Of a DNA stretch of 64,000 nucleotides, positions 1 through 64,000 are shown piece by piece (the stretch's first letter is position 1; each line of letters begins with the position of its first letter). Both the position numbers and the translations under genes were made by a program. This DNA comes from Incurvaria masculella (lineage: Eukaryota > Arthropoda > Insecta > Lepidoptera > Incurvariidae). The stretch lies in assembly GCA_946894095.1 (NCBI GenBank), contig OX335643.1, forward strand, positions 5,877,036-5,941,035, read 5' to 3'. The notes below the pieces were generated by a model. That model saw only the letters and a list, made by a program, of their open reading frames with translations, was not told where the DNA came from and ran no database searches.

Positions 1-3000
1 AAAAAAATAACAAAACTAATAAACCTGCAATTTGAAAATGTTTTCGCCGCAGCTACTACAGCTATATTTAGCATTTATAATGAATTCGTCGCTTAAAGTG
101 CAATACCTTTTGCGATGTGTGTACAAACAACTTTGTATGGGTCGGAACAGCCTTAAGTCAAGTGAACAGAAATGTACTAGTTAGCATTGTACGAAATGCA
201 ACTAACGTCAGATTTAACCACTCACTTGCCTGTTCACCATGTAAATAAATTTACCCTGGTAAACCCTTTCTCTAAGAAAAAATAGCTGATAGCAAACGCT
301 CACCCGGAGATGCGTGGCAAAGACCAGAAAGAACTTTCTGCGCAGCGCCCTGCAGCGCCGCCTGACCTTTCGGCGGAGGCGGCGCGAGGCGAAAATGACC
401 GCCGCAAATTGCTTTGGCGAAAGGAAATTTCATCGGAATCACATCGCACGCCTCGACACTTCCGGGGGTAATGTAGCGCACGACGCTGCAAATTGGCGAC
501 GACGTCGCTCGTCACAGCAATCCGAGCACGGCATTGGAAATAGGCTGGAAGTGCCTATCCTTTCGCTTCACGAGGGCGCGCCCGTCCCGTCTTAGGGGTC
601 GTACATTAATCACGTGAGGGTTGAAGAGAGGGGGAGGTGGTCAGAAAAACATCACGAATTATCACGACGGGGGGAGGGGGGAAATGTATGACAATCACGT
701 CAATTTTTTCGTGCCCCGATGCCTTATTACTGTGGAAAACAGTCAAGAAAACCCATGCGTTGGAGGGGTGGGGGGTGGAGGGTGAGGGGGACTATACAAA
801 TGGCCTTACAAACGGCACGTGATTAAAGATGGGTCACCGTGATATTGTCAATGCAGTGATTTTATAATATGGCTAGTGATCAATGTGATATCTATATATA
901 ATCGACCGTAGTAAAGCAAGGACACATTAATTAAAGAAATGGGGCTGCATAAAATACTACTTTATGAGTATGCTGCAAGGCTGGACTTGAACCATCTTTC
1001 GAAGGAAGTTCCGCCACCCGCTCAATACCTAGAATTTGGAATTATCTTACAGTCACGTTAGTGATAAATCAAATCCCTAGAGTACATAGGTTTTATCCTC
1101 TAGATTTGATTTCATCGCGATGTCTGATCTGCCCCGATGGCTAATCGGCTTGGAATGGCCCCTTTGGACAGACGGTATGACAGTCGACAATGTAAGTCGA
1201 GACTGACACATCGCTCTCGCCGTGTAGAAAGCATATATTGCTCCGGGGCTGCAATTAGACTTGGCTAATTGCGCGGACCAAAGAAGGGAAAAGGAAGTAG
1301 AAGATTGTCATATGGTCGCTACTCGACCACGCCGTATGCACTATTTGTTCATATAATCGTATGGAATACCGGCCGCACAGTCCAAACATCTACACCGCGC
1401 GCGAATGTGCTCACGAAATTTGTTGGCCATCTCAGTTCGTTCCGCCCAACACAAACCCTCCAGTACGTCTGCGATTATGTTTGTGTGTGGCATGCACGCT
1501 TAAGTTGGGTCGGTAATTAAAGAAATTTGGAGACAGCGGGTCTCACAGTCTGCGCGCTAGCAGATGGCATTTATATATTTTTTTATTCTGAGGCGCGGAA
1601 TATACGACGCATGGAGTTTAGTTCGATAGTGTCGTATGTAGTGATTGAATTTATTTAAAATAATGTTCTTTGATTTCATATACAACGTAGGTTTCCAGTA
1701 TATTTTCTCGAGCGCACTTGAAAATACTGGCTGAGGTACTCGGTTCTGTACTCTGGCTGTTTTTTTATGTAAGAAAGAAAAGAACTATTTAGTCTGAAAA
1801 AATAAATTTGGATCTCGACAACAGAACCACCCACTGAGTCCAACTATAGCTAAGAATAATCAAAAATACACCAAGCGTAGAAAACAAATCGAATCAAAAT
1901 CAGACCAAAAAGCTAGACCAGTTTAATAGGAGCAACATTACGAACACACGCACATCGGAATTTATAAAAAAAGCAGTTGAGAATTACAAAAGTTTTAGCT
2001 TATCACATTGAATAATTCATTCCTATACTAATAATCACCTTGGGTAATGCAGGAAACTGATACAGCCACAGAATATTGATACAGCTATGTGAGGAAATAT
2101 TATCCGGCAACAATGGCCCTAATGCAACCAGTTCTCAGCCTAGAAATGCATTTCCTCTGCGCGCCCCAAGGTGCCTATTTAATCTCTTCACAGATCAATG
2201 AATGCGCTCTCGTGCCCTGCGTGTGAGAGGGACCCACCGACTCGTTGAGGAGGGAATGAGAGGGGTGTATGTTTCTGAAGGTCGGAGAACGGGATCTGTA
2301 GTGTCGCATACGCGGCCTGGACTAGGGTTGGCACCAGACATTTGATCGATTAAAGCACCGATAAAGATATATATTAATGTATTAACTTTTAAGATATTTG
2401 CCGATCCTGCTAGCGTTAAACACATAGCTGTTCTGAGGTTTAATAATAGGGATCAATATCAATAGTTATATTGTTGTTCAGTGAAGTAGCCGTCCACAGT
2501 CCTAGAGAGTCCCAGGGCCCTTGGGCCGATCGGTCTATTAAGAAAAGCCTTGTTTGAAAACGGTGGCACTCTCGCAGAGTCGAGGTCGATGGGTCGGATT
2601 GTTAAAATTAGTCGACATTTTCGGAAAAACTTCTTCTAGACGAAAGTAGCTAGTCCTTTTTATATAAAAAATAATAATAACGGCAACTAGCATTCAGTAC
2701 TATGTACCTACGTATAAAAACGACATCTAAGGGCAACTCAACTAGTTATTACTACTAATCCATTTCAGACGGCTCCGGGACAAATTAACGAAGGGATGAC
2801 TTTGCCTATTCGTCTGGGGCCAATGGGTGTCGGGGGCCATATTTCCTCTTCGCGCCAAAGCCTTCGGCTGACTAGCTACGACACTGTTGGTCCTTTATCC
2901 CTGAAATATTGTTTTTATCGTTTGGCGTCTGCCCGCTCATAACTTGAGAATACATTACCAGGTTTTGATGCAGTTTGTATCTATTTACAGTTCGAATCTT

Positions 3001-4560
3001 CCCATAATTTACAGGTTATTTATCATCTCGCTAAATAACCTAAGGGTTGAACAATGTGGTTAAATATGCGATAAAAAACAATTTTTATCAGACAGCGAAA
3101 TCTGCTAGTAGTGTTTCATACATATTTTCCACCACATTTTCTGCACCGGCGTTCTGTGACAACCCTGTCCGGCGCCATTCATGGCCGTACTTTCTCTAGC
3201 GCGGAATCGGTCCCCCCCTCCGCCCTCTCCGCCCGACGCTGTCGGAGAAATACATAAATGCCTTTATAGGGTTTAATTGGAATTGTCGTGTACTTTCACA
3301 CTTGCTCTAGCGGCCATATCTGAAATGGTTGTTCTATTGCAACTACGACTATGGAGAGTCGCGATGCCGAGTTTCGCTGCCTGTGCTAAAGTACATAGTT
3401 TGGAGATTATTTGAAAACTACTGTTTGACTTCACTTTATTTTTGGTAGATAAGATCAGTTATATTTGCTGATATCTGTTTATGCACGTTTTAGGAAAAAT
3501 GTATCCTGGGTTAACCCACAGAGAAGAAAATTATAGGAAACGAAACTTCAATAGCTGGCAACTCTTGGGTTCATAACAAACATAACAACGTTAATACCTT
3601 TACTTTTTGATACTATAAATGCGAAAGTTTGTTTGGTGATTTGTCCTTCCATAGTTCATAGTTCAAAATATTCATTCCGTAGAGTATGTTATTTCAAGTG
3701 CAGTATACTATAGAACATGTCAACATTTTACTGTAAGTAAAATAACAATAATTCATACGTTATTCCTTAAGTAGAATGGAGGAACGGATCGACGTGATTT
3801 TAGGGTTCCGTTTCTCAAAAGGAAACTTTATATCACTTCGTTGTCCGTCTGTCAAGAACCTTTTTCTCAGGAACGCGTGGAGGTATTGGGTTGAAATTAA
3901 TTTCAAATTATGAGATCCCTGGTCCCCTGGTGCTGTAAAAAAAATAAGCTTCAAGCCAACGCGATCAAAAAATACGGTCATATATGCCGCACATTTTGGC
4001 GATTGCAAATAAATATGCCACACCATAATAAATAGCCAGGCACCGCAGCTAGTTCACAGTGAAATGATTAGTAAATTCTGTGCTAAACAGCGAACTGTCC
4101 ACGTCTAGTCCAGGCATTATTAGTCGATGTATGTTCGTATTGACTCGCCGCATTTCATGTTAACGACCGCTCCATTCTTGTACTTTATTATTTTAGAGCG
4201 GTTCCGAATACACGAAACTTTCTCTATACTCGCGAGCTTTTCCATTTTATGATACGTGCAATTGCACTAAAAAGTGCCGACATTATGCATCGAAGTTTAC
4301 ATACCTAAGAATGATGTGTGAAGACGAGGCAAAAGCATTATAGTATTATGTTTAATTGAACTTCGCTGGTTTTCCGTTCACATTAATGAAATACATGCTT
4401 AGATCTAAATGCTACTGCCAGCAATTTGTTAGCAAAACAGTTTAAGGCAAATAACAAGAACCAATGAAACATCCACCCTCAGTGTAAATGCATTAGAAAT
4501 AGAAATTACTTAACCAACAAAGTTGCTTATAAAATAAAAATGTGTAGTATTACAAGTATT
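1..4560. other. Upstream region without a recognisable gene
   Basis: No reading frame here resembles a protein I know. The stretch is AT-rich, with a GC-rich block near 300-595 (listed separately), a G-rich run near 625-790, and repeat-like segments near 2920-3060 and 3600-4030. The last begins with a phrase (ataaatgcgaaagtttg) that I associate with common lepidopteran repeats. It should contain whatever distal regulation the downstream gene has, but I can identify no specific element. Confidence 0.6.
300..595. repeat. GC-rich interspersed repeat, copy 1
   Basis: A GC-rich island in AT-rich DNA. It shares a diverged phrase with 23540-23780: both have a 'ggaaataggctggaagtgcc'-type stretch followed by 'ctttcgcttc'. 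Two copies in one window indicate an interspersed repeat rather than a CpG-island promoter. The short frames in it are arginine-rich by-products of base composition. Confidence 0.45.
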
Positions 4561-4564
4561 CTCT

Positions 4565-4713
4565 GGTATAAATGCCGTCACTGCATACAGCAGAGTTCTT
4601 ACTCCGGAACCACTTGCCATAGAATAGTGAAGAAGTGCTCCGGCCGTGTCAGTGCGTGTAGTGTCAGCGTGTCAGTGCGAAGTGTCTGTCGGTGCGGGCT
4701 GTAAGATGCAAAG
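4565..4713 (+). promoter_or_regulatory. Probable promoter and 5' UTR of the Wdr62 orthologue
   Basis: A TATAAAT lies at 4567-4573. Arthropod initiator-like TCAGT motifs lie at 4649-4653 and 4672-4676, the first about 80 bp downstream of the TATA-like box. That spacing is too long for a classic TATA/Inr pair, so the start may be near 4597 or at the TCAGT cluster. The translation start follows at 4714. Transcript 5' ends are needed to choose. Confidence 0.4.
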
Positions 4714-4782
4714 ATGGCGATCATCGGCCCCCGGAACAGCGCCCCTCTCATCAGGGACAGCCTCAACACACCGGCGTACGAG
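4706..4782 (+). other. Out-of-frame upstream ATG overlapping the start codon
   Basis: An ATG at 4706 lies 8 nt before the main ATG and in another frame. Its frame stays open through exon 1. If spliced to exon 2 it ends at a TGA shortly after the junction, giving a short overlapping upstream ORF. The main ATG at 4714 has the stronger context (A at -3, G at +4), and an in-frame TAA at 4702-4704 rules out an N-terminal extension. Confidence 0.45.
4714..4782 (+). CDS. Wdr62: Wdr62 exon 1 (residues 1-23)
   Basis: Starts at the ATG with the better context (aagATGG) and encodes [20 protein letters not shown] followed by AYE. It ends in phase 0 before the donor GTGAGT. The upstream in-frame TAA at 4702 fixes this as the first possible Met. 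The exon is assigned mainly by position and phase: its end reads directly into the exon 2 segment corresponding to human 'VTLEKVLG'. The N-terminus is poorly conserved in the family, so homology does not prove this exon. Confidence 0.7.
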
Positions 4783-7700
4783 GTGAGTGATCCGCGGGGC
4801 GAGAGGAACGTGAGTCACCTGTGAGTTGTCAGTGCGAGGTCACTGACCACACTCTCGAGTACTGACACGGTCAGAAATCATGATGTAGCAATTGCACTGA
4901 AGCTTTAAGTCCGAGTTTTACCCGATAACTTATTTAATGGGTTGACGTTGATGTAAAATACAAACGTTTTGAAAAAATATGTTAGTCCGAATTCGCTTTC
5001 CTTATAATAACACGCTCATCAATGTCAAAGGTGACTTTTGTTCAAAGTTGAAACGCGACATACGGACTATGAGACTGCGAAAACCATGCCGGTCGGCCAG
5101 GTGCTTCATCAGCCCATTTTTTAAGGACAAAGGGTGTTAATTTGGGGGAAATACCTCTGCAGGGATTAAAATCCACAAAATCAAAATCAAAATCAAATCT
5201 TTATTGCCGTTTTTTGCTTAGGGATATGTATTGGCTCACTCTTAAGAGGTACGTTAGTCAAGCTAAAACTGCCTGGGTAGGCGTGCAATATGACATAGCA
5301 TGTCAAATAAAAGCATACAGTTTTAAATTCACATTAAAAATATAAAATAATCGAACACATTGTAAAATAATTGAGTCAATATAAAGTAATAAATTACATT
5401 TCTATTAAATTGTTTAGGCAGATAAATTAACTGAATATATATAATAACCGTTGAAAACATTTAAACATTATATATTAATATTTAAATTACCCAAAATTAA
5501 AAACCGCTTACCCACCCTATAGATAAAGACTCTACAGGATTGGTTAGATCTTATTGAAGAAATTTTGATAGATAATAGGTTCAGTTCAGAAAGGGAATGG
5601 AGGGATGGGGTAATGCAGCTCAGAAGAGCATTCTTCCTGGTAAAGGCATTGAAACACATAAAGAGACGCTACATCTCTATGTGACCGCAATAATGTCAAA
5701 GAGTTTATAATTTAGATTTACAGTCGTACGGACGTAACGATCAAATATGAACACTGGAAAGAGAAATAATTCCTAAGTCCCTTTAACTCTATGGCTGACG
5801 GCAATATGACAAAATGAGATTTCTATTTTTTCTCTATTTCCGATGTACCGGTTTCAGAGTAAATGTCAGTAGTTGTATGGGAAGCGCATTTTAAAACCAC
5901 CGTTCCAATTTACTTGATATTTGCACTGTGTGTTCTGCAAATCTATGATTTTTTGGAAGGTCGAAAAACATTTGTATGAAGCTTTTCTGTTTGGTGTTAG
6001 TTGATTCGGTTTGATTTAAAAAAACCGGCAGATACAAAGACAATAATATTGTTAACAAATCCGGCAAGTCCAAAAACGACGACGTTGATTATTTAAATGA
6101 ATTCTTCAATCACGTTTAGTAGTTCGAGAAGTCTCAGAATTCAAGCTTTTTGTTAATAAATAAAGTAAACTGGCTCACAACGTTGCAAAATGTTTATAGA
6201 AAACAAATTACAAATGGTTCACAATGAATAGATTCACCCTGACATATTTGCCATATAAGTATTGCATCGTTTTGGTTTGATGAGCCAGACTCGATTTTAT
6301 GAGAAACCCACCTACACCAAGTCATTTCTCATTACAACGGCAATTTAGTCATAACGATGCCTGCACACCGAACAATTTACCACTTGTACCAATTTGGGAT
6401 CAGTTGATACACTTATGCGCCTGAAGCCATATAATATATTTTATCTGATGTACTTCACCTACGTCGCATCTAAAATTAGGAATATATTTACGCAACCTCA
6501 GACCATCATCATATCAGCCATTTGCTGTCCACTGCTGAATGTAGCAATAATAATAATAATAATAATTATAATATATTTTTTGCAGACAACGTCCATATTT
6601 TAACAAACTATAAAACTAAAACAAACAATTTATAAAAACTCTCTACGAAATAAAAAAAAAACAAACAAACACATTTCAATACAGATATCATATCATATTT
6701 CATATAATTTAGATATAGCGATGGACACCAGACCAATACTCAAATATTTTTCCGAGTCCACCTTCCAATGCGGCAATTATTGTACAGTTGTTCGACGTGA
6801 AAATGCGGTTCCTGAATGAGGCAATACGCTTACGAAGCATTGCCATCTACCCTTGACTCGGTAAACATTCCTGAGGCGCTACAGAATTTGGATACACCGA
6901 GTAGGAATCTGAATGCATTATTATATTACACACGCATTGTGTTGTAAGCCCGTTGAGTGTAATTAATCTACAGCTGACTTGTGTACATGGGTTGGCAGTA
7001 CGCTTTAAAAAGAGTAATTTTTACAGCTTTGGAGCACCGAAAAAACCGTCTCGCCAGCATATTGCTTTTAATCGACAGAGCCCGACGTTGTCTGTAAATA
7101 TCTAGGTCATCTGTTAATCTATCGGTTAGTATATGACCTAGATATTTAAACTTGTCTACCAATTTCAGTGGTCGATCGTACAAATATACTGGCAAGACAC
7201 CCACACGGGCCCCTCCACTTCTTCTGAACATCATAACCTCGGTCTTGTCCGTATTATACCGAAGCCCGTGCGACTTAGCGAATCTTTCACACACACTCAG
7301 CAGTTTCCTGAGTCCATCAATCGTGGGACACAGCAGCAATGTAGCTCCTCATTCAGCTATCGCTAGCAGATTTGTTTAGTGAAGTACCGAGAGACCAAAG
7401 GTGTTCAGAAAATCTAAATCCACTAACCTTTGCGGACTATTACAGAGATATCGAGCTTGCTCAAATGTCTTTTTTCACAAACTCCCAATTTATAGGTATG
7501 AGGAAAACTACCCACCGGCAGACCATACCAAACCCTGCCGGTGCGAGAGAGAAATGAGTTTGAGAAACGATTCGTTGTCAAAAACCTAATGTCGGCCACA
7601 AAAGGGTGCTCTAATTATCTGTAATGGGTGATCTGCGGCCTTATTGCCGAACGGCGATTGTCGCTGCCAGCGTCAGTGTCGCTGCTAACGAGTCATCGCA

Positions 7701-10700
7701 TACCAAATTTTGCGGCTACCGTTACTGCGGATAATAGATAGGCAACCGCATTTAATTTTTATCCGTAGCCGACATCGACATAGTCTATGTCTTCGGTATC
7801 GGTAAGTCGATGGTAGCCGAAAAATCTTGTACGCGATGACTCTTTAGTAGCGACACCGACGCTGGCAGCGACAGTCGCTGTTCGGCAAGAAGACCTTGAC
7901 CGGTTTACTTCATATTGTAGTCAAAATAAAATGCTCTTAAGCTATGAGAAATGTAAACATATTTCCATAACTAAAAATCGCGGTCAACATTCCTTTGACT
8001 ACAGCATTGGTGGCCACATTTTGGAGAAGGTTAAGAATATTCGTGACCTAGGGATTATTTTTGACGAAAAACTTCATTTCAACTTGCACGTTGACCATAT
8101 AACAAAAAAAGCTTATCAGATGCTTGGTTTCGTTTTACGATCTACGAAAAAATTCAAAAACCTACATACATACATGATACTTTACCAAGCGTTGGTACGT
8201 TCTCAGCTTGAATACGTGTCAGTAGTCTGGAACCCCTATTACGCTATTTACACAGATAAAATAGAATTAATCCAAAAGAAATTTCTCCGTGCCGTCCATT
8301 ACCGTTTTCATTGTTGCAACGACTCTTACTGTAATCTTTTAACCATATATAAATTACCTTCTCTGATCAATCGACGGACGTTAATCGATGCGACTGTATT
8401 GCGTAATATATGTACCAGTGTTTACAATTGCCCTGACCTTCTTAAACTAATCGATTTTCACATACCTAGTAGGACAACACGCCACACTTCTCTATTCCAC
8501 ATAAAAAATACTACATCGAAAGCAGGTGTCCGAGCACCGATTCGTAGAATGTGCGATACCTATAATAAGAAACTTTCTGATGTTGATATGTACCTTCTAT
8601 CCCGTTTTCAATTTAAAAAAACGATTCGCAATTTGTTAGATTGTTAGTGTTATCATGAAAATATTGTAAGTAGCTATTATTCATTTGTATTGAAAATGCT
8701 GGTTGTTTTCTGTGTTATATATTTTGTCCTTTTTTGTAACCTTACTTTCTTTTCTTTTCTATGGCTTATTATTTACGTTTTGTGTTTAACGCCTATACTT
8801 TGTTAATATTCCAATGTGTTTCAGTGAGAATTCGTAGTGGAGGCAAGTTTAGTGTTTTTTTTTTGTGTGTGTTTTTTTGCAATTGTTGTATTGACCTGTC
8901 TCTGTGATTTCTCCTAATAAATAAATAAATAAATAAATAAATAAGGCCGCTGGATGTAGGTTGGATGGGCAGGAATATTTGGAATAAATAGTGACCGTAT
9001 AAACTTCCAGACAAAAGAGTAAGAACACCCAGAAGTTTGAAGACAAGAAGGCGTCGCGCTAGTGAAAAGAGAATTGGCATTACTAATTTCTTAATATGTG
9101 TGCTATCCCAAAGACTTTCAGAATTCACCAATATACGGGCCACACGATATTGCATTTGAAGTTACCCTGCTAGTAAATTAGCAATGAATGTTTTGAAATG
9201 TAATCCCCTATCGAATCTGACAATGCCACTCAAGCACGGCACGTTCTGTCTATCAAATGGCTGCCCGATACAAACTCTTCGAATGTAATTCGATTAACAG
9301 TCATTCGAGAATCGGACCAAGGTGTTTGCTCTCGGTCTGGCTTGTGTTTCCAAATAAGACCTATAATATTACTTTCATCATCATGGTGGACTATTTTTAA
9401 TCGAGCTAGCGGGAATTGTGACCGCAGTGTTTTAATTGTAGACCGTACCCAAACTAATGGTGCATTTTCGTCTCGTACTGCTGGAGGGCATCATCCGTGA
9501 GATATTTAATTTATCACCGGTTAATAATACATATTTTATTGGAATATTTTTAAAGCGTTTCATATTCCTACATTATCAATTGAGAATGCCATATTTCAAC
9601 TTTCAACTTGAACAACAAATTTTTATTTTTCTTCTGCATTTGAAATATGCATTCCACATTCGTTATTATTCTGCGGTTTTATTATACATCTAGGTTTTTT
9701 CGTAATTCGTCCTTGAAATTGTACTGTTGGGTCGATTTTTTTTAGTTTGCAGGACGAGTGCTTTTTAATAGTCTAGTTGAAAATTGTTTTATGTATGTTT
9801 TCGTACGTTTTGACTCAATTGTGAGACCCTTGACGACGTCAATGGACTTTCGAACTTATTCTTAAGCCGCAAAAATCATGCTGGCCGGCCATGGGCTGCT
9901 TCACATTTCGTTCAAAGGTCCCAGATTGTACTTTGGGGGAGATACCTCGACATGGATGTGGTCGATGAAGTACGTTCCGCAGCTTATAGATCCAAGAAGC
10001 TCGTCATTGATGGAAATCAACAGATAATACTTATGTTTGTCTGGTTTCGATCTGTTTTAGGATCCGGCTCAAAGGCGATGTTTAATTTGAACTCACAAAG
10101 CTTTTGAACCTGAACTAACACATGATTGTATAGAACATAATCATTCAAGACACGCACACACGGTTACATCACAGACCGATCGGAGCCAGTCGAACAAAAA
10201 CGATCAGAAAAACAATACTCTAAGTATGTTACCTCATTCATCCTGACCAAACTGTCTAGTTTATTTAGACTTGCATCATTCTACACCGAGTTCTACACCT
10301 TTTGTCTGATGAACACGATATCGTGCCTTGAAGATGTTTCGAAATAGATTCGATTCTCCATTCAGAGCCGGTTTCGTCGGTTTATTTTGTCTAGTCTAGT
10401 ACAATATAAGTCTATGTGTGAGAATATATTTGAGCTGCCAGAAAGGCTTTAATTTACACTAATATGATGCGCGAATCATTTCATGAAAAAAGTGTTAAAC
10501 GTTTACCCAAATATGGTTGGACACCACCTGAATCTGGTGGAAATCGAAAGTCTTTGTCCCGCCTACAAGACGGCTCGTTCTGACCCACATTATGACGTGT
10601 TAGCACCATCTTGTCTGCCTACGTCAATTCTATACAGTGTGTTTTTTTTACTGGGACAGTATGAGGAAATCCATAACCATAGAGGACAGGATTTCATGCA

Positions 10701-13700
10701 AGGATCGTTTATTTTATAGGATGAACAAATCGAAAAAACTCAGAAATACATACGTGGTTGTCTGAGCGGGGATCGAACCTATGATCTCTGGTATGGAAAG
10801 CCAGTCCTTGTGCCCCTGCGCTACGAGCCCCTCAAAAATCATGCAATCTGCCCCTGTTATGCGTGAATGAGCATTTATGTAGCTGGTAAGAATAAGCAAT
10901 ATTTCCTCTTCATTTACCTCATTCATTTCATATAGAAAATCTATACGATTGTCACTTCTGAATGAGTACTATTAGAGATATATATTGCTATCGTTTATTA
11001 TTAATATTTAATGATTTGTCCTCAGAAATTGATTTCCGAAAAACAGTGTTTCGCTTCGATAAATAATAACATTATAATGTAATCTTACGCTGAATTAAAA
11101 TTATATTGATCCATAGTTTTAATAATAATAATACTTCGTTTATTCCTCTTATTACACTCGATTATACAAACATTCAGGTAACATAGCACAGGTAACATAA
11201 CATAGGTAGTTACATTTTTACATTTTAGAATAAAACTTTAAATTTATTTGACACAGTGAAGAGAAAGAAAAAATAAAATAAAATATAGTTATATTAATAG
11301 GTATGTGCCTACTATGATATACCATGTACATCGGAGGAAAGGGTGATGGGCTCAGCGATAGTGCACTAGGTGCGTCGCAAAACATACCTAGAGCCGCTGG
11401 TTTCCAGCCAACACCGGGCTCAAAAGCTACATACACGACTTACACAACTTGCAACCTCCACAATTTACACCTCTCGTGGATGTCGTATTGTTATGCGGCT
11501 TGTCTACTTGTGCACTGGTCAGCAATTTGCATGCAAACTGGATCCCACACCCCGCACCATATTAGCCATTGCTAGATTTATATCGTTTTGATGCGGACCA
11601 CCTCGGGCTACGGGCCTAATTGATTTTCTATAGCTGCGTCCGTTCCATTTTGTGTAAATATGAACGATGGAGGCGTAGGAAATTTGCATTGGATGGTATT
11701 CAATTTGATCTAAATATCAAGTCGTGTGTCTGTCGTCGCCAAGTGTTTGACTAAGGCTACTGATTTCCAACCATTGGCTGTACATTGTCGTGTTTTCAGT
11801 ATTTTTAGGGATATCGGAAAAACAACCACAATCAGAATTTCCCTATTTTTCTCTCCGATTATTTTGCTATTAATCTCTAACAGCCGTATTCAGAGAGATC
11901 CTGTCAAAACTTAGTAAGAGATCAGCACCGGACTAACCATACAAAAACCGGTTTAGTCCGGCGTATCAAAGTTAGTCCGCCCACTCTGAATACGGCTGTA
12001 AGATACCACGTGAATGCTAATAAGAAAGTTCTGAGATATAGGTTTAATTATTTCTTAGACACAGTGTTATTACAGGTTTATGCATAGACAAGAACGCTCG
12101 CATATATTGGGTAGATGCTTAGACACAATGAGATACCAGGTTGATGCTTGGACAAGATAGCTTTTAGGTACCAGGTGGATGCTTAGATAGCAAAGCTCGG
12201 AGATAACAGGTAGATGCTTAGACGAAATGAGATACCAGGTTGATGCTGAGGCAAGAAAACTCCCGAAACATAACATGAATATACACACACAAAGCCATAC
12301 AAGAAATTGCACCGAGATGAGTAGACTGTCGCCTCGATCGGCATATATCATCTCACGTAAACCTCAAACCGCCAAGTCTCCTTCACAAGGTCGTTTCGGT
12401 GTGGGCACCGCCCGCGCAAACATCATTACCGCCACCTCAGCCGGTGCATTGTGTGCGTGTGTACGCGATGATCCGAGATGGATCGGAGATTACCGTGTGT
12501 TTGAGCTGGCTGCTCCTGAACAGAAAAGAACCAAAAAGAACTTGGCTAGCAGAATTCAGACTTTTCGTTGACCCCGATAGTTCCTTACTGTTGCTGCTCC
12601 ACCTCGCTGAGATTGAACACGGAATCGGAGCATAGTCTGTTAACTGTCACTAAATCTTCAAACATAAAATCGCTTGCAACCACCTGATTTTGAGTTGGCT
12701 TTCAAATTGAATAGAAAAGTGAGCTTCTAATGCATTTGGTAAGAAATCGTTTGGTTTTGTGTGTTTGTCTTATTAAATTAAAAGGATTATTGTATCTGTA
12801 ATGTCACAGTGACGTTCATCTCTGCTCTTGTTTTGGATTCACGCCCAGGCTGGAGCTCTAAGCCGTTCCACCTAATTCCGTCCTGCAACGCTAAGAACTG
12901 GACAGAATGGAACCGCTTCTGCTCGAACAGGGCCTACATCGCGCGACGCAATATTTCGACCCGACGCAGTGACGAAATGTTGAACAGAATGTGTAAATTA
13001 CCTGATGGCATCGACGAAGCACATTCGCATCAGTGTGCCGGGTTCGATTCGCAACGAACGCTGCGAGCTATAGGACCAGCTGGCGGAAATACCTCGGAAT
13101 ACCTTTTATCTGTTGGTCGGTAAACTGTAATGCACTCTGCTGAGGTGTTTCCCCCAAGGTACCGCGGAAAGTACCTTGTGCGAGTCGGACTCGGACACTA
13201 AGGGCTCCGTACAATAATTAAAGATTTAACACAAAAAATCTCGTTTTTTATGGGTTTAAGGTTTATTATTTTTTTATGTTACCTATTTGTTGTTATAGCG
13301 CCAAAATAAATACACTTTCTGTAAAAAAAATCAGCTTCCTACCTATTACGGTTCATGAGATACAGCCCTGTGACAGACTGACGAACGGACGGACAGCGGA
13401 GGCTTAGTAATAGGGTTCCGTTGGCACCTTTGGGTACGGAACCTTAAAAACATTTGGCCAACCGGCATGGATATCGCAACACCTTTGAAAAAAAAAACAG
13501 GAAATATCTTTGTGCATAAATCTTCAATCACGATAATCATGTATCTGCAAAATAACGCAAGATCTTCCTCTCCTATGCCAGCATCATCACTGCCTTGAAA
13601 CATTATTAAATCCTCTGCAAACACTGCCCAAGCCGGCGATTGTCGCTGGTCTAAGCGGCCTTATAATATGCCGAGATGTAGGTCGAATGGCCAATCCGCT

Positions 13701-16700
13701 CCAGATGCCGACCACATAACGCCTCGACACCTTGTCGGCATGGTGAATATCTTCTGTCATACGTTTATTTAGTTCCACGTTCGGTTTTCTGCACTTCGTT
13801 CTTATTCCTAGTTATTCTTTGGATATTTTGAATGCATGCATGTAAATATTAACACTTTCCTGATCATTTTGTGAAGAACACAGACGACTCTCAGTAACTA
13901 CTTAGCTTTTTAAGGTGGCCTCTTAGGCGTCAAAACAATCTAAAAATTTAGAAAATTTCTCTCCCCAAACAACTCGAGAGCCATTTTCTGGATTTACTTA
14001 TCGTTCGATAACCACTGTTCCATTTTACTATCCCCTGTTTTCACCACCTCCAGCTACCTGAAATCCGATAGTTAACTTTCGGTTACATTGCATATTTATA
14101 TAGTGTAACCGAAAGATAACTTTGGGATTTCTGTAGCTGGAGGTGGTGGAACCGGGCGTATATCGACTATCAGTAGGTTTTTTTTGCATGAAAACCGTGC
14201 CAATCTACAGCAAAAATAAAATATTAATAAACATTGTATTTTCTCTGTGGTTCGAAACTTGATAATTTTTTTCGCAGGAACCAAAACGTGGGGACACCGA
14301 TTTATTTATGCTTACGGACCCACCTGCTAGGTCTAGGTGAATCTGAAAGTGGTGTCTTGGCCTACCATCCTGAGTTTTTAGCTCATAATAGAAGGTTTTC
14401 TGCTTGCTCAGGAGGCTTCTTTCCAATATCAGTAGCATGACATAAATATTGTATGGTTTTTCAATACCATTTCAATTATTGGTGTCATTTACGTCAGTGG
14501 TCTGATCTAATACAAATGAGACTTTTCTGCATGTCATCGATCATTACAACCGTAATGTTAGCATATGCTGTATGCCCCCAACACCTACGCTGCCTTCTCG
14601 TCGCCATTCCTGTGGTAATTCTCTTCAAATTGCTCGTTTTGACTGCCCCGTGTATATGCAATGCTTACGACATGCGTGCGCCAGAAACGGTTGTTATCGC
14701 ATCGTGTGTAATGAATGCAGTGTTCATTTGATAATTTAAAATATATTTAGTCAATGGTTTCGTCCGTGCATCGGATGAAAGGAGCGTGCGATGTACAATT
14801 TGCTTTGTCAGGGCTGTTGCATCACCCACAACGTAATGAAGAGTTTTTGATTAACATTTAGGCTCGAGCCTTGAAAAGATCTTTAAAGGAATCTGCAATT
14901 TCCTGAAATCCGATAAATATATGGTCGTCTTCTTCCTCCGCACTTTCGTTGTTTCTCTTATGTTATTCTATTTATGTCTAAAGTATAAGTAAACTCGACC
15001 AATTGCTGCCACGTGTAAATATCCGTGTGCATCTATGGTATAGTTAAACGGTGTACATATATCTTCTACCTACCGCCTACTCGCCTATGCAGGCAAAAGA
15101 AAACCTTTGTCACAGTTGCCTTTGACACGGTTTGTCTAGAACAAATCATAAATTTTAATAAAGGGTTCGTTAGTATAGGTTAGACGTATTAAATACAGTT
15201 CAGGGAATACAGAGAAAAGTTAATGTTTTTTAAATGTCATCGATACTTTGTTTTTTTTTCGGTTTTAGATTTTCGATTTAGTTTTAGCAAATTTTTATTG
15301 TCGTCGTGAGTGTAGACTAGTTTATATGCTTTTATTACTGTGTCGGGCTAGTTTATAATGGTGCACACAACCAAACCACCAAATTACTTATTTCACTGGA
15401 ATATTTCAATATCACCATTCGCGACACAACCAACGCTTACGACGATTTTTAGAGAAGACAACTTGAAAGCCGCACTTTGGCGGACAAACAAGTAAAATAC
15501 TTGTGTTGCCAATAACGGTGAGGTGTATGCTGGTGCAAAGCATGACATCTTTTTGTAATGATTTTTTATCTAATGTATGCTTGGTTGTTCTAAAAACCCT
15601 GTTTCGTCTAGCTAGACCCTAGACACCACTTTAGCAAACAAACACTCCGTGATCCAGCTACCTGCGCCTCGGGGCTATTCTCGGCATGTCATACTTCACC
15701 CACGCGGAATTCCATCGCCTTAGCGGCATGCAAATGCGGTGTTACGTGTCGCCACCGGCTCCAGTGGCACGAGCAATGCGGCATTAACTCGACGAAACCA
15801 CTTCGTACGACGAGGTGGTATCGAGATCTCCAACTGCTCGTAAATTCTGTAGCAGAATATTGGAGCGAAACGAATTGTCTTGAGTAGTTGATACTAAAAA
15901 TGATGACGACGACGTGGCACATTTAATTGCATTTATTTATTCAACTTCTGGTAGTCAAACTACAATGTCACAATTTGATTGATCCGCGTATTCGATCAAC
16001 TCAGTGAAGAAGAACCCACAAAGAAACTTCATTCGTGTCTATAATTATTGTTTTTTTTTCGTCCACACTAATAAATATAACAGAATTCAGATTTCATAGC
16101 TAAATGCTACTGCCAAACTTGAATTTTTGGTAGAACGGTCTAAGGCAAAGAACTAAGAACGACGGAAAGGGGGAGGAATACTGCTTATGGACAGGTGACC
16201 TGACCTAAAGGATAGGTCAGGACATAATAAAACAAAATAAATATTGATACAATAAAACAAAAAGAGGCTACTGTGGGTTTTTAAACTATATTGCATTATA
16301 TGATCAAGAAACACAATAGTTGTAAGCCAAGTGATGTACAATATAATGTATAAAGAAATAGTGTACTCCTTTAGAGTATAAATATAGAGAGAAAATTACG
16401 AAATTAATTGCATATTGTTAGGAAAATAAAGTGATTAAAGTACGTCTACATGATAGTCATAATGAAGTCGCGGGAAAGAAATTAATATGATAACATTACC
16501 TGTAATATTTATTTACAATGCTCAATCACATTTAAAGTTTTTAAAGACAAACAGAAGGTTTTCCTCCAAACCTTATTTTAACGGTATTATGAAGGAACGA
16601 CAGTTTGTCGGCATCCACAATAAGCTTGCGTGTTTTTTCCAATTTCTAAATTAAGCTGGTCCTTTCGATATTGAGAAAGCCAACCTAAGATTCTTTGCAG

Positions 16701-19700
16701 AAATCGGTACTAAAACAATGACTGAGTTAATAGCAGATGTTTCAGTAGGAGGTACATACATCAAACAAGCCAATTTATTAGTATTTTCAATTAATAGGAA
16801 GTCAACAGAGGGATTGATTGATGCAAGGATGATATTAAATCATGCGATCAACTAGTCCAACTGGTCCTGTCGCATTGCAATGTGGGTGTTGTATCTGTTC
16901 ACAGTTATATGCACAATATCCGTATAACGGAGACTGCAATCAACCAAGAAGTACCTAGGAATTTACCATAACAGGAAAGGATTAAAGCAGTTTAAATAAA
17001 TTGTGATGTTTATGATGTGGACTGGAACTGTGCCAAAGATTTTTTTAACAAAATGCTGCTTAAAAGCGCCCTTCTCGACTGGACTAACTTATTGGCGGGC
17101 AGGGCACAAAATCGTGCTATTGCGCTCTGTTACAGTTTCTGGTTCAAAGAAAAAGACAGGCTCCGTGATGAAGGGGACGCAGCATGTCGTCCACAACGCA
17201 GACAATGAGCACAGTGTCTGATTTGGTTAGATTTACAAAACTCTGAATTTAAAAACGACTGAAAGTAAATCATGAACGTTTTAGTAAAAAATCAAAAACT
17301 AAATTGATTTGGAATCTTCATGGAACAAACTAGGCTTGATGGCTAAGATTTTTAGATGCTTTGGTTTTATCGTTGAGTAATCCACGTCCAAATTACCTGT
17401 ATACATTGTATGTAATTACCTCAATTTTGGCCTATTCATGAAATTATTACAGCATATAGGTCGTATTGATCAGAAATGGCAGCCTTTTCAAATAAATAGT
17501 TGCGGTCTCGGTCACGTGGTTGACGAAACTTCACGGTATTTTCATATCCATTAAATACATAAAAACATCGATCTCTCCTTATTCATAAGCAGCCTTAGTG
17601 CAGTGTGGAGGTATGGTCTTCCTGTAGATTCGCTCTCTCCTTATTCATAAACAGCCTCAGTACCGTGTGGAGTCCCTCCTGTAGATTCGCCATCGGTGAC
17701 CGTGACGGGCGACGCGCGCGAGGGAACGGCCTCAATCCGGTTTCCGTCAGACGCAAGGCAGACGGGTCGGCCTCCTTCGGCGGCCGTCGTCCTTGGCTCA
17801 CGGCGAAGGTCGCCGCGCGTCGGCAGCTTAAGGGGGGAATAGAGACCTGCTTATAACAATACTCTGACCATTGACTCTTCTGCTGACTTTCTCTTAAAAC
17901 ATGCTCTTCACTTAGAGGTGCTACTTCACCAGTCTGGTTATGATACCGTCTTCTGGGCCGGACGGAAATGACCGTTTCAGATACTTCAGCGCTGTAAATT
18001 CGTACATGCATACATTCCTTCACGCCGCTTTCCCGGAGGGGTAGGCAGAGATGCTAGAGCGCCATACAGTACGATCATAACACACCTCTTTTGCTTTATC
18101 TACAGAATATATATTTTCATACATGCTCTACGATTACGGGTGCTACGTACCGGACCTATACGAATTATTACATCGATTTGCTCGCGGTATACGCGTACTA
18201 GGTCCCCCAGGCTGGACACTTGTGCTCTCTAAGTCTCTGCTCTGTAAGTTTGTTTCGTCGTTCTTTGGTCACCCATTCTCGATTTTCGTAACAATATTAT
18301 TTATCAATTGACACTGCACTATAACCCGATGATATTATATACAAATATTTTTGTTCATTGTTTATTCATCATCCATAGGCAGACAGCACACTGCACACAG
18401 ACATACGGGTTATTGGTACCCTTTTGTGTGAATACAATATTTTATTTCATTGTAACATAAATCTTCTTCTTCAGCCTTTTGCTGTCCACTGCTGGACGTA
18501 GCCTTCCCCAGAATTCGCCAAGTTGTGCGGTCTCCTGTTTTTCTTCGCTAGTTGTCACCAGCTGTCTGACGTATATCGTCTGACCAACGTGCTGGCGGTT
18601 TGACGACGCTTCTTTTCGCTGTGTACACAACAAAACATTTTGTCAGCCTCGGTGGCCCAGTGGCGCGACACTTCGGCGATCGCTCTCCGAAGTTAAGCAA
18701 CGCTGGGTCCGGTCTGGTCTTGGATGGGTGACCATTCGACCGTTGAGAGAGGCTGGCCGTGGTTCGGATTCCACGTTAAGCTGTAGGTCCCCTTCCTTAC
18801 TTACTAGGTGGTAGGGTTTATCCCGCCCGGGTTGGTACCATCGCATTGGATGAACGATGGTCGAAGCGGCAATGAAAATTGTCCGTGTTTTCCATCCAGT
18901 TCAATGTAGCCGTGCAATATAAGGAAGGTCCTGGCATGGCACCTAGTTCCCATGTGGTGTGTTGGGCTAATACCATGACAGAACTTGTGGTATTAGCCAT
19001 CCATGTCCAGTCACATAAAAAAAAAAAAAAAGTCAGTGCTCCATCTGTGGTCATCTCGGCGACATAAGTGACCGGCCCACTGCCCACAGTTTAGCAAGCC
19101 TATGCATAACGTCAGTGACCTTGGTGCTTTGGCTTATTAGCGAATTTGGAATTCAGTCGCGCAGTGAGATATGTGCATGGATCTTTCCCTTGCCCTTTGG
19201 GGTACTTTCAGCTTTTGTGCATTACCAACTGTGAGCGTCCATGTCTCGCAGGCGTAGGTCAAAACTGGCAGCACGTATTGGTCAAACAGTCTGGTCTTGA
19301 GAGACTGGTGCATCTTAGAATGGAAGACATCTTTAAGTTTTCCAAAGGCGGCCTACACCAGGTGAATACGCCTGCCTATTTCTTTTGCGAGTGGGTCACG
19401 TCCGAGTTTAATCACTTGGCCCAAGTAGCAATACTCGTGGACTTGCTCTATTGCAGTGCCGAAGACCGTGATCGGATTTGATGCTAGGTCTGTGGTTCCC
19501 ATCAGCTTGGTTTTGTCTTCATTCATCTTGAGTCCTACTTTTTGCGATTCCTGTGGTAGGTCACATAGCATCACGTTCAGGCTATCAAATATCAGTTTAC
19601 TATGCAAAGACTATGTCCGCCATCTAACATGAGCATGACGCCGGGTCCAGTCATCCCCTCTCTCAGCCATATTTTAGGGAAAGAGGTGACCCGAACCAAG

Positions 19701-22700
19701 CGCCACCCACGTCCGGTTACATAAATAAAACCAATCTCTGTTCCTCCCTTAAGGCTAACATCGCTGAAAGCGCTTATCGCTCACACCTTATTACGTATCC
19801 AAGTTACGAAATTATACTGTGCGATACCTGGTGTGTCCACTTTACTCCCTGTCCTTGAGTGACTGGATAGTGTTGCTGTTTTTGATACAGTTGACTCTGT
19901 GGAGGTCTTTCCATTGTTTCACTTGAAATTCAGGTCTTTGTCATTGCTAGGAACACTAATAATGATGTTATACTTTTCCACTAACCAACCTGACGAAGTT
20001 TCTTGAAACTGAAACAGAAACTAAAAATTGTTTGTTTTTGTTGGGGTTCCGTAGCCAAATGGAAATAATGGGAACTAAATAATTACGGGAATGGAAAATA
20101 AATAATTCTGTGCTTTTGTACCGCCTTCTACTTCAGGTTGCTTAAAGTCGGTTCAATGTTTTTTTAAACTGTTATTTTTGTTTGGCCCGACGCGAAAATG
20201 TACCCTCTAAAGCCGGCGCGAAGTTGTCGTGGTTCCCGGTTGCCCGTCGTCGGCTGTTCGTGTTAGTTTTTACTGATTGCAAAGTTTATCAAAATTATGT
20301 GTGTAGGTACTTTTTGTATGCGAAACGTACTCTTGGTTCAATTTTTTTTTATTGTTGTATTAACAAGTCTAGTCCGACTTCTTAGTACCGCAGTGTTGTT
20401 ACATTGATTAGGAGTTGTTCCGTAGACCGGTCTGGGGTGTCTGGTGTAGACGGGCGAAACTAAAAGCTCATTATCGCTCAAGTGAACCGGTTATAAAGAA
20501 CTTTCCCCTCGCTATCATTAAAATGATGAATGAATTTAACGTGACCGCAGACGTATGAATCGGAGAGAGGTGGCATTTTACATGAGCTCTGTCAATATTC
20601 TTTTGTCAATTCAGACTGTCAATTCAATCTCAAGACCCAAGAAACTGTTTTGAATCTCAACATTACTTTTGTTTCACAAAATCGGCGCTTAGGTCCGAAA
20701 ACGGGAAATGAATACAATTTTGTGCTTATTCATGGTATGTATTGTATTTCTTCTCGTTTTAGTCACAAAGGTTTCCGTTTTCTTAATGCCTTTTTGACCG
20801 TATCTGTTTCATGATTGGACAAACATACTTTGTATGTCCGGCTGTTCCAATCTACAGGTCGCATTTCTCAACTGATTCTCGTGAAATTTTGTAAGCAGGC
20901 TCGATATTTTTATGGAATGTTTCAAAATGGCGGAGTAATTTTGAGAAATTTTCAAATGTGGTATGTCTGTCCGGCTGTTCTCATCTGCAGTTGCACTTCT
21001 CCACTGATTCGCTTGAAATTTTGCAAGCAGGTTCGATATTTATGTAGCTTTTTTTTAACGATTCAAAAACATATCAAAATTTTAAAAAAATGTTAAATGC
21101 TCAAAGAGACAGAGTCGGGAGGTCTACATCTCAGAGAGACATATATATTGAATTCCATAGATTTTATTTAAAATTGAATTTAAAATTGCAAGACGTCTGC
21201 AAATCTCTGCCTGATGACGGGCGGTGGCGCATGCTAGTGGCGAACAAGTATGCAAATGTATCGAGTCGATTGTTAATACTAATGGCTCTGAGCTGTAGAA
21301 CTCGCGAGTCTGTCTTTTTGAAATAAAAAAAAATCACCTACTTGCAAAATTTCAAGATAATCGATTGAGAAATGCGACATGTAGAAAAAAATTGCTTTTT
21401 CAAAATGACTCCGCCATTTTGATTTTTTTTTAAAACTATCTCGAATAAAAAATCTATAAAAATATAGAATCTGCTTACCAAATTTCACGAGAATCGGTTG
21501 AGAAATGTGACCTGTAGAGGAGAACAACCGTACAGACATACTACATTTGAAAATTTTGAAAATAATTCAGAATTGAACGGAACGAAAATGAAACGGAGAC
21601 CTTAGTCAATTAAAACGCTAGAAAGTAAAAAAGATAACCTGTCTAGACATAACTCTTAAATTGCAATCCTTTGATTGGGTCTCGATTTGCATGAAATTAC
21701 GTGCACCGTTCGAGTGGCTCGCTCGCGGAACTCGCATGCTGCATTCGCTATGCATAATTCGATCGGCTTATCACTGTGAAAGGTGTAACAGGCTGTTCGC
21801 TCTTAGTTTCCGGCTAACTCGGACACCCGTCGCGGGAACTGTCTTCGTGGTTAGCTAACGTTTTTGTTGTTCAACTGTTACGTTGATTCTGCAGAGTCTG
21901 GTAACAAAGGGAGTGGTTTTTAAGGCCAAAATGGTATTTTTTTGCGGGAAACTTAAAACAAAGTACCTAACAACGATGGATAGTTGTTTTTTATACTACT
22001 ATTTTCTTTTTCCAGTGTCGTCCATTCATCATAAATGCTAAATTTGGGTGAATGTTTGTTTAAACTATGTTTATTTACAAAGCATTACCGCAAATATTTA
22101 CTGAGAAATTATTGACCTTCCGTGGTGTGCTGCATGGGCTCAGGCACATACAGAATACAAGTGGTCCCACTGCATTTCTTCCCGTGCGTGTTTTAAGAGG
22201 CGATTAAGAGATCCATCGTTCGTGATTCATATTCCACATAAAAAAAATGGTATCTCTACTTACTAGCTGGTAGAGTTAATCCCATTCGGGTTTGTACCAC
22301 ATTCGTAAGGATTCGTACAGCCGACCTTCCACACTAGAGACCGATTTTTCGTCCACCGGACTTTCTACCCACATAGTTAAGTGCGGCAAGCGATTGACCG
22401 TTTCCCAGTAAGTTCTTTCTTAGAAGAGATGACAACAACGATGTCTATATTCGGTAGATGGCGCCACGTAACGATTTGCATCCGACAATTTATTCCCATG
22501 CCCATTCCGCTTTGACCTTCCATACATGGCTGACCTATCGTCAGAATCTTAATACGCAAAATATGCGTCCAACGGAATTCTCAGTCAACTGTTCGTTCCA
22601 TGTATGGTTAACGCCATTAGGAGATGATTTGACAGATTTGTATTTATTAATATTACATGAGATATAAATAAAATATAGGCAGGACAAGTTGGTATAAAAT

Positions 22701-25700
22701 CTGTACAAGGAGACCAATATGGAATGTTGTTGTTGAAAACATTCATAAGACGTTAGCAAAACAAATAACGACATATCTCAGTAACTTGACTATACTGTCG
22801 AACGTGTAATGGTTTTATCAATCTAGAAACCCTTTACCGGACCTACTTGAAAATTCTCGTCGATCAAGATCGATCCCTTGATCCCCGATCATCCGTCACA
22901 CGTTGGGTGCGCAGACTAGACGGAGTGATCATGAAGCAAAGTGGGGCGGTGCAGAGGGACCACGGAAGAGGGGGGAGCTCTTAGTCGAGCAAGCTTCTGA
23001 GTCGGAAATAGTCTCGTCCATTAAAAAAAAGACTTAAAATAATAATTGAATTCTTCAATTTTGTCACAACAGTTTACAAAAGGTGCCCGCCAAAAGGCAT
23101 TCTCTTCCCCTCTATCCTTGGAATGTTCGAAAAGTGCAAGGCCGCAGACAAAGAGGATGAAAGAAGTTAGAAATTATATCAACATGGATGGCATGGTAAT
23201 ACCACACCCACCGTAATGATATTAGCCAACACACCGCATTGCCGAAGAAATCAGGTGCCATGTCAGGGCCTTCCCTTTATGGCCACGGCTACATTGAACT
23301 GGATGGAAGCTACGAAAAAAAATCCAATGCCGTTTCGACTATCTTTGAAGAATTAAATGTAAAAAAAGGGTTTGCTAGAAAGATTAATCAAAACTAATGG
23401 AATACTTTAGGCTAGATTAGAATCGGTTCGAAAATTTACAATTAAATTATTGTGAACCCAATTCCCGTGTTGGTTTCCGCTTCTGCATTGATCATCTCGA
23501 AAAAAATGGCTTTGTAATTTATACGAGGGGCCGCAGGAATTATTTTGGCCCAAGGCCCTTCACCGGCTAGCTCCGCGCTGCCGTAGCAGCCTCCGCGGGA
23601 GCCACTGAACCCGAGTTGGCTCGCGCGACCGTTTCGCTGAGGTCCATATCTTCCGCCCGCGCCAAATGTCACTTTCAATGCCCGCGACCTCGGCACACAT
23701 TCCCGATCGGTCGCGGCCACAGGATTGGGAATAGACTGGAAGTGCCAATGCTCTCGCTTCGCGCTTGTCGCCGCCTTATATTAAAACTATAAAAATGTTG
23801 TTACGTTTTTTTTATGGAACCTGACATGGATGGCTAATACCACAAAACTACCGTTATGATATTAGCTCAATCCACCATATTTCCGAAGGAATTAAGTGCC
23901 ATGCCAGAACCTTTATGAACACGGCTACTTGAACTGGATGGAAAACTCGGGCAATTATTAATTGCCGCTTCAACCATAGTTTAATCCAATGCGATGGTAC
24001 CGACCAGAACGGGTGGTGGTAGGGCCATCTAGTAGGTGCACTAAACCTCTCGCACGAGCCGTACTAAAACGCACGCCCGCTAGTCAATAATCGCATATCG
24101 GGCGCACACACGTCGCGTAATCACTACATAGTATAAAACAAAGTCGCTTTCTCTGTCCCTATATCCCCATGTTCGCTTAAATCTTTAAAACTACGCAACG
24201 GATTTTGATGCGGTTTTTTTTAATAGATAGAGTGATTAAAGAGGAAGGTTTATATGTATAATAACATCCATTAAATAGTGGAGAAATACTGTTATTTTTG
24301 AGGTTTCCAATGTGATGTCATAAAAAAAGACGTGTGGCACTCGGGGACTGCCGCGGTAAAGCTATTGCATAGCATTTTGTATCAAGTTATGCCGGTCCGC
24401 CCCCGCCGCCGCTCCCGCCGCCGCCCCCGGCCCCGCTCCCCCTGGTGTGAAGTAGCACTACCGGCATCGCCCGTCGGAGTTTGCGGAGCGTGAGGTTTTT
24501 TTTCGTTACGGAATTTCTGGATTCGGTCCCCGCGCTCAAGGCCCTCGATAGAAGCTATGCAATAGCTTAAAAAAACATTTTTCCGCTTACATTGCAAACG
24601 CAGGCTGAACCCTACGAGATTTGTCAAATCACTACATAGTATAAAACAAAGTCGCTTTCTCTGTCCCTATATCCCCATGTATGCTTAAATCTTTAAAACT
24701 AAGCAACGGATTTTGATGCGGTTTTTTTAATAGATAGAGTGATTGAAGAGGAAGGCTTATATGTACAATAACATGCCTTAAATAGTGGAGAAGTACTGTT
24801 ATTTTTGAGGTTTCCAATGTGATGTCGTAAAAAAATATTTTTTTTCCGCTTACATTGCAAACGCAGGCTGAACCCTACGAGATTTATCAAAATAATGTAC
24901 TAAGTATTGTACACATTGAAAAGGTCTACAGTAAACTCCGCGATGGTATATTTCTATCTCTTATGGATATCCCACAATAACATTTTATTGTCATTTACTT
25001 TTTACGACAAATTATGGCTAATTTTCGAAGCGATTTTAACCAATACAGCATTAATCCTTATCCAATTAAATATCTTAATACATTGTTGATTTAATACAGA
25101 TCTATATGGCCCATTACAGCATATGATTTAAATAAATATTTTCGAAGATATTACAGATTTAAAAATTGCGGGACGTAGCGTTTGCGGCGGTACCGGCCAG
25201 ACGGGGCGGCGGGAGCCATTCAGATATATTTCATACCCGTGCGAAGCCGGAGCGGGCCGCTAGTATCTAATAAAATGGCGACCAGGGCAACACGTGGTCG
25301 GGAGCGGCGACTTCTCTTACGTGCCGGAGTTCATGGCTTCAAATCCCCGCCCCGTTCCTGCACCAATTTCTTTCTCTTTCTGCTTTTGATAGGCATTTGT
25401 TACCAATCTACAGTTCAGTATATATTTAAAACTGTAGGTCCTAGGGGTCCTGCTAGGTTGAGTCCCCCCGGGTTAGTACCATCGCATTGGATTAAAAGTT
25501 GGTCGAAACGGCATTGGAAAATTATCCGTGTCTTCCATCTATTTCAATGTAGCCGGGCGCATAAAGGAAAGGCCCTGACATGGCACCTAATTCCTACGGA
25601 AATGCGGTGTGTTTGGTCTAAATGACGGTGAGTGTAGTATTAGTTAACCATCCATATTTGTTTATTTTAATATATTTTTTCATTATTTTATAATTCTGGA

Positions 25701-28700
25701 TCAGTGATCATTAATATTAGCGATTTGTCGATAAGTGATGTGTAACTCGTAATAGAGGCACGGATCCAGGATTGGATTGAGGATTTGGAAAAAATGCGAA
25801 TAATCAAAAAACCGGCCAAGTGCGAGTCGGACTCGCACACGAAGGGTTCCATACCATTGTACTAGATTTAACACAAATAATCACGTTTTTTTGTATGGGG
25901 GCCACCTTTCATTTTGAATATTTTTAAATTTTACCTATTTGTTGTTATAGCGGCAAAATAAATACACACTCTGTGAAAATTTCAGTTGCCTACCTATTGC
26001 GGTTCGTTAGATACAGCCCTGTGACGGACGGACGGATGGACGGACAGCGGAGGCTTAGTAATAGGGTTCTGTTGGCATCCTTTGGGTACGGAAACCTAAA
26101 ACCGCCATCGACCTTGGTCTCAAAAAAGATCATCGGAATTATTATTATGAGCGGAATGGATATTTTAAAGCCGGAATGGATATGTTTTTATGAGGAGTAG
26201 GAATGGGAAAGTCAGTCAGTCAGTCAGTGAGCGTGTTTGCGTCCACTGCTGGACATACGCCTCTCCAATCCTTCTCCACTCCTCCTGGCCCTCAGCGGTA
26301 CGGAACCACTGCTTTCCGCCGACGCACTTGGTGTCGTCTTCCCACCTGGCGGGTGGTCTTCCCACACTCCGTTTGCCTGGGCCAGTGTAGGACACGGTTA
26401 CTCCAACGGTCGTCGTCTCTTCGGCTGACGTATGACGAAAGGGAAAAGTAAGGTTCAAATGGGATGGACTCCGAACTGCCCATCTTCTGGTATCGAAATA
26501 AAAGTAATCCATTGAAAGCTCCGTACATATTCATTGAATTCAACACACAGTCTCGACCTGAATAAAATCCTACACGTAAAGCAATCTGCCCTTCGTCTGT
26601 AAGGATTCTGTGTATCCCATAGACTTAGAATGCAAAGACACGCAGAGTCTGATTGATAAGATCAAAATGGTTTCATACAAAATGTACTGATATTACTTAT
26701 TTTATTTAAAAATAGAGATGTTTTCAAATAAAATAAGTCATGTAGCTTCAAAATAATGATCTGAAGTTATGTTTCAAGTTTAATTTGAAATAACAAGGAA
26801 AAAAAAAATTGGTCGACAAAGAATCAGTGGGTCATCTCTTATTTACCAGCAACAAGTGTATTAAAGCCCTGGTACTTGCCAAATCGCAAAGTTAGACGAG
26901 GCACCCCAAGTTAACTAACTAAGTCTGATGATTATAAGTGTCATTCTTACAACATATGATTCCTTGTCTAGGAATCAACCTATTTTCGTTAATGTATGTT
27001 TCCTTTTTCTATACAAAATACATTGCGGAAACGGTGTCATTTTCCGAACTTTTTTGACTAAATGTAGAAATCTAAAAGCAAATGGAATTTTTTGTTTATG
27101 CATATATGCTGTTTTTGCTTATATCTAGAAATCGAATTACTTTCAGATTTGTAATGAGAAAAATCAACTTTTTTATTTTTATTATTATTTAAATAAATGA
27201 TGGAATCAAAAAATATTAACAATCCATTATCAGTCTGAGGTTCTATTTGGATTTGCTGAAGCGTTTCACTACATATTATTACATTTGTTAAAAAGTGCAT
27301 TTGTATGGCGCGAGTAGTTGGCTAGTCCTAGCGCCTTAATTCGGATTATTACGCCCGTTAATCTCTCAATCTACAAGTCATAGTTCACCTTGGCTTCCAC
27401 GCATGATTTCTATGAGGAATATTAGAGAAACCTTAGAGAATTTGCATAAACGCACATGATATTATGAGCTGTGACACTGTGTACCTCTAGCGATTCAAAA
27501 AGTCGTCTCATCGGGTAGGTGTGTTCCATCTCTCTAACTCGCCGTAGCGAAGCCTAAGTTGACTTCGCACTCTTCATCTGTCTTGTAAGCGTGCGGCGCG
27601 TATGGTATGCTAGTCTGTGGTTTATCCACTAACGTGTGTTGTTGTTATTGTCCGCAGATCAAGTTGGAGTCGGTACTCGGGCTGACTGTCAGCAGCAACG
27701 CGGCTCTAGACTGCGACCCTGCCACGGAGCTCGTCGCCTACCCAGCAGGGTGAGTACATATCACTAACTCTTATAAAACTGTCTGTCCGTCTGTCTGTTT
27801 GCATATAACTTGAGAACCACTCACCCGATTTCGATGCGGTTTGTATCTCCGTGTTGGTTGACGCTTTCCATCAACTATAGGCTACGTGGTATGCAATCGC
27901 ACGCAAATTATGATATTAGTATGGATTTAACGTGTACATTATAAAATCGTTCTTTTTACGACTTTCTTCACCCAGTTGCTGGGACCTCGCTTAACGGTCG
28001 CTTCACATAAATAGCTTTGTAAGCCTCCTTCAGGCCTGAAGCGTCGGTTGACCTCGCACGAAAAGGTCAGGCTACCGTGCAGCCAGGGCCGTTCAGTTAC
28101 GTAGTTCTGCGTTGATTTAGCCTTATGCCTGGCCTATTAATAGAAATTTGGGTAACTAGATGCAATGTTTCAACCAAACTAGGCTAAAGGAACAGTTAAC
28201 GTTTCGATGAAGCTGGTTATTATAATATGTTAAACAACAGATTATTCTTGTTCTACCAAGAATGGGTTAGAAAATGTCATGTAATCGCGTGCCATTGTTT
28301 GCCTCAATTGGCAAGGCAGTTTGTTGAGTCGATAAAATATCTGAAGGTGTTTCTTTTGACGTGAATTCGATGATCTCGCGCGTCGGCGTGAGTGGGCCGA
28401 TTTTGAAAATAGGATGTTTCAATTGTTCGATTTTTTTAGGGAGGGATCGAATTCAAAAAAATCTCCGCTGTATATAAATATAAATGACTCTGTATTTTTT
28501 TAAATAAATATGCTGGGTTGTGAAAATGTTTAGGCAAATAAATAAAGCTGGACAATTAATGCATCTTTAGTATTTTTGAAATTTGAAAATTCGTTATAGT
28601 TTATTAAAAAAATAATAAAAAGTGTTTTTACTTACGTGAATGCAATTAGCTGTTTATTTGTTTATTTTGCTCGATTAGGTGTAAACACACTCTTGGAATT

Positions 28701-31700
28701 GTCACTTTCTTTCGTTGACGGTTCCATTAAAACGGACGCAAAAGAACCGACAGGAAACTACGCCAGTCAAAATACAAATACATTTTTATCCTATGGCTAA
28801 AAAATAATGCAAAATTATCCCTTTAAACATACATAAAAACTAAGAGTCAAGTGCAAGAGTCAAGTGCAATTGTCAAGGTGCGAACATGTATGAGATTCTA
28901 ACCAACCCCTAGAATTAAATAATGCTTAACTACTATTCGGGTGTACAGAGCCAAAGTGAATGATAATAAAAACATTTATTGCACGATAAAAATTTACAAA
29001 AGGTAGAGATTAATGCCTTAAGTCATTTTCTAATGCCTACCTTACAGTATTGAATATCAGAAATGGGTAGCGTAAAAAAACAAGAAAACGAATGAATGAA
29101 AATGATGTTACACGAATACTAAACTTATACTAATTATATAAATATATATATATTTACACGTAATAAATAAACATATAGTATGCTATGCATATTCATATTT
29201 ACATATATTAAATAATATAGAATAGGTAAATACTAACAGAATTAATACCTAAATACGATTTAATTTGATTTTTAGCGACATCTACATTTGAAGCATTGAA
29301 GCCAATACTTTTTCAGATTCTTTTCAAAATCTGATTACAATGCTTCAAATGTAGATGTCGCTTTAACTCAAATTAATGAGATAACGGTAATGTCGTATCC
29401 ATTAAATACACAAAATTATCTAATTACGATTTTCTTATAAAACAGTGGTGTATGTATAAAACACACCTTAAGAGGGTCGCGTTAGCCTATCAATAACTCT
29501 TTACATGCTCTGAAAGTTTATTAGGTTATTTAAATTTTGGTTTCTAAAATATATTGTCGAAACCTACGTCTGTATCTTTTTAATTATTTTTAGATTGGAA
29601 AATATTGGCTGATAAATATTGGAAGAAAGATCATTGTTTTACTTGCAATTTCGATTTTTTTTCGAACAAAAAAATTAAAACATACCGACGCATAATCAAG
29701 CCTTCTCATCTCAAATGATTTAAATAAATACCTATTACATTCTGACATCTTTTAGGGCCAGGCAGACGATATTTCGCATTCGGTTTGCAAAATGATGCCT
29801 TGGCCAATGGACAAAAAAAGCATTTCTTAAAATTTTCAAACCTCAAAGCTACTATCACGACAGTCTTAGGGCCGATTGCACGAAAGGACACAAAAATAAA
29901 ATCAACGCCAACGTATGATTAATGACGTCACTTTCTATGGATAGTATGAAAGGGAGCCGAGTCAACTCCATGCGGGTCACTAAAAGTGACATGTTTGAAA
30001 ATTTAATAACTCAGACGTCTCTTCCTGCAATCGGGGCATTTCAACTTCTATAGCATTATCAGATCCGTTTTCCAACGCGAGTCGGTTGGCACGCTTCGCC
30101 GCGCTAAGTTATAAGGTCCGAAAATTCGAATTTTTCGCGCGTTAAATACAATAATTTTGGAGGTGGATTACGCAATGATAAAGTAAGAACATCGTAAAAA
30201 GATTAGTCATCAGACATAGCTTATTTAATCAAGATTTATGATCTATTTGATTTTTATTAGATTTTTGACTACAGCGGTCGTGGTTTACTTTTAACTATAA
30301 GTCGTTTTGAAATTAAAATTTTCGTATATCTTACCAAATCATACACTATGCACATTTTCTTTTTTGTGGACATGTTGCATCTTCATCATCACGGAGCCTG
30401 TCTTATTCTTTGAAACAGAGAAGGTCCCAGAGCGCAACAGCCCGGTTTTGTACCGAGGCCGCGAATGAGTTAGGCCCGCCGGGTTGGGCCACCTTAAGGT
30501 GGCCGATGCCGCTCAACTCCCCATACAAACGGGGAAAGAAGATCGCGCCAATATTTCTTGTCAGAGATCCCAACTTTTGCTCAAAATAGCTTTATTTGAT
30601 CGAACTAGATGTCTGATGACCGTTGGCATTGTAAAATTGTGTTTGGTTTGTAAGTTATATAAGTTCCGAAAGTTCGAATTTTTCGCGCGTTTTATACAAT
30701 CACTTTGGAGGTGGATTACGCAATGATAAAGTAAGAACATCTTAAAAACATTAGTCATCAGACATAGCTTATTTAATCAAGATTTATAATCTATATGGTT
30801 TTTGTTAGATTTTTGACTACAGGGGTCGTGGTTTACTTTTAGCTATAAGTCATTTTGTAATTAAAATTTTCGTTAATCTTACCAAATCATACACTATGCG
30901 CATTGTTCTTTTTTGTGGACATTGTTGCATCTTTCTCATCACGGAGCCTGTCTTGTTCTTTAAAACAGAGAAAGTTCCAGAGCGCAACAGCACGGTTTTG
31001 TACCGTGCCCACGAATGAGTTAGTCCCGCCGGGTTGGGCCACCTTAAGACTTTCCGGTCTGTGCCCTGGGTGGAAACCGCTATGGCGGTTCTCCGATCTC
31101 TACTTTGTGTCCACCACCGTCTATCTATAGGGCCGGCAGAGCGAGCACAGACATATTTCGACGTTGCGACGCACGCACAGAATACAAAAATCGCTTGAAG
31201 ATGCCCAATACCGTCAAATTTGTACGTACAAGTTTTGCGTAGGTATTTAACGTCGAAACAAGCTTAGGGTTACCACTAAATAGTGCGCGGGTGATTAGTT
31301 AAATGCGATATTTGTCAATGTTTATACAGGGTGTCCCGTAAGTAGTGGATCAAACGAATAGTGGGGATAGAAGAGGTCAGTGCCTATCAGAAACACCTAC
31401 TTTAGATTCTAAGTCATTCCTAGTTTAGAAGTAATTAATTTATTTCTGATTATTTTTAAATTTTCAGAATGTAAAATAAAAAAAATATGCTTAAAAAAAG
31501 TTCATAACTTTTTCTAATTTTTATTTAAATTTATTGTTGCCGAATATCTTACCTTTATAATAAAAATACATTTGCGTCTAACTAATACACTATTTTAAAT
31601 TTTAAATATGTTTTTTATATGTTTTAAATATGAGTTTAAAAATAAAATAAACTCTTTCCATCATGCAGAACGTATAATAGTCACAACGTATAATATTCCT

Positions 31701-34700
31701 AACATGAATTCACAAAAAAAGAAAACCATGCAGAACGTATAATATGCCAAGAAGCACTGCATAAAGCGCCCTAACAACGATACATTTAAGGCTGAAATTG
31801 CTACGAATCGATATCTGTTGAAGAGTAACAATTTGCTGCAACGCTAATTGAGACGGTCGAAAAGTCGCGTGCGAGTATAATCTCTAATTTTATATCGATA
31901 AGGGCGCTTATCGTATGAAATATTTTAGGATTATATGATATGCATGGTTTTCTTTTTTTGTTAAATAAAGATCATAACATTATACGTTGTGACTATTATA
32001 CGTTATGCATGGAGAAATAAGTAATTTAATTTTTTGGACTTCTTCATGCACTACGTATAAGATTATACGATCTGCCGATTATATTAGTTGGGGAAAAAGT
32101 TTCTTCGCATTTTTTAAGAAAATTCAAAACATTTTTTAATATGGTTTATTTACATTTAACTTAAGTATGTAGGTACCATTTTGTTCGATAACTTTTTGCC
32201 ATCTTGTAGGTAGGGACATGATCCCATTGCTATAGAAATATTGGGACTTCTGATCAATATACCGCGACAAGTGGTTTTGGCAGTCCTCTCGTGATGTTAA
32301 CCTGACACTGCCTAAAGAATTCTGAAGAGACCTAAACAGGTGGAAATCTGAAGGTGCAAGGTCAGGACTATACGGCGGATGCATTAACACCTCCCAGCCA
32401 AACTCTCTTAGTTTTTGCTGAGTGGCTAAAGATGTGTGAGGTCTAGCGTTATCATGATGAAAAACCACACCCCTTCTGTTGATTAATTCCGGCCGCTTTC
32501 TCTCAACTTCTTGCTTTAATCTCATCAGTTGTTCGCAGTAGAGTTCAGAATCGATGGTCCTGCCTGGTGGTAACAGCTCATAATGAATAATGCCCTTCCA
32601 ATCCTACCACACACACAGCATCACCTTGTTGCGAGTTAACCCGGGTTTCGCCACAGTCTGTGAAGCTTGACCGGCCTTTGACCACGACCTTTTTCGCACG
32701 TTCTTGTCGTACGTGATCCACTTTTCATCACCAGTTATCAGCTTCTTCAAAAATGGTTCGGTTTCATTACGTCGTAATAAAGAATCACAAATGAGTACAC
32801 GGTTCATTAGGTTTCTTTCAGTGAGCTCGTGAGGTACCCAAATATCGAGCTTTTTTGTGTACCCAGTTTTTTTCAAATGCGCCAAAACTGTTTTGTGGTC
32901 AATTCCTAGTTCTTCAGCTACGTCGTAACTACTGATATGCCGATCTTGCTCCACTTTTTCAAAAATGGCATCCATTTTATCCGTAATAGGGCGACCAGAG
33001 CGACGTGCATCTTTGACATCAAAATTTCCGGATTGAAAACGCTTAAACCAAATTTGTGCTACTCTCACAGACACTGCACTAGGTCCATAAACATCGCAAA
33101 TTTTTTTCGCGGCTTGCGTTGCATTTTTACCTTTTTTGTAGTAAAATTTTAAAATGTATCGAATTTCTTCATTAGATTCACTCATTTTGACAGTACGAAA
33201 AACAAATGAGAATCACACATTTTCCTAATTTGAATTTGGAATTATGTTCTTTAAAATTTAAACTTTCAATGATACCAAAACCAGCCAGATACAAATAGTA
33301 TAGCCAAAGAGATTTTATTACAAGTTCATACATACTATAATGCGAAAAGACTTTTTCCCCGACCTATTACGTTGTGCATGGTTTTAAAATTTTGTTAAAA
33401 TATGACATTATACGATCTGCATATTATACGTTATGCCGTTCCCCCGATCCACGGAGGAGGTGCGATCGCATTCGACGCGATGCGCAGTTCTTTGTCCGGT
33501 AGGGGGTTTTGATCAGAGAGTATGGAAGGACGGGAGTAGAAACGAAAACTAGCTTGTATGGCCGCGGCGGCGCGGCGGCGTAGCCACGAGTTAGTGGAAA
33601 ACGTCTTCTAAGTAAAGACTCTTATTACACACATACTAGTCTTAGGGCCTTTTTCACCTACTGCTGTTTAGCTTAATCGCCATTTAGGGCCTTTCTTAGC
33701 AGCTTGCAATCAATACCAGTACAAGATAAACAGCACTTTAGTAATAAAGGCTATTTAAGTGTCGATTAAAATAAATCAGCACTTGGTGAAAACCAGGCTT
33801 AGTCACAGGACTCTTATTTAGTGTAAAGAACATTCGAAGTTGCGCGTCCCGAATTTGTAAGCGAAGGACCTACATTAGAGTTACCATGTTAAATAACTCG
33901 CTGGGTGAACCGGCAAGTGAGTGAGTAAAAGTATCGTTTTGTTGTATTCGTTCGTACCATGCCAACTGGTACATTTCAGTTCACTTGACCATCCTGAGCC
34001 TTTAGTCCGACTTCTTACCTAAATTGGCGTTTACGCCGAACCGATCGACTAGCGTTTTCAAATATATGGAGAATAGAAGAGCGCGCGCAGTAGGCGTTAA
34101 GAGAACTATTTGCGAGTCCGAGTTTGAATTGACACATGACGCATATTCGCCGTAAATACGTAGACGTTGCCCTTTACGCATTTTCATACAAATCGGTGGT
34201 CTGAGTTTGTTTTTGACGGGTTCAAGAAGTAAAACCACAGAATAGATTGTAAAACTCGTACGGGTTTGACGTTTTTACGTAACTTACGTATTACGTATGG
34301 CTATTGTATGGTAATGCCTGTATACACCTGAATATAGTAATTAAGATAATTTTAGTATGACTATAAACTTCAATGTATGTGTATTGTAAATTTAATTACT
34401 GACTCAAAATTCTGAGCGGTGATATTGAAATTGGGGCAACCAAAACCGATTTTCAATTAATTAAATTATTAAATTTGTGTATCTGCTCTTCTGGAACCGA
34501 CAGATTGATGACGTGTCCAAGTGTAGGTCACGTAGGTTTGGATAAGAAATGAAATTAAGGTGGCCCAACCCGCTCATATCCCCATACAAAAGGGGAAAGA
34601 AGATCACGCCCATATTTCTTGTCAGAGATCCAAAATTTTGCTCAAAGTAGCTTTATTTGATCGAACTAGATGTCTGATGACCATTGGCATTGTAAAATTG

Positions 34701-37700
34701 TGTTTGGTTTCTAAGTTATAAGGTCCGAAAGCACAAATTTTTCGCGCGTTTTATAGAATAACTTTGGAGGTGGATTACGCAATGATAAAGTAAGAACATC
34801 GTAAAGAGATTAGTTATCAGACATAGCTTATTTAATCAAGATTTATGATCTATTTGGTTTTTGTTAGATTTTTGACAACAGCGGTCGTGGTTTACTTTTA
34901 GCTATAAGTCGTTTTGAAATTAAAATTTTCGTAAATCTTACCAAATCATACACTATGCGCATTGTCTTTTTTGTGGACATGTTGTATCTTCCTCATCACG
35001 GAGCCTGTCTTATTCTTTGAAACAGAGAAGATCCCAGAGCGCAACAGCACGGTTTTGTACCGTGCCCGCGAATGAGTTCGTCCCGCCGGGTTGGGCCACC
35101 TTAAATGAAATTGCGAAGCTCCGTAAACGCCAATTTAGGTGAGAACTACCCATACTCCGCATCAATCTGTTCCGAAGATAAAGCGTTTTCGCCAGCATAG
35201 CGGTGATTGGAACACTGAAATTCAATTATTCATAGCCAATAAGCCGGGTTCATAACTGTCAGTGGGTACCGTAATGATAACGTGCAACTCCAACGTAGGT
35301 GTGTACACCGTCGGTGGGCAGGATATCGTGCGACGGCAAGAAACATTAGCTTACACATACTCGAACCGAAACGTAACTCACGGAAGTGAAATGGCTGTTA
35401 ATTAAAGGTGGAGTCACTGACCCCTGCGGTGTGGTCGCACCCTAATGTTCGCCTATTGTAATGTTCGGTAGCATTAGAAACGCCCTTCGATATGTTTGTG
35501 TATATGTTGAGGTAACGATTCAGAGCCCCTAGTCAAACTTCTCACCTTAATTGGCGTTTACGGAACTTCGAAGATACGTAAAAACGTCAAAACTAATAAA
35601 GACTTGTACTGCTTATTTTGGTGGCTTTAAGCCCTGGTTGCACGAAGAAACGGCTGAGTTAATCAATGTTCAAACACGTCACTTTTAGTGAACCGCATAG
35701 AGTTCCTTCTATATTGTCCACACAAAGTGGCGTGTTTGATCGTACGTTGACGTTGATTTAGATTTTTTGTCCTTTCGTGCACTCGGCCCTAAGAATAACA
35801 CACTTTTTTGCATGTAAAAAAATAATATGATGAAAATTACAAGCTATGCACAAATAAGCTGATTAAACTTTTACATTTATACAATAAAAAAATGCTTTAA
35901 TTCATATAAATAGGATTACATGTTAAATATACATAGCTTAAATTAAATTGACAAGGGGCAACAAAAGGTCTAGACGCTGCATGTGACTAACATATGTTAG
36001 TCGCTGATTTTAAGCCTTGCCTTCTTCAGCCTGTTAAAATCAAACTCGGACTACCGAAGTTGCATGAAAACGCGGAGTCAACGTAAACAGCAACGTCAAA
36101 TTATTTACGGCGACGGTAAGTAAGCAAATGTTAGTTCGCTTAGCGCCCACTGCGCTCTTCAATTATATTTATTTATATTTGAAATCGCTAGTGGATCGGT
36201 TTGGCGTAAGCGCCAAATTAGGTGAGAAATCGGACTAGGGGCTCGGATCACATGATATAGCGTTGGGGCATTACGGCTGAACCCGCGCTCTCTATGAGCG
36301 GGTTCTGTTTTGTATAGTTCTATTTCACCTCCTAACAATTACCTTCTGCGCCCACTCTCGGCTTCTGACCGACTCGCATATTCGGAACTCGGACTCTAGT
36401 AGGAAAACGCCACAGGTTACGTTAACTTAGAAGCAATACTGACTTGTCATAACTGCGTTGTCGATATTGTCGACGCGCGGCGTAGCCACTTTTATATACA
36501 AGATTTGCAGCGCCGGCAAGTGACTACGGTTGCGATTTCGGTTCCGAATTCTCTTACTACTCGATACTTATCTTCTCTATTACTAACGAAACGTAAGAAA
36601 GAACACGTAAACGTAAAGCTATTTAGTGCAACGAGCATTCGATCTGGCGCGTCCCGAATTCGTTATCGAACTAATTTCAGTTAGACGTTTTGGACTTACT
36701 CGTGGCTACGCGCCGCCGCCGTATGAATGAGTGTGTACTATTATGTAAATGTAAATAAAACAACACCCACAGTCATTATATTATCCTAACGCATACATGG
36801 GAACTAGGTGACATGCCAGGAACATGCCCATGATCTTGGCTCCATTGAACTGGATGTAAAACGCGGAAAATTGTCCATCGCCGGTTCAAACAAATTTTCA
36901 TCCAATGCGTTGGTACTAACATGGGCGGTCTTAAGACGATAATGAGGTGATCAAGTTCCATTCAATGGCTAGTGCCGTTTTCTTAGTCATATTAAAAAAT
37001 ATGTATCTGAAATTTTGCACTTAAGTCAGTCAGCGTGTTTGCGTCCGATGCTGGACATACGCCTCTCCAATTTTCCTCCAGTCCTCCCGGCGTTCAGCGG
37101 TACGCAACCGGTGCTTTGGGAAGTGGTGATGAATCTGCCAAATTCGATCCTTTTGTTTTCGTAGGTAGACAGATCACTTTCAATAAAATATTATACCCCC
37201 CTCCGGGCATAAGACACGGCTGCATCGGCGGTATCGACCGCCCCCCCCCCACCCTCCTCCCCGGGGCGGGGGTACGGCGGGGGTGGCTCGTGGTAAAAAT
37301 AACAACCCCCCAGGTGCGACGAACCCGCGCGGGGAGCGGCCTGGCCGAGCGGCTGACGCATTGCACCCGCCGGGTGTGGCCCGGGGGAGAAACTCGGTTT
37401 TGAATGTTTGTGTGTAACTGGACATTGATGGCTAATGCCACGTCCACCATCCGAGGGGTCAGTCACTCGAGTGAAAGGCGTACAGCAAGATTGCCAGTAG
37501 TCGAAAATACCAGGATTACCTACCTTGTGATTTCTAGATTCCTAAGGATTCCCAAGGACTACCAAAGATTCCAAAGGACTTCCAAGGATTCACAAATATT
37601 GCTGAAGATTTCCATGATTATTAAAGGACCTAAGCTTTTTTTTATGAAAAACCGGTATGGATGGCTGTGCTGAGAATCAAAGGTGCTCAGAAAAGCCAAA

Positions 37701-40700
37701 AACATCTCGCCTCGCGAAACCACGCTCAGCGAGACGCCATGCCAGCGGATTGGCGGACTATGGCTGAGCTATCGAGCTTATTCGAATTACGCTTGAAGAC
37801 TCCCAGGTTATAGGTATGAGGAAAGGCATCCGCCGGTAGACAGTTCCATATCCATAGTGGTATTTTAGCCATCCATGTCTGGCTGCATACATAAGCAGGA
37901 CTCACACACGAAGGGTTCCGTACCATCGTACAAGATTTAACACAAAAGAAATCACGTTATTTGTTTGGGGCCCCCTTTATTTTTTTGTTTTTTATTTTAC
38001 CTATTTGTTATAGCGGCAAAATAAATGCACACCCCGTTTACGAGATACCGCACTGTGACAGACGGACGGCCGGACGGACGGACGGACGGACGGACGGACG
38101 GACGGACGGACGGACGGACGGACGGACGGACGGACGGACAGCGGAGGCTTAGTAATAGGGTTCCGTTTTCACCCTTTGGGTACGGAACCCTAAAGAGAAG
38201 GTCCCGCGCCCCTGAGCTACGAGCCGCTTAGTGTGCTAGGCTCGTCCTTTGTCGCTGCGGATTGTCTGGAGCGGGGTCGTCGGCCTTCACCGGCGCGCCG
38301 CGTACTACGCACGTGACGCGCAATGGGAATTGAAGGAGGCTTCGACGCATCCGTCGGATTGATAAAGGAACATGCCTCGAATTGGTCTCAGTGTCCAACA
38401 GAGTTATGGCATGTGGTAATGGAAAGTATTCTGTTCAGATGTTATAATCGGCAACAACTTAAATTCCATTGCAGAATAAACACGAAACCTAAATCGTTTT
38501 TGTAGTAAAACACAATTGGTGGTCATAAAAATCGACCAAGTGCACTTGCGTCGAGTCGGACTCGCACACGGCTCAGTGACAGACGGATGGACGGACGGAC
38601 GGACACCGAAGGATTATCAATAGGGTTGCACCATTAGTACCCAAATGTCTCAGTTGTCACCTAAATTGGCGTTTACGGCAAACCGATCGACTGGCGTTTT
38701 CAAATGTATGGAGAAATTAAAGAGCGCGCGCAGTGGGCGTTAAGCGAACTATCATTTGCGAGTCCGAGTTTAATTTGACAGCTTACTCAACGTTGCCGTT
38801 TACGTCGACTCCGCGTTTTCATACAAATCGGATGTCCGAGTTTGACTTTGACAGCTTGTAGAAGTAAAACCACAGAATATCTAGTAAAAATTTGTATGGA
38901 GTTTGAAGTTTGTTACGGAGCTTCGAAGTTACGTAAACGCCAATTTTGGTGAGAACTGAGACTACCGGCTCGGAACCCAAAAAGTCTGAAAGAACGCTAA
39001 GCGAAAACGAAGTCATAACGCTGGCGGGCGATGCGAGCGGAGACGCACTGCGCTCCGCTGCCGCCGCCGCGCTACTCCCGAAGAGCGGGGAAGTTGGTCG
39101 CCGGCGCGGCCGCTCGGGGCGGCTCGCGAGCCTGCCGCTGGTGGCTCGCGAGTCCGGCCGTCACGCCCGCCGCCGATGGCCTTGTTCCGAGCCAGTTCAA
39201 CGGACAGCTGATGCGCTGCGTCGCCGGCCGCGGTCCGATTGTGCCGCTCCGAATGGATCTAGAAATGTCGGCGTCTCAGTTCTTCGTTTCGCTGATCGTT
39301 TTCAATTATTCGAAAAAAAAACACCCGTGTGTTAGTAGATTCGTTCACAGGGATCGTCGAAATGTTCGAGATAAAGCAACAGCGGGAGCACAAACGCGAC
39401 GATACGGCTGCATCGATCGGCAAATGTGTTTTTGTTTCGCTTTTCGTGCGAGCGGAAATGAGAAAAATAGACGTTTCGTTCGTTTGTGCTTCCGCTGCTG
39501 CAGCTAGTCTTCAATCGTTGTTAACGAAACGATCAAATAGATGTTTAAATTGTCAGTGGTCTTGGGGCTATAGGACTTGCCTTTCATGCCAGAGGTTACG
39601 GGTTCAAATCCTCGCCTCGGTCATTCACCACTTTAATTTTTGGATAAGTGCATTTAGTTACGAACGCGAGCTATTCCGTGGTTCGGAACCCACATGAAAC
39701 GATGAAAATGCGATCGTACCAACCCGGGCGGGGTTTAATCCTACCACCTAGTAGGGGAAGGGGACGTACAGCTCTATTCAGAGTGGGCGGACTAACTTTA
39801 GTACGTTTTTAAAGGTCAGACTAAACCGGTTTTTGTATGGTTAGTCCGGTGCTAATCTCGTACTAAGTTTTGACAGGTCCTCTGTGAATATAACATGCAT
39901 TGCGAACCATGGAGCAGCTCGCATTCGTGACGAAATGCAGGCGAGGATTTGAATCCATACCTCTGGTATGCTAGCCAAGTCCCCGCACCACTAGGCTACG
40001 AGCCGCTCAAGTAATAATATTCCGGGAGGTCACGACATTTTTGGTCACGATAAGCTAAATGGCTGAATCTGGGTTCAAATGTTAGAGACCAACCCTCTGA
40101 TGCTAAATATGTCGGTCTGCCTGCGCCACGTGGTTGCGTAATCTAGATTAGCTATATAAAATATTGGTATGCACCTGCTGATGAATATACTGATTGGGTA
40201 GAAATAATGATATTTATTAATTATACAACAATAACTAGTCGGTTTTTTAATTAAATACTTAAATATTTCTGAAGTTATATTTGTAACCTAAATCGCCCCT
40301 AAATACGAAACGCAACCAAAGATTTGTTAAATTTTGGTATTGCTAAGCAAGTATGTACTGATACTTTCATGCTTCGTTATTTGCAGCCATTTACCTTATC
40401 ATACATATTTTTTGTCACCATATCTACTTTTTCTGGCGCCTTATCTACGTAACGCAACCACTTAGCGCAGGCAGACCGACACATTTAGCTTCGGAGGGTT
40501 GGTCTTTATCCTGTGAACCCAGTTTCAGCCATTTACGTTATCATTACCATTTTTGTCGCGACCTCCTAGTCTATAAATTAAAAAAAAAAATATGATATCA
40601 ATCGAGGCACGATAATGAATCGTTGAAACGGCCAACGAAACGAGCTAGTCCGATTCCGGCGAGAGGTTGCGCCGTCATTACGCAGCGGTGGTTGACCCGA

Positions 40701-43700
40701 GTACTGGAGACGGACTCGAATGTTACGCTTCCGCTTGAAGGAACTGAGTAGTTGCATCTGTGCACGACAAAAAAAGCTAAAAACGTGAACAAAAGGTTTC
40801 CTTTGGCAGGATTGATATTTGTGCTCCTAAGAATAATTTCAGAAATGGGTGCCACCTGAAATATCGATGCGGGTAGGGGGGTGGGGGAGGGGGTCAAAGA
40901 TTTCGACCGCCCTACTTCACTCTGAGCTTTATAACTGCGTCATTTTAGCTATTAGGGCATGTTTGGTATCGTTTCCGTATAAACAAGGGACGCCCAATTC
41001 ATTTCTGTAATCAAATTTCCACGGATGAGTAGTAAAAACCTAAGATATAAAAAAAATCAAATTTCACTTACGACTTTTGCCAATTTATGTGAGAACTGAG
41101 ACTACGGGCTCTGATCACGGAGGAACGAAGTTGTTCGTACGATTAGAAATGTTTATCTCATTATTCTTAATTTTATGTAATTTTAGAACTAAAATTTACT
41201 TATTAAGAAAATATAGGGTGAAATGCACAACATCTACGGTTAAGGTGGCCCTTCCCGGCGTGACCAACACACATGCGGGCACCGTACAAAACCGTGCTAT
41301 TGCGCTCTAGGACCTTCTATGTTTCAAGGAATAAGACAGGCTCCGTGATGAGAAGGATGCAACATGTTCACAAAGCAGACAATGCGCATAGTGTTTGATT
41401 TGGTAAGATTTACGAAAATTTTAATTACGAAACGACTTCTAGCTAAAAGTAAACCACGACCGCTGTAGTCAAAAATCTGACAAAAACTAAATTGATTAAA
41501 AATTTTCATGAAACAAGCTATGTCTGATGACTAATCTTTTTAAGATTTTATGGTTTAGTCCACCTCCAAAGTTATTGTATAAAACACGCGATAAATTCGA
41601 ACTTTCAAACCTTATAACTTAGAAACCGAACACAAATGTGCAATGCCAACGGTCGTCAGACATCTAGTTCGATCAAATAAAGCTATTTTTTTAAAAATTT
41701 TGGATCTCTGACATGATATGGGCATGATCTTCTTTATTTTATTTTATTTTATTTGGGAAATCAACAGCGTGTTACATCACAAGTTAACATAATATATGAG
41801 CTAAAATATGTTGCCAATTACAGATTTCCTCTAATATAAACAAAGTAAAAGTAGACACCAGACACAAATTCTGGTTAAGTATAGAACGTTCATTACAGTA
41901 CATAAGTTGTATTTAAATTAGGTAATAGTAATTAGGTAATAAGCTAATTGCTTAAATTTAAATGATACATTTTCTTTCTAGACGACCTTGTGCTTGTTTA
42001 ATGTGTGAATGTGAGTGGGTGTTTGTGAATGAGATGGCCTGAGGGTGTGAGGGTGTGTTAGGGTGTGCGAGGGTGTGTTAGTGTGTGTGTGTATGTGAGA
42101 GAGAGAGGGAGGGTGTGTGTATGGGTGAGTGATATGTGTTTCATATTTATCTGTTTTCTGTATCTTTTAAGATATTTAGTATTTTTATTTTAAACTCTCT
42201 TTTTGTGTTTATAAAAGGATCAACATCATTAAAGTTACGATTGTACTTATTGAAGATTCGAAACATGACCGAATTTTGAACGTAGTTTGTGTAATGTAGG
42301 GGGATATTGAATAAGTGTGTATGTCGTGTGCGTCGCGTTGGCACGTTAATTCCAATTTCGCCGACGAGCTCCGGACAGTCGACTCGACTATTCACTAGGT
42401 CATACAGCAGCCCCATATCCAGTACGGTTCTTCTATCTTCTAGTGGAAGTATATTGTAAAATGTACAGCTCCTTTTATAAGAATCAAACTTTTGCTTACT
42501 TTTGAAGTTTAAAAATTTAATGATTTTTTTTTGTATTCTTTCAATTAGGTCTGAATGGGTTATGTATTGAGGAGACCAAATACACGAACTATATTCAAGA
42601 ATACTTCTGACATATGCAAAGTACATTGTCTTTAAGCACTCAATATTTTTAAATGGTTTGGCAACTCTCATAATAAATCCCAGGTTCTTGTATGCTTTAT
42701 CTGCAATGGCATCTATGTTATAGGTAAACAGTAGCTTTGTATCCATTATTACACCTAGATCACGTATAGTTTTAGTCTTAGAAATTGGAATGTTGTTTAA
42801 TGTGTAATCAAATACTATGGGATTCGATCTGCGGGTGAATGTTATGTGCTGACATTTACTAGCATTTACATTAATCCTATTGACAGTATAATAATCTGAG
42901 AGGTCATTTAGTTCTTTTTGAAGTTGCAAACAATCAGAATGAGAACGAATAACTTGTATCACCTTTCTTTCCACGTTTGTATGGGTAGTTGAGCGGGAAG
43001 AATTACAGAATAACAGAATTAAAATCAGTGGGTTATGGCTTGGCTGTCGAAATTCGACCGGACTTCCGGGTGGAATATATTTTCTTCCTTGTCCGGTAAA
43101 CATACTCGAGGAATGCATTTTGCCATGCATTTTGCATTTTACATCTGCCATGTTTCGCAAAAATAGGCGCGATCGAAAAGCAAACATTTCGTCACGAATG
43201 CGGGCTGTTCCATGGTTCCAAATCCATCTAAATCTGTAGGTAAACTCCTCTTTCCCGGGGAGGACCCGTCAGGCTTGGTACCATCGCATTCGATAAAAAG
43301 GTGGCCGAAACGGCAATGACAAATTGTCTGTGTTTTCCATCCAGTTCAATGTAGCCGTGCTCATAAAGGGACGGTCCAACGACTTCGGGAATATGATGTG
43401 TTCGGCTAATACATTCACAAGTACCGACACACCGCACGGGAACTAAGCACCATACATGCTCCTTGCATTGAACGGCTACATTTAAATGGATGGAAAGCAT
43501 GGATGTAAAAACGGTATCACCGTAACCGGACTTACACATACATTGTCGTTAAAATTGCCAATGCCTACGGTGGCGTTTACTGTGACGCGCTCCGTACCTG
43601 TCGATTGGAAACAATGCGAGCGGTATCAGATAAGAAGTACGTTTTCTTACACACGAACGGTTCGCTTGCGAGACAGTGAAAGTGTGGGTTAGGTTGCTTA

Positions 43701-46700
43701 CGTACATAATGTATGCACGTAGACGCACGTCACTTGTTCCTATGCATACTTCTCTAATTGATCCACATAGTTACAACGATTTTTTTCCAGGCGGTTCATT
43801 AGCTTTCAATTCAGACGTATGGCATCCTGATTCTGAAAATAAAAAAACATTTTCATCTATCAACTTTAGTTTTGGAGATATTACATATATTTAATTTTGT
43901 AGAAAAATACAAAAAATTATACCATAAACAATATTGAATTATCGAAAGCAGCCAAAAATGATCTTTTTAATGATTTTCTTGCATGAGATACTGGTGGTAG
44001 ATCTCGTTTCAAACTGCAGCAATAATCTGCCATCAAATGCACATCCCATCTGCCCTTCTATCGTTCCTCCATGGTGCGAATTTCTTGATGCAATCTTTCT
44101 TCTTGTTCATCACTAAAGTGGCAAAAAGATTTTTAGGAAAGTGATCCAGATGAGAGTGTAAATAATGAAGTTTTACGCTCATGTTGCAACCAAGATCTTT
44201 CAAACATATTAACAAATGTTGGACCAAGTCTTGGTAGTTTAATAGTCCGTGTACGCGGTTTTTACGAAATCTGTCACCGATTTTCTATAATTTTTAAAAA
44301 CATATTCACCACAAATAAAGCAAAAACGTTTAAACAACGTCTCCTCGATGTACACATCGCTATAAATTATCTTAATTGATATCAACACTGTATTAAATTC
44401 GTAAATGTAAAATACCAAAAAGCTATGTACGGAAAATAAAAGCTGATAGATAGAAACGGCTGGTAGATTAAAATTTACCGTATCAAAAGATAAAAGAAAA
44501 GTGAAAAAAACTTCCGGAAAATTTTAAAAAGTAAAATTTTGTAACCATGTGAATCAATCGTGCTGAACATTGACGAGCGGCCATCAATGCACAATGAATG
44601 AATGAATAATGGAAGAAGCGGCAATAAAAAACTGTTGGCCTATAATAATAATAATAATAGTTCTTTATTTCAGACCAGAAGTCCTTAGACGTGATTACAT
44701 TTTAACACAACATACTAACTATTAAGGGGCGTCCATTTATTACGTGAAGCGTTTAGGGGGCAAGGGGGTTGAGCCGAATCTCACCCGATTTCACGTAGGT
44801 AAATATTACGTAACTTATTTTTCGTCTAGAAACAATGTAAAATGGCAAGAAAACTGGGTTCTCAGAAAAAATCGTAGCTTATCTCGCACAACCTTATCTA
44901 AAGAATGGCCCGTTTGAATACATCCAATGCAATCAAGCACAGATTATCGTTTTTAGGGTTCCGTACCCAAAGGGTGCCAGCGGAACCCTATTAATACGCC
45001 TCTGCTGTCCGTCCGTCCGTCTGTCACAGGGCTGTATCTCAGTACCCGTAACAGATAGACAGCTGAAATTTTCACAGAGTGTGTATTTATTTTGCCGCTA
45101 TAACAAGAAATAGGTAAGATAAAAAAATAATTAAAATTAAAGGGAAGGCAATAACGTGATTTTTTTGTATTAAATCTTTTACGATGGTACGGAACCCTTC
45201 GTGTGCGAGTCCGACTCGCACTCGGCCGGTTTTTACACTAAGAATACGCATTGTGAAAAATCTCACGTGAGGTAACGAGGGGAAGGAGCGGGTCGAGAGA
45301 AATCTCACGACATCTCACCAGGGGGGTAGGGGAGGCAAAAATGGACGCCCCCTACGAGTTACGCATTTCTTACCACTAAATTGCTTCGACAACCTACTTC
45401 GCAGGCTTACACCATTGCACAGAGCATTTAAGGGATACATGAAATCGCCCGTAATTCGCACGGCAGCCTAGAAAGCGCCTTGGAGAGCATGGACACTTGG
45501 CCACCGCTGGCCACGAAAATGATATCGTGACATGGGCTTATATCACGAAAAAGAATTTAATTACGCTTTGATTGTCGTCCTAAATTTTTTGACGCGGTAA
45601 TGGGAATACTACTCCGTCCTACTACCATTAATATAACCATTACTACGTAAGAACAGGGGGTCCATTCAGGGCAAGAGTGAGTTCGAGTTCGGGAGTGAGT
45701 TAACCTAAAAATAGCTGGGAAATATTTTTTTATTTAAATAACGGAACCGTTATTTATACTTCCAACGTATTTACGGGACAGACCAGATTTTTACCTAACT
45801 GCAATCATGTTCAAGAAGTGTGGGAACATTGACTATGTAAAAAAGTGAGTTGATATTTAGTTACGAATTCGAACTCACTCTTGCCCTGAATTGACCCCCA
45901 GGTCCTTCCATGGGCAACAACGGAGCAACAAATGTGGTGTTCATAGAGTGGTGTTCGATGCGTCGCGGGGACACTATTTGTCGCCTGACAGCCGCTCGCT
46001 CTCGTCATGCGCCTGTGCCTCTGGCTAATAATGCGCCCCAAAAATGCCCGATTGTGTGGTTACGCCGTTCAAGGATTACATAAACAACGCAAGGAAGGAC
46101 GGAATATCGGAATACAGCAACAGGCGACATAATTGTATGAAAGGGCATATCCTCACCTTTTACATATCACTGCCTACTACTGCGTCCACGTTCACACGTC
46201 CTCAGTCGTGTCGAGTCAACAGTGTAGGACGGAGGTCAACACGCGCCCACGGTGCGTCTTGTTGCCCGCGCGCGTAAAAGGCGCGCCGAATATTCCGTGT
46301 CAAGGGGAAAGAAAGGCAAAGACGGTTGATTGGAAACCCCACTTCACAACGGATCGCTGTTGTGTGCTTTCAAATTAATAGACAGAGAGGTACTCGATTT
46401 GACAGATACGTGCGCATTGCGTTTCGAATTCCTCTAGTTCCCGACTGAGATATTCCACTAGTTAGATATTGTCCGCATCTTCGGACCTCAGATAAAAAAG
46501 GACGGAGATGTGCCATCTAGATCGCCTGAAATAAGACCCGCTGTAGCTATTTCTGTCCCCCCACAAACTCGACCTTATTCCTCTTCTTCCAACGTGTTCA
46601 AAATTTACCATATTTCATCATTTGGCGCCGAAGGATATAACATGCTTAGTTGATACAGAATAAACCAGTGAGTCATATGCTGAGATAAAAAGTCGTCACC

Positions 46701-49700
46701 GAAACGAATGCTAACGCAAAGTAGTACTTTGTGACGTCACTTTGACACATTTTGTATGGACGAAATCTCAAAGTAATTCAAATTTACGTCACAAAGTACT
46801 ACCTACTTTTCGTTAGTCTTAGTTTCTGTTACGACTATTTATCTCAGCCTTAGATGTGACTGAATTTACTTGTAGTTGTGGCGACATATGTAAGCTATAC
46901 CCATCCTTAGATATGACAGCATTTACTAGTGATGACCATCCCTAGATGTGTCAGAATTTACTAGTGATAACCATATTTACCTGAATATTGATATTAATAG
47001 CATTCCTTAGATGTTACAAAATTTACCGGCGATAATCATTCTTAGATGCGACAAAATTTACCAGAGATTACCATCCGTAGTTGTGACAGAAAACACATGA
47101 GGGATAACTATCATTAGTTGTGACAAAATATGCAAGTGATAACCATCCTTAGAACATAATATACACAGCGAGAAGATATAATTTACTAGAAATAATAATT
47201 CTTAGATAGCACGAAATTTACCAGTGATAATATCTATCTTCATTCTTAGATGGGACATAGTTTTACTTGTGATGGAAAATATTAGTCGTGACAAAATATG
47301 CAAGTAATAACCTTCCTTAGATGTGACATAATGTAGTGATAATATCACTATGTAACAAAATATGCTACATGTGAATTGACGATCTTGAGACGGCCTCAGT
47401 GACTATAGATTTTTTTTAGATTCGTCTCCATAACTTAAATGCCGATCATCTCCACCAGATGTAACCTTTCCTTTCGATCGCAAAAATAATCCAAATAGAC
47501 CGGGATAGATACGGTTTGAGAAGCATATGTAATCCGAAATGAATTTTTTTTTCTCAGAAATATATAATTTCATGTTCATATGCTTACATTAAGTTTGCAA
47601 CATTTAGAGGGGCCCGGAAGATAGAAAAAAAGATTAAAATATATTAAAAAATATATATCTCCTAAACAAATTTTTAGAAACGGTATTAAAAAAGTTTATA
47701 TGTTAAGTCTTATAAGGCGTAATGTAACTATGAATTTGCAACAATTTTGTAATTACGGAAATGTATTTTAAAAAATGTTTTTACTAAAAAAAATCTATGC
47801 CGCGAACCTTACTTGCTAATGCTATATTTCTTTCTAGAATATGTAAAAGAAAATTAATTTTTTTATTCTGTATAGTTTTTAGAATGTTGCAAGTCTTGGA
47901 ACAGTGTTTTTTTTTAATGAAAACTTTCTCATGCTATAAATTGGTATACAAAAAATCTCTGGTAATCTAGGTCAGTCCCCGCGCCTGTGCTTACATGCGC
48001 TACATTCACACAGCGAAGTGGGTTTAGGTCCGTGTGCGAGATAAAACTGATATTTACAGCAAAGATTTAATTAAACCTTGTTCCAGACAACTTGTGTTGT
48101 TGCAAAATGAATAGCATCTTCTTGATAGATGAAACTATACAACGAACTATTTTAACCGTATTTCGAATTTTTTGTTTAGCTTTTGTGTGAATGTAAAAAT
48201 TATAAATGAAAAAAAATGTGCTTCTAATATTTGCAACATTTTACAAATTTCACTGAAAATAGAGTTTGCGGTCAGTTTCCAATTTCAGGAAATAAAATAG
48301 AGTTTTCATTATTTGCTTTCCAGATATTATGAAAAATATATTTACACAGTTCCGTAAATTAAAAATTGTAGCAAATTCACAGTAATATTACACCTAAAAT
48401 TAGCTAACATATAACATTTGAAATAACATTTCTAAATATTTGTTTATGAGATATCATTTTTTAAACATATTTCATACTTTATTTCTATCTTCCGGATCCC
48501 CCAAAATGTTGCAAACTTAATGTACACACGTCCACATGAAATACTACGTTTATGAGAAAAAAAAATGCATTTCGGATTTAATGTTTTTCTAAGTGCTGAT
48601 TTAAGCCTAAAGTTCCTGGAGTAAAACGTTGTTTTTCTTCATTCCAGATGTACCGTCGTGCTGTTCAACCAGCGGAAGAACCGCCAGACGCACGTGCTCA
48701 ACGCGTCGCGCAAGTCGGTCACGTGCGTCGCGTTCAGCCCGGACGGGCGCTACCTCGCCACCGGCGAGTGCGGGCACGCGCCGGCCGTGCGCGTGTGGGA
48801 CCTGCAGGACCCGAGCGCCGCGGCCGCCGCGGTGCAGGTCGCCGAGTTCTCGGGCCACACGCACGGAGTCTGCTGCGCGGTCAGTGTGTGCACCTAGTCG
48901 CTCTAGTCTGTCGGTCACGTGCGTCGCGTTCAGCCCGGACGGGCGCTACCTCGCCACCGGCGAGTGCGGGCACGCGCCGGCCGTGCGCGTGTGGGACCTG
49001 CAGGACCCGAGCGCCGCGGCCGCCGCGGTGCAGGTCGCCGAGTTCTCGGGCCACACGCACGGAGTCTGCTGCGCGGTCAGTGTGTGCACCTAGTCGCTCT
49101 AGTCTGTCGGTCACGTGCGTCGCGTTCAGCCCGGACGGGCGCTACCTCGCCACCGGCGAGTGCGGGCACGCGCCGGCCGTGCGCGTGTGGGACCTGCAGG
49201 ACCCGAGCGCCGCGGCCGCCGCGGTGCAGGTCGCCGAGTTCTCGGGCCACACGCACGGAGTCTGCTGCGCGGTCAGTGTGTGCACCTAGTCGCTCTAGTC
49301 TGTCGGTCACGTGCGTCGCGTTCAGCCCGGACGGGCGCTACCTCGCCACCGGCGAGTGCGGGCACGCGCCGGCCGTGCGCGTGTGGGACCTGCAGGACCC
49401 GAGCGCCGCGGCCGCCGCGGTGCAGGTCGCCGAGTTCTCGGGCCACACGCACGGAGTCTGCTGCGCGGTCAGTGTGTGCACCTAGTCGCTCTAGTCTGTC
49501 GGTCACGTGCGTCGCGTTCAGCCCGGACGGGCGCTACCTCGCCACCGGCGAGTGCGGGCACGCGCCGGCCGTGCGCGTGTGGGACCTGCAGGACCCGAGC
49601 GCCGCGGCCGCCGCGGTGCAGGTCGCCGAGTTCTCGGGCCACACGCACGGAGTCTGCTGCGCGGTCAGTGTGTGCACCTAGTCGCTCTAGTCTGTCGGTC

Positions 49701-52700
49701 ACGTGCGTCGCGTTCAGCCCGGACGGGCGCTACCTCGCCACCGGCGAGTGCGGGCACGCGCCGGCCGTGCGCGTGTGGGACCTGCAGGACCCGAGCGCCG
49801 CGGCCGCCGCGGTGCAGGTCGCCGAGTTCTCGGGCCACACGCACGGAGTCTGCTGCGCGGTCAGTGTGTGCACCTAGTCGCTCTAGTCTGTCGGTCACGT
49901 GCGTCGCGTTCAGCCCGGACGGGCGCTACCTCGCCACCGGCGAGTGCGGGCACGCGCCGGCCGTGCGCGTGTGGGACCTGCAGGACCCGAGCGCCGCGGC
50001 CGCCGCGGTGCAGGTCGCCGAGTTCTCGGGCCACACGCACGGAGTCTGCTGCGCGGTCAGTGTGTGCACCTAGTCGCTCTAGTCTGTCGGTCACGTGCGT
50101 CGCGTTCAGCCCGGACGGGCGCTACCTCGCCACCGGCGAGTGCGGGCACGCGCCGGCCGTGCGCGTGTGGGACCTGCAGGACCCGAGCGCCGCGGCCGCC
50201 GCGGTGCAGGTCGCCGAGTTCTCGGGCCACACGCACGGAGTCTGCTGCGCGGTCAGTGTGTGCACCTAGTCGCTCTAGTCTGTCGGTCACGTGCGTCGCG
50301 TTCAGCCCGGACGGGCGCTACCTCGCCACCGGCGAGTGCGGGCACGCGCCGGCCGTGCGCGTGTGGGACCTGCAGGACCCGAGCGCCGCGGCCGCCGCGG
50401 TGCAGGTCGCCGAGTTCTCGGGCCACACGCACGGAGTCTGCTGCGCGGTCAGTGTGTGCACCTAGTCGCTCTAGTCTGTCGCTCACGTGAGTGTCGTTCA
50501 GCCCGGACGGGCACCTTCTCCATCCCTCGAGGGCTAATATTGAAATTCACATTTGCCTATGATTCACAGTCACGAACTATCTTATTCATGGAATGACCCT
50601 GTATAATTATTCTAATTAGAGTGCGATGACACAACATACAATTTATCAGCGGTGATTGATGGATTGTCCATATAACCTGCACAGAAATAAGTTTATTTAA
50701 GGTGGGATAAAAAAAAACAACAAAATATCCCCATGGATGCTTCACATAAAATCTTTCGTATCTTTATATTCATTGAAGTACAAGTATATTCAATGTGATC
50801 CCATTGATCTCAGTGATCAATCGGTGAGCACAGACTTTAAAAATGTTTGCCCATGGACCTTTTTTTTTCTTTTTCAGGCCTTCTCTATGTCATCGAAATA
50901 TCTAGTCTCGGTCGGCTCCCAGCACGACATGATCGTTAACGTATGGGACTGGAAGAATAACCTCAAGCTAGCTTCGAACAAGGTAAAGTTCGCCACAAAC
51001 GAATTTGATTTTAGATATATTTTTTCTGTATTCTACTTAGATTTCTTAAATTATGAAGGGTTTGCTTGTTGGTTCGAGTTCCAGCTTTATTACTGTTATT
51101 ACTGTGTGATCGCTTCACGATTAATCCTACACGAATATCATCAGCGGTCAGATTGCTGACGCCTCTGTTTCATAATATATGTATAAAAGTTGCTTCCAAT
51201 TTTATAAAAGTTTCGAATCACTGAGTATCACGAGAATTCTACCCAATTTCTACCGTTCTAACTAAAAAATAATCCCCAACCACCATTTTGGCTTCAGACG
51301 CAAACATTTATTTATTTATTTACGACATAATAATATGTAGGTAAATACATATAAAACTAAAAATAACATATTCATAGTGTAATGTAAATTACAGGCCTAT
51401 ACAATTTCCTACAAGCAAAGACGGCCTAATTAATTTAAGTACTAGTTACACACAAAAATTAATTAAATTTTTAAAAGAGAAAAACTCACTGAGTGAAAGA
51501 AATATGACAAGGAAAAAAAAACAAATCAATTGCTGAATGTCCTGCCATGGCAACAGATTAAAAGGATGAAAATTGTACGATGGTTGGCTTCATTCAGTAG
51601 ACTGTTAATATGTGCACGGTGTAGGTGAATCCGTACCACGAACAACGAATTCCTTAGTCGTCTCTTAGGGTTTTCAATTCATTTTTAATACTTTATCTTA
51701 TTATTACAGGTGTCATCTCGTGTTATGGCAGTAAGCTTTGCGGAAAATGGCAACTACTTCGTCACAGTGGGATTCCGGCTTGTCAAATTTTGGTATCTCG
51801 AGTATTCAAGAAATGCTAAGGTATGACTCTATGTCGACTATGTCACTGTTCTATTGTTTTGTTGGTTGTCTCCTAAAACAGAATACGGTTAATGTTTACA
51901 GTAGTACACAGGCTAAACAAAATAAACGGAAATTGTGCATAATATTTTTTTTTCTATTCAATATTAAAATGATCCCCTATAAAGTAATCACCATTCGATA
52001 TAATACACGTCTTACAGTGTCTTTTCCATTATTTAAGGAGCGTGTGCATCAAAGTAGATGGCGCCACGGTCGTTCGTAGTTATTTCTGCTATAACTCCTT
52101 AAAAACAGGATGTCAAAAACGATTACGGTAGTGGCGAGCACATAAAGCAATGCATTTTTTTACTTGACAGTTCGATTCGGTCTTTATCGGCCAAATCGGG
52201 CAACTAAGGTTTGTGGCATCAATAAAGTCTCTGTAGATGATGAATAAAAATTACCCTATTTGTCAGTCGAAGGAGCCGGTGCCGCTGATGGGCCGCTCGG
52301 CGATCCTCGGCGAGCAGAAGGACAACGAGTTCTGCGACGTGCGGTGCGGCCGCGGCGCCACCGCCGACAGCACGTACGCGATCACGCGCAGCGGCCTGCT
52401 CTGCCAGTTCAACAGTCGGCGGCTGCTCGACAAGTGGCTCGAGCTGCGGGTCAGTCGCCTCTTCTCTCTTGCATCCTTGCTCTTTCTGTCTCACATTATC
52501 TGTCTCCTTTACTCAATGTGCATCTTTATTAATACTTCCTAATTTCTCACTTGATTTGTCTCCTATTCTCTTTCATTCCTCTAGATTCAACTTTTATTAA
52601 TCTCTGTCTCCATTTCGTGATTTGAAATAACATCTTTCATCGCCGTTATGTTACGAATTTCTTTCGGGATCATTGCTTTATTGATTCTCCCCTCTTTGTT

Positions 52701-55700
52701 CAGTTCTCCTTTGTCACTTCACTTTAATTTATTTTCTTATTTCCCCTCTATATCTCTCTTCTTATTATTTACTTCCTTTTGCATTTTCTGATTATCCGAC
52801 AAATTGTGGAAAAAAAATCCATACATATAAATTTGGCTATTCAATATTAGCCTTTTTTTTTAATGCAATCCTGGTTTAAAATGAAATTACAAAATATTTG
52901 CTCTACTTTAAATAATAAATAAATACTTCCTTTATATCCTCCCGAGCCTCTGCTCGTGACAGAATCGAAGATATTTTTTTCCTGGATAAAATGTTTTCTA
53001 GGTCATTCTTTGACCCAAAAACACTATCTCTATGCGAATCTAATCTGTTGGACGGGTGCGTTTCAGACGACATCGGCCAACTGCATGGCGATAGGCGCCA
53101 ACTACATCTTCGTGGGCTGTGCGGACGGCATAATCCGGTGTTTCTCGCCGTCGACGCTACAGTACGTCACCACCCTGCCGCGGCCGCACTACCTCGGCAT
53201 CGACGTGAGCCAGGGCCGAGACATCAGGTAAGAGTCGGGCCGCTCTAGGTAAGACAGGGAGCATGGCAATACGGTAGTAGCAACTGAATTCGTTTGCATG
53301 GGAGCGGCGTAGCCACTTTTACAAACAAAAACGGTAGGCGGGTTTACCTTACCATGACGAATACCAATACAAAGACCATGACTACTGTTCCCATATGCGT
53401 ACGTAATAAATTATGAGTGCAGCAATGATAAGAATATTATTAAGAAACGGTAAAAACTTAATGTCTTATTCAGAGAGAACCTGTCAAAATTTAATACGAG
53501 ATTAGGCATACAAACACTGGTTTCATCCGGCGTATTAAAGTTAGTCCGCCCACTCTGAATATGGGTGTTACATTTTCGATATGTCCTTTAAAAACACTCA
53601 CCCTGGCCAAGGATACCACCTTAGATTTATCTATTATGTAATTTAGTAGTGTCTCACGATTTGTGATTCTCGATTTTGGCTGTTTTGAGGGGTATTCGCG
53701 CCGAATTTGTTCAGTGCTAACGGCTGATTGCAATACGCAATAATGTGCGCTCGCTTTATTGCATATTATTTTTGAAGGTAGGTAGGTATTTAGGCAAAGT
53801 AGTGGATGAGAGATCTTAAAGAAGTATCTAACAACCACGAAGAACGAAGAAGTGAATATGCACGCACAGTACACGGCGACCGTTGCAGGCACATGTTCAG
53901 CCCGCCGGCCGGCGCGCGCTACCCGGACGCCGTCGCGCTCACCTACGACGAGCGCAACCACAAGCTGACCTGCGTGTACAACGACCACAGCCTCTACGTG
54001 TGGGACATCCGGGACATTAAGAAGGTGGGTGCTCCTATTGGCTTTGATATTAGTGTTTAAGGTGGGCCCTTCCCGCCCAACTGCCCATGCGAACTTGGAA
54101 AGAAGATCGTGCGCATATTTCTTGACGGCGATGCAAAATTATACTGAAAATAGCTTTATTTGATTGAACTAGATGCTTGACTCATCCTCATCTGTATTGC
54201 ATCCTCCTCATCACGAAGACTGTCTTGTTACAAAGAAAAAGATAGGATCCGTGATGAGGAGGCTGCAACATGTCCACAATGCATACAATGCGCATAGTGT
54301 TTGACTTGGTAAGATTTCCGAAATATTATTGGAATTTGTTTTGCTATTTAAGCGCCCACCTTTTAGCGGCATCACCTCTTTTTATTTTAAGAACAATAGA
54401 AAAAGGGGGCAAAATATTTTTATTCAAACTTGAGAATACATTGTTCTACACATGTGTATTGAAGGATGCAGTGTTCGACACCACGTGTGTAACATCCGTA
54501 ACAACATTTTCTCACTCAATCAAGAAATGTTCTTTAGAACTGCAGTGATCCATACGTGTGTAACATTTGTAGCGACGTTTTCAATTCACGCAGGTCGGCA
54601 AGTCCACATGTGTGTAACATGTGTAACGACGCTTTTTTATCCACGCAGGTCGGCAAGACCCACTCGGCCCTGTACCACTCGGCGTGCATCTGGGGCGTGG
54701 ACATGGCCGGCGCGGACTCGAGCCCCCTGCCCCCGGGCTGCTTCCTGACCTGCTCCAGCGACGACACCGTTCGCTACTGGAACCTTAAGCCACCCCACGA
54801 GGGACCGCTCGCCTCCAACATTTATAGCAAGGTGACCCATCTCTTCTTTTAATGTGTTGATAATTCAGATATTTAGCAATCTCATAGGTCAATCATTGCA
54901 ATCTATGTAGCTCGGGGGTGCCATTACTTGACTATCATGCCAAAAGTCATCGGTTAAAATCCCTGCCCTGTTCATGAACCACTTTTCTTTCTCTTTTTGA
55001 GTTGGATAAGGGCATTTTCATAATTCAATTTTGCTTGGGTAAAGGCCAGCAGTTCGAACCTGGAAATCCTACAACGCTTTCAGAATAATGTCTTCCGCAC
55101 AATCACAAACGCCCCATGGTTCGTAAAAACATCAGAAACGCACGAATACCTGCAAATGCCCACAATAAAAGATGAAATAAATAATGCCTCCAAACGCTAC
55201 TCTCCGACTAACGACTCATGTCAACAAGCTGGCTGTAGCTCTTACCGATACTACAGAAAATGTCAGAAGATTGAAGCGGCATGTTATTGCTAACCTAGAC
55301 AAGAGAACATAAGATGCCTATACTTACAGACCACTCATAACAGATAGCCATCCAAAGGGAGCCACTATCTCATTCTGGTCTTCAAAGCACTCAAAAAACC
55401 TGCTTATAGTGTGCCCTGATTGCAGATGGCCAAAAATAACAAAAAAAAGGGCAATTCTTTCGGGGATGCGATGCGTTGGGTTTATATCATGACGGTGGGT
55501 GAGGTATTAGACCTCTATGTCTAGTTACATTTAAAAAGCATATATTGCATTAGGAGTACAGAATTAATCATCACCATTTTCAATGCTTTTATGCAGGTGA
55601 CAATTGCGTTGGTACTTCTTTTTCAGGAACTCCAAAAAGTGATATATATCGACCCTGAACTAAAATTTCTGAAGGACGTGGACCTGACGGCACCGAGCGA

Positions 55701-58686: not shown

Positions 58687-58699
58687 GTGAGGCTCGCCT

Positions 58700-58998
58700 C
58701 TGCAGTCCCCTGCGTTACTCCAGTAAATGAGTTTCCATGGAACACTAGGGTCGTGTCATCGGCAAAGATTATGATTTCCGCATTTGCTATTTTCAATTAG
58801 CACAGACTATTTATATATAGATAAGAAATGATGTTGGTCCAAGCATGCTGCCTTGAGGCACTCCAAATTTCAAATGGAACATTACTTTTGCTTAATAATT
58901 GCTTTTTTTTCGAGGAATGGAACCATGTAAGAGCAGTATCCCGTATGCCTATTCCGTTTTTTTTTAATTGTTTGATATAGTATCGAATGCTTTGACAA
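58700..58998 (-). pseudogene. Older LINE reverse transcriptase, fragment 1 (FADD side)
   Basis: The minus strand reads KAFDTIS next to the Jockey insertion, then GIGIRDTALTWFHS, GVPQGSMLGPTSFLIYI and IANAEIIIFADDTTLVFHGN, with frameshifts and stops between. These are RT domains around the catalytic FADD. The order shows that the rest of the element lies to the right of the Jockey insertion. Confidence 0.8.
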
Positions 58999-59145
58999 GT
59001 TATAAGATATTTTTTTTTTTTTTATTATTTTAAACTGCAATCTGTCAGTTTATAGACATTTATCAGTTTTTTTGTTAGGAATAGTTGTCTTGAGTGTGGC
59101 AAATGTCCAATGACATTTCCACAAAAAAGTACACAGCTTATAAGA

Positions 59146-61923
59146 CTATGCTGTTATTAGATCTTGGGGTGCCCTTCTCTTCAGTCTAGTGAAGACCCTC
59201 CTCGGTTTCATCAAGTTTGAGGCTAATTTATTTGGGTGTTCATCGAGTCTTGATTTGTATGCTGCTGTTTTTGTTTTAGCTTCCTCCTTTACTGATGGGA
59301 TTTGGAGTTCCAGATGGAGCCTGTTGTTCGTAACATACCATGGTGCGTTGACAATCATGCGCAGAATCTTTGATTGAAATCTTTGGAGGATTTCTAGGTT
59401 GGAGTTAGCGGTTGTGCCCCATAGTTGGATTCCGTATGACCAGATAGGTTTGAGAATAGTTTTGTATAGGAGGAGTTTGTTTTTGGAATGAAGTTGTGAT
59501 TTGGGACCTATAAGCCAGTAAATGTTTCGCAGTCTTTGACTAAGCGCTTTTCTTTTGGTAAAGATGTGTTTTTTCCATGTAAGGCGTCTGTCCAGGTAGA
59601 CACCTAGATATTTAGCATCGTTGGCCTGAGGTATTGGACAGCCATTAAGCGTAACTGGAGGGCAGGTTTCTCGTCTAAGTGTGTAAGTTACCTGGACTGA
59701 TTTTGTTTCATTAGCCTTTATACGCCACTCTTTCAACCATGAGGATATTTTATCAAGGCTTTTCTGTAGATTGGCTGATGCTTTTAAGTTATTTTCATTA
59801 ATAGCCAGGGCAGCTGTGTCATCTGCGAAGGTACCCATTACTACTCCTTCGGATAGAGGTAAATCTGCTGTAAACAGTAGATACAAAGTAGGGCCCAGAA
59901 CACTTCCTTGGGGCACCCCAGCATGAATTTCGTGGAGTTTTGTCACCTCTTCGCCATGCTTTACAAAGTAATGTCTGGATTTCAAGTAGGATTTCAGAAA
60001 GATGAAGTAATTTATGGGAAGCATTTTTTTTATTTTGTAAAGTAGTCCATCATGCCAGACCCGATCAAAAGCCTTGGATATGTCAAGGAAAGCGGCTGCG
60101 CAGTACTTTTTATGTTCAAATGTGTAGTTTATATTATCTACAAGCCTATGTATTTGTTCAATAGTGCTGTGCTTTTGCCTAAATCCAAATTGATGGTCAG
60201 GGATCAGCTTGCTTTTCTTTACTATAGGTAATAAACGATTTAAAAATAGTGTTTCCATTACTTTGGAGAGGACTGGAAGCAGACTTATTGGGCGGTAGGA
60301 TGACACTTCCTCAGGACGTTTGCCAGGTTTCAACACCATGATTATCTGTGCTACTTTCCACTGGGGAGGCATAAACCCTGCTCTCAGTACTGAGTTGAAT
60401 AACTGCGTTAGGAAGAGTAGGCCATTGTCAGGTAGTTCTTTTAATACCTTTGCGGTTATTAAGTCATAGCCTGGGGATTTGTGCGGTTGCAGTTTTTTTA
60501 TGACCGAAGATACTTCAGTTTTTGTGAACTTAGTAATGGGCAAGTCTAATTGATATGTTTCATTAAGTATTGATAAAGCTTCTTCTTCAACATGAGCCGG
60601 GCCTTCGTTTGGATTCGGGATGAATACTTTAGTCAGGTGTTTAGCAAAAGCTTCAGCTTTGTTGATGTCACTCTTTGCCCACGTATTGTCAACATTGCGA
60701 ATTGGAGGTTTAAAAGTGATGGGACGTGTGAGGCACTTTGTAGCCTTCCAGAGTGAGTAATTTGTTTCAGCTGTTGGGTCTAGGTGCGTGAGATATTTCT
60801 CGACCCTCTGATTTTTCTCCCTGCTAAGTAGCTTCTTAAGTTGAGCAGTTTGAAAGTTAAGTTTTCCCTTATCCGCTGGGAAACGTGATTGCTGCCACAG
60901 TTTCCTAGCTTTACGTTTCTCTGCTATCTTATCCCTTATGGTTTTGGAGCATTGGGGTCTGCTAGGGCTGGTTAGGTAGGATGGAGATGCAATCCAGGCG
61001 GACTGCTGGACACAGTTATTAAAGTGCTCTACTGCATATTCAATGTCGTCATCTGTCTTTAGTGGTACGTTTGTATTGAGGTTGGATGACACCAACATCC
61101 GGAACAAATCCCAGTCAGTTTTTAGATTATGGAAAGTGCATGGTCTCACTTCTTGGCTGACTTCGCTGTTTATTGTTACCAGGACTGGAGAGTGATCAGA
61201 CGATAATTCCAGCTTTGCTTCAGCTTTTATGTAGGCGTTGGCGATTCCTTTTGTTACACAAAAGTCTATCAGGTCTGGCGTTTTTGCAGTGTCTGTTGGC
61301 CAGTAAGTCGGGTTGCCACAGGAAACAGCGTTTAGTTTAAGAGCTTGCATAGCGAGCAAAAGTTGGCGTCCTTTGGTGGTTGTTAATCGAGATCCCCAAT
61401 TTGTATGTTTGGCATTATAGTCTCCGCCAGCTATGAAGCGTTCACCTAACGTGCTAAAGAATGCCTTATATTCCTCTTTGCTTATCTTGTGTTTAGGTGG
61501 GCTATATAGAGCAGATATGGTGAGGCATCCCAACCAGTCTTCAACTTCGATGCTTGTGGCTTGAATCTTAGTTTCGCAATAGGCTTTTAGTTCATGATGC
61601 TTAATGTTCTGTTTTATGAGAATTGCTGAGCCACCATGAGCAGAGCCATCGGGGTGCATTGTGTGGTATAATTTGTAATTTGGTGTTTTAAAATGGCTTT
61701 TTGAGGTAAAATGGGTTTCCGAAATTAGTAAAATATCAATTTGGAAAAGATTTAAGAATGTTTCCACCTCTAGGATATGATTTGACAGCCCGTTGGCATT
61801 CCAATGAACAATTTTTAGTCGCGCGAATTTTGTGACATTTTGGCTGTGAGAGTTATGAGCATGTTTGTCATAATTGCCATTTGTTGCATCATCTGGTTTA
61901 GCATGCCCATGAGCTCGCGCATA
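59146..61923 (-). CDS. Jockey-type ORF2: endonuclease and reverse transcriptase
   Basis: The frame is open from just after a stop at 61924-61926 to 59146. The first Met is at 61767, but the conserved endonuclease N-terminus (KIVHWNANGLSNH) lies upstream of it, so translation must begin without ATG or by coupling to ORF1. Counting from that Met: endonuclease 1-200 (SETHF at 16-20, GGDYNAKH at 114-121, SDH at 190-192) and RT about 425-700 (SYRPISLLPVLSK, QFGFRQKHST, AFLDISKAFDRV, GVPQGSVLGP, catalytic FADD at 647-650), then a C-terminal region ending near 873. No stops or frameshifts are seen, and all catalytic motifs are present. It is likely capable of target-primed reverse transcription. Confidence 0.93.
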   Translation of the reverse strand, partial: YARAHGHAKPDDATNGNYDKHAHNSHSQNVTKFARLKIVHWNANGLSNHILEVETFLNLFQIDILLISETHFTSKSHFKTPNYKLYHTMHPDGSAHGGSAILIKQNIKHHELKAYCETKIQATSIEVEDWLGCLTISALYSPPKHKISKEEYKAFFSTLGERFIAGGDYNAKHTNWGSRLTTTKGRQLLLAMQALKLNAVSCGNPTYWPTDTAKTPDLIDFCVTKGIANAYIKAEAKLELSSDHSPVLVTINSEVSQEVRPCTFHNLKTDWDLFRMLVSSNLNTNVPLKTDDDIEYAVEHFNNCVQQSAWIASPSYLTSPSRPQCSKTIRDKIAEKRKARKLWQQSRFPADKGKLNFQTAQLKKLLSREKNQRVEKYLTHLDPTAETNYSLWKATKCLTRPITFKPPIRNVDNTWAKSDINKAEAFAKHLTKVFIPNPNEGPAHVEEEALSILNETYQLDLPITKFTKTEVSSVIKKLQPHKSPGYDLITAKVLKELPDNGLLFLTQLFNSVLRAGFMPPQWKVAQIIMVLKPGKRPEEVSSYRPISLLPVLSKVMETLFLNRLLPIVKKSKLIPDHQFGFRQKHSTIEQIHRLVDNINYTFEHKKYCAAAFLDISKAFDRVWHDGLLYKIKKMLPINYFIFLKSYLKSRHYFVKHGEEVTKLHEIHAGVPQGSVLGPTLYLLFTADLPLSEGVVMGTFADDTAALAINENNLKASANLQKSLDKISSWLKEWRIKANETKSVQVTYTLRRETCPPVTLNGCPIPQANDAKYLGVYLDRRLTWKKHIFTKRKALSQRLRNIYWLIGPKSQLHSKNKLLLYKTILKPIWSYGIQLWGTTANSNLEILQRFQSKILRMIVNAPWYVTNNRLHLELQIPSVKEEAKTKTAAYKSRLDEHPNKLASNLMKPRRVFTRLKRRAPQDLITA

Positions 61924-63395
61924 TTAGTGTGATCACTAGGACACTGGTTTGGATTTAGGTTATTTTCTGGTGGAGGCTTTGGGTTTGATGAGCTATTTTG
62001 GTTATTCTGAGGCATATCTGGTTTCGTCTTGTTGCCTACCGATTGAGCAAAGGTCATATTGGGCATTATTGTGTTATTCTTGCTGTAGTCATAGAAAACT
62101 TTTGGGACTTCCTTGCTTCGCAGGGGGGGATACTTTATTTTCTGTAGTTCACGGTAGACTGAGCAGCCTTTATAATTGGCAGGATGATTGCCGGTACACA
62201 AAATACATTTTACATCATCCGACTTACCTTTTCTTTCGCAATTTGCGGAGGTGTGGTCACCAGCACACTTAATACACTTTGGCTTGCGACGGCAGTATGA
62301 TTTAGTGTGCCCATATTGCTGACAGTTTGAGCATTGAGGAATTTCTCTTTTAGGGCGCGGGGGCTCGAAGATGATACGGCAGTGCAGCAGACTTTTAATG
62401 TCATAAATATCTTTATTATTTGCTTTTGGTGACATTTCAATCATAAAAATTGGTAGAGGTATTTTAGTTCTACGCTGTCTGACATTCCAAATGTTAGCGA
62501 CGCTGTGCCCGAGATCACTCAGTGCTGTTTTGATTTCCTCTGTGTCGCAGGAGGGGTGCATGTTTTTGAGCACTACTTTAAAGTTTCTATCGTGCTTGGG
62601 CTTATATGTGTAACATTCAGTGTTTTTTGCTTCCAGTTGTTTGACGATAGTTGAGTATGCTCCTGGCGTTCGTGGCTGAGTTTTCACCTGTTCGTTACGT
62701 AGGACTTTGATTTCATAGTCCCCTGCAGCATGTATGTTGAGTAGGTTAAGCAGAGGTTGAATGTTGCCTACTTTATCTACGAAGATGGGTGGGGGCTTTG
62801 CTGTTTTTTCTTCCAATGGATTTTTGGATAATGACTTTTCTATTTTCTCTTGTTCGGGTTCAAGGTTGTCTTGCTCGTCTTCTAGTCTCTCAAATCTGTT
62901 TGAGGTGGGTAAAGGTTGACTTAGCCAGTATGTGCTGATTTTAGTTTGTTTGATGTTCCTAGTAGAGGATTCAGGACTCTCCCTCATTCTTTTTCTGTGA
63001 GGAACTTTGCTCCAGTCTTCTTCCTGGTCATCTTTTGGGCTTTTAGCTATTTCAGTGCAATCTTTTTAGCTTTGGGACCTGAATGTTAGGTCATTATGGG
63101 AGTTAGAGCGACGTCTGTTCAAAAATAAACTTTTGTGAAAGATTTGTTGAGATAGTATTTTGTTGTTCGTTGTTGGTTTGAGTTGTTGGCTAGTTTGGCT
63201 GATGGGGTCATCTTCGATGCTGCTTTCAGTGTTTTCCTCGGGATTCAGATAAGGTGAGTGAGGCGGGACAGGGGTCAGATCATGTCCACTTAGGTTTTTT
63301 AAGGTATTGGATTCCATTTTTGTTCCCACGATTTGGGTCGATTTAACAGGTCGCTTACAGGGTGACGCCCTTTCCCGTAAGAAGGCGAAGTACAA
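61815..63395 (-). pseudogene. Jockey-type ORF1 (gag-like, zinc knuckles), one nonsense codon
   Basis: One frame runs from a Met at 63395 to the stop at 61815, interrupted only by TAA at 63066-63068. The upstream 109 codons and the downstream 416 codons are in the same frame, so one substitution would account for the break. The 390 codons from Met 62987 hold a PRE_C2HC-like region (about 140-205) and three zinc knuckles near 219-232 (CSNCQQYGHTKSYC), 238-250 and 261-275, then a Gln/Asn/Met-rich tail. ORF1 proteins coat the RNA and are needed for retrotransposition. Internal initiation at 62987 could give a shortened protein. Confidence 0.88.
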
Positions 63396-63863
63396 CGACG
63401 TTTGCCGGGTCCGTCGAGGTTGGCGCTATCAACTGGTCTACCTACCAGCCACGCATCCTTTTGGCGCGTTTCCCACCGTAGGATTAGGGTAATTTTTTAT
63501 AGAGATTTTCTTCCTCGCAGCCCGGGCGGTAAAGCCAAGGCCCCCGTTCCTGAGAGACATGACCACAGGTTTACGGTGTGTGCTGAGGGTCATTTCTGAC
63601 ACCCTTTTGTGGCAGCAGGCAAGACTGCGCTGTCTTTTAGGAGGTATTTAGTCTCCAAGGCTACCAACGCCTCTTCCGAGTCTACTCAGGTGTATGGTTA
63701 TACCGCCATTTCTCGGTCGCCAGAGCCTCGTCTGTTTTCCAGCAGGGTGCACCGTGCTCTAAGAGCACCGCCAGCTATTCGTACGAACCACTGGCGCGGG
63801 TAGGTGAGGATGACATTTGGGCCGGAAAGATGTTAATTCCGTCACCCCTTACACGATATAAGT
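63396..63863 (-). other. 5' region of the Jockey-type LINE
   Basis: Between the start of ORF1 and the element's 5' boundary at the target-site duplication. Fairly GC-rich compared with its surroundings. Jockey elements usually carry internal promoters here, but I can point to no specific motif. The + strand frames in it are by-products. Confidence 0.6.
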
Positions 63864-63875
63864 GTTATAAGATAT

Positions 63876-64000
63876 GTAAAAATATTGACACTGGTCGATC
63901 TTTTAACTCCAAACCCATATTGAATAAGAATAAGAATAGTTTACTTGTTTCTTGAGTAACTTGAACAAAATCAATCCAATCCAGGTGTGCTTTAGACAGG
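63876..64000 (-). pseudogene. Older LINE reverse transcriptase, fragment 2
   Basis: The minus strand reads LELKDRPVSIFLH immediately before the target-site duplication, matching the RT strand that precedes 'KAFDTIS' at 58.99 kb (general pattern V.IFLDL.KAFDT). It continues the split older element beyond the right edge. Confidence 0.65.

Follow-up and report, generated by a model that had tools for sequence, protein, structure and literature searches.

In a lepidopteran WDR62/MAPKBP1 gene, the 3′ border of coding exon 3 is straddled by a 196-bp tandem repeat that stands in nine exact copies in the window analyzed here, i.e., the whole stretch of 64,000 nucleotides from the moth Incurvaria masculella (Table 1). 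The array is real in the sequence and likely real in the genome, and we consider it reasonably probable that it is a recently amplified repeat, presumably one that varies in copy number. Most simply, it would be a young and mostly silent expansion: the reading frame and exon length suggest that the first donor still works and completes the normal 232-nt exon, while units 2-9 would leave as part of the intron, and the array would be tolerated because its copies pile up downstream of a donor that still works. Splice-donor-straddling repeats are poorly seen by short reads and gene annotation. In the moth, the end of an exon has eight additional copies in a gene whose reading frame, judged by sequence, is intact, which makes the array a clean natural experiment on donor choice by the spliceosome, with the donors identical and position left as the main variable. 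If the copy number varies between individuals, the locus would also test whether array length alters WDR62 dose.

Table 1. Features of the exon 3 array and its surroundings, with positions counted from the first base of the window.
Feature	Position	Strand	Remarks
Exon 3, spliced from the first donor	48648..48879	+	232 nt; WDR62/MAPKBP1
Unit 1	48714..48909	+	166 nt from exon 3, 30 nt from intron 3; sole unit joined to the true acceptor
In-phase AG/GT in the coding part of unit 1	48836..48839	+	present in every unit; possible proto-splice site, cut after 48837
Donor GTCAGT of unit 1	48880..48885	+	identical donors at 49076, 49272, 49468, 49664, 49860, 50056, 50252, 50448
In-frame TAG	48895..48897	+	stays in the transcript if any distal donor is used
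Units 2-9	48910..50477	+	eight exact 196-bp copies within intron 3
Partial tenth copy (stub)	50478..50512	+	diverged, 31/35 identical; donor-like CAC/GTGAGT at 50487
Exon 4	50878..50982	+	105 nt, symmetric: skipping would preserve the frame

Judged by its reading frame and family matches, the host gene is a lepidopteran WDR62/MAPKBP1 orthologue. Twelve modelled exons with GT-AG borders join into a single open frame of 622 codons, and the joined 622 aa match the two MABP1/WDR62 WD40 domains of Pfam above their cut-offs (PF24780 with 520.9 bits against 496.3, PF24782 with 366.1 bits against 290), which bears out the Wdr62 assignment made in an earlier note on this DNA. Among the best 120 of 807 matches, the two top-ranking proteins are from Tuta absoluta (82% identity) and Plutella xylostella (77%), both Lepidoptera, and the five non-lepidopteran proteins in the alignment show 51-69% identity. 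Exon 1 was not found by a motif search of the window. The same note had correctly placed the acceptor upstream of 48648 and the following exon at 50878, and the joined frame is open. Frame and family matches together indicate that exon 3 is real, with its final 166 nt forming the coding part of unit 1.

This coding part has the appearance of ordinary exon sequence under constraint: where nine lepidopteran relatives are invariant, changes peculiar to the window show no enrichment in the repeated part (3/47, compared with 17/387 elsewhere; p = 0.47); accelerated evolution of the repeated exon part was thus tested and not seen. Two exon-3 motifs each occur once in the proteins of nine out of nine lepidopteran relatives, a protein-level count that says nothing on their introns, and the repeated part of exon 3 carries one additional codon within an alanine run. 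In a doubtful alternative, exon 3 is itself a member of a homogenizing array: its eight intronic copies, free of constraint, would trade sequence with it through unequal exchange and conversion, by which changes could be written back into the protein, and nine donors together with the AG/GT sites would act as a length-dependent switch among normal, nonsense, and exon-4-skipped transcripts. At the sites invariant across the nine relatives, we saw no sign that exchange had damaged or sped up exon 3.

Tandem Repeats Finder (TRF) reports a period of 196 with 9.2 copies for an array that spans 48714-50512, and nine units, compared base by base, fill 48714-50477 with 0 differences from unit 1. Nine exact units, each with a donor and a TAG, were indeed what had been described, and the exact units hold up, with the correction that the array closes in the diverged stub. 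Each unit combines the terminal 166 nt of exon 3 (1 nt and 55 codons) with 30 nt of intron 3 counting the donor. On the left, the array starts abruptly within coding sequence (14/60 matching between the 60 bases that precede unit 1 and unit 2), and on the right side similarity stops beyond the 35-bp stub. None of the unit's 14-mers (182 tested, plus complements) occurs elsewhere in the 64-kb window, and exact 196-bp copies cannot have arisen by chance. At 196 bp, the unit exceeds the range of ca. 15-100 bp given for classical minisatellites in the available part of the source (PMC3618361). The G+C content of the unit is 73%; GC-biased conversion was rejected as its cause because the GC3 of 0.98 in the repeated part is not special, with exons 6 and 8 likewise at 0.98. 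A special RNA fold in the unit was also rejected (no excess of structure, z = -0.17), and an Rfam search of the window at the gathering threshold gave 0 matches.

The identity of the copies, from which recent amplification, ongoing exchange, or an assembly artefact had been read, does imply recent amplification or exchange. A true array that is shorter or longer than the assembled one seems rather improbable to us: an assembler or polisher can also yield identical units, but the window is free of N, its 622 codons show no frameshift, a 925-aa retrotransposon frame in it is open, and the array edge carries a distinct diverged stub. Furthermore, at 1.8 kb, the array would be short enough for most long reads to span it.

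The 1568 bases of units 2-9, which are presumably unconstrained, show no difference. By the rule of three (0.0019 changes per site) and the Heliconius melpomene mutation rate of 2.9e-9 (PMC4271535, available part), the copies were last alike at most ca. 6.6e5 generations ago, or 3.5e5 to 1.5e6 across the interval of the rate, a loose bound that assumes a star-like history. With 4/35 positions changed, the stub is older. An identical interior with a diverged edge copy is the pattern expected when an array is homogenized inside while its edge decays. In the scenario that we favor for the origin of the array, an older short duplication of exon sequence would have placed the homologous stub of 35 bp in intron 3, 30 nt from its start, and unequal exchange between exon and stub would have made the 196-bp unit. 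Further unequal exchange or conversion would then have driven growth to nine units and kept them identical, the coding copy included. In a single-copy ancestor with the stub, the 196 bp from exon segment to stub equal the unit length by construction, so that one step of unequal exchange followed by expansion would explain the array.

All nine units carry the donor in the context GCG/GTCAGT at 48880 + 196k (k = 0..8), as had been proposed with the last donor at 50448. It also proved right that unit 1 is the sole unit with a real acceptor and that distal donors would include the TAG at 48895-48897. As 196 is not divisible by 3, the later units do not share the frame of unit 1, but the TAG terminates translation before them anyway; every extended exon would continue for at least 178 nt beyond the TAG. 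The truncated protein had been put at about 135 residues, which does not agree with our count: exons 2-3 plus the read-through hold 113 codons in the window, and one motif at residue 108 in Bicyclus anynana lies at 61 in the window translation, which suggests a length of ca. 160 residues including ca. 47 from exon 1.

Donor 1 yields an exon of 232 nt and an intron of 1998 nt, donor 9 yields 1800 nt and 430 nt, and donor 2 already makes a 428-nt exon. Exon length argues for donor 1, whose product comes nearest to the 92-211 nt of the other 11 modelled exons. Intron length argues for donor 9, which leaves 430 nt; under intron definition, this donor nearest to exon 4 would be favored. Intron 3 minus eight units would also measure 430 nt, compared with 446-1178 nt for modelled introns 4-12, which speaks for the expansion. 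The predicted pairing of the exon 3 donor with the U1 end (-4.7 kcal/mol) is the second weakest of 12 donors (range -4.4 to -11.0), with 11% of GT sites in the window being equal or stronger, and exon 6 also uses a GTCAGT donor. Slightly better values are found for the stub site (-5.3 kcal/mol) and for the in-phase CAG/GTCGCC inside each unit (-5.6 kcal/mol). Since U1 pairing energies are crude measures, donor choice cannot be called from them. However, with donor 1 weaker than the stub and AG/GT sites, its loyal use is not guaranteed, which speaks against the silent expansion that we favor. If distal donors are occasionally used under that explanation, they would add the TAG and long extra sequence, and nonsense-mediated decay should remove such transcripts, which would be expected at a low level and probably without regulation. 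Short junction reads into exon 4 cannot reveal the donor used because 166 identical upstream bases are common to donors 1 and 2 and as many as 1538 to donors 8 and 9, so that the RNA-seq test suggested in the earlier note would not discriminate with ordinary short reads; full-length cDNA, or mature RNA that contains the 30-nt segment with the TAG, would tell the donors apart.

As far as the literature searched goes, the array is of a kind already known, and what is new is a unit that is 85% coding (166/196 bp) and stands in nine exact copies. Among the literature matches listed, none was about such a repeat in WDR62. In human ABCA7, an intron-18 VNTR consists of a 25-bp unit in 23.7 slightly varying copies in the reference, with the first two bases forming the GT of the exon-18 donor. 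According to the available part of the report, retention of one unit shifts the frame into a premature stop, exon 19 skipping rises and expression falls with longer VNTRs, and the array is linked to Alzheimer's risk in humans (PMC5954066). The moth array likewise begins at the donor of an exon, just after the exon, and has a donor in each of nine units with the presumed working one in the first; retention of a unit would, by sequence only, lead to a premature stop, and the next exon could be skipped in frame. Unlike the short and varying ABCA7 unit, the moth unit is 196 bp long, exact in all copies, and coding over 166 bp.

Two less probable explanations draw on this precedent. The earlier note had suggested a length-variable poison cassette. 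In such a cassette, competition among nine identical donors would set the share of nonsense transcripts, and copy number would tune WDR62 dose. Nine equal donors that each pair weakly with U1, the in-frame TAG with its distance to the end of any extended exon, and the donor-bearing ABCA7 unit whose retention gives a premature stop are consistent with such a cassette, but unit retention in ABCA7 is independent of array length in the available part of that report (PMC5954066); a regulated poison cassette may be possible, though we consider it unlikely. Alternatively, longer arrays might raise skipping of exon 4, by which the first propeller would lose 35 residues in frame, as the symmetric 105-nt exon would permit and as the rise of downstream-exon skipping with VNTR length in ABCA7 would suggest (PMC5954066, available part). 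We give this effect distinctly little credence, given that it is argued by analogy and that the exon 4 acceptor is the most T-rich of the 12 modelled (70% T).

Another case, by its title, is the 6-16/IFI6 minisatellite of Turri et al. 1995, a tandem repeat that reportedly offers several splice donors for one transcript. The unit of this minisatellite is reportedly 12 bp, unlike that of the moth. In human segmental-duplication genes, variable internal tandem repeats at exon-intron boundaries alter splicing, with 27 intron modifications given in the available part of the study; unlike the moth array, these repeats average 30 bp, are repeated 4 times, and were found by paralogue comparison (PMC2812944).

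Each unit contains an in-phase CAG/GTC, i.e., duplicated exon sequence with AG/GY as in the proto-splice-site model of intron gain by tandem duplication in Drosophila, for which a premature stop is also noted in the available part of that paper (PMC2891723). By this route, whole units in any number might be spliced out between copies so that exactly normal mRNA results, which the slightly stronger U1 pairing of this site than of the real donor would fit. Every step of this is conjectural, and the sequence before the unit's AG has 5% T and 50% pyrimidine, compared with ranges of 15-70% for T and 45-85% for pyrimidine across the 12 modelled acceptors, so we regard it as highly improbable. The corollary that distal donors are harmless and that intron gain by tandem duplication has been caught midway has an equally slim chance. 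Unlike the Drosophila duplications (PMC2891723, available part), which became introns, the moth array lengthens an existing intron by eight copies and the stub.

Whole-exon duplication, or mutually exclusive exons of the Dscam type, in which every copy would be a complete exon flanked by an acceptor and a donor, was rejected: units 2-9 are without an acceptor and without the initial 66 nt of exon 3, and their length of 196 is not divisible by 3. Extra WD blades through in-frame inclusion would be weak rather than excluded as a reading of the sequence; the unit has ten AGs, some of them in-frame, with 5-30% T upstream compared with 15-70% in the 12 modelled acceptors, and these ranges overlap.

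Other boundaries of the gene were searched for local copies, i.e., copies within 500 bp that span the probe center, using 81-base probes centered on 24 modelled splice sites and on 1238 positions taken every 50 bases outside the array. Local copies were found at three of the 24 splice sites (donor 3, acceptor 9, and donor 10), compared with 13/1238 background positions at E up to 1e-5 and 19/1238 at 1e-3 (Fisher p = 0.003 with the cut-off of 1e-5, or 0.03 when the array is left out). A looser first control pointed in the opposite direction: of 200 random positions, array included, 42 had another match no more than 2 kb away with an E value of 0.05 or below, which is no lower than 3/24. With a post hoc test and non-independent background positions, the enrichment of local duplications at splice sites is suggestive at best. 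Use of the upstream copy at acceptor 9 would lengthen the exon by 55 nt, which include an in-frame TAA, and the copy at donor 10 has CT in place of GT. This fits with duplications across splice borders being tolerated as long as the outermost copy still makes the correct exon.

A tandem repeat lies across the acceptor of WDR62 exon 9 and, within the same gene, mirrors the array at exon 3. The acceptor copy that it places upstream of exon 9's own would move the start of this exon to 54594 and, as read from the sequence, its use would add 55 nt that include an in-frame TAA. Further along the gene, the donor region of exon 10 is followed by a downstream copy, with the duplicated segment comprising 14 nt of exon and otherwise intron, and the downstream copy carries CT in place of the donor GT.

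Features in and around WDR62 (window positions)
Feature	Position	Strand	Description
WDR62 intron 2	27750-48647		
Transposon-like frame	32604-33185	minus	in intron 2
GACG microsatellite	38057-38139		~21 copies, 96% match
Transposon-like frame	42147-43187	minus	in intron 2
Tandem repeat	54549-54657		2 copies of 54-bp unit
Exon 10 donor region and downstream copy	55729-55774 and 55970-56015		46 bp, 96% identical, 241 bp apart
Non-LTR retrotransposon	59146-62987	minus	with open frames

At 20.9 kb, intron 2 of WDR62 is far longer than introns 3-12 (446-1998 nt), and at least two transposon-like frames were recognized in it by eye. The non-LTR retrotransposon sits past exon 13, antisense to WDR62, and encodes endonuclease and reverse transcriptase in a 925-aa frame, upstream of which a second frame of 390 aa shows CCHC-like motifs by eye.

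Between the two Plutella xylostella annotations of the WDR62 orthologue, the exon-6 module (GRSAILG...LLDKW) is present twice in P0007, while P0002 is without the second copy, which possibly reflects an exon duplication in the Plutella gene or an assembly/annotation error.
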